DNA from: Anaerocolumna chitinilytica
Lineage (GTDB): Bacteria > Bacillota > Clostridia > Lachnospirales > Lachnospiraceae
DNA: 64,000 bases
Assembly (NCBI RefSeq): GCF_014218355.1
Contig: NZ_AP023368.1
Span: forward strand, 124,001 to 188,000
Direction of reading: 5' to 3'
Shown: positions 1 through 64,000 of the stretch, piece after piece
Layout: every line of letters begins with the position of its first letter
Numbering within the stretch: the stretch's first letter is position 1
Program-made: the position numbers and the translations under genes
Notes under the pieces: generated by a model
The model's database searches: none
What the model was told of the DNA's origin: nothing
What the model saw: only the letters and a program-made list of their open reading frames with translations

Positions 1-343
1 CAATTACTATTTAGTAAAAATTAACATAAATGATAATAAAAAAGTAAGAAACTGCTGATATACTATTTAATGATAAAAAATAATTTTAGAGAAGCAAGCT
101 ATATTGAGAAAACTTAACGATGTTTTCATAAGGAGCTATTTTAACATTAATATGATTCTATATAAATAGTAAAGATAACTGTAAATTGCATAAATTGAGA
201 GAAGGAAAACATTCGAATTGATTAGGGAGACCCCTCCGGATAGAATGAAACCCCATTCATCTACATTCATCTATGCCACAAAATAAATAAATCTATAACC
301 TGTCATTTACTAGGTTATAAACTTATTAAGCAAGGAGCTTATT
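1..343. other. AT-rich region without a recognised gene
   Basis: No supported coding sequence was found in the first 343 bases. A short direct repeat (ATTCATCTA twice near 255-275) and a purine-rich ribosome site just before 344 (AAGGAGC) are the only features. The segment probably holds the promoter of the secreted protein gene that follows. Confidence 0.5.
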
Positions 344-1177
344 ATGGTACTGAAAAAACAAATAATATGTATGGTGGTAATTCTGGCATTATTATCTTGT
401 GTTGCGAGTAGCTCAAAGGTAAGTGCATCTACTCCGAGACAGTTTAAAGAGATGGAATTTGAAAAGGTATACAATGAGGATTTAGATTGCGATGGAAAAG
501 ATGAGAAAGTAGTATGTAAGCAAACAGATGTGGATGATAACAATAAAACATTAACGGTATATATCAATGATAAAATTGTATTTGAGAAAACTTTGAAATG
601 CCAATATTTTACCATCAATCTAGGGGATATAAATGCGGATGATAATGTTCAGGATCTTTTTATTACTGCCAGAGACTATAGTGCTGTCTGTTTGAAAACC
701 TATTATTTACAATATAGAGATTCAAAACTGAAACTAAATCAAACGATAAAAAGGATTGATGGGCCCCAAAACTTAAATATGGCGATATATTTTTTCGGAG
801 ACATTTCCGATGATGCATCCTTTCAGCTGATAGCTAACAGGCCCATTGGAGATGCAATAGGTGATTATGAATGCATAATACCTTATAAATTAATCAATGG
901 TAAGATAGCTGCGGTAAAGTCGAATACGTATAACCTGACGTCCGATTCTAAAAAATATGTATATAAAGCAAAGAAGAAATTTGTGACTTACAAATCTACT
1001 TCTACAGGCGCAGCAGTTGCATTTAAAGTAAATTCTGGGGATAAAGTTAGAGCGGATAAAGTATACGTTTCAAGTAAAGGAAAATGTTATATAAGAATCA
1101 TCAATAGTAAAAATGTCAAAGGATGGATTGAAGGCTCTCAGGATGATTTGTTTGTTAAAGGTCCAATTTGGGACTAA
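344..1177 (+). CDS. Secreted SH3-like hypothetical protein
   Basis: A 277-residue protein of unknown function. Residues 1-28 form a typical signal peptide: a Lys pair, a hydrophobic core, and a likely cleavage site after KVSA. The mature part starts with an acidic segment rich in Asp (DLDCDGKDE near 48-57, and NADDNVQD), resembling FG-GAP/VCBS-type calcium-binding loops. The last ~70 residues (from about 205) have the spacing of a bacterial SH3 domain, ending in a GWIEG motif, and such domains often bind cell wall. The start is supported by AAGGAGC seven bases upstream. It stands alone and is followed by a clear terminator. It is probably an exported wall-associated protein; function is inferred only from domain type. 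Confidence 0.7.
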   Translation: MVLKKQIICMVVILALLSCVASSSKVSASTPRQFKEMEFEKVYNEDLDCDGKDEKVVCKQTDVDDNNKTLTVYINDKIVFEKTLKCQYFTINLGDINADDNVQDLFITARDYSAVCLKTYYLQYRDSKLKLNQTIKRIDGPQNLNMAIYFFGDISDDASFQLIANRPIGDAIGDYECIIPYKLINGKIAAVKSNTYNLTSDSKKYVYKAKKKFVTYKSTSTGAAVAFKVNSGDKVRADKVYVSSKGKCYIRIINSKNVKGWIEGSQDDLFVKGPIWD

Positions 1178-1217
1178 TCGTTCAAATAGTTCAAATCTGA
1201 TTTGTTAACTCTCTTAA

Positions 1218-1264
1218 AAGAATCTCTAAATCTTAAAAGTATTAGGATCTAGAGATTCTTTTGT
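1218..1264 (+). terminator. Rho-independent terminator
   Basis: Imperfect 15-bp inverted repeat: AAGAATCTCTAAATC pairs with GATCTAGAGATTCTT with one mismatch, followed by TTTTG. It lies 40 bases after the secreted SH3-like gene and would end its transcript. Confidence 0.75.
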
Positions 1265-1409
1265 AATTGATGCAATAGGCGAAGAGGTAAGGGCTATAAC
1301 TATTGGAATTATTGGTGATGAGAATAAAATCGTAAGCGAAAAGGAACTAGATAAAGCAAACGCCGAGTATGGTAATGCAAATATAATTTATTTTAATCAC
1401 TTATGTAAT
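1229..1409 (+). pseudogene. Possible gene remnant, unrecognised
   Basis: After a stop at 1226-1228 there is an open frame without a start codon to a TAA near 1409. It reads as plausible protein (…SRDSFVIDAIGEEVRAIT…, then …NKIVSEKELDKANAEYG). The composition is protein-like, but there is no start and no ribosome site. It could be the 3' remnant of a lost gene or chance. Function is not recognised. Confidence 0.25.
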
Positions 1410-1424
1410 TAAAATAAGACAATG

Positions 1425-1913
1425 CTATTCTAATTCGCTATTCTTATTTTTCTGTAAAACCATATATAAACCAAGAAATATCTTTACTAAGTTTAATATT
1501 ATTGGTATAACATAGGAGGCTAAGATACTTCGTATATAACTCTCTTTAAATGCAGGTACTACTGGCTGATTCGCTTGAATTGTTAGTAAGAAGAGGGAGG
1601 CTCTGGAGGATATAATGACTAGACCCTCAAATGCTAATAAGAGACCTAAGGTTGACCGTATTGTTCTATTAGATATAAAGCATGGATTATACTTTCCATC
1701 TACTTTCTTTAAATACATACTTAATCCTAGGATGATTAAGAGCATAACAATAAACCAAAATGTATTGCGCTTAAAAAAATATACAATGCTTTCTTTATTT
1801 ACTCCCATGGATACGAAGAAACTGAGATTCTCCAGCAAAGTGAATATACTGGAAAAAACTACAAATAGCAATGCTATTTGTAAAGGTATTCTTAATTCTT
1901 TATCATATTTCAT
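1425..1913 (-). CDS. Four-helix membrane protein, unknown function
   Basis: A 162-residue integral membrane protein. Four hydrophobic segments are visible at about residues 12-32, 50-68, 88-110 and 130-152. A short basic loop (LKKVDGKYNP) lies between helices 2 and 3, and the C-terminus is charged. The architecture resembles small DUF2975-type proteins of Firmicutes, but I do not see a diagnostic motif. The start is supported by GAGAGGGTG upstream on the minus strand. It is monocistronic. The 290 bases on its 5' side up to mscL contain nothing else recognisable. Confidence 0.6.
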   Translation of the reverse strand: MKYDKELRIPLQIALLFVVFSSIFTLLENLSFFVSMGVNKESIVYFFKRNTFWFIVMLLIILGLSMYLKKVDGKYNPCFISNRTIRSTLGLLLAFEGLVIISSRASLFLLTIQANQPVVPAFKESYIRSILASYVIPIILNLVKIFLGLYMVLQKNKNSELE

Positions 1914-1950
1914 TACTTTACACCCTCTCTTGTATATATTAGTAAAATAA

Positions 1951-2242
1951 TAAGCCTATATTAACTAAATTGCAATAACATTGTCTGGCAGAGGCAGATT
2001 GAATACGAAGTAAAGCTATGCTATACTGGATAATATAAAATTTTGTTTCTCAAAAAGCAGTTTATTGTGGTATGTTGTTGGTCTGAAGGATATAAATAAT
2101 AGGCTTGGTTACAGACAGCTCGAGATTTTCGTTCCAATGAGATTAATTTCAACAGGAAAGAAATGAATTACATGACATATCCAAAATATTCTATGTAAAA
2201 ACGAAAGAATATTTAAAATACATATAGAAAAGAGGTTAAAAG
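1951..2242. other. Intergenic region before mscL
   Basis: No supported gene in this stretch. It must carry the promoters of the minus-strand membrane protein gene and of mscL. The mscL ribosome site is AAAAGAGG at about 2229-2236. Confidence 0.4.
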
Positions 2243-2668
2243 ATGATCAAGGAATTTAAAGAGTTTATCTCCAAAGGAAATATCATGGATCTCGCTGTTG
2301 GTATAATTATAGGCAGCGCATTTACGGCTATCGTAAATTCTGTGGTCAAGGATATATTGACCCCATTACTTGGTTTACTGATAGGCGGAATTAATTTTGG
2401 CGGTCTGTCGGTGAAGCTGGGAGATGCCGTAATTACATATGGCAATTTCATTCAGAATATAATTGTATTTTTTCTAACAGCGATAGCAGTATTTTTTATG
2501 ATGAAGGGGATTAATAGCATTCGGAGTTTCGGAAAGAAAAAGACAGAAGATACAATAGCCAAAGCCCCGACGACTAAAATCTGTCCTTTCTGTATGTCTG
2601 AAATCAATATGAAAGCAACCAGATGCCCGCATTGTACCTCTGTTCTGGAAGACAAGGAAGAGATATAG
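2243..2668 (+). CDS. mscL: Large-conductance mechanosensitive channel MscL with zinc-ribbon tail
   Basis: A 141-residue membrane channel that opens under high membrane tension to release solutes during hypo-osmotic shock. The N-terminus (KEFKEFISKGNIMDLAVG) and first helix (AVGIIIGSAFTAIV, about 18-45) match MscL, with the second helix at about 70-93. After the cytosolic helix the protein ends in a zinc ribbon: CPFC near 113-116 and CPHC near 130-133. The zinc-ribbon tail is found in a subset of clostridial MscL proteins and is absent from E. coli MscL. It is monocistronic, with a strong terminator directly downstream. Confidence 0.93.
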   Translation: MIKEFKEFISKGNIMDLAVGIIIGSAFTAIVNSVVKDILTPLLGLLIGGINFGGLSVKLGDAVITYGNFIQNIIVFFLTAIAVFFMMKGINSIRSFGKKKTEDTIAKAPTTKICPFCMSEINMKATRCPHCTSVLEDKEEI

Positions 2669-2730
2669 AAGTATTACAAAAAGCATTACAGATAAAAAAT
2701 GTAAGTTAAAAAATAAGCAGAAGTCTTATA

Positions 2731-2786
2731 AAGAGGATATGCCAACTCTAGATTGTATTTTAGAGTTGGCATATCCTCTTTTTCTT
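2731..2786 (+). terminator. Strong rho-independent terminator after mscL
   Basis: Perfect 20-bp inverted repeat, 2731-2750 with 2761-2780, with a 10-base loop, followed by TTTTCTTG. The A-rich 5' arm makes it usable from both sides. Confidence 0.9.
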
Positions 2787-2942
2787 GTGAAGAATATTTT
2801 AAATCATACCTATAACAATGGATAGGTAATCTACGTCGTATAGAGATTATTATTATCTATGTAAAGAAACGACAATGAACAGGTTGAAAAAGGAAAAGAA
2901 ATGACCATATAAGCAGAGTATAATTATGTTACGTAGATAGAG

Positions 2943-3761
2943 TCAGGAATTTATAAACTTACCTGGGGTGCATCCATATAGCTTTTTGAAGGAAGTAATA
3001 AAGGATTTGGTATTGGGAAAACCGTTGTTCAATGCACATATGGTCAAAGTGCTGTGTGTCTTTAGGAGCTGGTCAGCGGCATGATTAACCCTTACAAAAT
3101 TAAGGTAGGAATTGTAACCAACCCCAACAATTTCTTTAAAGAACCGTGAAAAATAACTTGGAGAGTATTTAAAATGGGCAGCGATCTGTTTCAATGATAA
3201 TTCTTCTTTGTAGTTTTGCTCAATATACTCCAGAAACTCGGAGGCTTTTCCCTGTTCTTTATAAAGAGGGATGGAATATACCTTATCTTTTTGTATACAA
3301 TGGTTCCCGATAATCATAAGCAGTTCGTAGGTTTTCTGCATTAATGTAATTCCATAATAAGGTGAGGACGTATCACTGTCGTAGATATAGGATGCAATCT
3401 GTTTTACCTGTTCAGTAACCTCGGCATTGTGAGGGTTATAAAAAAATAATCCTTTACCCAGCCAGGTTTCGATAAAGGGGAGGGAGATTATGATGGAGAT
3501 ACCACGAAGGTGATCGTTTATATTGATATAACGGGAGGAATGGAGCTCGCTGCTGTTAACAAATAGCCAGTCATCTTCTGTGAACAGAAAGTCACAGCTT
3601 TCTACATTAAAATAATGCCGTCCCTCCAAGGTTACTAAGATCTCAATGCTTCGATGCCAGTGGAGAGGCGTCCATATATGTTTGCCGTTTAAATCGTGTT
3701 TATAGATTTTTACCGGCAATAAGTCAAAATTATCATTCATTGCTTCGTATAATGTAGCCAT
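2943..3761 (-). CDS. AraC-family transcriptional regulator
   Basis: A 272-residue regulator. The N-terminal half has a cupin-like sugar-sensing domain (HWHRSIEIL near 35-43, and a HYFNVES strand). The C-terminal ~100 residues hold the two helix-turn-helix units of AraC proteins (LSLKQIAAHFKYSPSYFSRFFKE, then ICALNNGFPNTKSFITSFKKLYG, ending PGKF). It is divergent from the P-loop kinase/GH13 pair, with 147 bases between the start codons, so it is probably the activator of that pair, responding to the substrate sugar. The start is supported by AGGAGGTG immediately upstream. The target assignment is inferred from position only. Confidence 0.88.
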   Translation of the reverse strand: MATLYEAMNDNFDLLPVKIYKHDLNGKHIWTPLHWHRSIEILVTLEGRHYFNVESCDFLFTEDDWLFVNSSELHSSRYININDHLRGISIIISLPFIETWLGKGLFFYNPHNAEVTEQVKQIASYIYDSDTSSPYYGITLMQKTYELLMIIGNHCIQKDKVYSIPLYKEQGKASEFLEYIEQNYKEELSLKQIAAHFKYSPSYFSRFFKEIVGVGYNSYLNFVRVNHAADQLLKTHSTLTICALNNGFPNTKSFITSFKKLYGCTPGKFINS

Positions 3762-3908
3762 TCTTCACCTCCTCAAAAATGTTGCTTAACCTATTATACC
3801 ATCGCAACAAACAGTATGCTATAGAATATAATTCCTGGCAAATAGAGAAGTTTTATATCAGAATAAGTTTTTTCAGGAATTTAATCAAATAAGAAAGAGG
3901 TAAGTAAG

Positions 3909-4895
3909 ATGAAAGAAAATAATTGTTATCAGATAATTGAAAAAGAAATTAATTGGCAGCCACCGTTGATATCGGAGGAGATAAAGCAGGGAGATATGCC
4001 GGGAGATAAGATAAGCATAGGCAGGGACCATATAGAAAAGGCAAATCGTATATTTCCGGAATTGTTAAAGCAGCTCTCAAAGATGGCGGAAAAAAACCCG
4101 CAAGGCCGCGTAGTTATCACGGTGTGCGGAGGTTCAGGAGTTGGAAAGTCTGAGATTGCATCTTTACTTTCCTATTATTTTATGAAAATGGGTATTGGCA
4201 GTTATACACTATCGGGAGACAATTATCCGAGGCGGTTCCCGGTATATAATGATGCTGAAAGACTGCATATCTTCAGAGAAAGTGCATTACAGGAAATGAT
4301 TAATGACGGAGTGTACACGGAAGAAAGATTTCATATTATTCAGGAACTTCAGAAAAAGGGAGAGGATGCAGATGATAAATATGTAATAAGATATCCATGG
4401 TTTAATTCCTATCTTGCCGGTGGGGTAAAGGGTTTAAAAGGGTATCTTGGTACGCCGCATGAGATAAACTTTGATGCATTGACTAATATAGTATCTGCAT
4501 TTAAAAAAGGTGAGAATGAGATATGGTTGAAACGGATGGGCAGGGAAGAGTCAGAGCTGTGGTTTGAGAAAGTTGATTTTAGTGAGGTAAATATTCTTAT
4601 TATTGAATGGACCCACGGTAATAGTGATTATTATAAGGGAGTAGATATTCCTGTACTCTTAAATAGTACGCCTCAGGAGACTTTGGCACATCGCAGGGCA
4701 CGTAACCGTGACGGAAAAACAGACAGTTCGTTTACTATGAAGGTATTAGAGTTGGAACAAAATATGTTAAGAGAGCAGGCAAGTAAAGCAAAAATTATCG
4801 TGACAAAACAGGGAGAGTTGATAGATTATAAGTCATATCAAGCTTTGATGGGAGCAGCCGAAGAGCAGATAAGGGTAGATGAAACAAATAAATAG
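3909..4895 (+). CDS. P-loop kinase paired with a GH13 phosphorylase
   Basis: A 328-residue cytosolic P-loop NTPase. The Walker A motif GGSGVGKS is at residues 74-81. The following region (SGDNYPRRFP, then a lid-like RARNRDGK near 260) resembles uridine kinase/phosphoribulokinase and adenylylsulfate kinase folds. About 70 residues precede the P-loop, longer than in a simple nucleoside kinase. It lies 28 bases upstream of a GH13_18-type phosphorylase and is almost certainly co-transcribed with it. A likely role is to phosphorylate the acceptor sugar or sugar acid released by that enzyme, or its substrate. This is inference; the actual substrate cannot be read from the sequence. ATP-binding ability is well supported. 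Confidence 0.7.
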   Translation: MKENNCYQIIEKEINWQPPLISEEIKQGDMPGDKISIGRDHIEKANRIFPELLKQLSKMAEKNPQGRVVITVCGGSGVGKSEIASLLSYYFMKMGIGSYTLSGDNYPRRFPVYNDAERLHIFRESALQEMINDGVYTEERFHIIQELQKKGEDADDKYVIRYPWFNSYLAGGVKGLKGYLGTPHEINFDALTNIVSAFKKGENEIWLKRMGREESELWFEKVDFSEVNILIIEWTHGNSDYYKGVDIPVLLNSTPQETLAHRRARNRDGKTDSSFTMKVLELEQNMLREQASKAKIIVTKQGELIDYKSYQALMGAAEEQIRVDETNK

Positions 4896-4923
4896 GTAAA
4901 TGGAAAGGAGCTGACGGAGAATA

Positions 4924-6636
4924 ATGAATGATAGATCAACAGATGTTTTAAACAACGGTGTAATGCTTAATGCCTATCCTGACAGTATGGGTGGTACCTT
5001 AGGTGATATTGTGGATTTTTTGCAAAAGGATGAGCTAAGTGGTGTATTTTCTTCCTTCTATGTTCTGCCAAGTATATATAATACGGACCTGGATAGAGGT
5101 TTTTCTGTCATTGACTATAACCTCAATGAATTACTTGCGACGAGAGAAAATCTAAGGGATCTAAAGTCACTTAATATTGATTTAAAACTGGACTTTATAC
5201 TTAACCATGCCTCTGTGCTATCGGAACAATTTCAAGATATATTAAAGAAAGGAGAGCGTTCAGAATACATAGATTTCTTTATCAATTGGAACCGGTTTTG
5301 GGAAGGTTATGGACATATGACAGAGGAAGGTTATATACAACCGGAGGATAAATTTATTAAAAATATGTTTTTTCGAAAACCAGGGCTGCCTATTCTTATG
5401 GTGCACATGCCGGATGGACAAAAGATTCCTTATTGGAATACTTTTTATCAGAGTGTTCGTTATCCCGAACTGGATGCTCAAGATATTATGAAAATAGGAA
5501 AAGTCCAATATGCCTCGGCCGCAAAGCTTGCTGAAGAAATAAACTCATCTTTGGAGGAGGGTAAGAAGCCCTCAGAACTTGAAGTTGGCAGATACGAGAA
5601 ATACAAAATGGATATTGTAGAACATCTGGAATCTGAGATAAAATATCTTGGGCAAATGGATCTTAATATTAAGTCACCTTTGGTTTGGGAATTTTATGAT
5701 AACACATTGAAAAAATTATCAGAGTACGGAGCCAGAATAGTCAGACTGGATGCATTCGCCTATGCTCCCAAGGAGCCTGGTGAAAAGAATTTCTTAAACA
5801 ACCCGGGAACCTGGGAACTTCTTTCCAAAGTGCAGGTTTTGGCTGATAAGTACAATCTGACGCTGCTTCCGGAAATTCATGCCGGTTATGAAGAGAAAAT
5901 ATACGAACTTATTGCAGAGAAAGGTTATATGACCTATGATTTCTTTCTGCCGGGATTGATTATCGATGCCCTGGAGTGTGGCTGCGGTGATGTATTAAGA
6001 GATTGGGCCAGGGAGCTTTATGATAAGAAAATCAGGGTAGTTAATATGCTTGGATGTCACGACGGTATTCCGTTGTTGGATCTAAAGGGTATGATTCCTG
6101 ACGAGCGTATTCAGAAGTTGATTGATACGGTGGTAGCAAGAGGAGGCTATGTTAAGAATCTTCACGGGCAGAAGAATGTCTATTACCAGGTGAATGCAAC
6201 CTATTACAGTGCACTTGATGAAGACGATAATAAAATGCTGCTTGCCAGAGCGATACAGTTATTCATGCCAGGAAAACCTCAGGTATGGTATCTGGATTTA
6301 TTTACGGGAAAGAATGATTTGGAGGCGGTAAAAAGAGCAGGTGAAGGCGGACATAAAGAAATTAACAGAACGAACCTGACAAAAGAACAGATAGAAGAAC
6401 AGTTAGGAAAAGCGGTAGTTAAAAAACAGCTTTCCATGCTGCGATTTCGCTCAGACTTCCCGGCTTTTTCCTTTGAATCGAAGCTGACAATAGAAAATAA
6501 GGAGAATGAATTGCAGATTAGCTGGGAAAAGGACGGATATACTGCAACATTGCAGGCGAATCTAGAAACAGTAGGCTATGCTATTAATGGAATTAACAAT
6601 CAGGGTATTAAGGTTTATGAACAGATAGTTATATAA
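4924..6636 (+). CDS. GH13 subfamily 18-type glycoside phosphorylase
   Basis: A 570-residue cytosolic enzyme of the sucrose phosphorylase group (GH13_18). These retaining enzymes cleave an alpha-glucoside with phosphate to give glucose-1-phosphate. Visible alpha-amylase-clan motifs are NHAS (94-97), the nucleophile in RLDAFAY (Asp276), the acid/base in LPEIHAGYE (Glu317), and the transition-state pair in GCHDGIP (His379, Asp380). Length is slightly above the ~500 residues of sucrose phosphorylase, with an extra segment near 185-245 that is Glu/Lys rich. Subfamily members act on sucrose, sucrose-6'-phosphate, glucosylglycerol or glucosylglycerate, so specificity is open. Pairing with a kinase and an AraC regulator suggests one pathway. 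There is no signal peptide, so it works on an imported disaccharide. Confidence 0.85.
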   Translation: MNDRSTDVLNNGVMLNAYPDSMGGTLGDIVDFLQKDELSGVFSSFYVLPSIYNTDLDRGFSVIDYNLNELLATRENLRDLKSLNIDLKLDFILNHASVLSEQFQDILKKGERSEYIDFFINWNRFWEGYGHMTEEGYIQPEDKFIKNMFFRKPGLPILMVHMPDGQKIPYWNTFYQSVRYPELDAQDIMKIGKVQYASAAKLAEEINSSLEEGKKPSELEVGRYEKYKMDIVEHLESEIKYLGQMDLNIKSPLVWEFYDNTLKKLSEYGARIVRLDAFAYAPKEPGEKNFLNNPGTWELLSKVQVLADKYNLTLLPEIHAGYEEKIYELIAEKGYMTYDFFLPGLIIDALECGCGDVLRDWARELYDKKIRVVNMLGCHDGIPLLDLKGMIPDERIQKLIDTVVARGGYVKNLHGQKNVYYQVNATYYSALDEDDNKMLLARAIQLFMPGKPQVWYLDLFTGKNDLEAVKRAGEGGHKEINRTNLTKEQIEEQLGKAVVKKQLSMLRFRSDFPAFSFESKLTIENKENELQISWEKDGYTATLQANLETVGYAINGINNQGIKVYEQIVI

Positions 6637-6657
6637 GTATATTATTTTAAAGAGACT

Positions 6658-6732
6658 AACCATGCATAAAATGGAGTGTTTTCTCTCTCTCAATTAGACG
6701 GTAGAAAACTCCTTCCTATGCATGGTTTTATT
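6658..6732. terminator. Bidirectional terminator between convergent genes
   Basis: Inverted repeat: AACCATGCAT at 6658-6667 pairs with ATGCATGGTT at 6718-6727. Inner pairing is GGAGTGTTTTCT with AGAAAACTCC, and the hairpin is followed by TTATTTATT. It separates the GH13 gene from the convergent PrpR-like regulator gene. Confidence 0.8.
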
Positions 6733-6765
6733 TATTGGGGTTTATGAATGTAGTTCCCTTGATAA

Positions 6766-8562
6766 CTATTCCTCGGTCTTAACCATGTCCATCTTTTGCA
6801 TCATCCTCCATAGGGTTGATCTGCCGATACCAAGGATTTTAGCGACCTTACTTTGATTATTGCTTTCCTGATTGAGCAGAATCTTTATAATCTCAAGATT
6901 TATTTCTTCTAATGTTTGATTGAGATTCACATATATTTTACCATTATCCATCTGAATCGTATCAGATAATTCTTTGCCCAGTATGGCGGATACCATATCT
7001 GCGGATATATAAGAAGTAGTAGTGGCATTAACCAGCTGGCTAAGAATTCGTTTAAACTGATCAAAGTTAAACGGCCAGTTATAATCTTGCATCAGCTTCA
7101 AAGCAGCAGGCTCAAAGCCAACAATTTCTTTGGCAAAACGCATATTAAGTACACTGATATACAGGCTTGCCAGATTGGGGATATCATCCTTGTGCTCTCT
7201 TAAAGGAGGGATAGTCAGGGTAAGGCAGGAAAGTGTGTTAATAATCTTTTCACTGTAATGAAGAGAAACATCCTTATCCAGTGTGTTGGTAAATAGAATA
7301 CGGTTCTTACGGTGAACATTCAAGTCTTTTATGATGCTTAGCAGCTCCATGAAGCGGTCGTTTGACAGACTATTTATATTCTTGATATAAATTGTTGTTT
7401 TGGTATCGCTTAAGGGAGAGTTATTATCCCCGGTAATAAACTCCCAGCCTCTAGTGCCGAGTCTGGCACAGTCTATTATTATCATAGGGTTATTCTGGTA
7501 TTTGCTATTTGCATATAGAAGTCTAGCCAGCTGCTCCTTGCCGGTGCCATGCTCTCCTAGAATCATTACAGGGTAATCACTTTCTGCATATTGCTCAATA
7601 CTCATGAAGTCATTTTGGGTGGAATGAGTAATACCGTAAAAGCTATTGAAGAATTTATCGTAAGCATCTTCCTTACTGATATGGTAGATACCGTTTTTAG
7701 TCAGAGCTAAGGGGAGCTTACGCTGATTGATATAGTATATAATATAGGATTGACCGTTTTCAGTATGTTCTTTTCCTATTAGAACATAAAGGAGTCCTCC
7801 ATGTTCAAAGTATGATTTCTGATAACCTTCACTTTTAACAAGGGGAAGATGCTTTCGTATTTCGTCCATGACCGGCTGAGGTTCCGAGGAGAAGCCGGAA
7901 TAATAAATCTGCTGCAGATTATCATTAAACACCAGGTAAGGATGGGGGTGGTTTTCTAGTATCATTTGAAAGAAAGTAACATCATTTCTGATTTTATTTA
8001 TGGATACGGACATTTGTATGGAAAGATCAAAAGCAGCTTCAATGCTTTCTGAACCGGATGTTATTAATATGGAATTCATGCCGTATTTTTGTGCCAGTGA
8101 ACTTGTAATCATGTCACAGAGAACCATATCATAACCTTCTTCCCGTAGGCCTTTTAATGCATTGGAAGCTTCAGTTTCGTTATGAATTGTGCAGATTTTT
8201 ATATTGTAATGCAGAATATCACAGATAAAATGCGCATTCTTTGTGATGGCCGGAAAGCCAATAATCACGTATTTGTTGGTGGAGTTCTCAGCTAACTTAA
8301 TGGAACGGAAGATATCATAGATACTGAGAGTGATATCAATAACCGGTATCTTACAGTGCTCTCTAATAAGGTCTGCAGTACCTCCTCTTGAGATAATAAC
8401 ATCATACCCGCTATTTTCGTACTTAGCTGCAATTGCCAGACCGTCATCCAGATTTCCGGTAAAAGCTGTGAGCTCAACATCATTCCTTTTCTCCGCAATT
8501 TGGAGCATTAAAGATTTTATACCATCATATGGGGCAATTCCAAGGATTTTCACTTTTTGCAT
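6766..8562 (-). CDS. PrpR-type regulator with degenerate sigma-54 AAA+ domain
   Basis: A 598-residue regulator. Domains: PrpR_N sensory domain (about 1-190), PAS-like segment (about 200-290), AAA+ domain of sigma-54 activator type (about 310-520), Fis-type helix-turn-helix (about 565-595). Walker A is present (GEHGTGKE, 336-343), and so is IPPLREHKDDI (451-461). The GAFTGA loop that contacts sigma-54 is absent (FITGDNNSP in that area), Walker B is TIYIKNIN instead of hydrophobic-DE, and the usual WPGNVREL is WPFNFDQF. It is therefore unlikely to open sigma-54 promoters. It more likely acts as a repressor or a sigma-70 regulator of the divergent acid-sugar operon. The ATG at 8562 fits AAAGGAG; an upstream TTG lies inside a repeat. 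Its leader holds 2.3 tandem copies of a 79-bp repeat. Confidence 0.85.
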   Translation of the reverse strand: MQKVKILGIAPYDGIKSLMLQIAEKRNDVELTAFTGNLDDGLAIAAKYENSGYDVIISRGGTADLIREHCKIPVIDITLSIYDIFRSIKLAENSTNKYVIIGFPAITKNAHFICDILHYNIKICTIHNETEASNALKGLREEGYDMVLCDMITSSLAQKYGMNSILITSGSESIEAAFDLSIQMSVSINKIRNDVTFFQMILENHPHPYLVFNDNLQQIYYSGFSSEPQPVMDEIRKHLPLVKSEGYQKSYFEHGGLLYVLIGKEHTENGQSYIIYYINQRKLPLALTKNGIYHISKEDAYDKFFNSFYGITHSTQNDFMSIEQYAESDYPVMILGEHGTGKEQLARLLYANSKYQNNPMIIIDCARLGTRGWEFITGDNNSPLSDTKTTIYIKNINSLSNDRFMELLSIIKDLNVHRKNRILFTNTLDKDVSLHYSEKIINTLSCLTLTIPPLREHKDDIPNLASLYISVLNMRFAKEIVGFEPAALKLMQDYNWPFNFDQFKRILSQLVNATTTSYISADMVSAILGKELSDTIQMDNGKIYVNLNQTLEEINLEIIKILLNQESNNQSKVAKILGIGRSTLWRMMQKMDMVKTEE

Positions 8563-8564
8563 AT

Positions 8565-8745
8565 TAACTCCTTTCGTGAATATCAAATCTTTGATTTGAT
8601 ATTCCTTATCCGTAGTTGAAAAAGATCTTTATGTTTTTCAACCTAACTCCTTTCGTGAATATCAAATCTTTGATTTGATATTCCTTATCCATAGTTGAAA
8701 AAACATCTTTTGTTTTCAACCTAACTCCTTTCGTGAATATCAAAC
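8565..8745 (-). repeat. Tandem 79-bp double-hairpin repeat carrying the ribosome site (2.3 copies)
   Basis: Read on the minus strand, each unit is: hairpin A (GTTGAAAAA … TTTTTCAAC), then ACGGATAAG, then hairpin B (GAATATCAAATC-AAA-GATTTGATATTC, 12 perfect pairs), then ACGAAAGGAGTTA. Units are 8565-8643 (79 bp), 8644-8721 (78 bp) and a partial 8722-8745. The unit nearest the gene supplies the AAAGGAG ribosome site of the PrpR-like regulator. The copies differ mainly in hairpin A. A further copy lies at 40272-40352, also placed directly on a start codon. Confidence 0.9.
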
Positions 8746-8868
8746 TATACTTCTTTTCATATATAATTAATTCTTCTGTCCTTCTCTTGACGCGATATCG
8801 AGAACCTGTGGTTGCCGATGTCCTCATAGGAATAAAAGTGATTTTTAAAAGAGTACTTTTAACTAATA

Positions 8869-8932
8869 TTATAGTACCATATCGAAACATATAAATCAAT
8901 TTAAAATTAAATGTTTCAAAATAGTACTATAA
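8869..8932. promoter_or_regulatory. Inverted-repeat operator candidate between regulator and acid-sugar operon
   Basis: A 22-bp inverted repeat: 8869-8890 (TTATAGTACCAT…GAAACAT) and 8911-8932 (ATGTTTC…TAGTACTATAA) match in 17 of 22 positions across a 20-bp spacer. Each half carries a TAGTAC core, and another AGTACT core lies at about 8853. The location between the divergent regulator and kinase genes makes it a likely binding site for the PrpR-like protein. No -24/-12 sigma-54 promoter (TGGCAC-N5-TTGC) is visible here. Confidence 0.55.
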
Positions 8933-9082
8933 GTCAAGAAAAAATGCATGAAATATACTTGATTATGTCGAATACCTCTGTTAAAATTAACATACAAACT
9001 TGATAAAGATAAAGCAAGTACATAATATTTATAAAAAGAGCTATTATGTGATTTAAAATGAAACAGTCAGGAGCAAAGAAGA

Positions 9083-10351
9083 ATGGTAAAGCTGTTATTG
9101 ATTTCAGATGATTTCACCGGGGCTTTGGATACGGGAATTCAATTCGTGCAATATGGGGCAAAAACAAAAATAATAACAACTGCCGAAGCGGAAAATTACC
9201 TGTTTGTAAAAGATGAAGTGGAGGTACTTGTAATCGATGCTCAGACAAGACATCTTACCGGAGAACAGGCATACCAAAAGGTATTTAAGTTAGTTAAAAG
9301 TGCAATTGCAGCAGGAATACCCCATATTTATAAGAAGACCGATTCCGGACTTCGAGGAAATATCGGAAGTGAATTAAAGGCTTTGCTGGATGCCAGTGAA
9401 GAATTATTTCTTCCTTTTGTACCGGCCTACCCACAGATGAACAGAATTACCATAGGCGGATATCACTATATAGACGGGCAGCCTATCAGAGAGAGTGTTT
9501 TCGGCAAAGATCCATTTGAACCGGTAATATCCTCTGAGGTTCAAGAACTTTTTGACAGAAGAAACATAAGAATTGAGTTATTCAAAAAAAGTTCTGAATA
9601 TCATACAAGCTTTGAGTTACCGGTTATCGGTATTTACGATGCACAGACAGATGAGGATATACTTGAAATTACAAAAGACTTGTATGAAAAAAAACAGCTT
9701 AGAATTATGGCCGGTTGTGCCGGATTTGCATCAGCCCTTCCGGAATTCATGGATTTTCAGAAACAAAACCTTCGTATGCCGGAGCTTAATCAATCTCTTT
9801 TGGTAGTATGCGGCAGTATTAATCCGATTTCAAAAGCTCAGATTGAATATGGAGAGGAAAAAGGATTCAAGCGGATTATTCTTTCACCAAGACAGCAGTT
9901 AGAGAAAGGTTATCTTGATTCCAAAGAGGGAAGACTTTGGCTGAAGGAGCTGGAAGAGCTTTTTTCTCAGAACTCTGTGGTGATGCTAGACACAGGGGTG
10001 CCGGAGTCTGAATTTGTTAATACTTATATGCAAGAGTATGGTATGTCTCTTCATGAAGCAAGAGAAAGAATATCCTTGGCATTAGGAGAGATTGTTAAAA
10101 AACTTCTTGATAATAACTACAGACATGCTCTCATGGTGATAGGAGGCGATACGCTGTTGGGTTTTTTCAACCAGATAGGATGTAATGAAATATACCCCGA
10201 GTATGAACTGGAAGCTGGGTCGGTACTATCACATATTAATTATAAAGATAACATAGTCTGGATAATCTCCAAATCCGGCGGATTTGGGAAAGAAGATGTT
10301 ATATATCAGCTTGCAGAGAAATTACATATAGCAGGAGGTGCCATATGCTAA
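9083..10351 (+). CDS. Four-carbon acid-sugar kinase family protein (DUF1537)
   Basis: A 422-residue cytosolic kinase. Family signatures: ISDDFTGALDTG at residues 7-18, KTDSGLRGN near 92-100, and the nucleotide-binding GGDTLLGF near 354-361. Family members (DtnK, LtnK, OtnK, DenK) phosphorylate C4 sugar acids such as threonate and erythronate at C4, or 3-oxo-tetronates. The next step is normally oxidation by PdxA2, which is encoded 2.1 kb downstream, supporting this role. It is the first gene of the operon, overlaps the Fe-ADH gene by 7 bp, and has AGGAGC as ribosome site. The exact substrate is not determined by sequence. Confidence 0.88.
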   Translation: MVKLLLISDDFTGALDTGIQFVQYGAKTKIITTAEAENYLFVKDEVEVLVIDAQTRHLTGEQAYQKVFKLVKSAIAAGIPHIYKKTDSGLRGNIGSELKALLDASEELFLPFVPAYPQMNRITIGGYHYIDGQPIRESVFGKDPFEPVISSEVQELFDRRNIRIELFKKSSEYHTSFELPVIGIYDAQTDEDILEITKDLYEKKQLRIMAGCAGFASALPEFMDFQKQNLRMPELNQSLLVVCGSINPISKAQIEYGEEKGFKRIILSPRQQLEKGYLDSKEGRLWLKELEELFSQNSVVMLDTGVPESEFVNTYMQEYGMSLHEARERISLALGEIVKKLLDNNYRHALMVIGGDTLLGFFNQIGCNEIYPEYELEAGSVLSHINYKDNIVWIISKSGGFGKEDVIYQLAEKLHIAGGAIC

Positions 10352-11511
10352 ATGAATATTCATTGATGATGCCGGAGAAGATTTACAGCGGTAACAATTC
10401 ATTAGAGAAACTGAAATTACTTGTAATGGATAAGTATAAAAAGGTCGCAGTATTTACAGACAGAGGTATCAGAGGTTCGGGAATAGTGGATACCCTCTTT
10501 GATATATTAGAGGAATGCAAAATTCCTATTGTAGTATTTGATGAGCTCCCCTCGGAACCCACCTGGATGGAGGCGCAAAAGACAGTGGATGCTTTTAAGG
10601 AGGAGAGTGCCGACTGTATTATTGCGATCGGTGGCGGAAGTGTCATGGATGTTGCCAAACTGGCGTCTATAGCAAGCTCAGGAGAATATGGCGTAAAAGA
10701 ACTGCTGGAGGATCCTCTTAGAGGAGTCAAACAGGTGCCAGCAATTTTGATTCCTACTACTGCCGGAACCGGCTCAGAGGCAACCCCCAACAGTATCGTT
10801 ACGGTACCGGAGAAGAACCTTAAGATTGGCATTGTAAACCCAGCGATGATTGCGGATGCGGTGATATTAGACGGCAGAGCGTTAATTGGATTGCCAAAGA
10901 AGATAGCTGCTTCAACAGGAATTGATGCATTGGCTCACGGCATTGAATGCTATACCTCCAATAAGGCAAATCCTTTTAGCAATATGTTTGCCATGGAAGC
11001 CCTGAAGCTGATCTTTAATAACATTATACCTGCCTGCGAAAGGCAGGATGCGGTGGAAGAAAAGAATAATATGCTGTTAGCAGCATTTTATGCAGGAGTA
11101 GCGATAACTGCTTCCGGAACCACTGCGGTTCATGCCTTATCCTATCCTCTGGGAGGAAGATACCATATCCCCCATGGGGTTTCCAATGCAATGATGCTTC
11201 TGCCAGTGCTTAAGTATAATAAAGAAGCCTGCTTAAAGGAATTTTCAGAAATATATGATGAAGTCATAAAGAAGGAACAAGGTCTTAGTCAGGAAGAAAA
11301 AGCTGACTTACTATTAATTGAAATTGATACAATAATCAAAAGACTGGAAGTACCGTTGTCCTTAAAAGCTTACGGAGTATCAAAGAGTGATCTGGAAGCG
11401 TTGGTGCACGACGGGCTGGAGGTAAAGCGTCTTCTGGTCAACAATAAAAGGACAGTCACAGAGGAAGCGGCAAGAATGCTTTATCTGGAAGCAATGGAGG
11501 CAGAAGGTTAG
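10345..11511 (+). CDS. Iron-containing alcohol dehydrogenase
   Basis: A 388-residue NAD(P)-dependent group III dehydrogenase. Visible motifs: GGGSVMDVAK (NAD-binding turn), TTAGTGSEATPNSIV, and metal ligands in GIDALAHGIE (Asp and His) and AVHALSYPLGGRYHIPHG (two His), as in FucO and butanol dehydrogenases. It starts inside the end of the kinase gene, showing translational coupling. In this operon it may oxidise a hydroxy acid or reduce an aldehyde produced by the aldolase; this is inferred from context. Length is normal for the family. Confidence 0.88.
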   Translation: MLNEYSLMMPEKIYSGNNSLEKLKLLVMDKYKKVAVFTDRGIRGSGIVDTLFDILEECKIPIVVFDELPSEPTWMEAQKTVDAFKEESADCIIAIGGGSVMDVAKLASIASSGEYGVKELLEDPLRGVKQVPAILIPTTAGTGSEATPNSIVTVPEKNLKIGIVNPAMIADAVILDGRALIGLPKKIAASTGIDALAHGIECYTSNKANPFSNMFAMEALKLIFNNIIPACERQDAVEEKNNMLLAAFYAGVAITASGTTAVHALSYPLGGRYHIPHGVSNAMMLLPVLKYNKEACLKEFSEIYDEVIKKEQGLSQEEKADLLLIEIDTIIKRLEVPLSLKAYGVSKSDLEALVHDGLEVKRLLVNNKRTVTEEAARMLYLEAMEAEG

Positions 11512-11553
11512 GGTAGATCGCAAGCAAACTTGTGTAATGCATGGAGGTTTAAA

Positions 11554-12447
11554 ATGAAATTTTTAAAAGGCATTATTGCACCGATTATCACTCCCATGAA
11601 GGAAGATGAAAGCATAAATGAAGCAGAATTAAGGAATCAGGTTAACCGGCTTATAGATGCGGGAATTCATGGAATTTTTACAACGGGAACTAACGGAGAA
11701 GGATATATTCTCTCATATGAAGAAAAGGAACAGGTGCTGTCTGCCGTATTAGATGAAGTCAAAGGCAGGGTAACTGTCTATGCAGGGACAGGCTGTATCA
11801 GTACAAAAGAAACCATAAGGCTATCAAAGAGAGCAGAAGAACAAGGCGCAGATGTATTATCAGTCATCACTCCGTCATTTGCAAAGGCTTCACAGGAAGA
11901 ATTGTATGAGCATTTTCTGGCTGTAGCCGGAGAGGTAAAGCTCCCTATCATATTGTATAACATACCGGAACGGACAGGAAATGTCCTTCAGCCGGATACT
12001 GTAGCAAGGCTTGCAAAAATTGAAAACATCATTGGAATTAAAGACAGCAGCGGAAATTTTAATAATATGCTTCAATATATCGATAAAACAAAAAACATGG
12101 ATTTTTCTGTTTATAGCGGAAATGATGCACTTATATTATGGACATTGCTGGCAGGCGGAGCCGGTGCTATCTCAGGGTGTGCAAATGTATTTCCTGAAAA
12201 TATGGTAAATATCTATGAAAGCTATATCAACGGAGACCTTGAGGCGGCAAAGAAATACCAGAGTAATATAAACAGCTTCAGAGAGTGCTTTGTTCATGGA
12301 AACCCTAATACCATAGTGAAGACTGCCGTTGCTCTGTTGGGTTACCCGGTAGGCAGCTGCAGAAGACCTTTTCATAAGCTGCCGGATACAGGGATAACAG
12401 CAATTAAAAAAGTGCTGGAGGATAACAAGGTACTAGGTATCAGATAA
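11554..12447 (+). CDS. DapA-family aldolase (class I lyase/synthase)
   Basis: A 297-residue TIM-barrel enzyme of the dihydrodipicolinate synthase/N-acetylneuraminate lyase family. The Schiff-base lysine lies in IIGIKDSSGNF, the catalytic tyrosine in ILYNIPERTG, and the pyruvate carboxylate loop in TTGTNGEGY. The family cleaves or forms 2-keto-3-deoxy acids with pyruvate. In a catabolic operon with an acid-sugar kinase and a sialidase-fold protein, a sugar-acid lyase role is more likely than lysine synthesis. The start at 11554 is chosen because GGAGG (in GCATGGAGGTTTAAA) lies just before it. It is followed by PdxA2 after 22 bases. Confidence 0.85.
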   Translation: MKFLKGIIAPIITPMKEDESINEAELRNQVNRLIDAGIHGIFTTGTNGEGYILSYEEKEQVLSAVLDEVKGRVTVYAGTGCISTKETIRLSKRAEEQGADVLSVITPSFAKASQEELYEHFLAVAGEVKLPIILYNIPERTGNVLQPDTVARLAKIENIIGIKDSSGNFNNMLQYIDKTKNMDFSVYSGNDALILWTLLAGGAGAISGCANVFPENMVNIYESYINGDLEAAKKYQSNINSFRECFVHGNPNTIVKTAVALLGYPVGSCRRPFHKLPDTGITAIKKVLEDNKVLGIR

Positions 12448-12469
12448 AGCTAAAAGCATGGAGGTTAAA

Positions 12470-13498
12470 ATGAAAAGACCGATTATTGCAATCACTATGG
12501 GGGATCCTGCCGGTATCGGACCAGAAATCACGGTGAAGGCATTAAGTAAACAGGATTTATACGAACGGTGTGCACCTGTGGTAATAGGAGATCTCTCTGT
12601 TCTAAAAAAAGCACTTATATATACAGGGCTTACTGATCTGCAGCTTCACCCGATTGCAAATGTAAAAGAGGCTGTGTTTCAGCCTGGACTGATTGATGTA
12701 CTTGACATGGGATTGGCAGACAGTGAGAAGCTTGCTATTGGTCAGGTATCTAAAATGGCTGGAGAAGCAGCTTTTCAGTATGTGAAGAAGGTCATTGAAC
12801 TGGCAATGGAAGGTAAGGTAGATGCTACCGTTACCAATCCGTTAAATAAGGAAGCTATAAATCTGGCAGGGCATCATTATGCAGGACATACTGAAATCTA
12901 TGCTAAACTTACAGATACACCTAAATATACGATGATGCTTGCCCATAAGGACTTCAGAGTTGTACATGTTTCCACCCATGTATCGCTAAGAGAGGCTTGT
13001 GACAAAGTCAGGAAGGAAAGGGTTCTGGAGGTAATAGAAATTGCCAATAAAGCTTGTCTTGCAATGGGAATTGAAAAACCTGTTATTGGGGTTGCAGGTT
13101 TGAATCCTCACAGCGGAGAAAACGGGTTGTTTGGAAGAGAAGAAATAGATGAGATAATTCCGGCTATAGAAGCTGCCAAGCTAAAAGGCATCCAGACCGA
13201 AGGACCGGTGCCTCCGGATACCATCTTTTCAAAAGCAATAGGAGGCTGGTATGACATGGTAGTTGCAATGTATCACGACCAGGGGCATATCCCTCTAAAG
13301 GTAACAGGATTTGTATTTAACCGGAAGCTTAATAAATGGGATGCGGTGGAAGGCGTCAATATAACACTGGGTTTACCGATCATTAGGACATCTGTTGACC
13401 ACGGAACTGCCTTTGACCAGGCAGGAACAGGAACAGCAAGTGAAGTAAGTCTTATTAATGCAATTGATTATGCAATCAGGTTTGCCGGAAAAAAATAA
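12470..13498 (+). CDS. pdxA2: PdxA-family 4-phosphate dehydrogenase (PdxA2-like)
   Basis: A 342-residue NAD-dependent, metal-binding dehydrogenase. Typical motifs: ITMGDPAGIGPEI near the start, PHSGENGLFG, MYHDQGHIPLK, and TSVDHGTAFDQAGTGTA. Biosynthetic PdxA acts in vitamin B6 synthesis. The PdxA2 branch oxidises D-threonate- or D-erythronate-4-phosphate and, after decarboxylation, gives dihydroxyacetone phosphate. Linkage to a DUF1537 kinase in the same operon favours the catabolic role. An ATG at 12458 lies inside the Shine-Dalgarno element (ATGGAGGTT), so the start at 12470 is preferred. Confidence 0.88.
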   Translation: MKRPIIAITMGDPAGIGPEITVKALSKQDLYERCAPVVIGDLSVLKKALIYTGLTDLQLHPIANVKEAVFQPGLIDVLDMGLADSEKLAIGQVSKMAGEAAFQYVKKVIELAMEGKVDATVTNPLNKEAINLAGHHYAGHTEIYAKLTDTPKYTMMLAHKDFRVVHVSTHVSLREACDKVRKERVLEVIEIANKACLAMGIEKPVIGVAGLNPHSGENGLFGREEIDEIIPAIEAAKLKGIQTEGPVPPDTIFSKAIGGWYDMVVAMYHDQGHIPLKVTGFVFNRKLNKWDAVEGVNITLGLPIIRTSVDHGTAFDQAGTGTASEVSLINAIDYAIRFAGKK

Positions 13499-13556
13499 TC
13501 TGTGTCCGGTAACTGATCATAATAGAAGAAGTGAAAGCTTAAGGGAGGTATTTTTT

Positions 13557-15197
13557 ATGAGGAATTTGAAAAAACTGACGGCGGTATCTTTGATACTTGT
13601 CATGATGGCTGCGGCACTATCCGGCTGCGGTTCATCCAAATCAACAAATAAAACAAATAACAACACCGGTAACGATGCACAGGCAACTCAGGCAGCAGAT
13701 AACAGCGGAAATTCTGACGGGGTTACACCGGCAACATCTTATAAGATGTTTATGCGTTCCCAGTATGCGGACTGGATTAAAGAACTGAAATGGTATGATG
13801 TAGCAGAAGAGAAAACAGGAATTCATGTTGAATATGTGGAAGGTCCTGAAGAAATTGCCGATACCTATACAGAAGTAGATGAGAGAATTGCCAGCGGAAC
13901 TCTTCCCGATGCGGCTATGGTCAATCTGGCTCAGGCTAAGGTATATGGTGAGCAGGGCGCTTTCGTGGACTTAGCACCTTACATCAAAAAGTATGCTCCT
14001 AATTTGCAGGCTTACATAGACAAAAATCCTGACTATAAGTCTTATGTATCCAGTGATAATGGTGCAATTTATGGTTTAGTGAAAGAATCACCCATCTTTG
14101 CAGATTTAATTGGTTACCGTGCAGACCAGTTCAAAGAAGCCGGTATTGATCCAGCAAGCGTTAAGACGGTTGATGACTTCACCGCAGCGATGGAAACATT
14201 AAAGAAATTCTATGGTGCGAAAGACAAGAACTATTATCCTTTATCAGGCCGTGACAGTGCTCTTCGCTTCGCAGCCTGGTTCGGGGCAGCAAGCTATGCT
14301 GATGCAAATGGTTCCGGTGGTGTATACTACAACCATGAAAAAGACGGCTCTTTTAATATTAAGGCAGATGGGGCTTATACATGGATTGAAACAATGAAAA
14401 AGTGGTATGACGAAGGCCTTATCAATCCTCTTTGGGTAGCAGGAACCAACAGTGAAGGTGATTGGGAGTCCCAAACTTTAGAGGGACAGGCAAGTATTTT
14501 CTATGATTATTATAATCGTGCAGAATGGTTTATGCAAAATGTAGGTGCAGACGGCAACAAGAATTATGATATGCAGGTCTTGAATTTCTTACAGGATGCA
14601 AGTGGAAAAACCATACCGGTTACCTCTTCAATACTTTATCAGAACGGATGTGTAACAGCTGTTAACAGTGCCCGCAATGAAAGCACTATAGCAGCAATCC
14701 TGAAGTTTATCGACTACTTCTACAGTGAAGAAGGTATTACTCTGGCAAACTGGGGAGTAGAAGGAGAAAGTTTTACAACCAATGACAGCACAAAGATGTT
14801 TATTGCGGACTATACAACGGAAGAATCCAAAGCCGCCGGAGAAAAGAGATGGTCTTTCTTAAGCGACAGATTTACCGTATGCAAGCCGGTTGATCAGACT
14901 GCTTTCTACAGCTGGAATACCAAGCTTATTGCAGATGCGGCTAACAGTAATTTTAAGACTGAAAATTTCCTGGACAGACCTACTTTGATCTACTCAACAA
15001 GTCAGGAAGAAGAACTCACTAATCTGGTAGCTTCCGTATTTGAAGGAGAATCTGCAGGTTTGACAGCATTTATCACCGGCAGCAAAGAATTAAACAAAGA
15101 TAATTGGAATGCTTTTATTAAAGAAATGGATAACATGGGATTATCCCAGATAGAAAAAATTCAGGCAGAAGCTTACACGAACACCTTTAGTAAATAA
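13557..15197 (+). CDS. Extracellular sugar-binding lipoprotein of ABC transporter
   Basis: A 546-residue solute-binding lipoprotein of the LplA type. Residues 1-24 are a lipoprotein signal ending in the lipobox LSGC (Cys24), then a Ser/Thr/Asn-rich linker (about 25-60). The rest is a large two-lobed binding domain with Trp/Tyr-rich patches (YADWIKELKWYD, WIETMKKWYDEGLINPLW) usual in oligosaccharide binders. Start 13557 follows AAGGGAGG; a longer reading overlaps pdxA2 and lacks a ribosome site. It is followed by two matching permeases; no ATPase is encoded here, so a shared MsmK-type ATPase is presumed. The ligand is probably an acidic oligosaccharide (inference). Confidence 0.9.
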   Translation: MRNLKKLTAVSLILVMMAAALSGCGSSKSTNKTNNNTGNDAQATQAADNSGNSDGVTPATSYKMFMRSQYADWIKELKWYDVAEEKTGIHVEYVEGPEEIADTYTEVDERIASGTLPDAAMVNLAQAKVYGEQGAFVDLAPYIKKYAPNLQAYIDKNPDYKSYVSSDNGAIYGLVKESPIFADLIGYRADQFKEAGIDPASVKTVDDFTAAMETLKKFYGAKDKNYYPLSGRDSALRFAAWFGAASYADANGSGGVYYNHEKDGSFNIKADGAYTWIETMKKWYDEGLINPLWVAGTNSEGDWESQTLEGQASIFYDYYNRAEWFMQNVGADGNKNYDMQVLNFLQDASGKTIPVTSSILYQNGCVTAVNSARNESTIAAILKFIDYFYSEEGITLANWGVEGESFTTNDSTKMFIADYTTEESKAAGEKRWSFLSDRFTVCKPVDQTAFYSWNTKLIADAANSNFKTENFLDRPTLIYSTSQEEELTNLVASVFEGESAGLTAFITGSKELNKDNWNAFIKEMDNMGLSQIEKIQAEAYTNTFSK

Positions 15198-15205
15198 TTA
15201 AACAT

Positions 15206-15268
15206 TCTGACAGCCGGCAGTATCAAGGGATGTGGAAACGCTTAAGCGTTTCCGCTTCTCCTGTCAGA
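15206..15268 (+). promoter_or_regulatory. Structured intercistronic element between binding protein and permeases
   Basis: Outer stem TCTGACAG (15206-15213) pairs with CTGTCAGA (15261-15268). Inside is a perfect 20-bp palindrome at 15234-15253 (GGAAACGCTT/AAGCGTTTCC). As RNA it would fold into a two-part stem and could stabilise the upstream binding-protein message, giving more binding protein than permease. The palindrome also resembles LacI/CcpA-type operators (central CG with AAACG arms), so a DNA role cannot be excluded. Confidence 0.65.
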
Positions 15269-15291
15269 GATAGAAAGGAAGGAATAAAACG

Positions 15292-16257
15292 TTGGATAAA
15301 AGAAAAAAATCAGCAGTAATTCCTTTAGCAAAAAAACCACTGAAACGACGCATAATAAAAGACTTAAGTAGGAACAAGCAATTATACCTGCTGTTAGTGC
15401 CGGGTATAATAAGCTTGGTCTTATTTAAATTCGGCCCGTTATTCGGTATGGCAATTGCTTTTGAGAATTTCAGTGCCTTTAAAGGAATTACCGGGAGCGA
15501 TTGGGTCGGACTAAAATGGTTCTTAAAAGTTTTCCATGACCCATATATGCTTAAGTTACTAAAAAATACACTCATTCTGGCGTTGCTTTCCTTAGTAGTG
15601 GTATTTCCTATACCAATTATATTTGCACTGTTTCTAAATGAGGTTAAGAGGAATAAAATCAGAGGATTTATTCAATCTTTAAGTTTTCTCCCCTATTTTA
15701 TTTCAGCAGCGGTTATGGTCAGTATTCTATTTGCAATGCTCTCCCCTACCAGTGGTGTTATTAATAATATCATAGTTGCATTCGGTGGAGAAGCAATTCA
15801 TTTTCAGGCCAGTCCGGCATGGTTTCGGCCTATGTATGTATTCTTGCAAGTATGGCAAACCTTTGGATATTCCGCAATTATATACATCGCGGCTATTACT
15901 TCGATTGATCCGGCACTGTATGAGGCGGCTGAAGTGGACGGTGCAGGCCGTTGGGTCAAAATGTTCCGTATTACTCTGCCCTCCATCTCCGTATCAGTAA
16001 TTACCATGTTTATTATTAGTGTAGGAAATATCTTTACAGTAGACCTTGACAGAATACTGCTTATGTATAATTCCAGCGTATTCTCAACAGCGGATGTCAT
16101 TCAGACATATGTATACCGTATAGCCTTTGAAAGTTCGGGTTTTCCCAATTACAGTTATGGAACTGCGGTGAATCTGCTGAAATCTATTTTGGCCTTTATT
16201 CTGGTAATGTTAACAAACAAAGCGGCAAATAAATATGCTGAGACCAGATTATTTTAA
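15292..16257 (+). CDS. Sugar ABC transporter permease (LplB type)
   Basis: A 321-residue inner-membrane permease with six predicted helices and the EAA loop (EAAEVDGAGRWVKMFRITLP) that docks the ATPase. A basic cytosolic N-terminus of ~45 residues is typical of the LplB group. The start is a TTG at 15292, eleven bases after AAAGGAAGG; no suitable ATG is available before the first helix. It lies 94 bases after the binding protein and is followed by a second permease. Confidence 0.9.
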   Translation: MDKRKKSAVIPLAKKPLKRRIIKDLSRNKQLYLLLVPGIISLVLFKFGPLFGMAIAFENFSAFKGITGSDWVGLKWFLKVFHDPYMLKLLKNTLILALLSLVVVFPIPIIFALFLNEVKRNKIRGFIQSLSFLPYFISAAVMVSILFAMLSPTSGVINNIIVAFGGEAIHFQASPAWFRPMYVFLQVWQTFGYSAIIYIAAITSIDPALYEAAEVDGAGRWVKMFRITLPSISVSVITMFIISVGNIFTVDLDRILLMYNSSVFSTADVIQTYVYRIAFESSGFPNYSYGTAVNLLKSILAFILVMLTNKAANKYAETRLF

Positions 16258-16278
16258 CGGAAAGGATGTGTACAGTAA

Positions 16279-17154
16279 ATGAAGAAGAAAATATCCGTAT
16301 TTGAGATAGTGAACAGTCTGGTATTATTGTTGATTGCCTTATTCTGTATCTATCCTTTCCTGTATATTTTGTTCATAGCACTAAGTGATGGAACATATCT
16401 GACAAAAGGACAGGTAAGCTTTTTCCCAAAAGGCTTTAATCTGGAAGCATTTTCTTATGTATTGACTAATCCGAAATTCGATATCTTTACAGGTATGAGG
16501 AATTCCTTTATATATACCATAGCCGGAACCTTTATTGCTGTAATATTTACCTTTATAACGGCCTATGCCCTTTCCAGACCCCGTTTAAGGCAGCGTTACG
16601 TTATTATGTCCCTGTTTATCGTGACTTGGGTATTTGAAGCCGGTATTATTCCTCAGTATATTGTGTACAGCAAGTTGGGCTTTATTGATAACATCTGGGT
16701 TATGATAGTACCAGGTGCCATCAATACGCAGTTCCTTCTGATAACCAAGGCTTTTTTGGACGGGCTGCCCACGGAATTGGAGGAAGCTGCCTTTATAGAC
16801 GGTGCATCTGATATTCAGGCCCTGTCCAGAATATTTCTTCCTGTTTCCAAACCAATCGTAGCAACGATTGCATTATTCAATGCTGTAAGTTTATGGAATC
16901 AATATCTTATTCCCCAAATGTTTTTAAAATCCAATAATTTAAAAACCATCCAGCAGATATTAAAGAGCGTCGTAATTACTTCCAGTAATTCCGGAACAGT
17001 GTTTACCAATGTCGTTAAGAATGGTTATACACTAAACCAGTATAATATGAAGGCTGCAGCTATTTTTATTGCCATGCTGCCTATTGTTTCTCTCTATCCT
17101 TTTGTACAGAAATATTTTAAAAAGGGAATTTTAATCGGTTCGGTGAAAGGCTGA
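16279..17154 (+). CDS. Sugar ABC transporter permease (YtcP/YesQ type)
   Basis: A 291-residue permease, partner of the preceding LplB-type subunit. Six hydrophobic helices are visible, with the EAA loop in LEEAAFIDGASDIQALSRIFLPVSKP and the C-terminal KGILIGSVKG that ends this family. It lies 21 bases after the first permease. The pair forms the membrane channel of the importer in the acid-sugar operon. Confidence 0.9.
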   Translation: MKKKISVFEIVNSLVLLLIALFCIYPFLYILFIALSDGTYLTKGQVSFFPKGFNLEAFSYVLTNPKFDIFTGMRNSFIYTIAGTFIAVIFTFITAYALSRPRLRQRYVIMSLFIVTWVFEAGIIPQYIVYSKLGFIDNIWVMIVPGAINTQFLLITKAFLDGLPTELEEAAFIDGASDIQALSRIFLPVSKPIVATIALFNAVSLWNQYLIPQMFLKSNNLKTIQQILKSVVITSSNSGTVFTNVVKNGYTLNQYNMKAAAIFIAMLPIVSLYPFVQKYFKKGILIGSVKG

Positions 17155-17207
17155 TTGCAGGACTGTAATGAAGTTTTTGGTGGTGATGTTAAAATTCGTG
17201 GAAAGGT

Positions 17208-18407
17208 ATGGTAATTGAAATGGAAAGAAATTATATTGATATCGAGATAATAGAAGAGAATGGTAAACTATACAGAAATAAATTGATGGACACCATCGAA
17301 GCCCGTATTCCGAATACGCCATATAAGAGCTGTCATGCGGCAGACCTTCTGGAGCTTCCAGGCGGAGATCTTCTGTGCTGCTGGTTCGCGGGTTCCGATG
17401 AGGGAAATGCAGATGTAAGTATTGTATTATCAAGATTAAATGCAGATTCCAGTGCCTGGACAGAACCGGTAAAGGTATCCGATGATTCTACCCGTTCTGA
17501 ACAGAACCCATCCCTTTTTCTGACACCGGCGGGCGAGATCTGGCTTATGTATACCGCCCAGGTTGCAAGGACCCCGGAGATAGAGGAAGGATTCAATCTT
17601 CAGTATACGGCTGAGATTAGAAGAAAAGTTTCAAAAGATGGTGGTTATACCTGGGGTAAGACAGAAGTAATGTTTGAGCGTCCGGGTTCCTTTTGCAGGC
17701 AGAAGATCCAGGTGCTATCAAACGGTCGTTTTATATTTGGTAACTGGATATGCTTTAGCGATGACTCCCGAAACGGGAGTGATATTACAGTAATGCAGAT
17801 ATCAGATGACAAGGGTTCAAGCTGGAGAGAGGTTCCAGTACCCGAGAGCCAGGGAAGAGTACATGCCAATATCGTAGAGACAGAGCCCGGTATGTTGACA
17901 GCAATCTTTCGAAGCCGCTTTGCGGACCACATCTATGTTTCCTTCTCAAAAGATAACGGAGATAGCTGGAGTGTCCCCACAGCGACAGAGCTTCTTAATA
18001 ATAACTCCAGTATCTCCGCAATCAAGCTTCAAAGCGGAGCAATCGGCCTTATCTATAATCCGGTAGCGTTTAATGCGGATACAAAAAAGACTGTCTGGCC
18101 TGACCAGAGATGTCCGGTCACCCTTGCTATATCGGAGGATGGAGGAGTTACCTGGCCTTACCAGAGAATCATTGAACTGGGAGAAGGGTTTACCGGTATA
18201 TGGAACGATATTAATAACGGCAGATATGAGTACCCGGTTATGATGCAGGGAAGTGATGGCAATATACATGTGGCATACAGCTGGGGTAACATGAAGTTCG
18301 GTAAAAGAAAATGTATAAAGTATCTCTGTGTGGAGGAAGCCTGGATCCGTGGGAGTAAGGTGTGCTATGGTGCTGAAAATAATCCTTCCATGCCTTGCAG
18401 AAGGTAG
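17208..18407 (+). CDS. BNR/sialidase-fold protein, cytosolic
   Basis: A 399-residue six-bladed beta-propeller protein of the BNR_2 sialidase superfamily. Four Asp-box motifs (S-x-D-x-G-x-x-W) are visible: SKDGGYTW, SDDKGSSW, SKDNGDSW and SEDGGVTW. The N-terminal part has ARIP and CHAADLLELPGGDLLCCWFAG, typical of the bacterial group annotated as exo-alpha-sialidase. There is no signal peptide, so it acts on sugar already imported by the adjacent transporter. True sialidase activity is not proven: this subgroup is widespread in strains without sialic acid use. The start may be 17208 or 17220; the GGAAAGG at about 17199 suits the second better. It is the last gene of the operon, before a terminator. 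Confidence 0.75.
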   Translation: MVIEMERNYIDIEIIEENGKLYRNKLMDTIEARIPNTPYKSCHAADLLELPGGDLLCCWFAGSDEGNADVSIVLSRLNADSSAWTEPVKVSDDSTRSEQNPSLFLTPAGEIWLMYTAQVARTPEIEEGFNLQYTAEIRRKVSKDGGYTWGKTEVMFERPGSFCRQKIQVLSNGRFIFGNWICFSDDSRNGSDITVMQISDDKGSSWREVPVPESQGRVHANIVETEPGMLTAIFRSRFADHIYVSFSKDNGDSWSVPTATELLNNNSSISAIKLQSGAIGLIYNPVAFNADTKKTVWPDQRCPVTLAISEDGGVTWPYQRIIELGEGFTGIWNDINNGRYEYPVMMQGSDGNIHVAYSWGNMKFGKRKCIKYLCVEEAWIRGSKVCYGAENNPSMPCRR

Positions 18408-18457
18408 AAAGAAATTAATAAGGATAATATAGTTTTAAGACATCCTAATAAAATTAC

Positions 18458-18512
18458 AAGAAGTATAAATGCTTACTATTAAGAAACAACAGGGGCTTTA
18501 TACTTCTTTTTT
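18458..18512 (+). terminator. Rho-independent terminator ending the acid-sugar operon
   Basis: AAGAAGTATAAA (18458-18469) pairs perfectly with TTTATACTTCTT (18497-18508), followed by TTTT. Confidence 0.85.
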
Positions 18513-18556
18513 ATCTTTGACACGTTGACATTGAAAGTATTATATGGGAAAATAAC

Positions 18557-18606
18557 AAAAAGCAAAGCTTCAAGTTTTCTGGTTACAGAGGCTTGAGGCT
18601 TTTTGC
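18557..18606. terminator. Second terminator-like hairpin
   Basis: GCAAAGCTTCAAG pairs with CTTGAGGCTTTTTGC (one G-T pair and a small bulge), with A- and T-rich flanks. It lies just after the main terminator and could act in either direction. Confidence 0.5.
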
Positions 18607-18711
18607 ATAAGCTTGTCTGCCATATGGAACAGTATAAAAGGATAAACAGGCTTTTCACAATTTTCTCTTTTGATTTGAGCATGGGCGAAAGCCCATCACA
18701 TGGAGGTTAAT

Positions 18712-18936
18712 ATGAAGAAAACATTTTCAGAAAATCAAATTGGAACAATAAAAAGTATAGTTGAGAACGAATTGCAAAGTGATAGAAAACAGAGGGTGTC
18801 AGCGATGAAAGCCTTCGGGTGGACGATTGCAGGGATTGCCTGCAGTTTTTTGGTTATTTTATTTATACCGGAATTGCTAAGAAAAGGGGCATCCAGAATA
18901 TATAAAATGAGAATCCATAAAAATAAGGAGCTATAA
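18712..18936 (+). CDS. Small single-helix membrane protein
   Basis: A 74-residue protein with a charged N-terminus (about 1-30), one hydrophobic helix (about 38-58) and a basic tail. I do not recognise a family. The ATG at 18700 lies within the ribosome site (ATGGAGGTT), so 18712 is the preferred start. A small hairpin with a GAAA loop (GGGC-GAAA-GCCC at 18683-18694) lies just upstream. It is followed after 33 bases by the DUF697 GTPase, so it may be a partner or membrane anchor (inference). Confidence 0.6.
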   Translation: MKKTFSENQIGTIKSIVENELQSDRKQRVSAMKAFGWTIAGIACSFLVILFIPELLRKGASRIYKMRIHKNKEL

Positions 18937-18969
18937 ACAGAGAAATCTACTGCAAAGGAAGAGGGAAAG

Positions 18970-20103
18970 ATGGAGCTTAATATTTCAGATATAGCCAGTC
19001 AGTGCATTACTGAAATCAATAAAAAAATTAAAAATCTGAAAAATCTTAATATCATAGTTGCCGGAAAGACGGGAGTAGGCAAAAGTACGCTAATTAATTA
19101 TATCTTCAGGGAGCAGCTTGCACAGACGGGAATAGGCAGACCGGTAACCCAGCATATTCAGATGATTACGAAAAAGGATGTACCCTTAACCATCTATGAC
19201 ACCAAAGGCCTGGAGCTTGGGCGTGATACCCAGAAGGAGATCAAAGGCGAGATTATAGATAAAATCAAAGAAGGGTTATATTCCAAGGATGAAAATAAAT
19301 GCATTCATTGTATCTGGTACTGTATCAATACGGCATCTGACCGTATCGAAGAAGACGAGATAGAGTGGATCAAAGAATTCACAGAGGACAATAAAGATAT
19401 TCAGGTGCCTCTTATTATCGTATTGACCAAATCCTTCTCAAAGAAAAAAGCGAAGGAATTCAAGGACTATATCGACAGCCTGAATCTGCCGGTATGTGCT
19501 ATTGTACCGGTATTGGCACTGGATTACGAAATAGATGAAGAATATATAGCAAAGGCTTATGGCGGTGAGGAGCTGATTGAAATCATGGGGGAGCTGTTAG
19601 GGGAGGAATTGATCCCCACCCTCCAGAATGTTCAAAGAGCAGCCGTTAAACAGAAGGTAAAGTATGCAAGAGGTGTGGTTGCTACTACGGTTACAGCCAG
19701 CTTTGCCGAAGGCTTTACCCCTGTGCCTTTCGCCGATGCGGCACTGCTTGTACCGACCCAGGTGGCAATGATTGCCTCTATCACGGTGGCCTTTGGCCTG
19801 AAAGTGGACAAGGGTATCATCGCTTCTTTTATTACCTCGATTCTTGGCACTACCGGAGCAACTCTTGCAGGGCGGTCTATCGTGGCTGGTTTATTTAAGC
19901 TTATTCCGGGTGCTGGAACTATTATTGGCGGTGCTATCTCGGGAGGGACAGCCGCACTTATAACCACGGCACTGGGAGAAGCCTATATCAGATTGATGGA
20001 GAGAATGTGTCTGGGGGAAATAAAGGCGTCTGATATCTCCAGCAAAGAGGCCATGACAGAGATGAAAGAAATCTTTAAAGAAGAACTAAAAGACAGGAAG
20101 TAA
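18970..20103 (+). CDS. Era-like GTPase with DUF697 domain
   Basis: A 377-residue protein. Residues 1-200 form a TRAFAC GTPase domain: G1 GKTGVGKS, G3 DTKG, G4-like LTKS. From about residue 225 a DUF697/YcjF-type domain follows, with two hydrophobic amphipathic stretches (near 235-270 and 295-340) that probably insert in or associate with membrane. The family is linked to membrane or stress functions but has no agreed role. It is co-transcribed with the small membrane protein before it and probably the serine hydrolase after it. Confidence 0.8.
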   Translation: MELNISDIASQCITEINKKIKNLKNLNIIVAGKTGVGKSTLINYIFREQLAQTGIGRPVTQHIQMITKKDVPLTIYDTKGLELGRDTQKEIKGEIIDKIKEGLYSKDENKCIHCIWYCINTASDRIEEDEIEWIKEFTEDNKDIQVPLIIVLTKSFSKKKAKEFKDYIDSLNLPVCAIVPVLALDYEIDEEYIAKAYGGEELIEIMGELLGEELIPTLQNVQRAAVKQKVKYARGVVATTVTASFAEGFTPVPFADAALLVPTQVAMIASITVAFGLKVDKGIIASFITSILGTTGATLAGRSIVAGLFKLIPGAGTIIGGAISGGTAALITTALGEAYIRLMERMCLGEIKASDISSKEAMTEMKEIFKEELKDRK

Positions 20104-20116
20104 TTAGGAGGATGTT

Positions 20117-21007
20117 ATGTCGGGTTTATTGAAGGAATTTTTAAATTATGCAGATCAGGAAAGGCTGGTTATTAATTATATACAGGTGAGAAAACAGGGT
20201 GAAATACTAGAGGAGTATCAGAGGCTTCAATCTAAAACCCGTCTGAATACCTGGTCTGCCAGCAAAAGTTTTGTCTCAGCGGCTGCGGGGATTGCTATAG
20301 GGGAAGGACTGCTTGATCTACAGGAGAAGGTATATTTAAGTTTTGAAGAATATTTGCCGGAGCATCCCGATGAGAATTTATTTCATATTACGGTAAGAGA
20401 TATGTTAACTATGACATCAGGGCTGGAATCGCCGCTATTCTTTGCGGATGATGCACAGAGATATGCAACAGAGGACTGGATTGAATTTTTCTTTCAGCAG
20501 AAGTTCCTTTATAAACCGGGCAGCCGTTTTCTATACAGTAATTTTAATACCTATATGGTCAGTTGTCTGATTGAAAAGAGAGCCGGTCAGAACTTACTGG
20601 AATATCTGCGAAACAGGTTGTTTAAACCTTTGGGTATCCTAAGTCCCGATTGGACCTTCTGCCCCAAGGGACATGTACATGCTGCCAACGGCCTGTATCT
20701 GACAATTGATGAGATGGCAAATTTCGGAGAAATGCTTCTAAACGGCGGAAAATACGGAAATAAACAGGTTGTTCCCGCTGACTATGTGAAGGAAGCAACT
20801 ACCAACCGCTTAGACTTATCAGAGCCGGAAAATGGATATGGCTATCAGTTCTGGATTAATCCGGATCATATATCCTACCGAGCAGACGGCAAGTTCGGTC
20901 AATATGTTATAGTGCTGCCTCAGAAAGAGGCGGTAGTGGCAGTTCAATCACTGGAGAGCAGAGATGTGTTTTCAGCAGTTTGGGAGCAGATAGTATCTAA
21001 GCTTTAA
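20117..21007 (+). CDS. Beta-lactamase-fold serine hydrolase
   Basis: A 296-residue class C beta-lactamase/penicillin-binding-protein-like enzyme. The nucleophile motif SASK (S-x-x-K) is in NTWSASKSFVSAA, the second motif YSN in FLYSNFNTY, and a late KFGQY occupies the position of the KTG-like third motif. There is no signal peptide, so it is probably a cytosolic esterase or peptidase rather than a cell-wall enzyme. The start follows AGGAGG directly after the GTPase gene (13 bases). Confidence 0.83.
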   Translation: MSGLLKEFLNYADQERLVINYIQVRKQGEILEEYQRLQSKTRLNTWSASKSFVSAAAGIAIGEGLLDLQEKVYLSFEEYLPEHPDENLFHITVRDMLTMTSGLESPLFFADDAQRYATEDWIEFFFQQKFLYKPGSRFLYSNFNTYMVSCLIEKRAGQNLLEYLRNRLFKPLGILSPDWTFCPKGHVHAANGLYLTIDEMANFGEMLLNGGKYGNKQVVPADYVKEATTNRLDLSEPENGYGYQFWINPDHISYRADGKFGQYVIVLPQKEAVVAVQSLESRDVFSAVWEQIVSKL

Positions 21008-21009
21008 AG

Positions 21010-21183
21010 TAATTTCTATTGCCCAAAATCTGAGATAACAGTAATTGCGGAAGGTGTTGAAACGAAAGAGCAGTTTAGATATTTAGCTGGAGTGCTATGC
21101 TATGCAGGGGTATTATAGGTGTAAACTTCTATCCGGAGAGAAATTAACTGAAGGGATAAAATCTACAAACAGAATGGTATTTT
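21010..21183 (+). pseudogene. Remnant of an EAL-domain phosphodiesterase gene
   Basis: A short stretch reads ITVIAEGVETKEQFRYLAG, matching the conserved AEGVET segment of EAL cyclic-di-GMP phosphodiesterases, then stops. After a one-base frame change the next part reads QGYYRCKLLSGEKLTEGIK, the usual QGYY segment and C-terminal end of the same domain. No start codon or catalytic EAL motif remains. This is a decayed 3' fragment with a frameshift, lying directly after the serine hydrolase gene. It shows gene loss or recombination at this site. Confidence 0.7.
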
Positions 21184-21279
21184 GAAAAAAATTTAGAACA
21201 TGACATATAGTTGTCCTCTTTTATCAGGTATAGTAGAAATAGAATCAGGAATTTTATTAAACAAATAAAGGAGCAGGAT

Positions 21280-21915
21280 ATGGATAAGGTGGACTACAAA
21301 AAAGCATTTAAAGAGTTATATCAGCCTGGGACAGTTCCTACCGCGATTGAAGTTCCCCAAATGAATTTCATACAGGTGGATGGACACGGAGATCCCAATG
21401 AGCCTGATGGGGAGTATCAGCAGGCAGTGGAGATTCTCTATGCATTATCCTATACAATTAAGATGTCTTTGAAAAAAGAGGAATCGATTGGTTATTTTGA
21501 ATATGTGGTACCTCCCCTGGAGGGCTTCTGGGAAATAGAAGACAATGAAGACTACGATGTTAATAAGAAATCAAAGTTTGTTTGGACATCCATGATTCGT
21601 CAGCCTGAATTTGTGGATGAGGCAGTTTTTAAAATTGCATTAGAACTTACCAGAAGGAAGAAGCCCCAGATGTTATTGGAAAAGGCAAGATTTGTATCAT
21701 TTACAGAGGGCTTATGTGTACAGTGCATGCATCTTGGAAGTTATGATGATGAGCCGGCGACACTTGAAAAAATGAGAAAATTCATAGAGACTAATGGTAT
21801 GGTGTTCGATTTATCGGAGGAAAGGAAACATCACGAGATATATCTTTCTGACCCTCGAAAAGGAACACCTTCAAGCAGGAAGACTATTCTTCGGTATCCG
21901 GTAAAAAGGATATGA
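21280..21915 (+). CDS. GyrI-like small-molecule-binding domain protein
   Basis: A 211-residue protein matching the stand-alone GyrI-like/SOUL-fold ligand-binding proteins: MDKVDYKKAFKELYQP at the start, IEVPQMNFIQVDGHGDPN, a YFEYVVPPLEGFWEIE segment, and an HEIYLSDPRK end. Related domains bind drugs or dyes in transcription factors such as TipA and Rob, and some stand-alone members act as hydrolases. The start at 21280 follows AAAGGAGC; a longer reading lacks a ribosome site. It has no clear operon partner. Confidence 0.78.
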   Translation: MDKVDYKKAFKELYQPGTVPTAIEVPQMNFIQVDGHGDPNEPDGEYQQAVEILYALSYTIKMSLKKEESIGYFEYVVPPLEGFWEIEDNEDYDVNKKSKFVWTSMIRQPEFVDEAVFKIALELTRRKKPQMLLEKARFVSFTEGLCVQCMHLGSYDDEPATLEKMRKFIETNGMVFDLSEERKHHEIYLSDPRKGTPSSRKTILRYPVKRI

Positions 21916-22001
21916 TAATATACGTTATAATAAAGTGATATAATAAAAAAGGTAGTAATAAAAAGGAGTAATAAAAAAAGTATAAGATTGTTAAAATAAA
22001 G

Positions 22002-22055
22002 AAGTGCTCTGGTGTCCGTTTATTCGTAAAGATAAGGAAACCAGAGTACTTTTGC
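22002..22055. terminator. Terminator between convergent genes
   Basis: AAGTGCTCTGG (22002-22012) pairs with CCAGAGTACTT (22041-22051) with one mismatch, followed by TTTGC. It separates the GyrI-like gene from the minus-strand LacI transcript. Confidence 0.7.
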
Positions 22056-22069
22056 TATGCTCAACAACT

Positions 22070-22270
22070 TTATAAAGTATTGTGCTCCGACATCAGTTTA
22101 GATAAATTACTATAATAACGGTCAGTAACCATAAGAGATACTGCGGCATATTTTTTAAGGCTTTCCAGCTCTTCTTGGGAGGTAGGGTAGGATGCCTGAA
22201 AATTGCCGTTAGGATTCTCCAGGTCTTCATAAATTTGTTCTAGTGTCTTGAAATATTCTGTACGATTCAT
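22070..22270 (-). CDS. Small protein downstream of LacI regulator
   Basis: A 66-residue acidic protein of unknown function, probably helical (NRTEYFKTLEQIYEDLEN…). AAGAAAGGAAC before its ATG gives a good ribosome site, and it starts 21 bases after the LacI stop codon on the same strand, so it is co-transcribed. I recognise no family. Confidence 0.6.
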   Translation of the reverse strand: MNRTEYFKTLEQIYEDLENPNGNFQASYPTSQEELESLKKYAAVSLMVTDRYYSNLSKLMSEHNTL

Positions 22271-22291
22271 GTTAGTTCCTTTCTTAGTTAG

Positions 22292-23362
22292 TTAACGCTT
22301 GATACCAAGATGAGTACCACAGCTTTCTCGAATTACCAATTCCGGTGCCAGTGAAAACTTTGGGGGACTGCTGTTCCCTCCGATAATGTTAATTAAAGTA
22401 TTAATTACCAGTCTACCTAGTAAATCATGATGCTGATTGATACTTGTCAGCCTTGGGATATGAAATTCTCCGTTTTCAAATTGATCGCAGCTTATGAAAG
22501 CAACTTCTTCCGGTACCTTTATGGACAAGTCCTGCAAGGCACGCTCCGAGCCGATGGCTACATTATCATTAATAGCCAGAAAGGCTGTAAAAGGTACATT
22601 TCTGCTGACTAAGGTATTGATAGCTGAATATCCGTCCTTTGAATAATAATCGGAAAGGGAGATCAACCGTTCGTCGACGGATAAGCCAAGTTCCTTTAAG
22701 GCGCTTTTGTAAGCGTTTACACGAATATCTGTAATAGTTACATTAGGCTGACCGCCTACAAAGGCAATTTGCCTGTGGCCGAGCATGTAAAGATAATTTA
22801 TTGCCAGGGTAACTCCCTGTCCGGTTTCCGGATGTATAAACACACAATTTGTATCTTCTATTTCTTTACCAATTACAACAACGGGAAGCTGGTCGGATAA
22901 TCTTTTTAACGCTTGCTTGTAATTCACATCTACAGTAACTAAATCCACTTGACCGCCTATAATAAGGACTCCGTCCACCTGTTTTTCTACTAACATCTGA
23001 AAGTAATACGCCTCATCTCTGGTATTACGAATTCCGTGGGAAGAACCGCCAAACAAGGTGTTACAAAGAAGCAGGGTGTAACCGGCCTCTAAGGAAAAAC
23101 GCTCGATTTCTAAGAACATAGATGAAAAATACGGGTTAGAAATATCAGGCAGAACAACACCAATAGTCATTGTTTGCTTAGAGATTAACCCCCTGGCTAG
23201 TGCGTTTGGAGAAAAATTGTATTTCTGAATCACCTCTTCAACACGCTTTCGGCGTTCTGCTGAGACAGAGGTGTTTCCATTCATGACACGGGAAACTGTG
23301 GCAATTGATACCTGTGCTTCATCGGCTATTTGATTTATTGTGATATGTTCTTTGTCTCCCAA
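22292..23362 (-). CDS. LacI-family repressor of the amino-sugar operon
   Basis: A 356-residue repressor. The N-terminal helix-turn-helix (ITINQIADEAQVSIATVSRVMNG) and hinge (SPNALARGL) are typical, followed by a periplasmic-binding-fold sensor (IGVVLPDISNPYFSSM…). The start is TTG at 23362 after AAAGGA, because no in-frame ATG precedes the helix-turn-helix. It is divergent from the glycan operon. Two identical operators (TGAAAACGTTTACA) lie in the intergenic region, one over the operon promoter start and one upstream of its own promoter. The effector is probably an amino sugar or its phosphate (inference). Confidence 0.9.
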   Translation of the reverse strand: MGDKEHITINQIADEAQVSIATVSRVMNGNTSVSAERRKRVEEVIQKYNFSPNALARGLISKQTMTIGVVLPDISNPYFSSMFLEIERFSLEAGYTLLLCNTLFGGSSHGIRNTRDEAYYFQMLVEKQVDGVLIIGGQVDLVTVDVNYKQALKRLSDQLPVVVIGKEIEDTNCVFIHPETGQGVTLAINYLYMLGHRQIAFVGGQPNVTITDIRVNAYKSALKELGLSVDERLISLSDYYSKDGYSAINTLVSRNVPFTAFLAINDNVAIGSERALQDLSIKVPEEVAFISCDQFENGEFHIPRLTSINQHHDLLGRLVINTLINIIGGNSSPPKFSLAPELVIRESCGTHLGIKR

Positions 23363-23449
23363 TTATTACATCCTTTCTGCAGTCTGCTTTTCTATGGCAA
23401 ATCTATCATATATGATTCATAAGCGTTCATTTCTATTCTCGTTATCAAT

Positions 23450-23478
23450 AATATAGCATAGTCCTTAAAAAAAATCAA
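23450..23478 (-). promoter_or_regulatory. Promoter of the LacI regulator gene
   Basis: Read on the minus strand: -35 TTGATT at 23478-23473, 17-base spacer, -10 TATATT at 23455-23450. Confidence 0.6.
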
Positions 23479-23484
23479 TGACAA

Positions 23485-23498
23485 TGTAAACGTTTTCA
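23485..23498. promoter_or_regulatory. LacI-type operator O2
   Basis: TGTAAACGTTTTCA, the exact reverse complement of O1 at 23654-23667. It lies just upstream of the lacI -35 box. The centre-to-centre distance to O1 is 169 bp, about 16 helical turns, compatible with DNA looping. It also fits the CcpA cre consensus. Confidence 0.8.
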
Positions 23499-23616
23499 AA
23501 TATTCACAAAGATTTTATTTTGTTTCAATGTAAGAAACTCTTAAAAGTAGCCAATAAGACAATGATAATATCGAATTATAGTGATAAATATTACAAAAAT
23601 AATTCTGAACTCACTA

Positions 23617-23645
23617 TTGACAATCAAAAATCCGTGTGATATATT
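23617..23645 (+). promoter_or_regulatory. Promoter of the amino-sugar glycan operon
   Basis: -35 TTGACA (23617-23622), 17-base spacer, -10 TATATT (23640-23645). Operator O1 begins 9 bases after the -10 box, covering the transcription start region, so bound repressor would block transcription. Confidence 0.75.
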
Positions 23646-23653
23646 TCTGCTTG

Positions 23654-23667
23654 TGAAAACGTTTACA
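23654..23667. promoter_or_regulatory. LacI-type operator O1
   Basis: TGAAAACGTTTACA with central CG, a typical LacI-family operator. It matches cre consensus as well, so CcpA may also act here. Confidence 0.8.
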
Positions 23668-23691
23668 AAAAACGAAAGGGGTGATGGATAA

Positions 23692-24651
23692 ATGAAATTA
23701 AGTAAAAAAGAATCTGCAGATAAAAAGAAGGGATTTGGAAAGTGGGCAGTCTCTCTGCGCAAGGATCAGGCATTTCTGATTATGTGTATTCCTGCAATTT
23801 TGTATTTTTTGATATTTGCTTATCTTCCGATGCCTGGTATTTATGTAGCCTTTACAAACTTTAACTACAACAAAGGTATCTTTGGAAGTTCCTTTATAGG
23901 ACTGGATAATTTGAAATTTATTACTTTGTCTGGAAAACTGGGAGTGCTGATTAGAAATACAGTTTTGTATAACCTTGCCTTTCTGGTTACCAGCCATCTC
24001 ATTCAGATAGCAATAGCGGTATTGCTGAATGAAATCCGTAATAAAAAGTTCCGAAAGCTGTCTCAATCACTTTTAATTTTACCAAATTTCATTTCCTATG
24101 TTTTGGTTGGTCTGTTTAGCTTTGCAATTTTTAATAGTACCAACGGTATCTTAAATCATTTTTTAATGAGCCTGGGTAGAAATGAAGCACAAATCTACTC
24201 TACGCCATCCGTGTGGCCGGCAATATTAGTAATCGTAAACCTGTGGAAGGGAGCGGGATATGGTTCTATTGTGTATTTTGCAGCACTTACCGGTTTGGAC
24301 CATGAAATCCTGGAAGCAGCGCAGGTAGATGGAGCCAGTACCATTCAGAAAATACGTTATATTACCTTACCCAGCCTGAAACCAACATTTATTATCTTAG
24401 TTCTTTTGTCAATTGGAGGAATACTAAGAGGGAATTTTGATTTATTCTACAATATGGTTGGCAGCAGTAATGTGGTATTACATAATTCTACGGATGTGCT
24501 TGAAACCTATGTGTTCCGGGCAATGACAAATAATTTTCAATTCAGCACAGCAGCAGCGGTATCCTTTGTACAATCCATATTTGGTTTTGTCCTGGTAATG
24601 ACCACCAATATGATTGTGAAAAAGATAGAGCCCGACTATGCATTATTTTAG
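23692..24651 (+). CDS. Sugar ABC transporter permease (LplB type)
   Basis: A 319-residue permease with a basic ~25-residue cytosolic N-terminus, six helices and the EAA loop EAAQVDGASTIQKIRYITLP. First gene of the LacI-controlled operon; ribosome site AAAGGGGTG. Partner of the next permease and the lipoprotein at 25718. No ATPase is present, so a shared one is presumed. Confidence 0.9.
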   Translation: MKLSKKESADKKKGFGKWAVSLRKDQAFLIMCIPAILYFLIFAYLPMPGIYVAFTNFNYNKGIFGSSFIGLDNLKFITLSGKLGVLIRNTVLYNLAFLVTSHLIQIAIAVLLNEIRNKKFRKLSQSLLILPNFISYVLVGLFSFAIFNSTNGILNHFLMSLGRNEAQIYSTPSVWPAILVIVNLWKGAGYGSIVYFAALTGLDHEILEAAQVDGASTIQKIRYITLPSLKPTFIILVLLSIGGILRGNFDLFYNMVGSSNVVLHNSTDVLETYVFRAMTNNFQFSTAAAVSFVQSIFGFVLVMTTNMIVKKIEPDYALF

Positions 24652-24705
24652 GACAGAACAGCCCTTAATTATGTACGCGTTAAAGTACGCAGATGGGAGC
24701 CAATA

Positions 24706-25608
24706 ATGAAGAAAAACAAAAAAAAGGGTGATTTATCGGGCCGGATTATCCGGATTATTGGATATTTATTTATTTCGTTTCTAGCCATATCATGTTTGCT
24801 GCCCTTTCTTATCATGGTTTCGGCTTCTTTTGAAAATGAAAAAGTCTTAGTTACTCAGGGGTATCATTTGCTGCCGAAACAATTTACAGTCTATGCCTAT
24901 CAGATTATTCTGGGTGGAAGCAATGAAATTGTAGGTTCCTATATTGTAACGGTACTCTTAACGATTATTGGAACCACTTTGGGATTATTTATTACTGCTA
25001 TGACCGGATATGTTTTGCAAAGACCAGATTTCCAGCGCAGAAATAAAGTCTCGTTATTTCTGTTTTTTACAACTCTGTTTTCCGGCGGGTTGGTACCGTT
25101 TTATCTTTTAATGACGAGATATCTTCATCTGAAGAATAATTACCTTGCGATATTATTACCATCCCTTCTTAGTGCATGGAACATCATTATGATGAAGAAT
25201 TTTATTCGCAACTCCATTCCTCATAGCGTCAGTGAAGCGGCAAATATCGACGGTGCATCTCCGTTTGTAACTTTCACAAGAGTAATATTTCCAATGTCAA
25301 AGCCGGCACTTGCTACAATCGGTTTATTTATCGGATTAGGCTATTGGAATGAATGGTATAATTCCATGTTATTTTTGGATAGCAGTGTTGCTTACAGACC
25401 TCTGCAGCTTTTGCTCTACAATCTTATTAACAGAGCGGAATATCTAAAAAATTCCATGGCAGGACGTAATATTCTAGCCCAGAACCTGCCCTTAGAAACA
25501 GTCAAGATGGCAACGGCTGTTTTGGCCACGGGACCTATCATCCTTGCGTATCCCATGGTACAAAAGTATTTTATATCCGGTATTACCGTTGGAGCCGTGA
25601 AAGGATAA
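24706..25608 (+). CDS. Sugar ABC transporter permease (YtcP type)
   Basis: A 300-residue second permease with six helices, the EAA loop SEAANIDGASPFVTFTRVIFP and the family C-terminus SGITVGAVKG. The ribosome site GGGAGCC precedes the start. It lies 54 bases after the LplB-type partner. Confidence 0.9.
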   Translation: MKKNKKKGDLSGRIIRIIGYLFISFLAISCLLPFLIMVSASFENEKVLVTQGYHLLPKQFTVYAYQIILGGSNEIVGSYIVTVLLTIIGTTLGLFITAMTGYVLQRPDFQRRNKVSLFLFFTTLFSGGLVPFYLLMTRYLHLKNNYLAILLPSLLSAWNIIMMKNFIRNSIPHSVSEAANIDGASPFVTFTRVIFPMSKPALATIGLFIGLGYWNEWYNSMLFLDSSVAYRPLQLLLYNLINRAEYLKNSMAGRNILAQNLPLETVKMATAVLATGPIILAYPMVQKYFISGITVGAVKG

Positions 25609-25717
25609 GTTATTGAAAATTCCATTTGGTCTGACCGATTGTGCGCAGGTTGGCTGGATTGATTGGGGTTCAATATAAAGTAGTTAGATTCAAAAACTAT
25701 AGTATGGGAGATATAAA

Positions 25718-27337
25718 ATGAAAAAAAGATGGATTTCAATGTTTTTAGTATTCGTTCTGATAGTTTTTTCTTTTACGGGCTGCGGTAAATCCGATTCAAA
25801 GGAAACTACAGGCAAAACAACAGAATCAGGGGATGCTGCCGGACAGAATAAATATAAAGGTCCCAGCGGAAATACGCCTGTCATAGACGGGAAAGTTGAT
25901 ACCTCAAAATTTGTTACCGTTAAGATGTTAGTTTTAGGTGACCCCCCAAAGGGTGGCGCTGACAAAAGAGTGCTGGAACAGCTAAATAAGATCTTTAAGG
26001 AAAAGCTGAATGCAGAGCTGGATATTCAGTGGATTGAATGGAATAACTATGCTACAAAATACCAGATGGAATTGGTTTCCGGCAGCGATATTGATCTTAT
26101 ATTCACAAGTTCAACCTGGTTGAATTTATGGGACAATGCAGAAAAAAGTGCATTTATGGACCTGACAGAGATGCTTCCCCATTACGCACCCCAGTTGTGG
26201 GCAGATACGAAAAAGGAAGAATGGGAAGGCTGTACCTACAAGGGGAAAATTGTTGCACTGCCGGAACATAGAAAATGGCAATTATCCACTCCGTTATTCG
26301 TTTACCGCGCAGACTGGGCAAAAGAATTTGGAATCGATAAAGTGGACTCCACTGATACATTAGAACAATACTGCAAAGCGATTTTAGCAAATAAACCGGG
26401 TGTAATTCCATACAATGTAGGCGGAAGTGCAGGCTCCAATGAATTATATGCTATGTGGCTGCGCCAGGATACCGATTATGTTTTAGGTGCCGGCAGCGTA
26501 GGTATGGCAGTACCGGTAACAAATAAAAGTATCGATGAACCCTGGACTTCCGTTTCACCGGTATTTGATGATAAATTTCTTGATTTTGCTGTGAAAATGA
26601 AGGAGTGGGGCGATGCAGGATTTTGGCCCAATGATGTAATGTCAACTACCGTTGATACAAAAGCTGCGTTTCTTGCAGGAAACTCCGGACTCTACAGTGT
26701 TAACGTAGCTAACTATTATCCTTTATTCCAGGAGATGGCAAAGGAAAATCCGAAGGCTGAGTTAGGCGGATTTTTCTTTGATGAAAAAAGAGGTTTTGCG
26801 ATTTCTGACGTTGTAACCCAGGATGCCTGCTCCATTACTGCAAATGCAAAGAACCCGGAAAGAGCTCTTATGATGTATGACTTGTTTCAATATGATCCTG
26901 AAGTTTACCGTTTGACCCAGTATGGTATTGAAGGAGAGCAATACGTTATCAATAAAGACGGATATCGTGAAAAGCCTGCCAGCTACAAGGAAGAGAAGGA
27001 TTCTTATTATTGGGATATGTGGAGTACCAGAAATGATGCTCTTGAAGTGCCGGAATTTAATCCATATAAAGACAAAATCGATGAAATTAATGCTATGATT
27101 AAGCCTTGGACACGAATGAATCCCTGGGGTTCCTTTATTGTAGATACTTCTAATATGAATGCACAGGTAACAGCAATAAATGAGGCTGGAACCACCTGGC
27201 TTCCGGCAATTCAATTCGGTAAAGCGGGTGATCCGGCAGATGCCGTAAAACAGTACCGTGATGCTTTAACCAATGCCGGCATCGAGGATTATATGAAGGA
27301 AGTAGAACGCCAGATGCAGGAGTTTAATAAAAAATAA
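25718..27337 (+). CDS. Extracellular sugar-binding lipoprotein (LplA type)
   Basis: A 539-residue lipoprotein with lipobox FTGC (Cys22), an acidic/Thr-rich linker, then a large binding domain (DIQWIEWNNYATKYQMEL, LWADTKKEEWEGCTYKGK). Aromatic residues are frequent, as in oligosaccharide binders. It is the substrate-recognition subunit of the importer. The genes downstream (NagB, ROK, GH20, GH9) suggest an amino-sugar oligosaccharide ligand. A hairpin terminator follows and probably attenuates, rather than stops, transcription of the downstream genes. Confidence 0.9.
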   Translation: MKKRWISMFLVFVLIVFSFTGCGKSDSKETTGKTTESGDAAGQNKYKGPSGNTPVIDGKVDTSKFVTVKMLVLGDPPKGGADKRVLEQLNKIFKEKLNAELDIQWIEWNNYATKYQMELVSGSDIDLIFTSSTWLNLWDNAEKSAFMDLTEMLPHYAPQLWADTKKEEWEGCTYKGKIVALPEHRKWQLSTPLFVYRADWAKEFGIDKVDSTDTLEQYCKAILANKPGVIPYNVGGSAGSNELYAMWLRQDTDYVLGAGSVGMAVPVTNKSIDEPWTSVSPVFDDKFLDFAVKMKEWGDAGFWPNDVMSTTVDTKAAFLAGNSGLYSVNVANYYPLFQEMAKENPKAELGGFFFDEKRGFAISDVVTQDACSITANAKNPERALMMYDLFQYDPEVYRLTQYGIEGEQYVINKDGYREKPASYKEEKDSYYWDMWSTRNDALEVPEFNPYKDKIDEINAMIKPWTRMNPWGSFIVDTSNMNAQVTAINEAGTTWLPAIQFGKAGDPADAVKQYRDALTNAGIEDYMKEVERQMQEFNKK

Positions 27338-27367
27338 TGTAATACAAATGTAAATAAATAGAGAAAG

Positions 27368-27432
27368 AAAGGCTGCCAGAAATAGTCATGTACTATCGTT
27401 GCAATCATGCTAATATGACAGCCTTTATTTTA
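27368..27432 (+). terminator. Intra-operon terminator/attenuator
   Basis: AAAGGCTGCCA (27368-27378) pairs with TGACAGCCTTT (27416-27426) with one mismatch, followed by ATTTTAT. It lies between the importer genes and the enzyme genes, so it probably makes importer mRNA more abundant than enzyme mRNA. Confidence 0.65.
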
Positions 27433-27458
27433 TAGGATACTTATCTTTGGAGGGAAAT

Positions 27459-28409
27459 ATGGATAGTTTTATTGGTTGTGATTTTGGAGGTACAAAGCTG
27501 TTAATCGGTGAGATTGATATGCAGGGGAACATATTGGGGATGAAAAGGTATGAAACCGGTATTAAGAATCACAGGGAAGCAGCGGACCGAGTTCTGGAGT
27601 GTTTAAACGACTATATCAGCAAAGTTGGATTTATAGGATCTCCGGCAGCAGTTGGCGCAGGCGTTGTGGGTGTAGTTGATTATGAAAACGGGATATGGAA
27701 ATCAATGGACCATATAGAGACAAATCCAATTCCCCTTGGGAAGCTTATTTCAGAGAAATTGAATATACCCGCTTATATAGATAATGACGTAAAATGTGCA
27801 ACTGGTGCGGAGATGATATTTGGTCATGGTAAGGATAGCCAGAATTTTATCTACTTAAATATCGGAACCGGCATAGCCGCAGGAATTGTATCAGAAGGAA
27901 GATTAATTCGGGGAGCAAATAACAACAGTGGTGAGGTTGGGCATAGTGTGATTGATCTCACAAGAGAAAACCAATGTATTTGCGGCAGAAAGGGATGTGT
28001 TGAGAGTCTCGCCTCCGGGTCGGGTTTACATGCCCAGGCGCTTTGTTTATATGATGATTTTGAAACAAAGCTTAGCAGACCGAGTGAAGGAAACAGAGTC
28101 AATGCGGCTGAAGTATTTCGTTTATCGGAGGAAGGCGACCCCTTATGCCATAAATTAACCCAACAGCTTGAAGATCAATTAGCTAATTTAATTATGAATA
28201 TGGTAAGAGTTTCAGATCCGGATACGATTATTTTGGGTGGCGGTTTAGTTAGTGACGGCTGGCTTCTGCCGAGAATCAAAGAAAAATTGAATCCAGCAAC
28301 CATGCGCGGTGTAAAAAACGGAGTTATTTTATCCAGCTTCGACCCAAGATTTGTCGGATTGATAGGTGCTGGCGCAATCGGACTAATTGGACTTCAACAT
28401 CAAAAATAA
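27459..28409 (+). CDS. ROK-family sugar kinase
   Basis: A 316-residue ROK kinase. The N-terminal phosphate-binding loop is GCDFGGTKL, catalytic aspartate is in AYIDNDVKCA, the GHSVID segment supplies the zinc His, and the cysteine cluster CICGRKGC completes the zinc site. ROK members phosphorylate glucose, GlcNAc, ManNAc or allose. With NagB next to it, GlcNAc or glucosamine is the likely substrate (inference). The start is ATG 27459 after GGAGGG; an in-frame TTG upstream overlaps the ribosome site. Confidence 0.87.
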   Translation: MDSFIGCDFGGTKLLIGEIDMQGNILGMKRYETGIKNHREAADRVLECLNDYISKVGFIGSPAAVGAGVVGVVDYENGIWKSMDHIETNPIPLGKLISEKLNIPAYIDNDVKCATGAEMIFGHGKDSQNFIYLNIGTGIAAGIVSEGRLIRGANNNSGEVGHSVIDLTRENQCICGRKGCVESLASGSGLHAQALCLYDDFETKLSRPSEGNRVNAAEVFRLSEEGDPLCHKLTQQLEDQLANLIMNMVRVSDPDTIILGGGLVSDGWLLPRIKEKLNPATMRGVKNGVILSSFDPRFVGLIGAGAIGLIGLQHQK

Positions 28410-28431
28410 TATATTTAAGGAGAGAATTAGT

Positions 28432-29157
28432 ATGAATATAATAATTGCAGAAAATGAACAAAGGTTTGATCAGATAGCAGCATGGAAAATTATCGGTCAG
28501 ATGCTGTCAAAGCCGGAGAGCTTGATTGGGCTTTCAACCGGGCAGACTACTATGAATATGCATCGAATTGTCAGCGAAATATACAAAATGAATCCTTTTG
28601 ATACGTCGAAGGTACAGGTTTTTAACGTGGATGAGTTGATTAATCTGCCAAGAACCTATTCCGGCAGCTGCTATGCCATGATAAAAAGCCAGTTGTGTGA
28701 TTCCTTAAATATTCCGGAAGAACATTTTATTATGCCGCCGACTTTTAGTGAGGATTTTGAACTGGAGTGTAAAAAGTTTGATCAGGCATTAGAGGCAGCG
28801 GGCGGGATTGATCTTCAGATGCTTGGTATTGGCTGGAATGGGCATATCGGTATCAATCAACCGGGAACACCCTTTGAAAGTACGACCTGGGTCTCTCCAA
28901 TGGATCCGATATTTGAGGAAAAAGTTCGCAGGGAGACCAAGGTAGACGAGAATTATTATCTTGGGGGTCTGACTCTTGGGATCAAGAACATTATGCAGGC
29001 GAGAAAGGTTGTCCTTATTGCAAAGGGAAGACAAAAAGCAGAGATTATCAAAAAGGCACTTCAGGGGCCGGTTACCGTTGATATTCCGGCATCTGTATTA
29101 CAACTGCATCCAAACTGTGAAGTTTTATTGGATACAGAGGCAGCATCAATGCTATAA
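28432..29157 (+). CDS. nagB: Glucosamine-6-phosphate deaminase
   Basis: A 241-residue enzyme converting glucosamine-6-phosphate to fructose-6-phosphate and ammonia. Motifs: LIGLSTGQTT phosphate loop, FNVDEL with catalytic aspartate, MLGIGWNGHIGINQPG. The ATG 28432 follows AAGGAGAG. No nagA deacetylase is encoded in this operon, so either GlcNAc-6-P deacetylation is done elsewhere or the operon handles free glucosamine. Confidence 0.9.
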   Translation: MNIIIAENEQRFDQIAAWKIIGQMLSKPESLIGLSTGQTTMNMHRIVSEIYKMNPFDTSKVQVFNVDELINLPRTYSGSCYAMIKSQLCDSLNIPEEHFIMPPTFSEDFELECKKFDQALEAAGGIDLQMLGIGWNGHIGINQPGTPFESTTWVSPMDPIFEEKVRRETKVDENYYLGGLTLGIKNIMQARKVVLIAKGRQKAEIIKKALQGPVTVDIPASVLQLHPNCEVLLDTEAASML

Positions 29158-29192
29158 TTAGAGTATGTATGTAGAATTGCGTTGGAAAGGGC

Positions 29193-29984
29193 ATGGGTGT
29201 TAGTGTGTGTAAATATAATGCAGTGATATTTGTAAGTCCAATGGGACATGATGTAAACCGGGTATGTACGATTTTAAGCCGCTGGCTTAATGAAACCGGG
29301 CTCTTTTTTGTGGAAGCCGCAGGAACCTATCCCGGAGCAGAATATTCCATTGAAAGCTATATGCTCAACAAAGAAAAAGCAGCTAAGACAGATCTTTTTA
29401 TTTTTCTCTGCTCTGATGAGTATTGGTCTAACAGGGAAATAGAGTTATGTCTGGCAGAAGAAGTAAAGAAGGGGAAGGGTGTTTTATTCTACCACGGATT
29501 GCATCCCTGCTTTGGAAATAATCCTGAGATAGAGAAGATGATCGGGCTTTTGTGGCGGGAGACGGCAACTCACGGTGATTTTAATTACTGGGATATTACG
29601 ATATCAGACCTGCCTGATAAAGGGAGACATCCAATTACAGAGGGTGTCGGTAATTTCCGGACAGCCGACGAGTTATTCTGCAGGCTGGAAAACCCATGGA
29701 ATGTTCCGGTGCAAGTACTTGCAACCGCTTATTCTGATCCTGAAGTGATATCCAGATGGGGTCATACGGGAACCGGATATGAAGAACCGGTATTAACGGT
29801 TGGAAATTACGGCAAGGGTAATACGGTTAACTTTATCTTGGGCCATGTCTGGCCCTTTTATACCGGGCACGGTCTGACGGAAAATACAACAATTGCACTG
29901 GAACCTGCAGAGTTTAAAGCCATGTTCTTAAGAAGCTGTGAATGGGCAGTGACCGGACAGGTACTTGTAACGAAGGAGTGCTAG
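29193..29984 (+). CDS. ThuA-like (trehalose utilisation family) protein
   Basis: A 263-residue protein with the class I glutamine-amidotransferase-like fold of the ThuA group: FLCSDEYWS, GKGVLFYHGLHPCFG, RETATHGDF, RHPITEGVGNF, and the GHVWPFYTGHG end. ThuA and relatives process 3-keto-glycosides together with Gfo/Idh-type oxidoreductases. The presence of a Gfo/Idh gene two positions downstream is suggestive, but activity is unproven. Ribosome site GGAAAGG. Confidence 0.75.
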   Translation: MGVSVCKYNAVIFVSPMGHDVNRVCTILSRWLNETGLFFVEAAGTYPGAEYSIESYMLNKEKAAKTDLFIFLCSDEYWSNREIELCLAEEVKKGKGVLFYHGLHPCFGNNPEIEKMIGLLWRETATHGDFNYWDITISDLPDKGRHPITEGVGNFRTADELFCRLENPWNVPVQVLATAYSDPEVISRWGHTGTGYEEPVLTVGNYGKGNTVNFILGHVWPFYTGHGLTENTTIALEPAEFKAMFLRSCEWAVTGQVLVTKEC

Positions 29985-29996
29985 GAGGATTCGATA

Positions 29997-32408
29997 ATGA
30001 AAGAGGAGTTTCGTAAAGAGCTTATCCAGAGCGGATTTATACATAGGCCGTTACCCCTTTATGAAGACGGAAGATTGGAGACCGGTCTGCTAAAAAGAAA
30101 GGTCTTGGAGCGCAAACCTATATGGGCGGACTCTATATATCCGAAACTGCATCATAGCGGAGAAGGAACCGTTTCAGTTGAAACAAATGATGGCACACAG
30201 ACGATTAAGCTTATGGGAACATCTATTACCTATTGCTGGCCGGAGGCCATGAGTCCCGATGGAGACTGTGCTTTTTATGGAACTGTTCATGCTAGAATCG
30301 AACTTGAACATGAAAATTGGGAGCAATTCCACTGTATGGTATTTGAGGTTAAGCCGGTTTGTGAGGGAGTACGCAGTGTTAACTTAAATCTAGGAATCCG
30401 AAATGAAGGTAAAGTGAAGGTTCCTGATGAATATTACAGAGAAGGCACCCATGTCGTTAATCTGAAAAATGGTGAATGGAACCCATGCCTCTGGGAATTC
30501 GGAAGTATGGGAAGGGATGAGATCACAGAACTGGATTTTAGCTGCAGATTGAATGGAAAAGATACCTCCTCCGGTGATAAGGTCACTTTTTACATTCGAA
30601 AGGTATATCTTCAAAAGGTAATGGAACCGGAGCCGGACAAAGGTTGGCTCTGCAGTACTGAAAAAATCTCATATTCTTCCTCCGGTTACTTTAGTATCGG
30701 CAAAAAATTTGCAGTTACTGCTAGAAAATCAGAGACGTTTCAACTTTTGGAGGCAGATACCCATAAGATAATTTATGAAGACAGGGTAAGACAGCAGGTC
30801 TTTCAAGGGTCAGAATATTTTATCATGGATTTTTCCGAGGTAACGAAAGAAGGAACCTATATTCTCCGCTGTGATGGATTGGAGACAAGACCTTTTCCTA
30901 TTTCTGAAAATGCTTTCGAGGAAGCTCTCTGGAAGGTAATTAATTTTATATTCTGTGAAAGATGCGGTTACCCCGTTCCCGGAAAGCATGGAAAATGTCA
31001 TCAGGATGTTGTGGCGAAGCATAATGGAACGCTCCTGTCCTTTGGGGGAGGATGGCATGATGCAGGGGATATGTCACAGCAGTTGATTCATACGGCAGAG
31101 GTAACCCTGGCGTTGCTAGAGATGGCAGACGCCCTTGAAAAACAAAAGATAAAAGAGCACAAAACTGAGCAGGATATTTATGGAACCCTGCTTCAAGAAC
31201 GTCTTTTGGAAGAAGCTATGTGGGGACTGGAATTTGTCCTGAACAGCCGATTCGGAGACGGGTACCGCGCCACCAGTGCGGGATTGGTTCGCTGGACCAA
31301 CAATCGTATCGGGGATGAGGATGATGTGGAGGTGCGCTGTCATAACCATGCCTTCGAAAATCTTCTGTGCAGCGGGATTTGCGCAGTGGCCTCCAAATTG
31401 TTGGCGGATAAGGACAAAGAGCTTGCCTGGAAATGCCTGGAGGCAGCAAAAGAAGATTATACCTTTGGCATTAACCGATTTGAAGAAGTGGGGATGGAGC
31501 TGCCGATTATGTGGGAGCATACCTACTCCTCTTCAAAATCCCAGTACTATTCCTTAATTGTCTGGACTTCCTCTATTCTTTTTGAGCAGACGAAGGATGA
31601 AGTCTATAGTGGCAAGGCTGCCTTGTACGGAGAGAGACTTCTTAATTGTCAGGAGCAGGAGGTAAAGGCCGGTGAATTTACCGGGTTTTTCTATCGGGAT
31701 GAGAGCAGGAAGGAAATTGTTCACTACAGCCATCAATCAAGGGAGTATATGTTTATAGAGGCACTGGAGCGCTTATGCCTTTCTCAGCCGGAACATTCGG
31801 ATTTACCGAAGTGGGAGCGGGGTATACAGCTTTACGGGGAGTATTTGAAACAACTAATGGAATATGCTAGTCCTTATCATATGATACCGGCAGGCTTATA
31901 CCATGAAAGTGAAACAGAATATAAGGACACTTTTAAAATAATGCATCTTCTGGTGGATTACGAGGAACAGAAGGTTAATTATCAGAAGCAGCTTAAAGCG
32001 GGAGTTGAATTAAAGGACGGTTATTATGTTCGTAATTTTCCGGTCTGGTTCTCTTTTCGCGGGAATACGGCTATCCATCTTGCCATGGGTAAGGGAGCTG
32101 CCGTAGCAGGAGCATATCTAAAGGATAAGGAATTGCTGTCATTTGCCAAAGAACAGCTTTATTGGATTGGCGGCAGAAATCCTTTTCATCAGTCCCTGAT
32201 GTATGGGGAAGGGGAACGTTACGCTCAGCAATATGCGGTTATGCCTGGTGAAATGACAGGAGAACTGCCGGTAGGTATTCAGACAAATGAAAATGAAGAT
32301 ATTCCCTATTGGCCCCATAACAATAATGCAACATATAAAGAGGTTTGGACCTCTTCTGCCTGCAGGTGGCTATGGCTGCTGGCTAAAATATATCAGAATG
32401 AAAGATAA
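29997..32408 (+). CDS. Glycoside hydrolase family 9-type enzyme, intracellular
   Basis: An 803-residue enzyme. The first ~220 residues are an unassigned beta-rich domain, followed by an Ig-like CelD_N domain (about 225-305, ending RPFPIS). The catalytic (alpha/alpha)6 domain has GGWHDAGDM (Asp355 and Asp358, nucleophilic-water base) and NATYKEVW with Glu782 as likely acid, plus GGRNPFHQSLMYGEG. GH9 includes endoglucanases and also exo-beta-glucosaminidases acting on chitosan oligomers. No signal peptide and linkage to NagB/ROK/GH20 favour an exo-enzyme cutting imported amino-sugar oligomers. It starts 12 bases after thuA-like. Confidence 0.82.
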   Translation: MKEEFRKELIQSGFIHRPLPLYEDGRLETGLLKRKVLERKPIWADSIYPKLHHSGEGTVSVETNDGTQTIKLMGTSITYCWPEAMSPDGDCAFYGTVHARIELEHENWEQFHCMVFEVKPVCEGVRSVNLNLGIRNEGKVKVPDEYYREGTHVVNLKNGEWNPCLWEFGSMGRDEITELDFSCRLNGKDTSSGDKVTFYIRKVYLQKVMEPEPDKGWLCSTEKISYSSSGYFSIGKKFAVTARKSETFQLLEADTHKIIYEDRVRQQVFQGSEYFIMDFSEVTKEGTYILRCDGLETRPFPISENAFEEALWKVINFIFCERCGYPVPGKHGKCHQDVVAKHNGTLLSFGGGWHDAGDMSQQLIHTAEVTLALLEMADALEKQKIKEHKTEQDIYGTLLQERLLEEAMWGLEFVLNSRFGDGYRATSAGLVRWTNNRIGDEDDVEVRCHNHAFENLLCSGICAVASKLLADKDKELAWKCLEAAKEDYTFGINRFEEVGMELPIMWEHTYSSSKSQYYSLIVWTSSILFEQTKDEVYSGKAALYGERLLNCQEQEVKAGEFTGFFYRDESRKEIVHYSHQSREYMFIEALERLCLSQPEHSDLPKWERGIQLYGEYLKQLMEYASPYHMIPAGLYHESETEYKDTFKIMHLLVDYEEQKVNYQKQLKAGVELKDGYYVRNFPVWFSFRGNTAIHLAMGKGAAVAGAYLKDKELLSFAKEQLYWIGGRNPFHQSLMYGEGERYAQQYAVMPGEMTGELPVGIQTNENEDIPYWPHNNNATYKEVWTSSACRWLWLLAKIYQNER

Positions 32409-32435
32409 CATATCTTTTACAGCATGGAGGTTGTG

Positions 32436-33338
32436 ATGATAAAAATAGGATTTGTGGATCAATACCTGGATAATTGGCATTCCAATCATTATCCGGAGTA
32501 TCTTCTGCTGGCAGCAGAGTTATACGGGATAGATGCCAAAGTAACACATGCCTTTGCAGAAATGGATCATCCGGATGCCGTATATGGCTTAACGACCGAG
32601 GCCTGGTGCGAAAAATATAATTGTATTCATTGTAAAACCTATGAGGAGCTCATTGAGAGTGTGGATGCTATCATGGTAATGTGCGCGGATGATTGCCTGC
32701 CTCATGAGTCATTGGCACAGGAAGCGTTAAAGAGCGGAAAACCGGTTTATTGTGATAAGACATTTGCTCCTACCTTTGAGGCGGCAGCCAGAATGTTCCG
32801 GTTAGCTGAAGAATATCATACACCAGTGTTTACTTGCTCTGCCCAACGTTTTTGCATGGAACTTTTAAGTTTTCAAAAAATGGAGACAGAGGAAATAGAG
32901 TATTGTTCTACCACCGGTCCGGGAGATATGGTAAACTATTCGATTCATCAGTTTGAGATGTTAGAAGCTTTAATGGGACCGGGTGCTATTAGGTGTCAGG
33001 CTCATCTGTCCGGTGAAGCTGTTCATATTCTGTATCAGTATGAGACGGGCAGAATGTGTACCTTTACTCAAGGCAATAAAATGCCCTTTCATTTATTTGC
33101 GTCAACAAAAAGAGAGGGTATTAAGGAAATTGCTGTTTCGGACTACTATATGAATTTTATGAATAAATTACTGCATTTCTTTCAAGACAGGGAGCAGCTT
33201 CCGGTTGCCAAGGAAGAGACCTTGGAGATTATGGCAATGCAGCAGGCCGGCAGATGGGCAATACAAAACCCCGGCGAATGGATTACTATAAAGTACAACA
33301 GCAGTGTAATGCAGAATAAGGAGATAGAATGTATTTAA
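32436..33338 (+). CDS. Gfo/Idh/MocA-family oxidoreductase
   Basis: A 300-residue protein. The Rossmann-type half is seen in VDAIMVMCADDCLPHESLAQEALKSGKPVYCDKTFAPT; the usual EKP triad position reads DKTF, so the catalytic lysine is kept. It lacks the GxGxxG loop at its start (GFVDQYLDNW instead), so cofactor binding may be altered or lost. In this operon it may oxidise a glycoside or amino sugar at C3 with the ThuA-like protein (inference). The start is 32436 because ATG at 32424 overlaps GGAGG. It overlaps the GH20 gene by 10 bp. Confidence 0.72.
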   Translation: MIKIGFVDQYLDNWHSNHYPEYLLLAAELYGIDAKVTHAFAEMDHPDAVYGLTTEAWCEKYNCIHCKTYEELIESVDAIMVMCADDCLPHESLAQEALKSGKPVYCDKTFAPTFEAAARMFRLAEEYHTPVFTCSAQRFCMELLSFQKMETEEIEYCSTTGPGDMVNYSIHQFEMLEALMGPGAIRCQAHLSGEAVHILYQYETGRMCTFTQGNKMPFHLFASTKREGIKEIAVSDYYMNFMNKLLHFFQDREQLPVAKEETLEIMAMQQAGRWAIQNPGEWITIKYNSSVMQNKEIECI

Positions 33339-35173
33339 TACCTGAGCCGGTTTGTATTAAGTTTACTGGGGAGAAATGCTTTCGATTATGTTATAACTGT
33401 AGGATAATTTTATCCCCTGAGAGTGATTCCCAGACCTTTTTACATGCCCGGATATTGAAAAAAGCTATTTATCAGGAATTGGGATTTGATTGTCCTATCA
33501 GCAAGGGAAGCAAGACAGAGGGAAATATCTTTTTCTCCTTTAATAATACTTTAAAAACAGAGGAATATCATCTGTCTATTACAGAATTAGGGGTGGAAAT
33601 AAGCGGCGGGAGCAATGCCGGAATTCTTTATGGAATCCAAACTCTTAGACAGATTATAAAAGAGCAGGGAGCAGTACTGCAAGGAGTTGAGATAAAGGAC
33701 TTTCCGGATATGGCGAATCGTGGTTATTATCATGATATTACCAGAGGCAGAATACCAACGCTGGAAACCCTGAAAGCACTGGCAGATAAAGCTGCTTACT
33801 ATAAGCTGAATCAGCTGCAGCTGTATATTGAACATAGTTTCTTGTTCCGTGATTTCAGTGAAGTATGGCGTGATGATACGCCGCTTACAGCGGAGGAAAT
33901 ACTTGAATTTGACAGCTACTGCAAGAATCTCCATATTGACCTTATTCCTTCTATTGCAAGCTTTGGCCATCTATATAAGGTTTTGCGAACCCATACATAT
34001 GCCCATTTATGTGAACTTGAGAATTCAGATCAGGAACCCTTCTCTTTTTATGAACGAATGGCACATCATACTCTGGACATATCCTCAGAAGAAAGTTTTC
34101 AATTTGTTGTCAGAATGATAGAAGAATATATGCCCCTATTTTCATCGCAGTTTTTTAACATCTGTGCAGATGAGACCTTTGACCTTGGAAAAGGGAGAAG
34201 TAAGGGCCTTTCAGATAAAATCGGGACCAATGAAATGTATATTATCTTTTTGAAACGGATTTGTGCATTTATTATCTCTATGAAAAAAATACCCATGTTT
34301 TGGGGAGATATCATATGTGAGATACCCGAGGCAATTCAAGAGTTGCCGAAGGAAACTATCTGCTTGAATTGGGGCTATGCGCCTGACCATAGTGAGGAAG
34401 GCACAAAAAAACTTGCAATGGCTGGGGCAACACAGTATATATGTCCGGGAGTCAGTGGCTGGAACCGGCTGATAAATGATTTAAGAACTTCCTATGATAA
34501 CATCAAAAGAATGTGTTCTTTCGGAAGAAAATATGGAGCCATAGGTATTTTAAATACGGATTGGGGTGACTTTGGGCACATCAATCACCCAGAATTTTCT
34601 ACTGCTGGCCTAATATACGGGGCAGTGAACTCGTGGAATGAACATATTCCCGAATTCGAAGCTTTAAACGAATCTATATCCTATCTGGAATATGGAGACC
34701 CATCAAAGCAATTCTTGCATATTATCTCTCAGCTGGATGAGGCGGTTGTGGTATCCTGGTTTGAAGTTATCTGCTTTAAGGAGCTCAAAACAGGGCAGCT
34801 TAAACGTGAGCCCTATTCACCGGTATTAAAAGAAATAACCCTGGAAAAGGTAAGAATAGCAAATGCTCTTTTAGAGAAAGCAATTCAAAGGATATATGAA
34901 ATTATTTCAGGGGCAAAGAGAGAAAAACGAAGTCTTTATGGCGCTTATATTCTGGCGGCAGAAGGCATTAAGCTGTGGAATGAAATCGGCGGGGTCGTAT
35001 CCGGCTGTGATACCGTAATCAAGAAAGAAGAGATTAATGAACTGGCTGTACGCCTGGAATATTGGTATCATGAATATAAGAAACTATGGCGCAGTACCAG
35101 TAAAGAAGCGGAGCTTTACCGTATTGGTGAGGTTATATTCTGGTATGCGGATTATTTAAGAAAATTAAATTAG
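33329..35173 (+). CDS. Beta-N-acetylhexosaminidase, GH20
   Basis: A 614-residue intracellular enzyme. Residues 1-120 form the GH20b non-catalytic domain (ISGGSNAGILYGIQTLRQI), followed by the TIM barrel (DFPDMANRGYYHDITRGR). The catalytic pair is Asp281-Glu282 in CADETFDLG, for substrate-assisted removal of terminal GlcNAc or GalNAc. A C-terminal helical extension is present from about 490. There is no signal peptide. It ends in TAG immediately followed by a 15-bp tandem repeat. Last gene of the LacI-controlled operon. Confidence 0.87.
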   Translation: MYLIPEPVCIKFTGEKCFRLCYNCRIILSPESDSQTFLHARILKKAIYQELGFDCPISKGSKTEGNIFFSFNNTLKTEEYHLSITELGVEISGGSNAGILYGIQTLRQIIKEQGAVLQGVEIKDFPDMANRGYYHDITRGRIPTLETLKALADKAAYYKLNQLQLYIEHSFLFRDFSEVWRDDTPLTAEEILEFDSYCKNLHIDLIPSIASFGHLYKVLRTHTYAHLCELENSDQEPFSFYERMAHHTLDISSEESFQFVVRMIEEYMPLFSSQFFNICADETFDLGKGRSKGLSDKIGTNEMYIIFLKRICAFIISMKKIPMFWGDIICEIPEAIQELPKETICLNWGYAPDHSEEGTKKLAMAGATQYICPGVSGWNRLINDLRTSYDNIKRMCSFGRKYGAIGILNTDWGDFGHINHPEFSTAGLIYGAVNSWNEHIPEFEALNESISYLEYGDPSKQFLHIISQLDEAVVVSWFEVICFKELKTGQLKREPYSPVLKEITLEKVRIANALLEKAIQRIYEIISGAKREKRSLYGAYILAAEGIKLWNEIGGVVSGCDTVIKKEEINELAVRLEYWYHEYKKLWRSTSKEAELYRIGEVIFWYADYLRKLN

Positions 35174-35270
35174 CAAAGATACATTAACAAAAGATACATT
35201 AACAAAAGATATATTAGCAAAAGATACATTAACAGAAGATGCATTAGCAAAAGATACATTAGCAAAAGAT
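35174..35270 (+). repeat. 15-bp tandem repeat after the GH20 stop codon
   Basis: About six and a half copies of AAAAGATACATTARC with small changes. Period 15 keeps reading frame, and the region is open in the GH20 frame for about 31 codons after the TAG. It looks like a slippage-prone minisatellite in the 3' untranslated region and may vary between strains. Confidence 0.85.
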
Positions 35271-35374
35271 AAGGGGCTGTCATGAAAGGAAGCTCTGGAG
35301 AGATATCTTGCCTCACTCAAAAAGTGTAGTATGTCAAGACATCTCACCGGAGCCTTCTATTCCTGCAGCCCTTT
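35271..35374. repeat. ~100-bp imperfect palindrome, MITE-like or terminator
   Basis: Outer arms AAGGGGCTG and CAGCCCTT; inner arms GCTCTGGAGAGATATCTTG and CAAGACATCTCACCGGAGC (16 of 19 paired). The GGGGCTG terminus resembles ends of small insertion elements. It sits between the convergent GH20 and Fe-ADH genes, so it may also terminate transcription. Confidence 0.6.
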
Positions 35375-35408
35375 GTTATAGAAATACTTCCCTTATCTAT
35401 TTATTCTT

Positions 35409-36578
35409 TTAGCGGTAAGACGCCCTTAATATCGCAAGGCAGTCTCCTTTTGTAAGCGGAGCCGGGTCAACCTCGAATAACCCGCCCATGGTTTCATAAG
35501 CCTTCTCCACATACTTTTTCAGTTCTGCTTCTTTTATTCCGTAATCAGACATCTTAAGCTCCGAAACCCCGCAAGCCTCCTGTAATTCTGTAAGGGCATA
35601 TACAAAATCCATAGGCTCCTTCGCATCTTTCTTACCTAATGCCTTTGCCATATGAATAAGCCTATCATCACAGCTATGGGACATAGCAAAATGAGTATAA
35701 TAAGCGCGGCTTATCATTATGAGACCTGCTCCATGAGGCAGGCTTGGGTGATAAGCACTTAAAGCATGCTCTAAGGAGTGCTCGGAGGTGCAGCCGGAGG
35801 TGGATTCTACCATGCCGGATAGAGTATTGGCAAGAGCAACCTCTTCTCTGGCTTTGTCATCCTTGCCATTCTTTACGGCAGAGGGAAGGCTTCTTCCGAT
35901 TAATTCAATAGCTTTTAAGGCATACATATCACTCATAACAAAAGCAGTTTTATTGATGTACCCCTCAGTGCTATGAAATAAGGCATCAAAACCCTGATAA
36001 GCGGTCAGGTGGGGCGGAACGGTTAGCATTAAGTCCGGGTCGACAACGGAGAGAACCGGGAAAGTCTTATCATAGCCAAAGCCGATCTTTTCTTCTGTAT
36101 CTTCTTTCGTAATAACAGTCCAGGGATCAATTTCCGTACCGGTACCAGCCGTAGTAGTAATAGCTACTACAGGAAGGGGGGCATTAGGTACGGGAAGTCC
36201 TTTTCCGCTGCCACCGCCAATATAATCCCAATAGTCTCCTTCATTAGCTGCCATAACGGCAATAGACTTGGCTGAGTCAATACTGCTGCCGCCTCCAAGG
36301 CCGATGACAAAATCACAGCCCTCTTTCTTTGCAAAGGCAGCGCCTTCCATTACATGGGATTTAATTGGATTGGGAAGAATCTTATCAAATACGGCATAGG
36401 AAACATCTGCAAGGACAAGTTCTTTCTCAAGCCTGTCCAAATATCCATTTTCCCGGATTGATTTTCCGGAGGAAATCACAATAAGGGCTTTTTTTCCCGG
36501 GAGTTTTTCTAAATGAAGATTATTAAGCTGGCCCTTGCCAAATAGTAATTTCGTAGGGATAAAATAATTAAAATTCAT
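35409..36578 (-). CDS. Iron-containing alcohol dehydrogenase (butanol dehydrogenase-like)
   Basis: A 389-residue dehydrogenase. Motifs: FGKGQL start, GGGSSIDSAKSIAV, TTAGTGTEIDPWTVI, metal ligands in GFDALFHSTEG and SEHSLEHALSAYHPSLPHGAG. It resembles BdhA-type enzymes that reduce aldehydes with NAD(P)H in clostridial fermentation. ATG 36578 follows AAAAAGGATG; longer readings lack a ribosome site. Monocistronic. Confidence 0.87.
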   Translation of the reverse strand: MNFNYFIPTKLLFGKGQLNNLHLEKLPGKKALIVISSGKSIRENGYLDRLEKELVLADVSYAVFDKILPNPIKSHVMEGAAFAKKEGCDFVIGLGGGSSIDSAKSIAVMAANEGDYWDYIGGGSGKGLPVPNAPLPVVAITTTAGTGTEIDPWTVITKEDTEEKIGFGYDKTFPVLSVVDPDLMLTVPPHLTAYQGFDALFHSTEGYINKTAFVMSDMYALKAIELIGRSLPSAVKNGKDDKAREEVALANTLSGMVESTSGCTSEHSLEHALSAYHPSLPHGAGLIMISRAYYTHFAMSHSCDDRLIHMAKALGKKDAKEPMDFVYALTELQEACGVSELKMSDYGIKEAELKKYVEKAYETMGGLFEVDPAPLTKGDCLAILRASYR

Positions 36579-36922
36579 ATGCTGCATCCTTTTTCTGATT
36601 ATTTGGGTTTTTAGCCAGAAACCCATAAACTGGATATTTATTACTTTCTAGTATACGCCATAGAGTTAACTACAAGTCAAGCTTTTTTAATATGATACGT
36701 GAAACCTGCTTAAGTTCAAGTGTATGAAGTTATTATTAAAACATTCAGAGTTTCCCTAACAGATTATTATTTATTTGGATAATGATTTAAATCACCGAAT
36801 GCAGCTCAATGTTTTGATATATTAAGGGTATAAATTTCGCAGGAAAGTAATTATGGGTTTTTTACATATTACTGCTTAAAGAATATTTAACCGTCAATAA
36901 TCTGATTGGAGGACAAGTACTT
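36579..36922. other. Divergent intergenic region
   Basis: About 340 bases between the minus-strand Fe-ADH gene and the DUF1858 gene. No gene, repeat or clear operator was seen; it must hold both promoters. Confidence 0.5.
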
Positions 36923-37153
36923 ATGGAAAAGAAAATAATAGATTTAAATAAATCAGTTTATGAACTGTGCAGCAGCGATGATGCACTGCCTGAAATACTT
37001 TCAGAACTAGGGTTTACGGATATTACGAAACCCGGAATGCTTATGACGGCAGGAAGATTTATGACCCTGCCCAAAGGAGCACAGATGAAGAAAATAGACC
37101 TTTCTATCCTCAAAGAAAAGTTGATTGAGAAAGGTTATGATATCAAAGAATAG
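36923..37153 (+). CDS. DUF1858 domain protein
   Basis: A 76-residue protein of the DUF1858 family: IIDLNKSVYELC near the start, EILSELGFTDITKPGML, and KIDLSILKEKLIEKGYDI at the end. In many anaerobes it is encoded directly before a DUF438 hemerythrin-PAS protein, as here (22 bases). The pair is thought to act in sensing oxygen or nitric oxide, without a settled mechanism. Ribosome site GGAGGAC. Confidence 0.85.
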   Translation: MEKKIIDLNKSVYELCSSDDALPEILSELGFTDITKPGMLMTAGRFMTLPKGAQMKKIDLSILKEKLIEKGYDIKE

Positions 37154-37175
37154 ATAGATTAAAGGAGGATGTACT

Positions 37176-38375
37176 ATGAGCGAGAGTATTAACAACAGAG
37201 AGTATCGGCAAAAGGTACTAAAGCAGGTGATTACGGAGCTCCATGAAGGTAAGACGGTAGAAGAAGTAAAAGGTATATTTGAAGCAGCTTTTCAAGGGGT
37301 TTCGGCAACTGAAATATCAGAAGCAGAAGGAGCTTTGATGGCCGGAGGTCTTCCTGTGGAGGAAATACAGCGTCTGTGTGATGTACATGCAGCTGTTTTT
37401 AAGGGTTCCATTGAAGAAATTCACCAGCCCACAGACCAGACCCAGATACCGGGGCATCCGGCCAATACTTTAATCAGAGAAAATCGCGTTATTGAGAAAA
37501 TCATAGAAAAGGAATTAAGACCTTACTTAAAAGAGGATACAAAAGAAAACCTATCAAATGTTGCTAACGGCCTTCAAAAGTTATCTTCCATTGATGTTCA
37601 TTATCTGCGAAAGGAGAATCTTATCTTTCCTTATATGGAAAAGTACGGGATTACCGCACCGCCTAAAGTAATGTGGGGTGTAGATGATGAAATCCGGGAC
37701 ATGATAAAAGAACTGCAGAATAATCTGAACAACCTGGAGTGGGTACAGATACAGGAAAAAGCAGAAGAGGCTATCACAAAAATTACAGAAATGATTTTTA
37801 AGGAAGAGAATATACTGCTGCCCATGCTTTTAGAAACACTTACACAGGATGAATGGAAGAAGATTGCCGCAGAGAGCGGTGAACTGGGGTACCTGGTAGA
37901 GAAGGTTCCGGCATGGAATCCGGTGGAGGAATACCAGCCGGCTGTCAAAGAGGAGAAAAGCCAGGCAGGTGTTATAACGATGCCAACAGGTGTATTCCAC
38001 TTAGAAGAGCTTGTCCGCATGCTGGATACGCTGCCCTTTGATATTACCTTTGTAGATAAGAATGATGTGGTGAAATACTTTTCACAGGGTCCTGACAGAG
38101 TATTCCCGCGTACAAAAGCTGTTATCGGACGGAATGTATCCAATTGTCATCCACCGGCCAGTGTGCATATTGTGGAGCAGCTGGTAGCTGATTTTAAGAG
38201 CGGTAAGAAGGATAATGAGGACTTTTGGATTAAGATGAAGGATAAATATATTCTAATCCGTTATTTCGCAGTTCGCAGCGAAGGGGGAGAATTCCTCGGA
38301 GTACTGGAGGTAACCCAGGATATTAAACCCATACAGGAAATTACCGGTGAGAAAAGACTGGTTGGTCCCGAGTAA
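37176..38375 (+). CDS. DUF438-hemerythrin-PAS protein
   Basis: A 399-residue cytosolic protein. Domains in order: DUF438 (about 10-80), hemerythrin HHE four-helix bundle (about 90-225; His/Glu ligands in HPANTLIRENRVIE, DVHYLRKENLIFP and FKEENILLPM), PAS domain (about 270-395). Hemerythrin domains bind a di-iron centre and oxygen or NO, and PAS domains sense small ligands. Together with DUF1858 this suggests an oxidative/nitrosative sensor or scavenger. Ribosome site AAAGGAGG. Confidence 0.88.
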   Translation: MSESINNREYRQKVLKQVITELHEGKTVEEVKGIFEAAFQGVSATEISEAEGALMAGGLPVEEIQRLCDVHAAVFKGSIEEIHQPTDQTQIPGHPANTLIRENRVIEKIIEKELRPYLKEDTKENLSNVANGLQKLSSIDVHYLRKENLIFPYMEKYGITAPPKVMWGVDDEIRDMIKELQNNLNNLEWVQIQEKAEEAITKITEMIFKEENILLPMLLETLTQDEWKKIAAESGELGYLVEKVPAWNPVEEYQPAVKEEKSQAGVITMPTGVFHLEELVRMLDTLPFDITFVDKNDVVKYFSQGPDRVFPRTKAVIGRNVSNCHPPASVHIVEQLVADFKSGKKDNEDFWIKMKDKYILIRYFAVRSEGGEFLGVLEVTQDIKPIQEITGEKRLVGPE

Positions 38376-38408
38376 TTTCCAGCAACTAGATATAACTTAT
38401 AAGACGGT

Positions 38409-38951
38409 TCAGATAACAGGGGTCAGTTCACCTGTCAGAGAATCGATTATCAAGCCATGTACAATAACACCTTCTGGAACCAGGGGGTGTTTTTTGATTT
38501 GCTCTACAGACTTTTTGATGGATTCATCCAGATTCTTAAAGCCTCCCAGCCAGGAATTAAAATCAATGCCGCAATATTCCAGCATATTAATATTCTCTTG
38601 GGAGATTCCACGTGTTTTCATCTTTTCCAGAAGCTTATGGCTGTCCGTATGTCTGGCACCACAGTCGGTATGCCCAATAACAAGAATCTCTTCCACGCCC
38701 AGCTCATAAATTCCGATTAAAAGACTTCGCATAGCACTTCCAAAAGGATGGGATATGATTCCGCCGGCATTTTTAATAAATTTGGCATCACCGTTCTTTA
38801 GGCCTAAAGCCGCCGGAAGCAGCTTGGTAAGCCTTGTGTCCATACAAGAGACAATGGCAAGCTTCTTATCGGGGAACTTACTGGTGATAAACTGTTCATA
38901 TTCTTTTTTTTCAACAAAAGCCCGGTTGTACTCCAATATTTCATCTATCAT
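38409..38951 (-). CDS. Beta-carbonic anhydrase
   Basis: A 180-residue zinc enzyme that interconverts CO2 and bicarbonate. Motifs: CMDTR (zinc Cys and Asp-Arg dyad) and HTDCG (zinc His and Cys). It belongs to the short, clade-B-like group common in Firmicutes and archaea. The start 38951 follows GGAAAGGGTGGAG; a longer reading is unlikely. It is convergent with the DUF438 gene at 34 bases. Confidence 0.9.
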   Translation of the reverse strand: MIDEILEYNRAFVEKKEYEQFITSKFPDKKLAIVSCMDTRLTKLLPAALGLKNGDAKFIKNAGGIISHPFGSAMRSLLIGIYELGVEEILVIGHTDCGARHTDSHKLLEKMKTRGISQENINMLEYCGIDFNSWLGGFKNLDESIKKSVEQIKKHPLVPEGVIVHGLIIDSLTGELTPVI

Positions 38952-39069
38952 AATGATACTCCACCCTTTCCATCTGCAAGCTGTGCAGCCCAAGCACTTA
39001 TATCATAATTATATACCCAAAATTTCAGGTAAGCTTGCAGAATCTAAAAGAAAAGGGTTATTGCTGCTA

Positions 39070-39954
39070 TTAAAGGGTTCCGGCTTTGGCTTTTAACAAA
39101 GTATCAATATCCAGCTTGTGCATCTGAAGAGATGCGGCTGTCACCCGTTGAATCTCTTCTTCGCTGCCACTGAAATAGATTTCACCAAGATTTTCAGGAA
39201 CAATCTGCCAGGACACATTGAAAGTATCCTTTACCCAGCCGCACTGCTCGGCTTCCGGCACGAAGGAAAGCTTATTATGGTAATAATCGATTTCCTCCTG
39301 GTCTTTGCAGGGAATCATAAAGGAGATTGCTTCGTTGAAGGTGTAATCTCCTTCGTAGCCGTTATCCATTAATATAAATTCCGTTCCCAGGAGACTGATT
39401 TCAGAATAATTGATGATGGCTTTACTGTTAGGTGCTTCACCTTGCTTATACCGATTTACAAATTTCAGTTGAGATTCTTTAAAGATAGAGCCGTATAAAG
39501 AGAGAGCTTCTTCGGTTCTTCCGCATACATCTGACGTGAACAGCAGAACCGGTCTGATCTTCTGTGATACCTCCTCTGGCTGGTACATTAACTGCCAGTT
39601 CAATCCGTAACGGTCCGCCACCCATGCATAATGTTCACTAAAGGGGTATTCGCCAAGAGGCATAAGCTCACTTCCGCCCTGCATAAATGCCCCGTGGAGC
39701 TTGTCCACTTCTTCTCTTGTCCGGCAGGAAACCATAAAAGAGATAGAAGGATTGAACTTAAAATAAGGACCGGCACTGATGGCATTCATAGTAAGACCAG
39801 AAAGCTTGAATTCTACGGATTCTGCATCTCCGGAAGGGGTATCCGGAATAGTTACAACCTCTGTTATACTGGAATCTTCAAAAAGTTCAGTATACCAGGT
39901 AACAGCTTCTAATGCTTCTGTGTCAAACCAAAGATGGGGAGTTATATTCTGCAT
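39070..39954 (-). CDS. Two-domain VOC (PhnB-like) protein
   Basis: A 294-residue protein with two repeated vicinal-oxygen-chelate domains. Each starts with a similar pattern: ITPHLWFDTEALEAVTWYTELF… and RPVLLFTSDVCGRTEEALSLYGSIF…, and each ends with a GLNWQLMY/FNVSWQIVP motif. Family members are often annotated as 3-demethylubiquinone methyltransferase-like, but are really VOC superfamily proteins of unclear role. ATG 39954 is preferred; ATG 39993 is possible. Confidence 0.78.
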   Translation of the reverse strand: MQNITPHLWFDTEALEAVTWYTELFEDSSITEVVTIPDTPSGDAESVEFKLSGLTMNAISAGPYFKFNPSISFMVSCRTREEVDKLHGAFMQGGSELMPLGEYPFSEHYAWVADRYGLNWQLMYQPEEVSQKIRPVLLFTSDVCGRTEEALSLYGSIFKESQLKFVNRYKQGEAPNSKAIINYSEISLLGTEFILMDNGYEGDYTFNEAISFMIPCKDQEEIDYYHNKLSFVPEAEQCGWVKDTFNVSWQIVPENLGEIYFSGSEEEIQRVTAASLQMHKLDIDTLLKAKAGTL

Positions 39955-40271
39955 ACTTTCACACTTATCCTTTCTTTTATTAATTTCATTCATGGTTAAG
40001 TATAGCCGGTACCAACGTGCCGCAAACCCAAAAACGGAATGAGAGGTAAAGAAAAACACCGGGATATCTCACATCGGTGTTATAAGTTCTGTCTTATTCT
40101 GTTGCAAATTCTGTAATGGACTTTTAAACAGCCTCAAGATAATATAGGACTAATCTGGGGCGCACTATAAACATATGATATCTTATCTGTAAGAAAAAGT
40201 CTATATTTTTTTAGAATTCCCGTTATAATTTATCCTACTGGCGGCCAGTTAATTTAACAACATACATGTTA

Positions 40272-40352
40272 GGTTGAAAAAAACATAAGATGTTTTTTCA
40301 ACTACGGATAAGGAATATCAAATCAAAGATTTGATATCCACGAAAGGAGTTA
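40272..40352 (+). repeat. Single copy of the 79-bp double-hairpin repeat
   Basis: Same architecture as 8565-8643 in opposite orientation. Hairpin A is GTTGAAAAAAACAT…ATGTTTTTTCAAC, then ACGGATAAGG, then hairpin B, then ACGAAAGGAGTTA, followed two bases later by the ATG of the flavin reductase-like gene. A TTA triplet flanks it on both sides. In hairpin B one arm has TATCC instead of TATTC. Confidence 0.9.
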
Positions 40353-40354
40353 TT

Positions 40355-40948
40355 ATGAACAAAATAGCAGTAAAAAATTATCCTATGGTCAATCCAACAC
40401 CGGTGGTTATTATTGGTGCAATGGTTAATGGACAGGCCAATTATACAACTATTGGAGCTTTTGGAGTAGTATGCATGGAACCCGTTTTCTATATTTCCCT
40501 AAAGAGCACACACCATAGTACGATGGGAATAAAAGAATCCGGCTATTTCAGTATTAACCTGCCATCCGCCGATATGGTTCAAAAAACGGATTATGCAGGA
40601 ATGGTATCAGGTAAGAGCACGAATAAGTCTAGTCTCTTTACTACCGTATTCGAGGAACAGGGAGAAGTTCCGTTAATCGAAGAGGCACCTATGAATTATA
40701 TATGTAAAGTTATCCAGACCACAACCGTACATGGCTTTGAGGTATTCTTTGGAGAGATTGTATCTACCTACGCGAAAGAAGAATGCTTAACGGAAGGGAC
40801 CATAGACCCACTCAAAGTCAATCCGCTGTTATTGATGGGAATGCAGTATTATAACCTTAAGCAGCCGGTGGGAGGTGTTTTCAAAGAAGGGCTTGCATTG
40901 AAAAAGAATCTTGACATACCGGATACAGCAAATCCCCATCTGATGTAA
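40355..40948 (+). CDS. Flavin reductase/flavoredoxin family protein
   Basis: A 197-residue FMN-binding protein. Flavin reductase-domain features: NPTPVVIIGAMVNGQANYTTIG near the start, FYISLKSTHHSTMGIKESGYFSINLPS, and a HGFEVFFGEIV segment. Members transfer electrons from NAD(P)H-reduced flavin in anaerobes. The ribosome site AAAGGAG is part of the dispersed 79-bp repeat. Start 40355 chosen for that reason; a TTG 24 bases upstream lies inside the repeat. Confidence 0.85.
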   Translation: MNKIAVKNYPMVNPTPVVIIGAMVNGQANYTTIGAFGVVCMEPVFYISLKSTHHSTMGIKESGYFSINLPSADMVQKTDYAGMVSGKSTNKSSLFTTVFEEQGEVPLIEEAPMNYICKVIQTTTVHGFEVFFGEIVSTYAKEECLTEGTIDPLKVNPLLLMGMQYYNLKQPVGGVFKEGLALKKNLDIPDTANPHLM

Positions 40949-41096
40949 GCAAGATGTAAAACAGGGAAATAAAAGCAAATACATGATATTCTAACAATAT
41001 TCATCAAATGCGGAACCTTTTTTTCTACCCTTCATACTATGGAATTAGTTTTATTTAAGAAAGTTAAATTAATCTAAAACCTGGGAGGGCGATTTT

Positions 41097-41321
41097 ATGA
41101 CAAAGCTAACAGATATATCAGTAGGAAGACACACGACAGTCCTGGAATTAAAAGCATCTGATTTATTGCGTGAGAGAATGCTTGCACTTGGTCTTACAAG
41201 AGGGGCCAGAATTGAGGTTATACGTAGAGGCCCTTCCGGTGATCCAACAGTTTACGGTATCAGAGGAACCATGATTGCACTGCGAAGAGAAGAAGCAGAT
41301 TTGATCAGTGTCATCGAATAG
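41097..41321 (+). CDS. feoA: Ferrous iron transport protein A
   Basis: A 74-residue SH3-like cytosolic protein that supports the ferrous iron permease FeoB. Typical pattern: LTDISVGRHTTVLEL, RERMLALGLTRGARIEVIRRGP, and GTMIALRREEADLI. Ribosome site GGGAGGG. It lies 110 bases before feoB. A Fur box is not obvious in the upstream region. Confidence 0.92.
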   Translation: MTKLTDISVGRHTTVLELKASDLLRERMLALGLTRGARIEVIRRGPSGDPTVYGIRGTMIALRREEADLISVIE

Positions 41322-41431
41322 CGGGAAGACGAAAGCCGCATATATCCTACACAAGTTTGAGCCAATGAAAGTTTTGAATCAAACTTCATGTGAAGCCAGA
41401 AACCATTTGTTGAAATAAAGGGAGGAATATC

Positions 41432-43552
41432 ATGGGTCTAACCTATCAATCGACCCAAAATAGTGCAATGACGGATCTCTATCATGTGGAGAGAAAAGAG
41501 GGACAGTATGTCATTGCCTTGGCGGGGAACCCCAATACCGGAAAGAGCACGGTATTTAATGAGCTTACAGGACTGCATCAGCATACCGGCAATTGGCCCG
41601 GGAAAACAGTTGTCAACGCAAGAGGAGAGTTCACCTACGGAGGAAAAGAAAATATACTGGTAGACTTACCGGGAACATATTCACTTTTTGCCTCTTCGGT
41701 AGAAGAAGAGGTCGCCAGGGATTTTATTTGCTTTGGCGGGTCCGATGCAGTAATTGTAGTGACTGATGCAACTTGTCTTGAACGTAACTTAAATTTGGCT
41801 TTTCAGGTAATGGAGCTTACGACTAAGGTTGTGTTATGCATTAATCTGATAGATGAAGCAAAAAAGAAAAGAATTTATATTGATGGAAAAGGGATTGAAA
41901 AAGAACTCGGAATTCCGGTGGTTATGTGTGCTGCCAGAAGCGGCATAGGCATGACAGAGCTAAAAGAAGCAGTTATCAAAGTGGCAAGGGGGGAGGTTAC
42001 ACCGGCTCCGAAGCTGGTAGAATATAGTCCTAAGGTAGAAAAGTATATCCATGAACTGCACTCCAAGCTTTCGGATATCTGTGACGGAGTCCCGGCTAGA
42101 TGGCTGGCTCTTCGGATGTTAGACGGAGATGAAAAACTCTATCAGACGATGGCTTCCCATATTGGAGGCGAACGTTTGGAGGAAACGGTTCAGGCCGCAG
42201 GAATTAATGTGGGAGAAGTACAGTTTGAGAAGGAGATGCTAAGGGATGAAATATCCGAAGCCATCTATCGTAAGATAGAAGAGCTAAAGGGAAAATACAT
42301 GAACGAGGAAAGTGCCTCCAATGAGAGGGACAGAAAAATTGATAATATAGTCACTTCCAGGCGATTTGGAATACCGATTATGTTTTTATGCCTGGCGGTA
42401 GTATTTTGGATTACCATAGCCGGAGCGAATGTTCCGTCGGCACTCTTAGCTGCTTTTTTATTCGGATTAGAAGATAAGTTTATACAGCTTTTTCACTTTC
42501 TCCATGTAGCTGACTGGATGACCGGAGTTGTAATTCTTGGCTTGTACCGGACATTGGCCTGGGTAGTATCTGTTATGCTCCCTCCCATGGCAATCTTTTT
42601 TCCGCTCTTTACTATTCTGGAAGACTTAGGCTTTCTGCCAAGAGTCGCCTTTAATATGGATCACCTGTTTAAGAGAGCCTGTGCCCATGGTAAGCAGTGC
42701 CTTACGATGATAATGGGATTTGGCTGTAATGCCGCAGGTATCGTATCCTGCCGAATCATTGAATCCCCAAGAGAGAGAATGATTGCGATATTAACCAACA
42801 ATTTTGTCCCCTGTAACGGCAGATTCCCCACCCTCATAGCTATTGCCAGTGTATTCCTGATAACAGGCTCCTCCGGCGGTATCGTTCCTGCACTGGCAGT
42901 AAGCTTTATGATAGTAATCGGGATAGGAGTTACTCTCTTAGTATCCTTTCTATTATCAAAGACCATACTCAAAGGAATTCCTTCCACCTTTACCCTGGAG
43001 CTTCCGCCTTACAGAGTGCCAAAAATAGGAAGAGTATTGTATACTTCCATGATTGACAGGTCGATATTTGTATTAAAGAGAGCTGTAGTAGTCGCAGCCC
43101 CTGCGGGAGCGGTCATCTGGATATTGGCTAACGTCAGTATAGGGGATGCAAGCCTGCTGACCCACATGGCGGAATTTTTCGACCCTTTTGCAAAGGTTAT
43201 AGGATTAGATGGTTTTATTCTGCTGGCATTCATATTGGGTTTACCGGCAAACGAAATCGTATTGCCCATTCTTTTAATGGCGTATCTGGCCAATGGTTCT
43301 ATGATGGAATATGACAGCCTTAAAGCCTTAAGGACAGTATTAACGGACAACGGCTGGACATATCTGACCGCTCTGAATACCATGTTATTTAGTCTGCTGC
43401 ATTGGCCCTGTGCCACCACCTTAATGACAATCCGCAAGGAAACCGGTAGTGTAAAGTGGACGATTGTATCTGCTGTGCTGCCTACTGCAATAGCGATTCT
43501 GGTATGCTTTACTACCACCTGTATAGCAAAACTAATATATCTGATTTTCTAA
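41432..43552 (+). CDS. feoB: Ferrous iron transport protein B
   Basis: A 706-residue membrane Fe2+ transporter with N-terminal G domain: GNPNTGKST (G1), DLPGTYSL (G3), NLIDEAKKK (G4 variant NLID). After a GDI-like helical domain (about 190-280) come the gate motifs with conserved cysteines (FGCNAAGI, NFVPCNGRFP) and about eight helices; a late WPCATT is present. Ribosome site GGGAGG. Paired with feoA. Confidence 0.95.
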   Translation: MGLTYQSTQNSAMTDLYHVERKEGQYVIALAGNPNTGKSTVFNELTGLHQHTGNWPGKTVVNARGEFTYGGKENILVDLPGTYSLFASSVEEEVARDFICFGGSDAVIVVTDATCLERNLNLAFQVMELTTKVVLCINLIDEAKKKRIYIDGKGIEKELGIPVVMCAARSGIGMTELKEAVIKVARGEVTPAPKLVEYSPKVEKYIHELHSKLSDICDGVPARWLALRMLDGDEKLYQTMASHIGGERLEETVQAAGINVGEVQFEKEMLRDEISEAIYRKIEELKGKYMNEESASNERDRKIDNIVTSRRFGIPIMFLCLAVVFWITIAGANVPSALLAAFLFGLEDKFIQLFHFLHVADWMTGVVILGLYRTLAWVVSVMLPPMAIFFPLFTILEDLGFLPRVAFNMDHLFKRACAHGKQCLTMIMGFGCNAAGIVSCRIIESPRERMIAILTNNFVPCNGRFPTLIAIASVFLITGSSGGIVPALAVSFMIVIGIGVTLLVSFLLSKTILKGIPSTFTLELPPYRVPKIGRVLYTSMIDRSIFVLKRAVVVAAPAGAVIWILANVSIGDASLLTHMAEFFDPFAKVIGLDGFILLAFILGLPANEIVLPILLMAYLANGSMMEYDSLKALRTVLTDNGWTYLTALNTMLFSLLHWPCATTLMTIRKETGSVKWTIVSAVLPTAIAILVCFTTTCIAKLIYLIF

Positions 43553-43660
43553 TATTTGGTTTAAAAGTATCGCTAAGACAGTTCTTCAAAATAAAATTTA
43601 AAATATCATCATAACATAGCAAACAAAAACAGATAATAGACAATGAAAGGAAGTGATTGT

Positions 43661-44893
43661 ATGTTTGTTATTACAGATAAAAATACGGAAATACCCATTA
43701 AGGTGTGGTTAAAGAGTGAGGAGAGTATAGAGAAAGGTTGTCTGGAGCAGGCATATAATCTATCCAAATTGCCTTTTTTGCACCAGTGGGTATCTCTTAT
43801 GCCGGATACCCATGTCGGCATGGGAATGCCAATCGGCGGAGTTATTGCGGCAAAGGACACTATTATACCCAATGCAGTCGGAGTGGATATAGGCTGCGGT
43901 ATGGCGTTTGCTGGGACTAATATCCGGACGGAAGAGATTAAGAACATACAGACCGGAAGCGGAAGCTTGGTTCAGGCTATGGTAGGAGATATTCTAAGAA
44001 ATGTACCCACCGGATTTAAACATCATACCCATGAGCAGCCTTGCAATACTCTGGAGAGAGCCTTTGAGGAGCTTTCCAAATATGAAGAAAACGCTGAGCT
44101 GTTGGGACAGCTGGAAGCAGGCTTCTATCAGGTGGGTACTCTTGGAGGCGGTAATCATTTTATCGAGTTGCAGGAGGATGATGAAGGATATCTTAGTATT
44201 ATGATACACTCTGGAAGCCGTAACTTCGGAAAGCAGATATGTGATACTTTTCATCAGAAGGCCAGAGATTTGAATCAGAAATGGCATAGTCAGATTCCGG
44301 ATGAATACCGCCTTGCTTTTCTGCCTGTGGATACCAAAGAAGGAAGGCAATATATTAACTGGATGAATCTTGCACTAGACTTTGCAGAGGAAAACAGACT
44401 TCGTATGATGCTGGCGGTAAAAGCTATTTTAGATAAATGGATTGGGAAGTATACTGGAATACAGGTTGAATATACCATGGAAATTGACTGCCACCACAAT
44501 TATGCAGCACTGGAAAACCACTACGGTAAGGAGGTATGGGTCCACCGTAAAGGAGCTACAAGAGCAAACGACGGAGAACTGGCAGTTATTCCGGGAGCCA
44601 TGGGGTCTTACAGCTATGTGGTGGAAGGACTGGGAAATGAATTGAGCTTTCGTTCCTCTTCCCATGGGGCAGGCAGAAGATATTCCAGAAAAGGTGCCAT
44701 GGAAAACTTCACTGCGGAAGAAGTTATGAATGACTTGCAAAAGCAAGGTGTTACCTTAGGGAAACTTAAAAAAAGTGATGTAGCTGAGGAAAGCCGCTTT
44801 GCCTATAAAGATATTGATGAAGTGATGGAAAACCAGAAAGACCTGGTAAGGCCGGTAAAACGGTTGAAAACAGTCGGCGTTGTCAAAGGTTAG
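43661..44893 (+). CDS. rtcB: RNA-splicing ligase RtcB
   Basis: A 410-residue GTP- and Mn2+-dependent RNA ligase joining 2',3'-cyclic phosphate and 5'-OH ends. Metal and guanylylation motifs: VDIGCGM (Cys79), GGGNHFIEL, HSGSRNFGK and SHGAGRRYSR. The ATG 43661 follows AAAGGAAG; an upstream ATG overlaps that site. The last 57 bases are duplicated at 47019-47076, and the natural terminator seems to be the hairpin at 47097, separated by an inserted TetR/SDR segment. Confidence 0.92.
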   Translation: MFVITDKNTEIPIKVWLKSEESIEKGCLEQAYNLSKLPFLHQWVSLMPDTHVGMGMPIGGVIAAKDTIIPNAVGVDIGCGMAFAGTNIRTEEIKNIQTGSGSLVQAMVGDILRNVPTGFKHHTHEQPCNTLERAFEELSKYEENAELLGQLEAGFYQVGTLGGGNHFIELQEDDEGYLSIMIHSGSRNFGKQICDTFHQKARDLNQKWHSQIPDEYRLAFLPVDTKEGRQYINWMNLALDFAEENRLRMMLAVKAILDKWIGKYTGIQVEYTMEIDCHHNYAALENHYGKEVWVHRKGATRANDGELAVIPGAMGSYSYVVEGLGNELSFRSSSHGAGRRYSRKGAMENFTAEEVMNDLQKQGVTLGKLKKSDVAEESRFAYKDIDEVMENQKDLVRPVKRLKTVGVVKG

Positions 44894-44895
44894 TA
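44837..44895 (+). repeat. Left direct repeat of the TetR/SDR island (rtcB 3' end)
   Basis: 59 bases at the end of rtcB (AAAGACCTGGTAAGGCCGG … CAAAGGTTAGTA) repeated at 47019-47076 with two mismatches and one missing base. Confidence 0.9.
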
Positions 44896-45104
44896 AAACT
44901 AATCTATTTACTATTCTAATACTTTCAAAATAAAATTTTTGAATACGTGGAGACAATATGTTTGATGTCAAGTAAAGATAAAAAATCATGATAGAAATGG
45001 CTTATTTAAAGGTTTTCAGACTTTCGGTAACAATAACCGATTACTGGGAACCTTATTATTTTGTCTTTCAAAAGTAGCCTCAACATAAAAAGCTGACATC
45101 CATA

Positions 45105-45157
45105 TTGACGTATAGATGAAAATTTGATAGAATATTAAAAATAATTTCAATGAAATT
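45105..45157 (+). promoter_or_regulatory. Promoter and operator of the tetR gene
   Basis: -35 TTGACG (45105-45110), 17-base spacer, -10 TAGAAT (45128-45133). A palindrome AATTTCA-A-TGAAATT at 45143-45157 covers the expected transcription start and is a likely autoregulatory TetR operator. Confidence 0.6.
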
Positions 45158-45180
45158 TATTTTAACAAGAGAGGCATGTA

Positions 45181-45771
45181 ATGACCAAAAGAGAAGAACA
45201 AAAAGAAAAACGTCGACAAGATATTTTGCGAGCTGGTCTGAAGCTTTTCGCTTGCAAAGGTTATGAAGCAACTAAAATAAATGATATTGCAGAGGAAGCA
45301 GGAATGAGCCTTGGCTTGCTATATCATTATTTTGAATCAATTGAGATTTTACATGAAGAATTGATTAACATTGCATTAGCAGGACGTACAGGACAATATT
45401 TCCCTCAGTATGATAATCCTATTAATTACTTTTTAAAATCAGCAAGCCATATTTTCGATGTAATAAAATCAGACCATGATTATGCTCAATATTTTGTATT
45501 AATAAAACATGCACAAAGCAATCAGAACTTACCAATCCATATAAAAGAAAAACTAAAACAAAACGATATTATTGTGAAATCAATTATTACTATAGAAGAA
45601 GGTCAACGTCAAGGAATCATTCGCAAAGGAAATCCTATGGCGTTGGCAATGACATTTTGGCTCTCCATAGAGGCATATGTGGAAATGATTGCCCTTAATC
45701 CTGATATACCTTACCCGGAAACTAACTGGTTTGTTGATATACTAAGAGCAAGTAATAACTATGAAAAATAG
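45181..45771 (+). CDS. TetR-family transcriptional regulator
   Basis: A 196-residue regulator with the N-terminal TetR helix-turn-helix (RRQDILRAGLKLFACKGYEATKINDIAEEAGMSLGLLYHYFES) and a variable ligand-binding part. It lies 23 bases before an SDR gene, which it probably controls together with itself. Both genes sit between duplicated rtcB ends, suggesting joint acquisition. Ribosome site AGAGAGG. Confidence 0.88.
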   Translation: MTKREEQKEKRRQDILRAGLKLFACKGYEATKINDIAEEAGMSLGLLYHYFESIEILHEELINIALAGRTGQYFPQYDNPINYFLKSASHIFDVIKSDHDYAQYFVLIKHAQSNQNLPIHIKEKLKQNDIIVKSIITIEEGQRQGIIRKGNPMALAMTFWLSIEAYVEMIALNPDIPYPETNWFVDILRASNNYEK

Positions 45772-45794
45772 TACACATTTCAAGGAGGAACAAT

Positions 45795-47009
45795 ATGATC
45801 CTGGAGAAAAATAATTATGACAGAAACGCACTTCAAAATAAAATAGTGTTGATTACAGGCGGTGGAGGTGGAATCGGCATTGAGGCTTCACGGGCTTTTG
45901 CTTACATGGGCGCTCATGTAATTATTGCGGAAATAGATGCTGACAGAGGAAAGCAGGCGGAAAAACTGATAAATGAGGAAAGCCTTAATGGAACCGTGGA
46001 TTTTTTTCAGATTGACATTACAGATGAAAAGCAGATTGATAAATTATACGAATATATTATGGATAAATACACGCGTCTTGATGTTCTGATAAATAACGCC
46101 GCCATTGTTCCGATGGGAGCGATTGATACGGTTTCAATATCCGATTGGGATTTAAGCTATGCTGTGAACCTGAGAGCTCCTGTTCTTTTAACAAAAAAAT
46201 TCCTTTCTTCAATGAAGAAAACAGGCGGAATTATTGTCTTTGTACCATCAGGGGATACAAATCCGTATATGTCGGCTTATGAAATCTTCAAGACAGCACA
46301 GGTGGAGCTTTGCAACACCTTATGTGAAGAAATTGACGGAATGGGCATTATTACATATTCAATAGCCCCCGGATTTGTAAAAACAGATACCGCTGTCAAA
46401 GCGGTAGAAACTGTAGCAGCTTCAATGGGAATCACAGTAGAAGACTTTTACAAATCACTTGAGGAGTTTATAACAGATGCTGAGATTGCAGGGGTGGGCT
46501 ATGCCGTTTCTGTTGTAAAGGCAAAACAGTATAACGGAAAAGAAATCATGTCCTATCAAGTGCTAATGGAAAGTGGTTTAATCAGTGGTGGTAAGGAAAA
46601 ATTAAATAGTATGCAAACACAGGTTGATTTTGATAAATTGTCATTCTTGTTTAAGAGTTTTGCAGATGTTTTTTTTGACCAATATCAAAATTGGCAGGAG
46701 AAAAAACTGTTCCAAAAACAGTTTATACTTTCTGATTTTAAAAAACAAATGGGGATGCCTGCCGAGAGCTTTAAAATACAAATTGAAACACTGCAAGGTC
46801 AGATTCACAATAATGAGTGGGGCAACTTTTTAGATAGCAAGGAGATGTTTATAAAGTGGCAGTGTTTTTATGAACATCAACTTAAACTACTACAAGGTTA
46901 TGAAAAGAATGCAGCACAATTGGCAGACGATACAAAACTTATAAATAGTTGGATTGAGAATCTACAAGAAATAATTAATATAATGTCTCAATCGCAAAAT
47001 TATAGATAA
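45795..47009 (+). CDS. Short-chain dehydrogenase with extra helical C-terminal domain
   Basis: A 404-residue protein. Residues 1-260 are a classical SDR: GGGGGIG cofactor loop, NNAA motif in INNAAIVPMG, catalytic Tyr-x-x-x-Lys in SAYEIFK, and a PGFVKTDT turn. The remaining ~140 residues (KEKLNSMQTQVDFDKLSFLF…) are predicted helical, rich in Gln and Trp, and not part of a normal SDR. I do not recognise this tail; it could be a fused small domain or helical bundle. Substrate unknown. Part of the inserted TetR/SDR segment; ribosome site AAGGAGG. Confidence 0.82.
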   Translation: MILEKNNYDRNALQNKIVLITGGGGGIGIEASRAFAYMGAHVIIAEIDADRGKQAEKLINEESLNGTVDFFQIDITDEKQIDKLYEYIMDKYTRLDVLINNAAIVPMGAIDTVSISDWDLSYAVNLRAPVLLTKKFLSSMKKTGGIIVFVPSGDTNPYMSAYEIFKTAQVELCNTLCEEIDGMGIITYSIAPGFVKTDTAVKAVETVAASMGITVEDFYKSLEEFITDAEIAGVGYAVSVVKAKQYNGKEIMSYQVLMESGLISGGKEKLNSMQTQVDFDKLSFLFKSFADVFFDQYQNWQEKKLFQKQFILSDFKKQMGMPAESFKIQIETLQGQIHNNEWGNFLDSKEMFIKWQCFYEHQLKLLQGYEKNAAQLADDTKLINSWIENLQEIINIMSQSQNYR

Positions 47010-47018
47010 GGCAATCAA

Positions 47019-47076
47019 AAAGACCTGGTAAGGCCGGTAAACGACTGAAAACAGTCGGCGTTGTCAAAGGTTAGTA
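47019..47076 (+). repeat. Right direct repeat of the TetR/SDR island (rtcB 3' end copy)
   Basis: 58 bases repeating the rtcB terminus including its stop codon, now non-coding after the SDR gene. Confidence 0.9.
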
Positions 47077-47096
47077 GAAAATATCGAAAATGTAGA

Positions 47097-47187
47097 CCCA
47101 CGGACAATGTACCGACCTCCAATCGTTAGATTCGGTCTAACTTTTTGGGGTCACCACATTGTCCGTGGGGCTTCTTATCTTTTTTTG
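47097..47187 (+). terminator. Large hairpin terminator, probably the original rtcB terminator
   Basis: CCCACGGACAATGT (47097-47110) pairs perfectly with ACATTGTCCGTGGG (47156-47169), with further weak pairing inside (GACCTC/GGGGTC), followed by a T-rich run ending TTTTTTT. It lies 20 bases after the duplicated rtcB end. Confidence 0.75.
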
Positions 47188-47312
47188 TATAATTTGTAAA
47201 CAAATCCACTAATTTCAGACCTTCTTTGTATTTATTTCAGGGTGCCAATATGGTATTATTAATATAGAATAAAAGTGTATTCTAAAGATAATCAGCGGAG
47301 GATGATCCCTAG

Positions 47313-48203
47313 ATGAATTTGATGAAACTGGAATATTTTATTGAAGTTGCAAAATACAAAAGTTTTACCAAAGCCGCTCAAAAATGCCATGTTGCTCAAC
47401 CGGCAATCAGTCAGCAGATTAAATCCCTGGAACAGGATTTAGGCTTTGAGCTGATAGACAGAGCCTCAAAGCAGTTCAAGCTTACAGAGGCAGGACGTGC
47501 ACTCTACCAGGATGGGATAAAACTATTGAATGACTTCACTTATACAGTTGATAAATGCAGGGATATCTCTCAGAAATTCTCCGGAACATTAAATATAGGC
47601 ATTACCGGATGGGATGAAAATGCTTATGTCATTGAGCTGGTAAGTAAACTCTATAAAGAATATCCGGGAATTAGTGTTAATTATAAACGGGTAAAGGTCA
47701 GTACGGTTGCTGCGGATCTGCTAAACAGAGAATATGATTGCACCTTGACGATTCCCTATGACTTTACGGATCACTCAGAGATTCGATTTCAGAATTTTGC
47801 AAGATGTAAGGCATATACCCTGGTTAATAAGAAGAACCCGCTTTCGAAAAAGCAGAGTCTCACCAAAGAAGAAATATCTTCTCAAAACTGCATTGTTCTA
47901 AATCTTGTTGGAATGGAAAGGAGTAAAGAGCATTTAATCTCCTTTTTTAGTGAAAAAGGAATTCTGCCTGAAAAAATAACCAGTGTTGAAGATATGGATA
48001 TCATGAATATCTATGTGGGTATGAATCAGGGAATTGCCATAGTGCCGGAGATGTGCTGTGAAGTAAAAGGTCTTGATATGGTAAAGATACCGGTAGAAGG
48101 AGGGCTTGAATATATTGATATGAGCGTTGTTTATAATAAAAACAATGAAAATCCTTCTCTAAAATATTTTTTAGAGGTAGTTCGCAGTGAACATAAGATT
48201 TAA
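47313..48203 (+). CDS. LysR-family transcriptional regulator
   Basis: A 296-residue regulator with the winged helix at the start (KLEYFIEVAKYKSFTKAAQKCHVAQPAISQQIKSLE) and a periplasmic-binding-like effector domain. There is no divergent partner; the nearest genes are the SDR upstream and motA downstream. The target is unknown. Ribosome site GGAGGATG; start 47313. A terminator follows at 48242. Confidence 0.88.
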   Translation: MNLMKLEYFIEVAKYKSFTKAAQKCHVAQPAISQQIKSLEQDLGFELIDRASKQFKLTEAGRALYQDGIKLLNDFTYTVDKCRDISQKFSGTLNIGITGWDENAYVIELVSKLYKEYPGISVNYKRVKVSTVAADLLNREYDCTLTIPYDFTDHSEIRFQNFARCKAYTLVNKKNPLSKKQSLTKEEISSQNCIVLNLVGMERSKEHLISFFSEKGILPEKITSVEDMDIMNIYVGMNQGIAIVPEMCCEVKGLDMVKIPVEGGLEYIDMSVVYNKNNENPSLKYFLEVVRSEHKI

Positions 48204-48241
48204 CATAAGATTTCAATATAAGTACATAAGAAATTTGTATT

Positions 48242-48294
48242 AGACATCTTATCTGCCAGCACTTTAGAATATGTGATAAGAGTCTCTATTTTTC
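48242..48294 (+). terminator. Terminator after the LysR gene
   Basis: AGACATCTTATC pairs with GATAAGAGTCT with one bulge, followed by CTATTTTTCT. A TATAAT box (48297-48302) directly after it may belong to the motA promoter. Confidence 0.6.
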
Positions 48295-48358
48295 TGGTAT
48301 AATAGGACTATTTCGACAAAAAAGAATGCATAAGTAACGAAAGGTGGAGCCAAGCCTA

Positions 48359-49144
48359 ATGGAAATAACAACAATATTAGGAGTTATAGTCGGTCTGATA
48401 GCCGTAATCGGCGCGATGATTTTTAAACATATTAATTTCAGTGTATTAGCGAATCCGGCAGCTTTTTTCGTAATTATAGTAGGTACTGTTGCTACCATAC
48501 TAAATTCATACCCTGCAGAAAATCTTAAAAGTTTAGGAGCGCTGTTCAAAGTCCTATTTACAAAGCAAAAAGGTATGTCAGAGTCAGAAATTATCAAGCT
48601 GATTGTAGAACTGTCCAATGTAGCCAGAAAAGAAGGTCTGCTGGCACTGGAAAGTAAGATAAGTGAAATCGAGGACCCTTTTATTAAGAAGGGACTTCGT
48701 CTGGTAATAGACGGAATTGATCAGGAGGTCATTGCTGACATTCTGGATTCAGAGATTTCTGCCATGGAAGCAAGACATGAAGTAAATGCGAGTATTTTCT
48801 CTTCAGCGGGTATGTATGCACCTACCCTCGGTGTATTGGGTGCCGTATTCGGTCTGATTGCGGCCATGTCACATATCGATGATACAGCAGCCATGGCTGA
48901 AGCCATTGCGGCAGCCTTTATTGCAACTATCCTTGGTATCTTTACCGGATATGTATTGTGGAATCCTTTCGCTAAAAAATTAAAGGTTAAGAGCCATGAA
49001 GAAGCACTGCTTAAGAGTATGGCTATTGAAGGCATACTATCTCTTCAAAAGGGTGAATCTCCTATGATGGTACAGGAAAAATTACTTTCCGTACTTCCGG
49101 CCAAAAAGCAAGAGGAAATTCTTCAGGAATTGAATCAGGAATAA
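48359..49144 (+). CDS. motA: Flagellar motor stator protein MotA
   Basis: A 261-residue inner-membrane stator subunit with four helices (about 5-25, 30-50, 145-170, 180-205) and a large cytosolic loop between helices 2 and 3 (about 60-140) that drives the rotor. Conserved stretches: GMYAPTLGVLGAVFGLI and AAAFIATILGIFTGYVLWNPFAKKL. Start 48359 follows AAAGGTGGAG. It lies 13 bases before motB. Confidence 0.93.
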   Translation: MEITTILGVIVGLIAVIGAMIFKHINFSVLANPAAFFVIIVGTVATILNSYPAENLKSLGALFKVLFTKQKGMSESEIIKLIVELSNVARKEGLLALESKISEIEDPFIKKGLRLVIDGIDQEVIADILDSEISAMEARHEVNASIFSSAGMYAPTLGVLGAVFGLIAAMSHIDDTAAMAEAIAAAFIATILGIFTGYVLWNPFAKKLKVKSHEEALLKSMAIEGILSLQKGESPMMVQEKLLSVLPAKKQEEILQELNQE

Positions 49145-49157
49145 GGAGGTACGTGTT

Positions 49158-50024
49158 ATGGCAAGAAAGAAAAAGCAAAAGCATGGTGAAGAAGAAGGAG
49201 GAGAGGCATGGCTGCTTCCCTATTCGGATCTAATGACCTTATTATTAGCTGTATTTATCGTTTTGTTCGCAGTTAGTAAGATAGATCAAACAAAAGCAGA
49301 AGAAATATCGAATTCCTTTAAATCTATGATGACTGCAAATCAAGGAATTATCTCAAAGGGCGGCAATTCCTTTGTGAAGCCAAACATCAACATTAATCCG
49401 ACGAATAATTCGGGTCAGACCGGTAATACCGGAAATGAAAATGGTGTGACCAGCGGAGAGACAGCGGAGGAAGACAACCAGGTAACGAAAGAAGAACTGG
49501 AAAAATTCCTTGGCAAGACGGAATTAAAAGATATGATAGAACTGAAAGGGAAGCTGGATGAGCTGTTTCAGGAAGCAGAGCTGGAAGATACCATCTCCAC
49601 GAATATTGATTTGCGTGGTCTTGTCGTTACTTTGAATAATGCGATTCTTTTTGATTCGGGAAGTGCTGATATAAAGCCAGAATATGCTGATTCCCTGATT
49701 AAAATAGGAGATATGATTAATAAAGTGGATAACCATATTCGAGTGGAAGGACATACGGATAACCGTCCTATTGTAACGGCTATTTATCCTTCTAACTGGG
49801 AGTTGTCTGCGGCCAGAGCAACACGAGTGGTTCGTCTGTTTATTTCCAAGTGTAATGTACCGCCTGAAAAGGTAGTTGCAGTCGGATATGGTGAATATAA
49901 ACCCATAGCTAGTAATTCAACGGAAGCAGGCAGGAAGAAGAACCGGCGTATAGATATCATTATTCTTAGTGAAAAATATAATGAATTAGAAGAACAGACA
50001 CCTGTCAACAATATAAATAATTAA
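49158..50024 (+). CDS. motB: Flagellar motor stator protein MotB
   Basis: A 288-residue protein. One helix near 17-43 carries the ion-conducting aspartate (Asp24 in PYSDLMTLLLAVF). A Gly/Asn/Thr-rich linker (about 70-115) leads to the C-terminal OmpA peptidoglycan-binding domain (VEGHTDNRPI, WELSAARATRVVRLF, NRRIDIIIL). With MotA it forms the torque-generating stator, indicating a motile cell. No other flagellar genes are nearby. Confidence 0.94.
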   Translation: MARKKKQKHGEEEGGEAWLLPYSDLMTLLLAVFIVLFAVSKIDQTKAEEISNSFKSMMTANQGIISKGGNSFVKPNININPTNNSGQTGNTGNENGVTSGETAEEDNQVTKEELEKFLGKTELKDMIELKGKLDELFQEAELEDTISTNIDLRGLVVTLNNAILFDSGSADIKPEYADSLIKIGDMINKVDNHIRVEGHTDNRPIVTAIYPSNWELSAARATRVVRLFISKCNVPPEKVVAVGYGEYKPIASNSTEAGRKKNRRIDIIILSEKYNELEEQTPVNNINN

Positions 50025-50053
50025 TGAATTGAGAATATATTCTACATAAAAAG

Positions 50054-50129
50054 AAGCACTATCACTTTTATCACACGTTGGATTCGGGATTTCATCCTGT
50101 TCAGTGTAAGTAAGTGATAGTGCTTTTTC
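50054..50129. terminator. Bidirectional terminator between motB and the fucose operon
   Basis: AAGCACTATCACTT (50054-50067) pairs perfectly with AAGTGATAGTGCTT (50112-50125), with A- and T-runs on the outer sides. Confidence 0.85.
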
Positions 50130-50131
50130 TG

Positions 50132-51514
50132 TTAAGTAAAGGATTTTTTTACATATTTTCTTCCTTCAAGCAGAGAAGGTATTTCTTTTGATTCAATCAT
50201 TTGTGCCAGGATATTGCCTATGGCAGTCGCTTCTGCCGGCCCTGGGAGTACCTTGCGTGAAGTATATTTTTCCGTAAGGCTATTCAGAAAGCTTGCCTTA
50301 GAACCACCACCGATGATATGTATGGTTTCATACTGAGTTCCGGTAAGTGCCTCTATTTCGGTTATGGTATCCGCGTAGCATTTTGCAAGGCTGTTATAGA
50401 TGACTGCGGCTAATTCCCCCAGGGTTTCCGGTACTTGCTGGTTCGTGAGGCGGCAGTAGGTTTTTACTGCTTCCACCATACTGTCCGGAGCCATGAAGCA
50501 ATTGTCATTGCAATCTACCAGAGAGGTAATCTCTTCTTTTTCGGCCATATGGCAGATTTCCTCAAAGGAATATCCATCCCCGATTTCTTTTTTTACAGAC
50601 TGAATCATCCACAGGCCCATAATATTCTTGATATAACGAAAGCTGTCATTATAACCGCCTTCATTGGTAAAACCAGCTCTGCTGCTTTCTTTGGAAGTGT
50701 TCGGTTCGGACACTTCTATGCCCATAAGGGACCAGGTCCCGGAACTGATATAAAGGGTATCCTTTGTGGTACTTGGCACTGCCATAACGGCAGAGGCCGT
50801 ATCATGGGAAGCAGGCATAATTACCTGACAGTCAAAGCCTAAAAGAGTTTGAAGTTCCGGTTTTAAATTCCCCACATAAGTACCGGGTTTTTGAATCGGT
50901 CTAAATATATGGCTGGGAAGACCAAGCCGTTCAATCAGTTCATAGTCCCAATTCCTTGTACGGGCATTGACTAATTGGGTGGTGGTCGCAATTGTATACT
51001 CCTGCATTGCCTTTCCGGTAAGCAGATAATGATAATAATCCGGTGTCATTAGCATGGCATCTGCCTTTTCTAAATACTCTGTATGACGAATCTTTACCGC
51101 CATCAATTGATAAATGGTATTATACATTTGCTTCGGAATACCGGTTCTTTCATATAGTTCCGCCGGAGTAATATACCTGTTTACCACCTCATCCATACCA
51201 TCTGTACGTTGGTCACGGTAGCCCACAGCCTGCCCGAGCTTATTACCTGTATTATCAATCAATACAAAATCTACTCCCCAGGTATCGACGCTGACACTTA
51301 CAGGAATTTTTCCAAGCTCAGAACAGCGTTTCATGCCGGCTAAAATATGTCCGAAGATCTGCTCTGTATCCCAGCAAAGCGCACCATCTATCTTCTTCAT
51401 GCTGTTTTCAAAGCGGTATACTTCCTCTAAACAGATCTGTCCTTCCTGAATACTTCCAAGCACATGCCGACCGCTGGAAGCCCCGATGTCAATTGCCAGG
51501 TAATACTTTTGCAT
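50132..51514 (-). CDS. Rhamnulokinase-type sugar kinase in the fucose operon
   Basis: A 460-residue FGGY kinase. It has the N-terminal AIDIGASSGRHVLG phosphate loop, VDTWGVDF, GYRDQRTDGM, and a C-terminal HIIGGGSKASFLN adenosine motif. By sequence it resembles RhaB, yet it is the last gene of a FucI-FucA-FucU operon. It therefore probably phosphorylates L-fuculose to L-fuculose-1-phosphate, a substitution known in Firmicutes. Ribosome site AGGAGG. Confidence 0.85.
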   Translation of the reverse strand: MQKYYLAIDIGASSGRHVLGSIQEGQICLEEVYRFENSMKKIDGALCWDTEQIFGHILAGMKRCSELGKIPVSVSVDTWGVDFVLIDNTGNKLGQAVGYRDQRTDGMDEVVNRYITPAELYERTGIPKQMYNTIYQLMAVKIRHTEYLEKADAMLMTPDYYHYLLTGKAMQEYTIATTTQLVNARTRNWDYELIERLGLPSHIFRPIQKPGTYVGNLKPELQTLLGFDCQVIMPASHDTASAVMAVPSTTKDTLYISSGTWSLMGIEVSEPNTSKESSRAGFTNEGGYNDSFRYIKNIMGLWMIQSVKKEIGDGYSFEEICHMAEKEEITSLVDCNDNCFMAPDSMVEAVKTYCRLTNQQVPETLGELAAVIYNSLAKCYADTITEIEALTGTQYETIHIIGGGSKASFLNSLTEKYTSRKVLPGPAEATAIGNILAQMIESKEIPSLLEGRKYVKKSFT

Positions 51515-51541
51515 GATAACCTCCTGCTGTGTAATTAATTT

Positions 51542-51976
51542 TTATACAACACCTTTTTGCAGTATAATATTTGCATAGAGTGCACTTTCGCCGGTTGCAA
51601 TAAAGGCGTAGGACTTTTTGGCTTCTTCATAGAAAGTCTGGCGGCTCAAGGTTCCTATTGCGGCTTTTCCACGTTTGTCATATTTCGTTATAATTTCTGT
51701 ATAAGTATCCCAGATAGGAGTGGCAACATTATCACCATCCATTACTTCCATTAGGGTTGCAGGAGTGTCGGTATAGGTATCTAAAGGGAAAAATTGCAGG
51801 ATTGCTTCCAGTATCTCTGGAACACCATGTCCGTCGAGCCGGATAACAATTCCGTCCTTTCCGTTGGATTCCGTGGGGAAGTTGCCGTCGGCAATAACTA
51901 TTCTATCGCTATGTCCCATTTCGCAAAGGACTTTGAGCAATTCAGGCGATAATATCGCAGGTATACCTTTTAGCAT
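51542..51976 (-). CDS. fucU: L-fucose mutarotase (RbsD/FucU family)
   Basis: A 144-residue enzyme interconverting alpha- and beta-L-fucose. Motifs: GHSDRIVIADGNFP with catalytic His and Asp, and a C-terminal SYAFIATGESALYANIILQKGV. Located between fucA and the kinase gene. Confidence 0.9.
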   Translation of the reverse strand: MLKGIPAILSPELLKVLCEMGHSDRIVIADGNFPTESNGKDGIVIRLDGHGVPEILEAILQFFPLDTYTDTPATLMEVMDGDNVATPIWDTYTEIITKYDKRGKAAIGTLSRQTFYEEAKKSYAFIATGESALYANIILQKGVV

Positions 51977-51988
51977 AAAAGCTCCCTT

Positions 51989-52675
51989 CTATTCACTGCC
52001 TTTCGGATATTTCTTGTATCCGGGGTGTCTTCCTGTTACCTGATAACTTTCACGCATTGAGATTAGCCTGTCAATATTCTCTCTGGGTATTTCTTTTGCA
52101 CCGCCAAGCAGATGGGCATTCAAGCTGATTTTCGCAAAGAGCTCCAAGGTTTCCATTCGGTAATAGGCAGTCAGTAAATCAGCGCCTACTGCCAGGGCTC
52201 CATGGTTTTGAAGGAGAACTACATCATGGAGGCCAAGATAAGGAGCAATTGCTTCGGGTACTTCATAAGTGGAAGGGGTTCCAAAAGGTGTTACCGGAAT
52301 GGAGCCTAAGGCAATTACTGTCTCTATCATGGAGTATTCATCCAGTGCCTTGTTTGCCACGGCATACCCTGTAGCAACAGGAGGATGTGCGTGCAATACG
52401 GCTCCTACATCCTCTCTCTCCTCATAGCAGCGTAAATGCATCTTGATTTCAGAGGAAGGGCGGTAAGCACTTTCCTCCAGAAGCTTTCCGTCTTTATCGA
52501 TATGTACCAGTTTGTCGGCTGTAATAAAGCTTTTGCTGATTCCGGTGGGGGTTGCTAAAAAACTGCCGTCCTCTAATTTAACTGTAACATTTCCATCGTT
52601 TGCCGCAACCCATCCAAGCTGCCACATTTTATAACAGATATCACATATTTGACTCTTGATTTCATTCATGTCCAT
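51989..52675 (-). CDS. fucA: L-fuculose-phosphate aldolase (class II aldolase)
   Basis: A 228-residue zinc aldolase splitting L-fuculose-1-phosphate to dihydroxyacetone phosphate and L-lactaldehyde. Motifs: NDGNVTVKL phosphate loop, LHAHPPVATGYA with zinc histidines, LLQNHGALAVG. Ribosome site AGGAGAA; 11 bases after fucI. Confidence 0.9.
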   Translation of the reverse strand: MDMNEIKSQICDICYKMWQLGWVAANDGNVTVKLEDGSFLATPTGISKSFITADKLVHIDKDGKLLEESAYRPSSEIKMHLRCYEEREDVGAVLHAHPPVATGYAVANKALDEYSMIETVIALGSIPVTPFGTPSTYEVPEAIAPYLGLHDVVLLQNHGALAVGADLLTAYYRMETLELFAKISLNAHLLGGAKEIPRENIDRLISMRESYQVTGRHPGYKKYPKGSE

Positions 52676-52686
52676 ATTCTATTCTC

Positions 52687-54480
52687 CTATTTATATAAGG
52701 GGCCGTATGCGGCACACGCTCTGTAATCCTGACCTTCTTTATCCATACCAAAAGCATTCCAGGATGCCGGGCGGAAGATCTTATCTTCCGGTACATTATG
52801 CATGCTTACAGGAATTCGAAGTATGGAACACAGGGTGATTAAATCTGCTCCGATATGTCCGTAAGAAATTGCACCATGATTAGCGCCCCAGTTATTCATA
52901 ACGTCATAAGCACTCTTAAAAGCTCCTTCTCCGGTTGTTCTAGGAGCAAACCAAGTGCAGGGCCAGGTATAATCCGTTCTCTTCCATAAAGTGTCGGAAA
53001 CTTCTTCCGGCAGCTTTACAGTGTAGCCTTCTGCGATCTGAAGGGTGGGTCCTAATCCTTTTACCAGGTTCAAACGTATCATTGTTACGGGCATTTCTGC
53101 CTTAGTCTCAAATCTGGAAGAGTAACCGCCTCCTCTAAAGTATCCGTTATCTGCGGCATTCCAGGTAGTTGCTGATAAGATTGCTTCCTGGTCTTCCTCG
53201 GTTATATCATACCAGGGCTTAATTACCCCATTGCCCTTGTCATCTTTTGCCTCTCCACAAGCATCCAGGCAGGCAGCACCGGAGTTAATAAGATGTATAA
53301 AACCGTTACTGGCTGCGGCTACTCCGTCTAACTGGTAGCCAGTGGCTGCTTTGACTGCTTCAGGACTCCAATAAGTGCGGACATCTGCAAAGATTTGAGC
53401 ACGGTTCGTTATAAGTTTCATAAACAGCATGCCGAGACCATTTAATACATCGTTCTCTGTTGCCAGAATGTATGGCTCTCTGGCGCCGTTCCAATCAAAG
53501 GAAGTATTTAAGAGCGCTTCGGGGTAATCACAGTTGGGATAGAAGTCTGTCCACTGTCTCTGACCCTGAAAACCGGCTGCGATTGCATTATGTCCTGACA
53601 TTTCTTCCTCACAGCCCTTTGGCAGATTCGGGTTGCCATTCATCAGGTCTTTAATGATACACATCATCTTAACTACAAATTCCCAGTCACTTTCCTTTTG
53701 TTCAGGGCTCTTTTGAACTTCAGGAGGATTCTTGTCAAAGCCTTCCTTACACTTGCTCTTCGTCCATTCTAAAGCCTTTTTATATTCGGCTTCGTCGTAG
53801 ATACCTTCTGACATTCTTCGGATAATCTCAACTTCATCCACGGATTCCACTCTCATGCCAAGATATTCTTCAATAAAAGCAGGATCGATAATGGATCCGC
53901 CAATACCCATACAGATGGAACCAATCTGAAGATAGGATTTGCCTCTCATGGTTGCGGCTGCAACGGCAGCCCTGCCAAAGCGTAATATTTTTTCTTTCAC
54001 ATCTGAGGGGATAGAAGTGTCCTGTGCATCCTGAACATCATGGCCGTAGATACCAAAGGCAGGAAGTCCTTTTTGTGCGTGGGTAGCCAATACGGATGCC
54101 AGGTAAACAGCTCCCGGTCTTTCTGTTCCATTAAAACCCCATACTCCTTTTATTGTCATAGGATCCATATCCATAGTTTCCGCACCATAGCACCAGCAGG
54201 GGGTTACAGTCAGGGTAATATCAACCCCAGCTTTTTTGAATTTATCAGCGCAGGCAGCTGCCTCGGCAACGCGGCCGATGGTGGTATCCGCGATAATAAC
54301 CTTTACCGGTTCACCGTTTGAGTATTTTAAGTTATCCTCTAATAATTTGGCAGCAGACTTTGCCATATTCATCGTCTGCTCCTCTAAAGTACCGCGTACA
54401 TTGATGTAACCTCTTCTTCCGTCAATAGTAGGGCGAATTCCGATTACAGGGTAATCTCCAATTAATCTGTTGCTTGCCAT
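52687..54480 (-). CDS. fucI: L-fucose isomerase
   Basis: A 597-residue Mn2+-dependent isomerase converting L-fucose to L-fuculose. The N-terminus ([25 protein letters not shown]) and the C-terminal half ([37 protein letters not shown]) are characteristic. ATG 54480 follows AAAAGGAGG. The leader contains four tandem hairpins that each hold a Shine-Dalgarno-like GGAGG. First gene of the operon fucI-fucA-fucU-kinase. Confidence 0.95.
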
Positions 54481-54486
54481 ATACAA

Positions 54487-54591
54487 ACCTCCTTTTTTTT
54501 GGAGGTTTTCACCTCCTTCTTTATTGGGAGGTTTTCACCTCCTTCTTTTTGGAGGCTTTCGCCTCCTTTAGGGGGAAGGATATCTCCTTCC
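54487..54591 (-). promoter_or_regulatory. fucI: Tandem Shine-Dalgarno hairpins in the fucI leader
   Basis: In plus coordinates the hairpins are 54501-54516, 54527-54542, 54551-54566 and 54574-54591. In the mRNA they read GGAGGTGAAAACCTCC (twice), GGAGGCGAAAGCCTCC and GGAAGGAGATATCCTTCC. Three have GAAA loops. The true ribosome site (AAAAGGAGG, 54487-54495) is next to them and could pair with any CCTCC arm. Period is about 25 bases. Confidence 0.85.
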
Positions 54592-54623
54592 ATTGAATAC
54601 ATACCGTATACTTACATTATAGA

Positions 54624-54653
54624 TTGTAATAAAAGTAAATCTTGTGCTATAAT
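54624..54653 (+). promoter_or_regulatory. Probable promoter of the AraC gene
   Basis: -35 TTGTAA (54624-54629), 18-base spacer, -10 TATAAT (54648-54653). On the opposite strand a TATAAT (54621-54616) may be the fucI -10 box. Confidence 0.5.
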
Positions 54654-54701
54654 GGACTAAAAATATAACAATATTCACTTACCTTGTGGGAAGGATATCC
54701 T

Positions 54702-55592
54702 ATGAAATATTTTGATTACAGAGAGCATCGTCAACAGGGAACAATAGATTTTCCAATGGCTTTTTATCATATGGAGCCAAACCATCCCAGGTATCAAATG
54801 CCATATCACTGGCACCCTGAATATGAAATTATTCGGATTTTAGAGGGGGACTTTCACCTCACTATCGGGAGCCAGACCTGTCTTTTACACAAGGGGGATA
54901 TCCTGTTTCTGCAGGATGGAGTCTTGCATGGCGGTATCCCGGAGCACTGTGTTTATGAGTGTCTGGTTTTTGATATGAATCTCTTTTTAAAGGGAAACCG
55001 TATCGGGGTAAAGCAGACTCAGAAAATCATACAGCATGAAATAACCTTCTGGCAGCAGCTGCCGGGTGAAGATGATTTCTTAAAGGCGATAATAAATAGC
55101 TTATTTCTTGCTATGGCTGAGAAGAAAAGAGGTTATGAATTCTTAATACAAGGCTGCTTGTATCAGCTTCTCGGCTTTTTGTTTCAGGAGCATTTATATG
55201 AGGAAAAGGTTAATACTGTTAATACCTCTTTCCAGCATGTGATGCAATTCAAAAGGGTTTTAAGCTACATTGAAGAGCATTATACGGAGAATATTATTCT
55301 GGAAGATCTGGCGAAAGAGGCAGGTATGAATCCCAAATACTTCTGCCGTTTCTTTCGTGAGATGTCCTTTCGCACTCCTATCGATTATGTGAATTATTAC
55401 CGGATTGAGCGGGCCTGTGAGCAGCTTTCCACGACCAACAGCAAGATTATTGAAGTAGCACTTAACTGCGGGTACAATGATATCAGCTATTTCATAAAGA
55501 CTTTTCGCAAATATAAGGGAGTAACCCCTAAGCAGTACCTAAAGATGGAATATTCCCATATAGAAAAAGAAGCTAATACGGTAAACAGCTAG
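54702..55592 (+). CDS. AraC-family regulator of fucose genes
   Basis: A 296-residue regulator with N-terminal cupin (HWHPEYEIIRILEGDFHLTIG) and C-terminal double helix-turn-helix (IILEDLAKEAGMNPKYFCRFFRE, IIEVALNCGYNDISYFIKTFRKYKG, ending TPKQYLK). Divergent from fucI, so probably its activator, sensing fucose or a derivative (inference). Start 54702 follows GGGAAGG; an upstream TTG is less likely. Confidence 0.88.
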   Translation: MKYFDYREHRQQGTIDFPMAFYHMEPNHPRYQMPYHWHPEYEIIRILEGDFHLTIGSQTCLLHKGDILFLQDGVLHGGIPEHCVYECLVFDMNLFLKGNRIGVKQTQKIIQHEITFWQQLPGEDDFLKAIINSLFLAMAEKKRGYEFLIQGCLYQLLGFLFQEHLYEEKVNTVNTSFQHVMQFKRVLSYIEEHYTENIILEDLAKEAGMNPKYFCRFFREMSFRTPIDYVNYYRIERACEQLSTTNSKIIEVALNCGYNDISYFIKTFRKYKGVTPKQYLKMEYSHIEKEANTVNS

Positions 55593-55777
55593 TAGGCCAT
55601 TACCCTAATTAGGATAGTTATCCGCTTTCCTTCCAAAATATTTATAGTTTGTTTAGACTCCTTTAATTGACCGGAGAGCAGCAATAAGAGTATTATGACA
55701 GATAGATGGCATGATAATATACGCAGAACTATATTGTTTATAATACAGATAAAAGACGGTAACAAGCGGAGGAAGAT

Positions 55778-57520
55778 ATGGGTAAGATTATAGGAATTGA
55801 TTTGGGAACCACCAATAGTTGTGTGGCAGTAATAGAAGGCGGCAAACCGGTAGTAATAAGTAATGGTGAAGGCCAGAGGACAACTCCCTCTGTCGTAGCT
55901 TTTTCTAAGACAGGAGAAAGACTGGTAGGTGATACAGCCAAACGCCAGGCAATCACCAACGGAGATAGAACCATTGCTTCTATCAAACGTCAGATGGGAA
56001 CTGAACAGCGGGTTACCATTGATGGCAAGAAATATACACCTCAGGAAATCTCTGCAATGATTTTAACCAAATTGAAAAAAGATGCGGAAAGTTATCTTGG
56101 TGAACCGGTAACGGAAGCGGTTATTACGGTACCGGCTTATTTCAATGATGCCGGGCGCCAGGCTACAAAGGATGCCGGAAGAATTGCCGGACTGAATGTG
56201 TTAAGAATAATAAATGAACCTACAGCCGCTGCCTTAGCCTATGGTCTTGAGAACGAAGGTTCCCAGAAGATTATGGTGTATGATCTTGGAGGCGGAACCT
56301 TTGATGTATCTTTAATTGAAATCGGAGGAGGAGTTATTGAAGTTCTTGCTACCTCCGGTGATAACAGGCTGGGCGGTGATGATTTTGATGAGAAGCTGAC
56401 TGACTTTCTGGTACAGGAATTTAAAAAAACAGAAAAGCTTGACCTGTCAAAGGACAAGGTCGCTCTGGGAAGAGTAAGAGAAGCGGCAGAAAAGGCAAAG
56501 AAAGAACTTTCCGCGGCTACAAGTACCAATATAAACCTGCCCTTTATTGCAACAGACAAATCAGGTACCAGACATATGGATATCACCATAACCCGTGCCA
56601 AATTCGATGAACTTACCAACGACCTGGTGGAAAGAACAACTATTCCCGTTCAGAATGCGTTAAGCGATGCAGGTTTAAAACCCTCTGATTTAGGTAAGGT
56701 CTTGCTGGTTGGAGGATCCACCAGAATCCCGGCAGTACAGAACAAGGTCAGACAGTTGACAGGCATGGAACCCAGCAGAAATCTTAATCCGGATGAATGT
56801 GTTGCTCTGGGGGCCGCCATACAGGGCGGAAAACTGGCAGGAGAATCCAGTTTGTCGCAAATTCTGCTTCTGGATGTAACTCCCCTCTCCCTTTCGATTG
56901 AAACCCTCGGAGGTGTTGCCACAAGGCTGATAGAGCGAAATTCTACGATTCCTACCAAGTACAGCCAGGTATTTACCACTGCAGGTAATTTCCAATCCTC
57001 CGTCGATATTAAGGTACTGCAGGGAGAGAGGCAATTTGCCAAGGATAATAAGCTGATCGGTAATTTTAAACTAAATGGTATTAAACGGGCTATGAGAGGA
57101 GTCCCTCAGATTGAGGTTACCTTTGATATTGACGCCAACGGCATTCTAAAGGTTTCTGCCAGGGATTTGGACACGGGAAAAGAACAGCATATTGTCATAA
57201 CTGCCAGTTCCAATCTGTCGGAAGAAGATATTGAGAGAGCCATTATAGAAGCAGCCCAATATGAAGGCAGTGATGAGGTCAGAAAGCAGTCCGTTAACAT
57301 CAGAACCGAAGCTGAAAACCTTATAGCAAGAACGGAAGCAGTACTTGCCGCCAATAAAAAGGACATTGAAAAAGGCAGGAAAAAAGAGATTAAGACAAGC
57401 CTTGCAGAACTTAAAAAGGCGGTAAGTAAGACAAAGCTTAGTACGATAACAAAGGAAGAAGCAGAGGATATACAAGCTGCAAGAGAACAGCTGGAACAGA
57501 TGGCAGGAGAACTGTTATAG
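55778..57520 (+). CDS. dnaK: Shortened DnaK-family chaperone, orphan
   Basis: A 580-residue Hsp70. The ATPase domain (1-360) is intact: [53 protein letters not shown]. The linker [13 protein letters not shown] and the beta-sandwich substrate-binding domain are present. The helical lid is short, and the disordered EEVD-like tail of bacterial DnaK is missing; standard DnaK has 605-640 residues. It has no grpE, dnaJ or hrcA beside it, unlike the usual clostridial operon, so it is probably a second, specialised Hsp70. Ribosome site GGAGGAAG. Confidence 0.9.
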
Positions 57521-57551
57521 TTACTTTAATAAGATGATAAACATAAACTGG

Positions 57552-57587
57552 AAAGAAGCTTTCATATTAACCGGAAGCTTCTTTTTA
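57552..57587. terminator. Terminator after the dnaK-type gene
   Basis: AAAGAAGCTT (57552-57561) pairs with AAGCTTCTTT (57575-57584), followed by TTAAT; likely bidirectional, as the DtxR-type gene ends at 57585. Confidence 0.75.
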
Positions 57588-58061
57588 ATAGCTTGAATGT
57601 TTTATAGTACAGAACTGTATAAATAATTCCTTAATCTCTTCATGACTTTGAAAGAAATCAAGCAAATCTTGTATGCTAATCAATATTTCATTGTTTAGGG
57701 TATGTTCAATCTTTTCTGTCTCCTGCAGTAAATCGTTTTTTATATTTAAGAACTTTAAAAAATTCTCCACCAGGTCGTGGCGATGTAAAAGGGCTTCCCC
57801 TTTTGCCAGACCGCTTGGTTCCAATATAATAACACCATATTTTTCATATTTCAAAAGACCTATCTCTGCCAGCTTCTTTACCATGCTGGTAACCGAAGGA
57901 GGTTGTACATTCAATGCCTGGGCCAGGTCTCCTGCTCTGGTATAACCGCTGTCCTTTGATAAGCGGTAGATCATCTCCAGATAATCCTCCGCGGAAGGAG
58001 ATAAATCTTCGTTCTCTGTTCTTAAATACTCCCGAAAAGTGTAAAATTCCTGATCTGACAT
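57585..58061 (-). CDS. DtxR/MntR-type metal-dependent regulator
   Basis: A 158-residue regulator. N-terminal winged helix (SPSAEDYLEMIYRLSKDSGYTRAGDLAQALNVQPPSVTSMVKKLAEIGLLKYEKYG) and a dimerisation/metal-binding part with HRHDLVENFL and EKIEHTLNNE, whose His and Glu would bind Mn or Fe. Members repress metal uptake genes; feoAB is in the same window but 14 kb away, so the link is only possible. The C-terminal SH3 domain of DtxR is absent. Confidence 0.85.
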   Translation of the reverse strand: MSDQEFYTFREYLRTENEDLSPSAEDYLEMIYRLSKDSGYTRAGDLAQALNVQPPSVTSMVKKLAEIGLLKYEKYGVIILEPSGLAKGEALLHRHDLVENFLKFLNIKNDLLQETEKIEHTLNNEILISIQDLLDFFQSHEEIKELFIQFCTIKHSSY

Positions 58062-58225
58062 GGCATAATTCCTATAGTTCTTTGTTCATTATATGCCTTT
58101 GGAAAAGAAGTAAGACATAAGAAACTAATGTAAAAGATAAAAGAATGTGTTATACTTTTACCAAACTAGGAATAAGAAGGAAATTCTTTTGACAGCAGAG
58201 AGAAATGATTTTAGGAGGCAGAGGA

Positions 58226-59221
58226 ATGGGAGTAGACAAGCTAATAGATAATAGTTTTAGAGGTTGTATCTTAATCAGCAGAGAAGGGAAGAGTATTTTT
58301 GAAAAAGCATATGGGTATGCGGATTTACCTAATGAGATTCCAAATCAAATTGATACAAAGTTTGCTACAGCATCTGCAGGTAAAGTATTTGTAGCAGTAG
58401 CAATTCTGCAGCTGGTGGAGAAAGGAATGCTTCATTTGGCAGATACAATCGGAAACCTTCTTGACGTTGACTTAAATCAGATTGATCCTGCAATTACAGT
58501 AGAAGAGCTTCTGACTCATACCTCTGGAATACCGGATTATTTTGATGAGAGTGTAATGGACGAATATGAGGAGCTCTGGAGGGATTATCCGAATTACAAA
58601 ATTCGTTCCAACAAAGATTTAATTCCCTTATTTATAGATAAACCGATGATGTACCCAAGGGGCAGCAAGTTTCAATATAATAACACAGGCTTTGTCGTAT
58701 TAGCTCTTATAATTGAAAGTGTTACCGGAAGTGCATTTGATGAATATATAAACGAGCATATCTTTAAACCCTGTAAGATGAGTGGCAGCGGATATTATGA
58801 GCTCGACAGGCTTCCTGCAAAATGTGCGGTAAATTATATTTATGATGAAGAGCATAAGAACTACCGTACGAATATTTTCAGCGTAGACGCCAAAGGCACT
58901 GGCGCAGGCGGAGCATTTATAACCGTTAAGGATATAAAATCATTCTGGGAGAATCTATTATCCGGTAAGCTGCTTTCAAATGATATGGTTTCTGAGATGC
59001 TTTCCAATCATAGCAATGGGGCAGAATGTTATGGCTATGGAATTTGGCTTAAGAAGCAGGGTGAGGTATTTACACCGTACTTTCAGGGCAGTGATCCCGG
59101 GGTCAGCTTCATATCCAGCTACAATGCGAAAAGAGAGCAGCTGCTCATCCTGGTGAGCAACTATGGAGATAATGTCTGGAGGCTGCATAAGTCTATTAAC
59201 GAATACTTTGAAAATGAGTGA
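58226..59221 (+). CDS. Beta-lactamase-fold serine hydrolase
   Basis: A 331-residue enzyme of the class C beta-lactamase/esterase family. Nucleophile motif SAGK in FATASAGKVFVA, YNN in FQYNNTGFV, and a late position without KTG. No signal peptide. The start 58226 follows AGGAGG; an upstream ATG overlaps it. Unrelated in detail to the hydrolase at 20117. Substrate unknown. Confidence 0.82.
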   Translation: MGVDKLIDNSFRGCILISREGKSIFEKAYGYADLPNEIPNQIDTKFATASAGKVFVAVAILQLVEKGMLHLADTIGNLLDVDLNQIDPAITVEELLTHTSGIPDYFDESVMDEYEELWRDYPNYKIRSNKDLIPLFIDKPMMYPRGSKFQYNNTGFVVLALIIESVTGSAFDEYINEHIFKPCKMSGSGYYELDRLPAKCAVNYIYDEEHKNYRTNIFSVDAKGTGAGGAFITVKDIKSFWENLLSGKLLSNDMVSEMLSNHSNGAECYGYGIWLKKQGEVFTPYFQGSDPGVSFISSYNAKREQLLILVSNYGDNVWRLHKSINEYFENE

Positions 59222-59284
59222 AGGTTGCAGCGTTAATTCGGACATGCTATACTTTACATACAATAACAAAACAGGAGACATGGT

Positions 59285-60109
59285 ATGATTTTATTAAAAG
59301 ATATATGTGAAGGCATTCAGATGCCTGAGGAAGTGACAGCTATCCTATTGGGACTTGAAAAAGAGCTGGATTTAAAAGACCTTGCCCCGTCTGTAGAGAA
59401 GCTTTACCACCGCCCCTTATGGGAAGAAGGACTTGCAGAGCTGCGTACTGCCTTTGGTGAGGACAAGAATGGATTTAAGATGCTTACCTGTATGCTTCTT
59501 ATGGGGCTTGATGTATATGAGAAATATAAAGAAAAAGGCATGGAGGAGAAGGTCTTCTATGATACCTTTGCCTGCTTTTCCAGATTTGTAAAGGAACATC
59601 TGGCAAGCTATGGTACCTATGGATTTGATAGGGAGTGGTGGACGACCAGACAGCTTTCCATGGAGGAATTCCGTCTTGGGGAACTGGAGTTTGAGGTTGA
59701 GAAGTGGAACGGAGAAGACGTAATCAGCGTGCATATACCCTCCGATGCTGTAATCACAAGAGAGAATTGTGTGGCTTCCTATGCCTGGTCCAAGGTATTC
59801 TTCAAGGAATTCTATCCTGACTTTCAGTATAAATATTACATCTGTGACTCCTGGCTGCTCTCACCCAGCCTGCCAGAAATCTTACCGGCAGATTCTAAAA
59901 TTGTAAATTTTCAGAAGGATTTCACCATTACGGAATGGGAGAAGGAGAATCCCTCCTATCTGGAATGGGTGTATAAGAATCCTAATCTTAAGCTGGAGGA
60001 ACTGCCGGAGAATACTTCCCTTCAGAGGAATATCAAGAAGTACTTAAAAGAAGGCGGTAAAATCGGGACGGCTTTTGGGTATATTAAGGCGGATGCGGAA
60101 ATTAAGTGA
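59285..60109 (+). CDS. Acyltransferase-domain protein (DUF5596-like)
   Basis: A 274-residue cytosolic protein resembling clostridial proteins annotated as acyltransferase domain-containing: N-terminal helical part (about 1-110), then a GNAT-like C-terminal half with RQLSMEEFRLGELEFEVE, SVHIPSDAVITRENC and YYICDSWLLSPSLPEILP. The role is not known; family identification is from memory of the motif pattern and is moderate. It has its own ribosome site (AGGAGAC) and a likely separate promoter. Confidence 0.65.
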   Translation: MILLKDICEGIQMPEEVTAILLGLEKELDLKDLAPSVEKLYHRPLWEEGLAELRTAFGEDKNGFKMLTCMLLMGLDVYEKYKEKGMEEKVFYDTFACFSRFVKEHLASYGTYGFDREWWTTRQLSMEEFRLGELEFEVEKWNGEDVISVHIPSDAVITRENCVASYAWSKVFFKEFYPDFQYKYYICDSWLLSPSLPEILPADSKIVNFQKDFTITEWEKENPSYLEWVYKNPNLKLEELPENTSLQRNIKKYLKEGGKIGTAFGYIKADAEIK

Positions 60110-60149
60110 TTCTGATATGTGATAGACAATAAAGGTTTTGGGAACGGAC

Positions 60150-60385
60150 GATGATGCTGGATTATCGTTAGTTATTTTCTTGTTCAGGATTTCCGATTCC
60201 ACTAAAATGCCATAAAATATGACTGACAGGTCAAATGATACCAAACTCGCCTTGATGTGCTTATGCTAGCCTTAAAGGTTGAGAGCTCAGACATGGTATC
60301 ATTTGACCTAGTAATATTTTATGCCATCTAAGTGTCATCAGGAAATCTTTCAATAGAAAATACCTAACGATAATCCAGCATCATC
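60150..60385 (-). repeat. Long structured palindrome, element 1
   Basis: Basal stem: 60150-60171 pairs with 60364-60385, 22 perfect pairs. Inner stems: TATTTTCT/AGAAAATA, GATTTCC/GGAAATC, TGCCATAAAATAT with one mismatch, and a perfect 14-bp GGTCAAATGATACC. The terminal loop is about 60 nt. Read on the minus strand it shares conserved blocks with element 2: CAGATG, ATGACACTTAG, ACTAGG, CCATGT, GCGAGTTTGG, CTGTCAGT, TTAGTGGAAT and CATCGTCCG, while the stems differ. Confidence 0.85.
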
Positions 60386-60655
60386 TGTTTGTTGAAAAAA
60401 ATATTGATGCTTATCCTTGGGTAAAATCCATGGATTCTATTACATCTGGGTTTTTGTAGGTAGTACTTGAAAGATTTTCCATAGCTCAGTCTTTACAGCT
60501 TCTTTAAATACCCTAATATGCTTATGTCTGATGAATGCCATCTTTGGAAGTCTATCCGTTAGACCTAATTAAGTTATATGCAAAGCAATACACGTAACCA
60601 ATTTTTATATCATTTGAAACCAGGAATAAGTAAAATAAGTTTATGAATCGAAACA

Positions 60656-60883
60656 GATGGCCAGGGAATTGGGTTTTGTTTTGTATCGAGTGGTTCTCTA
60701 TGACACTTAGGCGGCAGAAAATGTAACTAGGAGAAACAGCGCCATGTTTGAGCCCATAAGACTCACGAAGCCAAAGCCGTTACAGCGAGTTTGGCGCTGC
60801 ATCGACTGTCAGTTACATTTACTGGCGCCTTAGTGGAATACAGAACCATGAGCAACAAAACAAAACCCAATTCCCTGGCCATC
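60656..60883 (+). repeat. Long structured palindrome, element 2
   Basis: Basal stem: 60656-60683 pairs with 60856-60883, 28 perfect pairs. Inner stems: TGGTTCT/AGAACCA, CACTTAGGCG with one mismatch, perfect AATGTAACT/AGTTACATT, and CAGCGCCA/TGGCGCTG. Conserved blocks are in the same order and similar spacing as in element 1, but in opposite orientation. Confidence 0.85.
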
Positions 60884-60931
60884 GTCCGCAGCCACAACCT
60901 GTTTTTCTCTAACCCAAAATATAAAAATCCC

Positions 60932-60959
60932 TTGACACCTGCAAGATTTCGTTTAGAAT
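60932..60959 (+). promoter_or_regulatory. valS: Promoter of the valS T-box leader
   Basis: -35 TTGACA (60932-60937), 16-base spacer, -10 TAGAAT (60954-60959). Confidence 0.75.
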
Positions 60960-60984
60960 AGTACTTAACAAACACAGACAAAAG

Positions 60985-61264
60985 CGTTGACGAGGAGGAG
61001 TACATGTTATTCCGGATGAACAGAGAGAAGATGGCTGGTGAAAATCTTCGTGATGGGAACATGGAAGTAGCCTTTGAGCTTTGGATCGAACAGAAATTTA
61101 TTTTTAAGTAGACTCCAACGGAGATTTCCACCGTTATCAGGGAAAGCGATATCGGAATACTATATTCCCGTATTGTATGAGAGCAGAATTCTATTCTGAA
61201 ATTAGGTGGTACCACGGACACGTTTCGCCCTAAGCAATTAATAAGTTGCTTAGGGCGTTTTTTG
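60985..61264 (+). promoter_or_regulatory. valS: T-box riboswitch, valine specifier
   Basis: Stem I begins GACGAGGAGGAGTACATG. The AGAGAG and GGTGAAA motifs follow. Specifier context is GGAA-GTA-GCCTTTGAGC; GTA at 61067-61069 is a valine codon. The T-box sequence AGGTGGTACCACGG is at 61204-61217. The terminator CGCCCTAAGCAA/TTGCTTAGGGCG with T-run is at 61226-61264. Uncharged tRNA-Val would favour the antiterminator and allow valS transcription. Confidence 0.92.
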
Positions 61265-61372
61265 TCTGTTTTGTAATTGCTGCCTGGGTAAGGGCTTTCT
61301 TAGACAGTACCAGGTTTAGATGTGGAGATGAGATAGTTTCCATGGATGAAAAATTACAGGAGGTATCAAGGA

Positions 61373-63742
61373 ATGGATAAGAAGTATGATTTTACAAGAG
61401 CAGAAAAAGAAGTACAGGAGTTTTGGGAGAGGGAGGAGGTATACAAGTACCAAAATGGCAGGGATAGAAAAGTGTTTTCCATTGATACACCCCCGCCTAC
61501 GGTAAGTGGAAGCCTTCATATTGGTCATGTATTTTCCTATACACAGGCAGAGATCATCGCCAGATATAAAAGAATGAGAGGGTATGATGTGTTTTATCCT
61601 TTCGGTTTTGATGACAATGGTCTGCCTACGGAAAGACTGGTTGAAAAGGAAGGTGGGATTAAGGCAAGGGAAGTCTCAGCGGAGGAATTTCAGAAGATGT
61701 GCCTGGATACCGTAGCAGGTTATGAAGAAAAGTTTATGGATATGTGGAAAAGTCTTGGTTTTAGTGTAGACTGGAGCCTTACTTATCAAACGATTTCCGA
61801 GAAATCCCGAAGAATATCCCAACGCTCTTTTCTTGAACTGGTGAGAAATAAAAAAGCGTATAGGAAGGAGTCACCGGTACTCTGGTGTACGGAATGCCGT
61901 ACCTCTATTGCCCAGGCTGAACTGGATACCAAAGACTGTGAGTCAGTATTTTATTACCTTTCATTTGAAAGTGAGGCTGGCCCTCTGATTATAGCTACAA
62001 CAAGGCCAGAGCTGCTATACGGATGTGTGTGTGTCTTTGTAAATCCCTCCGACGAAAGATATCAGAAGTATATCGGACTTTCGGTAAGGGTACCTCTTTA
62101 CGGTTTTGATATTCCTGTTATGGCAGACGAAGGGGTAGAAAAGGAGAAGGGAACCGGAGTGGTAATGTGCGCTACCTTTGGAGATGCTGCCGATATGGAA
62201 TGGTATCATAAATATGGATTGTCCTATAAAAAAGTAATAACAGAAGATGGCAGAATTTTTACAGAGGTTCCATATATCGGTGGTTTGAAGGTAAAGGAAG
62301 CCAGGAAGGAAATAATTCTCAAGTTAAGGGAACAGGGTCTTGTGATAAAGGATGAGCCGATTATCCATACCGTTGGAATTCATGAAAGATGCAAGACAGA
62401 AGTTGAGATTATTCCTTCCACTCAGTGGTATATTGATATTACCAGTGATAAGGAAAGCTTCTTAAAAGCTGCCGATGAGATTAACTGGTACCCACCTTAT
62501 ATGAAAGAGCGCTACCGGACTTGGGTTGAGAATCTGAAATGGGATTGGTGTATATCGAGACAGAGATACTTTGGCGTACCCATTCCTTTGTGGTACTGTA
62601 AGAATTGTCATAAACCTATTCTGGCAGAAGATTCACAGCTTCCGGTTGACCCCCAAAGAGATAGGCCGTTGCAGCCCTGCAGTTGTGGAGCGCATCCGTC
62701 TGAGGTAATACCTGAGAAGGCGGTATTAGATACATGGGCTACATCTTCCCTTACCCCTTTTATCAATGCAGGATTTGGAGAGGAAGGAGAACATCGTGAA
62801 ATATTTCCTATGGGAATGCGAAGTCAGGCTCATGAGATTATCAGAACCTGGGCTTTTTACACCATTGTTAAGAGCATCTATCATACCGGTCAGCTTCCCT
62901 GGAAGGATATTATGATAAGTGGCTTTGTATTGGCTAAGCCTGGAGAAAAGATTAGTAAATCACAGAATAATGCCACTCTTTCACCCACTGCCCTGATTGA
63001 AAAGCATTCCGCAGATGCCATCCGTTATTGGGCGGCTAATGCGAAACTGGGAACGGATACATTTTTTGAGGAAGAAGAATTAAAGATAGCAAAACGTTTT
63101 TTAACAAAGCTCTACAATGGGGCCAACTTCTGCATCATGCATCTGGCAGATTACAACAAAGATGAAATACAAGTACTCAGCCTGCCAGTTGACCGATGGA
63201 TATTGCAGCGGGTTCATGAAACTACCAGACAGGTTGCAAAACTTCTCGATAACTATGAGATTGGTCAGGCCAGGCATGTTATTGATGAGCTTTTTTGGAA
63301 GGATTTCTGTGATTATTATATTGAGATTGTAAAAGAAAGATTATATCAGCCCATGAAGCATGGAGAGATGGAGCGGAAATCCGGACAGTACGCAATCTAT
63401 TATAGCCTTCTTGGGATTTTAAAGCTCTATGCTATCTATACCCCTCATATGACAGAATATATCTATCAGCAGTATTACCGGACATTTGAGAGAGAAGGTT
63501 CACTTCATCAGACCCTTTGGAAGATAGAAGGGGAGGACAGTAATATTCTGGAATTCGGACAGCGGCTTATGGCAGTAATAGGAGAAGTTCGTAAAGGAAA
63601 GGCTGAAAAGCAGCTCTCTATGAAAGAGGAGTTGGAAGAATTAATCATTACAACACCTGCTTCCATGGCAAAGTATTTTGCTGCGACGGAGAAAGATATA
63701 AAAGCCTGTACAGGAGCAAGAAAGCTAATTATCAGGAGTTAA
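61373..63742 (+). CDS. valS: Valyl-tRNA synthetase, archaeal-type short form
   Basis: A 789-residue class I synthetase joining valine to tRNA-Val. HIGH is at residues 49-52 (SGSLHIGHVF), KISKS at 526-530 in place of KMSKS, zinc-type cysteines in WCTECRTS and WYCKNCHKP, and the editing domain is about 190-330. The pattern MRSQAHEIIRTWAFYTI and the length (bacterial ValRS is ~880 or more with a C-terminal coiled coil) point to the archaeal-type group, found sporadically in bacteria by transfer. ATG 61373 follows AGGAGG; an upstream ATG overlaps that site. Regulated by the T-box leader. Confidence 0.92.
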   Translation: MDKKYDFTRAEKEVQEFWEREEVYKYQNGRDRKVFSIDTPPPTVSGSLHIGHVFSYTQAEIIARYKRMRGYDVFYPFGFDDNGLPTERLVEKEGGIKAREVSAEEFQKMCLDTVAGYEEKFMDMWKSLGFSVDWSLTYQTISEKSRRISQRSFLELVRNKKAYRKESPVLWCTECRTSIAQAELDTKDCESVFYYLSFESEAGPLIIATTRPELLYGCVCVFVNPSDERYQKYIGLSVRVPLYGFDIPVMADEGVEKEKGTGVVMCATFGDAADMEWYHKYGLSYKKVITEDGRIFTEVPYIGGLKVKEARKEIILKLREQGLVIKDEPIIHTVGIHERCKTEVEIIPSTQWYIDITSDKESFLKAADEINWYPPYMKERYRTWVENLKWDWCISRQRYFGVPIPLWYCKNCHKPILAEDSQLPVDPQRDRPLQPCSCGAHPSEVIPEKAVLDTWATSSLTPFINAGFGEEGEHREIFPMGMRSQAHEIIRTWAFYTIVKSIYHTGQLPWKDIMISGFVLAKPGEKISKSQNNATLSPTALIEKHSADAIRYWAANAKLGTDTFFEEEELKIAKRFLTKLYNGANFCIMHLADYNKDEIQVLSLPVDRWILQRVHETTRQVAKLLDNYEIGQARHVIDELFWKDFCDYYIEIVKERLYQPMKHGEMERKSGQYAIYYSLLGILKLYAIYTPHMTEYIYQQYYRTFEREGSLHQTLWKIEGEDSNILEFGQRLMAVIGEVRKGKAEKQLSMKEELEELIITTPASMAKYFAATEKDIKACTGARKLIIRS

Positions 63743-63771
63743 TAAGCTATCAAAAGCGGAAATGTTAATCT

Positions 63772-63977
63772 AAAAAGCAGGGGCTGTTGCAAAATAGCTA
63801 ATTTACTCTTTTGAAAGGATTGGGCGTATAATAATACATTTGGCTGCTTTTCCCTCGCTCGTTCAAAACGCTCCGCTTCAAAAGAAGAGCTCGGCCAGTC
63901 TACGCGAAATGTATTATTATACACCCAGTCCTGTTTTAGAGTTTATTATGGCTATTTTGCAACAGCCCCTGCTTTTT
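63772..63977. repeat. 206-bp palindromic MITE-like element
   Basis: Terminal inverted repeats of 27 bases (AAAAAGCAGGGGCTGTTGCA… and its complement at 63951-63977), continuing inwards imperfectly (GTATAATAATACATTT with AAATGTATTATTATAC). GGGGCTGTTGCAAAAT is typical of insertion-sequence ends. No transposase is inside. It may also terminate valS transcription. Confidence 0.8.
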
Positions 63978-64000
63978 TTATTTATAGATCTTAAGAAAAA

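Follow-up and report, generated by a model that had tools for sequence, protein, structure and literature searches.

Giant quasi-palindromic hairpins of Anaerocolumna: a dispersed family with template-switched stems and a possible role as oriented boundary elements

The window studied here, a stretch of 64,000 nucleotides taken from positions 124001-188000 of the single 5.62-Mb contig of the host genome (G000), raises the question of what maintains two long hairpins whose arms are paired yet differ between the copies. A sequence-only reading had placed two homologous structured elements in this window in inverted orientation, and had taken their stems to point to selection on structure, an undescribed non-coding RNA among the possibilities. 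Both elements were found where it put them. Inverted-repeat search, folding, alignment and covariance-model cores delimit element 1 (E1), conserved edges included, to about 60145..60390 on the minus strand (core G000:C1:184195-184338) and element 2 (E2) to about 60651..60888 on the plus strand (core G000:C1:184700-184840). The arms of E1 (60150-60194/60341-60385) are 45 nt long and 87% complementary, those of E2 (60656-60728/60811-60883) are 73 nt long and 85% complementary, and aligning one element to the other in inverted orientation gives matches of 58 nt (72% identity) and 54 nt (76%). Each folds as one long hairpin, at -114 kcal/mol (z -15.3) for E1 and -124.4 kcal/mol (z -14.2) for E2, and 0/200 shuffles were equally stable for either element. 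We use the term "reader's strand" for the strand on which each element was first read, minus for E1 and plus for E2.

The conserved blocks named in the earlier reading occur in the same order in both elements. On the reader's strand, the 5' half of the quasi-palindrome, which is about 240 nt long, reads AAACAGATGA - stem - YGAR - stem - ATGACACTTAAG - stem - CTAGG - stem - CCATGTTTGAGC - variable loop, and the 3' half reads GCGAGTTTGG - stem - CTGTCAG - stem - TTTAGTGGAAT - stem - YGAR - stem - TCATCGTCCG. The apical motif of E2 comprises CCATGTTTGAGC on the left (60742..60753, plus strand), with its TGAGC invariant in 24/24 aligned copies, and the equally invariant GCGAGTTTGG on the right (60785..60794, plus strand), which forms the tandem G.A module with TGAGC. 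Its mid-stem motif, recognized from sequence and alignment, has ATGACACTTAG with the conserved GA mismatch in the left arm (60700..60710, plus strand) and TTAGTGGAAT in the right arm (60830..60839, plus strand). In E1 the apical motif is found on the minus strand as GCGAGTTTGG at 60241..60250 (CCAAACTCGC on the plus strand) and as CCATGTCTGAGC at 60285..60296 (GCTCAGACATGG on the plus strand).

If the conserved unpaired positions are read as a fold, they would form tandem G.A pairs at three levels, YGAR/YGAR, TGAC/GGAA and TGAGC/GCGAG. The tandem G.A dinucleotides are invariant in 24/24 aligned copies at two of these three levels, in an alignment that leaves out fragments, duplicates and L029. 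The U.U between CTTAAG and CTTTAG is also conserved in this fold, and a GUU/GUU loop is present in about half of the aligned copies. On the opposite strand the conserved mismatches would become T.C, A.A and A.C. Because they make stable pairs on the reader's strand only, the reader's strand is probably the one that folds when single-stranded. The 3' foot on this strand is CGTCC or CGTAC in all 24 copies, and the foot on the opposite strand is often GGGGACGG. The basal stems had been called unrelated, which holds for E1 and E2 as a pair; across the alignment they resolve into two diverged subfamilies of one stem, that of E1 resembling the stems of L018, L022, L023, L024 and L028.

The two elements belong to a large family. 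A covariance-model search for further homologues, as proposed with the sequence-only reading, identified 34 distinct copies in the host genome when each core is counted on its own strand only, and three relatives have dozens; the remaining matches among the 60 listed for the host are the same palindromes read backwards. The count of 34 is a lower bound, since 150 of 1561 first-look candidates were scored. Two of these copies, at 903844 and 1435562, have low scores (99 and 76 bits); their edges are not the usual ones, and they adjoin or overlap predicted open reading frames. A few additional fragments were detected by blastn only. Among same-genus genomes, 8/15 had matches: dozens each in G000, G004, G010 and G013 (both strands counted, among the matches listed), seven in G011, two in G006 and one each in G001 and G005. 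The same-genus search gave no match in, among others, G002, G003 and G012, each of these three being a single contig. The 114 copies used below are those within retrieved stretches; there are more matches in G004, G010 and G011 and a few more in G013.

An exact two-motif pattern run against genome contigs returned 28 stretches, to which Clostridium sp. KNHs205 and an Anaerocolumna metagenome-assembled genome contribute 11 each; the other six, together with both of two viral-contig stretches, were rejected as copies, their fold being unlike that of the element. Plasmid and phage searches gave no element match. A second repeat, palindromic and about 230 bp long, is exemplified by L181:3381-3612 in G004. 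Among the matches listed, G004, G010 and G013 have many copies of it, 78-91% identical, and G000 has a few. It looks like a sister family because the element tip, read on the other strand, gives the tip of this repeat, ACTCGC-loop-GCTCAAAC.

The view that the elements match no known RNA family was borne out. In the window, the only Rfam 15 match above its gathering cut-off is a T-box at 60978-61235, and at E<=10 the list extends to rli117 (18.1 bits, gathering 87) and AbsR25 (15.8 bits, gathering 47). No Rfam match was found in L181:3200-4400 or in 20 loci of other taxa. Literature searches did not return the exact tip strings, and the top-ranked titles and abstract openings of wider searches describe no such family.

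The covariation is real and far above controls: 62/78 pairs are changed on both sides, and 93.3% of cells are paired, compared with 74.4% in shuffled and 38-44% in slid controls. Paired arms that differ between copies, as E1 and E2 had suggested, are supported. The further step to selection on an RNA does not follow from this pattern, which carries the footprint of arm-to-arm template switching. Among departures from the conserved GA/GA mismatch, two-base conversions that yield a perfect palindrome stand out and run in both directions, with left GA->TC in 8/114 copies, right GA->TC in 5/114 and one GC/GC; orthologues are included among the 114, so independent events are fewer than these counts. 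In an arm alignment of 26 orthologous groups (two L166/L183 groups were left out, one as not orthologous and one for its 65% identity), double Watson-Crick changes number 61, compared with 5.8 expected from a simple independence formula, and 28 of the 61 require transversions. Since template switching between the arms makes much of the covariation, covariation alone is no proof of an RNA. The textbook covariation seen here, coming to a substantial degree from DNA copying, is a warning for methods that take covariation as proof of a functional RNA.

Could the elements then be neutral quasi-palindromes, paired solely through template switching? The switching is evident and the stems turn over freely, as such an explanation predicts, but switching should erase the GA/GA mismatch too, and 72/114 copies keep the exact ATGACAC/GTGGAAT pair. 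Rates at fixed sites point the same way. Motif columns, defined as those conserved in >=90% of the 34 host copies, diverge by 2.5% (73/2914) at the fixed sites of the 26 orthologous groups of three other genomes; variable columns, the two most variable classes, diverge by 11.0% (386/3515) at the same sites, a motif/variable ratio of 0.22 (0.14-0.32, bootstrap over loci). The less conserved column classes diverge by 4.8%, 8.4% and 15.6%. As the columns come from the host and the divergence from other genomes, motif and rate are defined on different copies. Neutral quasi-palindromes should not be spared at motif columns, so that this explanation is largely refuted unless the mutation rate is intrinsically low there, and we regard it as very improbable. 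Something at the motif columns is indicated to be under selection. The earlier interpretation is partly supported, and the acting molecule may be RNA, single-stranded DNA or duplex DNA. The mismatches that resist template-switch correction mark what is selected. One locus, L159/L191, is visibly decaying.

If the reader's strand encoded a dedicated structured non-coding RNA, the conserved tandem G.A and U.U would suit it, and substitutions should favor G.T over A.C. In the 26 orthologous groups, single changes to G.T number 85 and those to A.C 48, a ratio of 1.76 (1.23-2.65), which is a weaker excess than an RNA strongly selected for pairing would be expected to show. The outer stem of the 114 copies has the opposite ratio, 59 G.T to 87 A.C. 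Isolated mismatches on the reader's strand give 94:71 in this family, 14:10 in the second family and 33:7 in other Bacillota. The reader-strand signal is thus present and non-uniform, varying between sets: the clean orthologues and the other Bacillota speak for an RNA, but in parts of the Anaerocolumna family the ratio is weak or reversed.

The surroundings of the copies are oriented. The 3' gene is co-directional with the reader's strand in 83/114 copies (+E+ 53, -E+ 30, -E- 16, +E- 15, from mechanical open reading frame calls with orthologues counted repeatedly) and in 25/34 copies in the host alone. E2 faces a sigma-70-like promoter at 60932..60959 on the plus strand (TTGACA at 60932-60937 and TAGAAT at 60954-60959, a consensus match), directly upstream of the T-box leader of valS. 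On the 3' side of E1 a convergent gene ends, and the best promoter-like match for E1, at +109, lies inside that gene. In 3/34 host copies, E1 included, a convergent gene is faced in this way with a co-directional gene behind, and these cases count against the boundary role considered below. E1 and E2 are thus two outward-facing neighbours. Outward-facing pairs 300-600 bp apart are frequent, as at G000:C1:184195/184700, 2014069/2014391, 3700960/3701450 and 3817452/3817931. Downstream genes in the host are varied, and from their sequences we take them to include rplU, valS, dapA, murG, zapA and radC. One host copy, in L123 (G000:C1:1071300-1079400), is flanked by a guanidine-I riboswitch (3686-3784, minus strand) and a lysine riboswitch (4309-4485, plus strand).

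Promoter-like sites on the same strand with a -10 box 60-120 nt downstream of the element number 23 for 30 host copies compared with 2.5 in shuffles, and 51 for 72 copies in the relatives compared with 3.7. Taken together, 80/102 copies have a sigma-70-like promoter within 200 nt downstream on the reader's strand, and in 67 of these 80 the -35 box is 29-76 nt away. These promoter counts, like the spacer counts, omit the 12/114 copies without recognizable ends, and they count orthologues repeatedly. The other strand and the 5' side are near background, with an exception in the host of 5 versus 1.4 in two single bins. Same-strand enrichment 5' of the element was not found in the host; in three relatives promoter-like sites 30-90 nt upstream number 16 compared with 7.0 in shuffles. 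A promoter of the element's own for a small RNA was rejected on this basis, its about twofold enrichment being confined to the three relatives. The absence of upstream promoter enrichment in the host and of any Rfam match weighs against the dedicated RNA, and the sites upstream in the relatives weigh for it; we consider it unlikely overall.

A promoter downstream is expected of anything ahead of an operon, and the orientation is the informative part. Between E2 and its promoter lies a spacer (60888..60931, plus strand) of a kind that is C-rich and G-poor family-wide: the first 60 nt 3' of the element contain 27-41% C and 8-10% G across 102 copies, with a weaker skew in the host (22-35% C, 8-12% G). 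Motif divergence is 2.4% (17/700) where the 3' neighbour is convergent and 2.5% (56/2214) where it is co-directional, contexts that were assigned by hand with two doubtful. Equal motif conservation in both contexts argues against a constraint linked to the promoter alone. An intrinsic-terminator detector was positive in 3/16 and 9/41 cases with an element in reader orientation and in 12/77 and 30/206 genes without one; these counts are uninformative, because the detector finds terminators after so few of the element-free genes.

The selection could also act on DNA. A hairpin or cruciform, or the duplex arms, could be recognized by a recombination, replication or nucleoid protein, and the double changes and G.T/A.C ratios fit maintenance at the DNA level. 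By hand count, with dnaA at 1093 and the terminus assumed opposite, the reader's strand lies in the leading-strand sense in 22/32 host copies (two degenerate copies left out), where it would be exposed on the lagging-strand template, and in 18/27 copies in G013. A replication-strand preference was nevertheless rejected, these fractions being judged no more than the presumed bias of gene orientation. As the strand bias loses its force and a protein candidate is lacking, such a site is more doubtful than the dedicated RNA.

The family could instead be a selfish, non-autonomous hairpin MITE without host function that a RAYT/TIRYT-type HUH (Y1) transposase mobilizes or once mobilized. The copies are dispersed and their flanks are unrelated, and the host, at about 74% flank identity, has few sites in common with its relatives, though L136:4053 is at the site orthologous to L184:4008. 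The foot, CGTC with often GGGGACGG on the other strand, resembles the TIRYT terminal repeat GGGG[AT][CG]A[CG] as given in PMC6006769, and several other genomes have Y1 genes, about 230-300 aa in length, with GGGGACGG or GGGGACAG in their flanks (L301, L302, L303, L304, L308, L309 and L311). Three of these, in L311 (G281), L301 (G370) and L304 (G052), have several flanking copies of GGGGACGG, the octamer frequent at the element foot. Against movement by such an enzyme, neither G000 nor G010 has a Y1_Tnp (PF01797) match, G004 has a single piece below the cut-off, and the four matches in G013 are all in open frames of <=121 aa. A RAYT/HUH mobilizer in the host was accordingly rejected and is left as an ancestral possibility. 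A fragment search of the Y1 loci L286-L314 (>=18 enclosing pairs) detected no hairpin with the apical motif.

Comparison of genomes yielded no clean empty site and no target duplication, and losses between genomes appear as partial deletions. G004, G013 and G010, at 89-92% identity in compared flanks, have most retrieved loci in common: of 24 loci in G013, 22 are matched by an orthologue in G004 or G010. That the motifs remain conserved after such fixation argues against a purely selfish element. We consider this explanation unlikely, though less so than a dedicated RNA.

The reading that we prefer, at a probability of roughly one in three (0.35), is that an old REP/MITE-like family has been retained for use as an oriented boundary, the working form being a hairpin of single-stranded RNA or DNA. 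The family itself, the hairpin, the template-switch footprints, the motif conservation at fixed sites and the oriented position ahead of promoters in Anaerocolumna are computed observations. A mobilizer would have spread the family long ago, and copies would now be kept as boundaries between upstream transcription and the next promoter. The hairpin could act within read-through RNA, where Rho might enter at the C-rich, G-poor spacer, or it could form where single-stranded DNA is exposed and be recognized there by a putative factor. Template switching would continually re-match each stem, giving each copy a stem of its own.

The element tip, UGUUUGAGC-loop-GCGAGUU, also caps giant hairpins in other Bacillota. 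Its pattern in opposite-strand form, AACTCGCN{2,32}GCTCAAACA, occurs in 36/398 Bacillota genomes compared with 7 for a backward-read control, and reaches at least three occurrences in 14 genomes, G000 included, compared with never more than two in the control. Outside G000, 31/41 occurrences examined are at the tip of a hairpin that encloses them with 35 or more pairs, and 0/41 are so placed after shuffling; 20 of the loci were picked from multi-copy genomes, and among 19 not so picked the figure is 10. Copies in G043, G286 and G375 have a second motif pair, CTAAA with TTCTTAAC or a close variant, which in our alignment may correspond to the mid-stem motif of the Anaerocolumna element. In L316-L334 (G043, G286, G375 and G020) the same tip is carried on giant hairpins whose mid-stem motif differs, and the gene on the 3' side mostly has its end next to the hairpin.

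Other Bacillota show no promoter preference (2/17 and 1/16 copies, compared with 2.2 and 2.45 in shuffles) and no C-rich spacer. The 3' neighbour is on the opposite strand in 10/17 and 13/16 copies, and in 14 of these 23 it ends within 30 nt. With the neighbour mostly opposite, read-through would make the other strand, which counts against a non-coding RNA from the reader's strand. We tentatively propose, with no more weight than the boundary reading, a Bacillota-wide class of giant single-strand hairpins with this tip, stacked tandem G.A and private template-switched stems, which in Anaerocolumna would have become a selected, oriented boundary element before promoters. If the promoter-side role is true, soil and gut Bacillota would have an intergenic element, present in multiple copies, that annotation has so far missed.

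Several known repeats resemble the element in part. ERIC (127 bp), RU-2 and NEMIS are large palindromic MITE-like repeats, and like the element they are dispersed intergenic hairpins of 100-250 bp, a likeness of description and not of compared sequence. Stems private to each copy and tandem G.A modules are not known to us from these families. RU-2 is 168 bp long, according to PMC2759123. GTAG/CGTC REPs, as described by Di Nocera et al. (2013, PMC3733652), are dispersed intergenic palindromes of 20-40 bp with an unpaired tag at one end, found mainly downstream of coding regions, and the CGTC REPs are without a known transposase. The element is likewise a dispersed intergenic palindrome with oppositely oriented neighbours and no known transposase, and its CGTC-like foot may correspond to the unpaired tag. 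It differs from REPs as there described in its length of about 240 bp, well outside 20-40 bp, and in its conserved internal mismatches, copy-specific stems and position ahead of promoters in Anaerocolumna. TIRYT, placed in RAYT group 1, subclass 2.1, in PMC6006769, has the terminal repeat likeness to GGGGACGG described above; the host differs in lacking a Y1 gene, and the TIRYT loci examined lack the apical motif of the element. Finally, Monttinen and Loytynoja (2022, PMC8794818) describe template switching in RNA genes, in which a single event makes multi-base compensatory changes and the stems stay paired. The multi-base compensatory changes of the element are of this kind, but they occur in a dispersed intergenic repeat instead of RNA genes.
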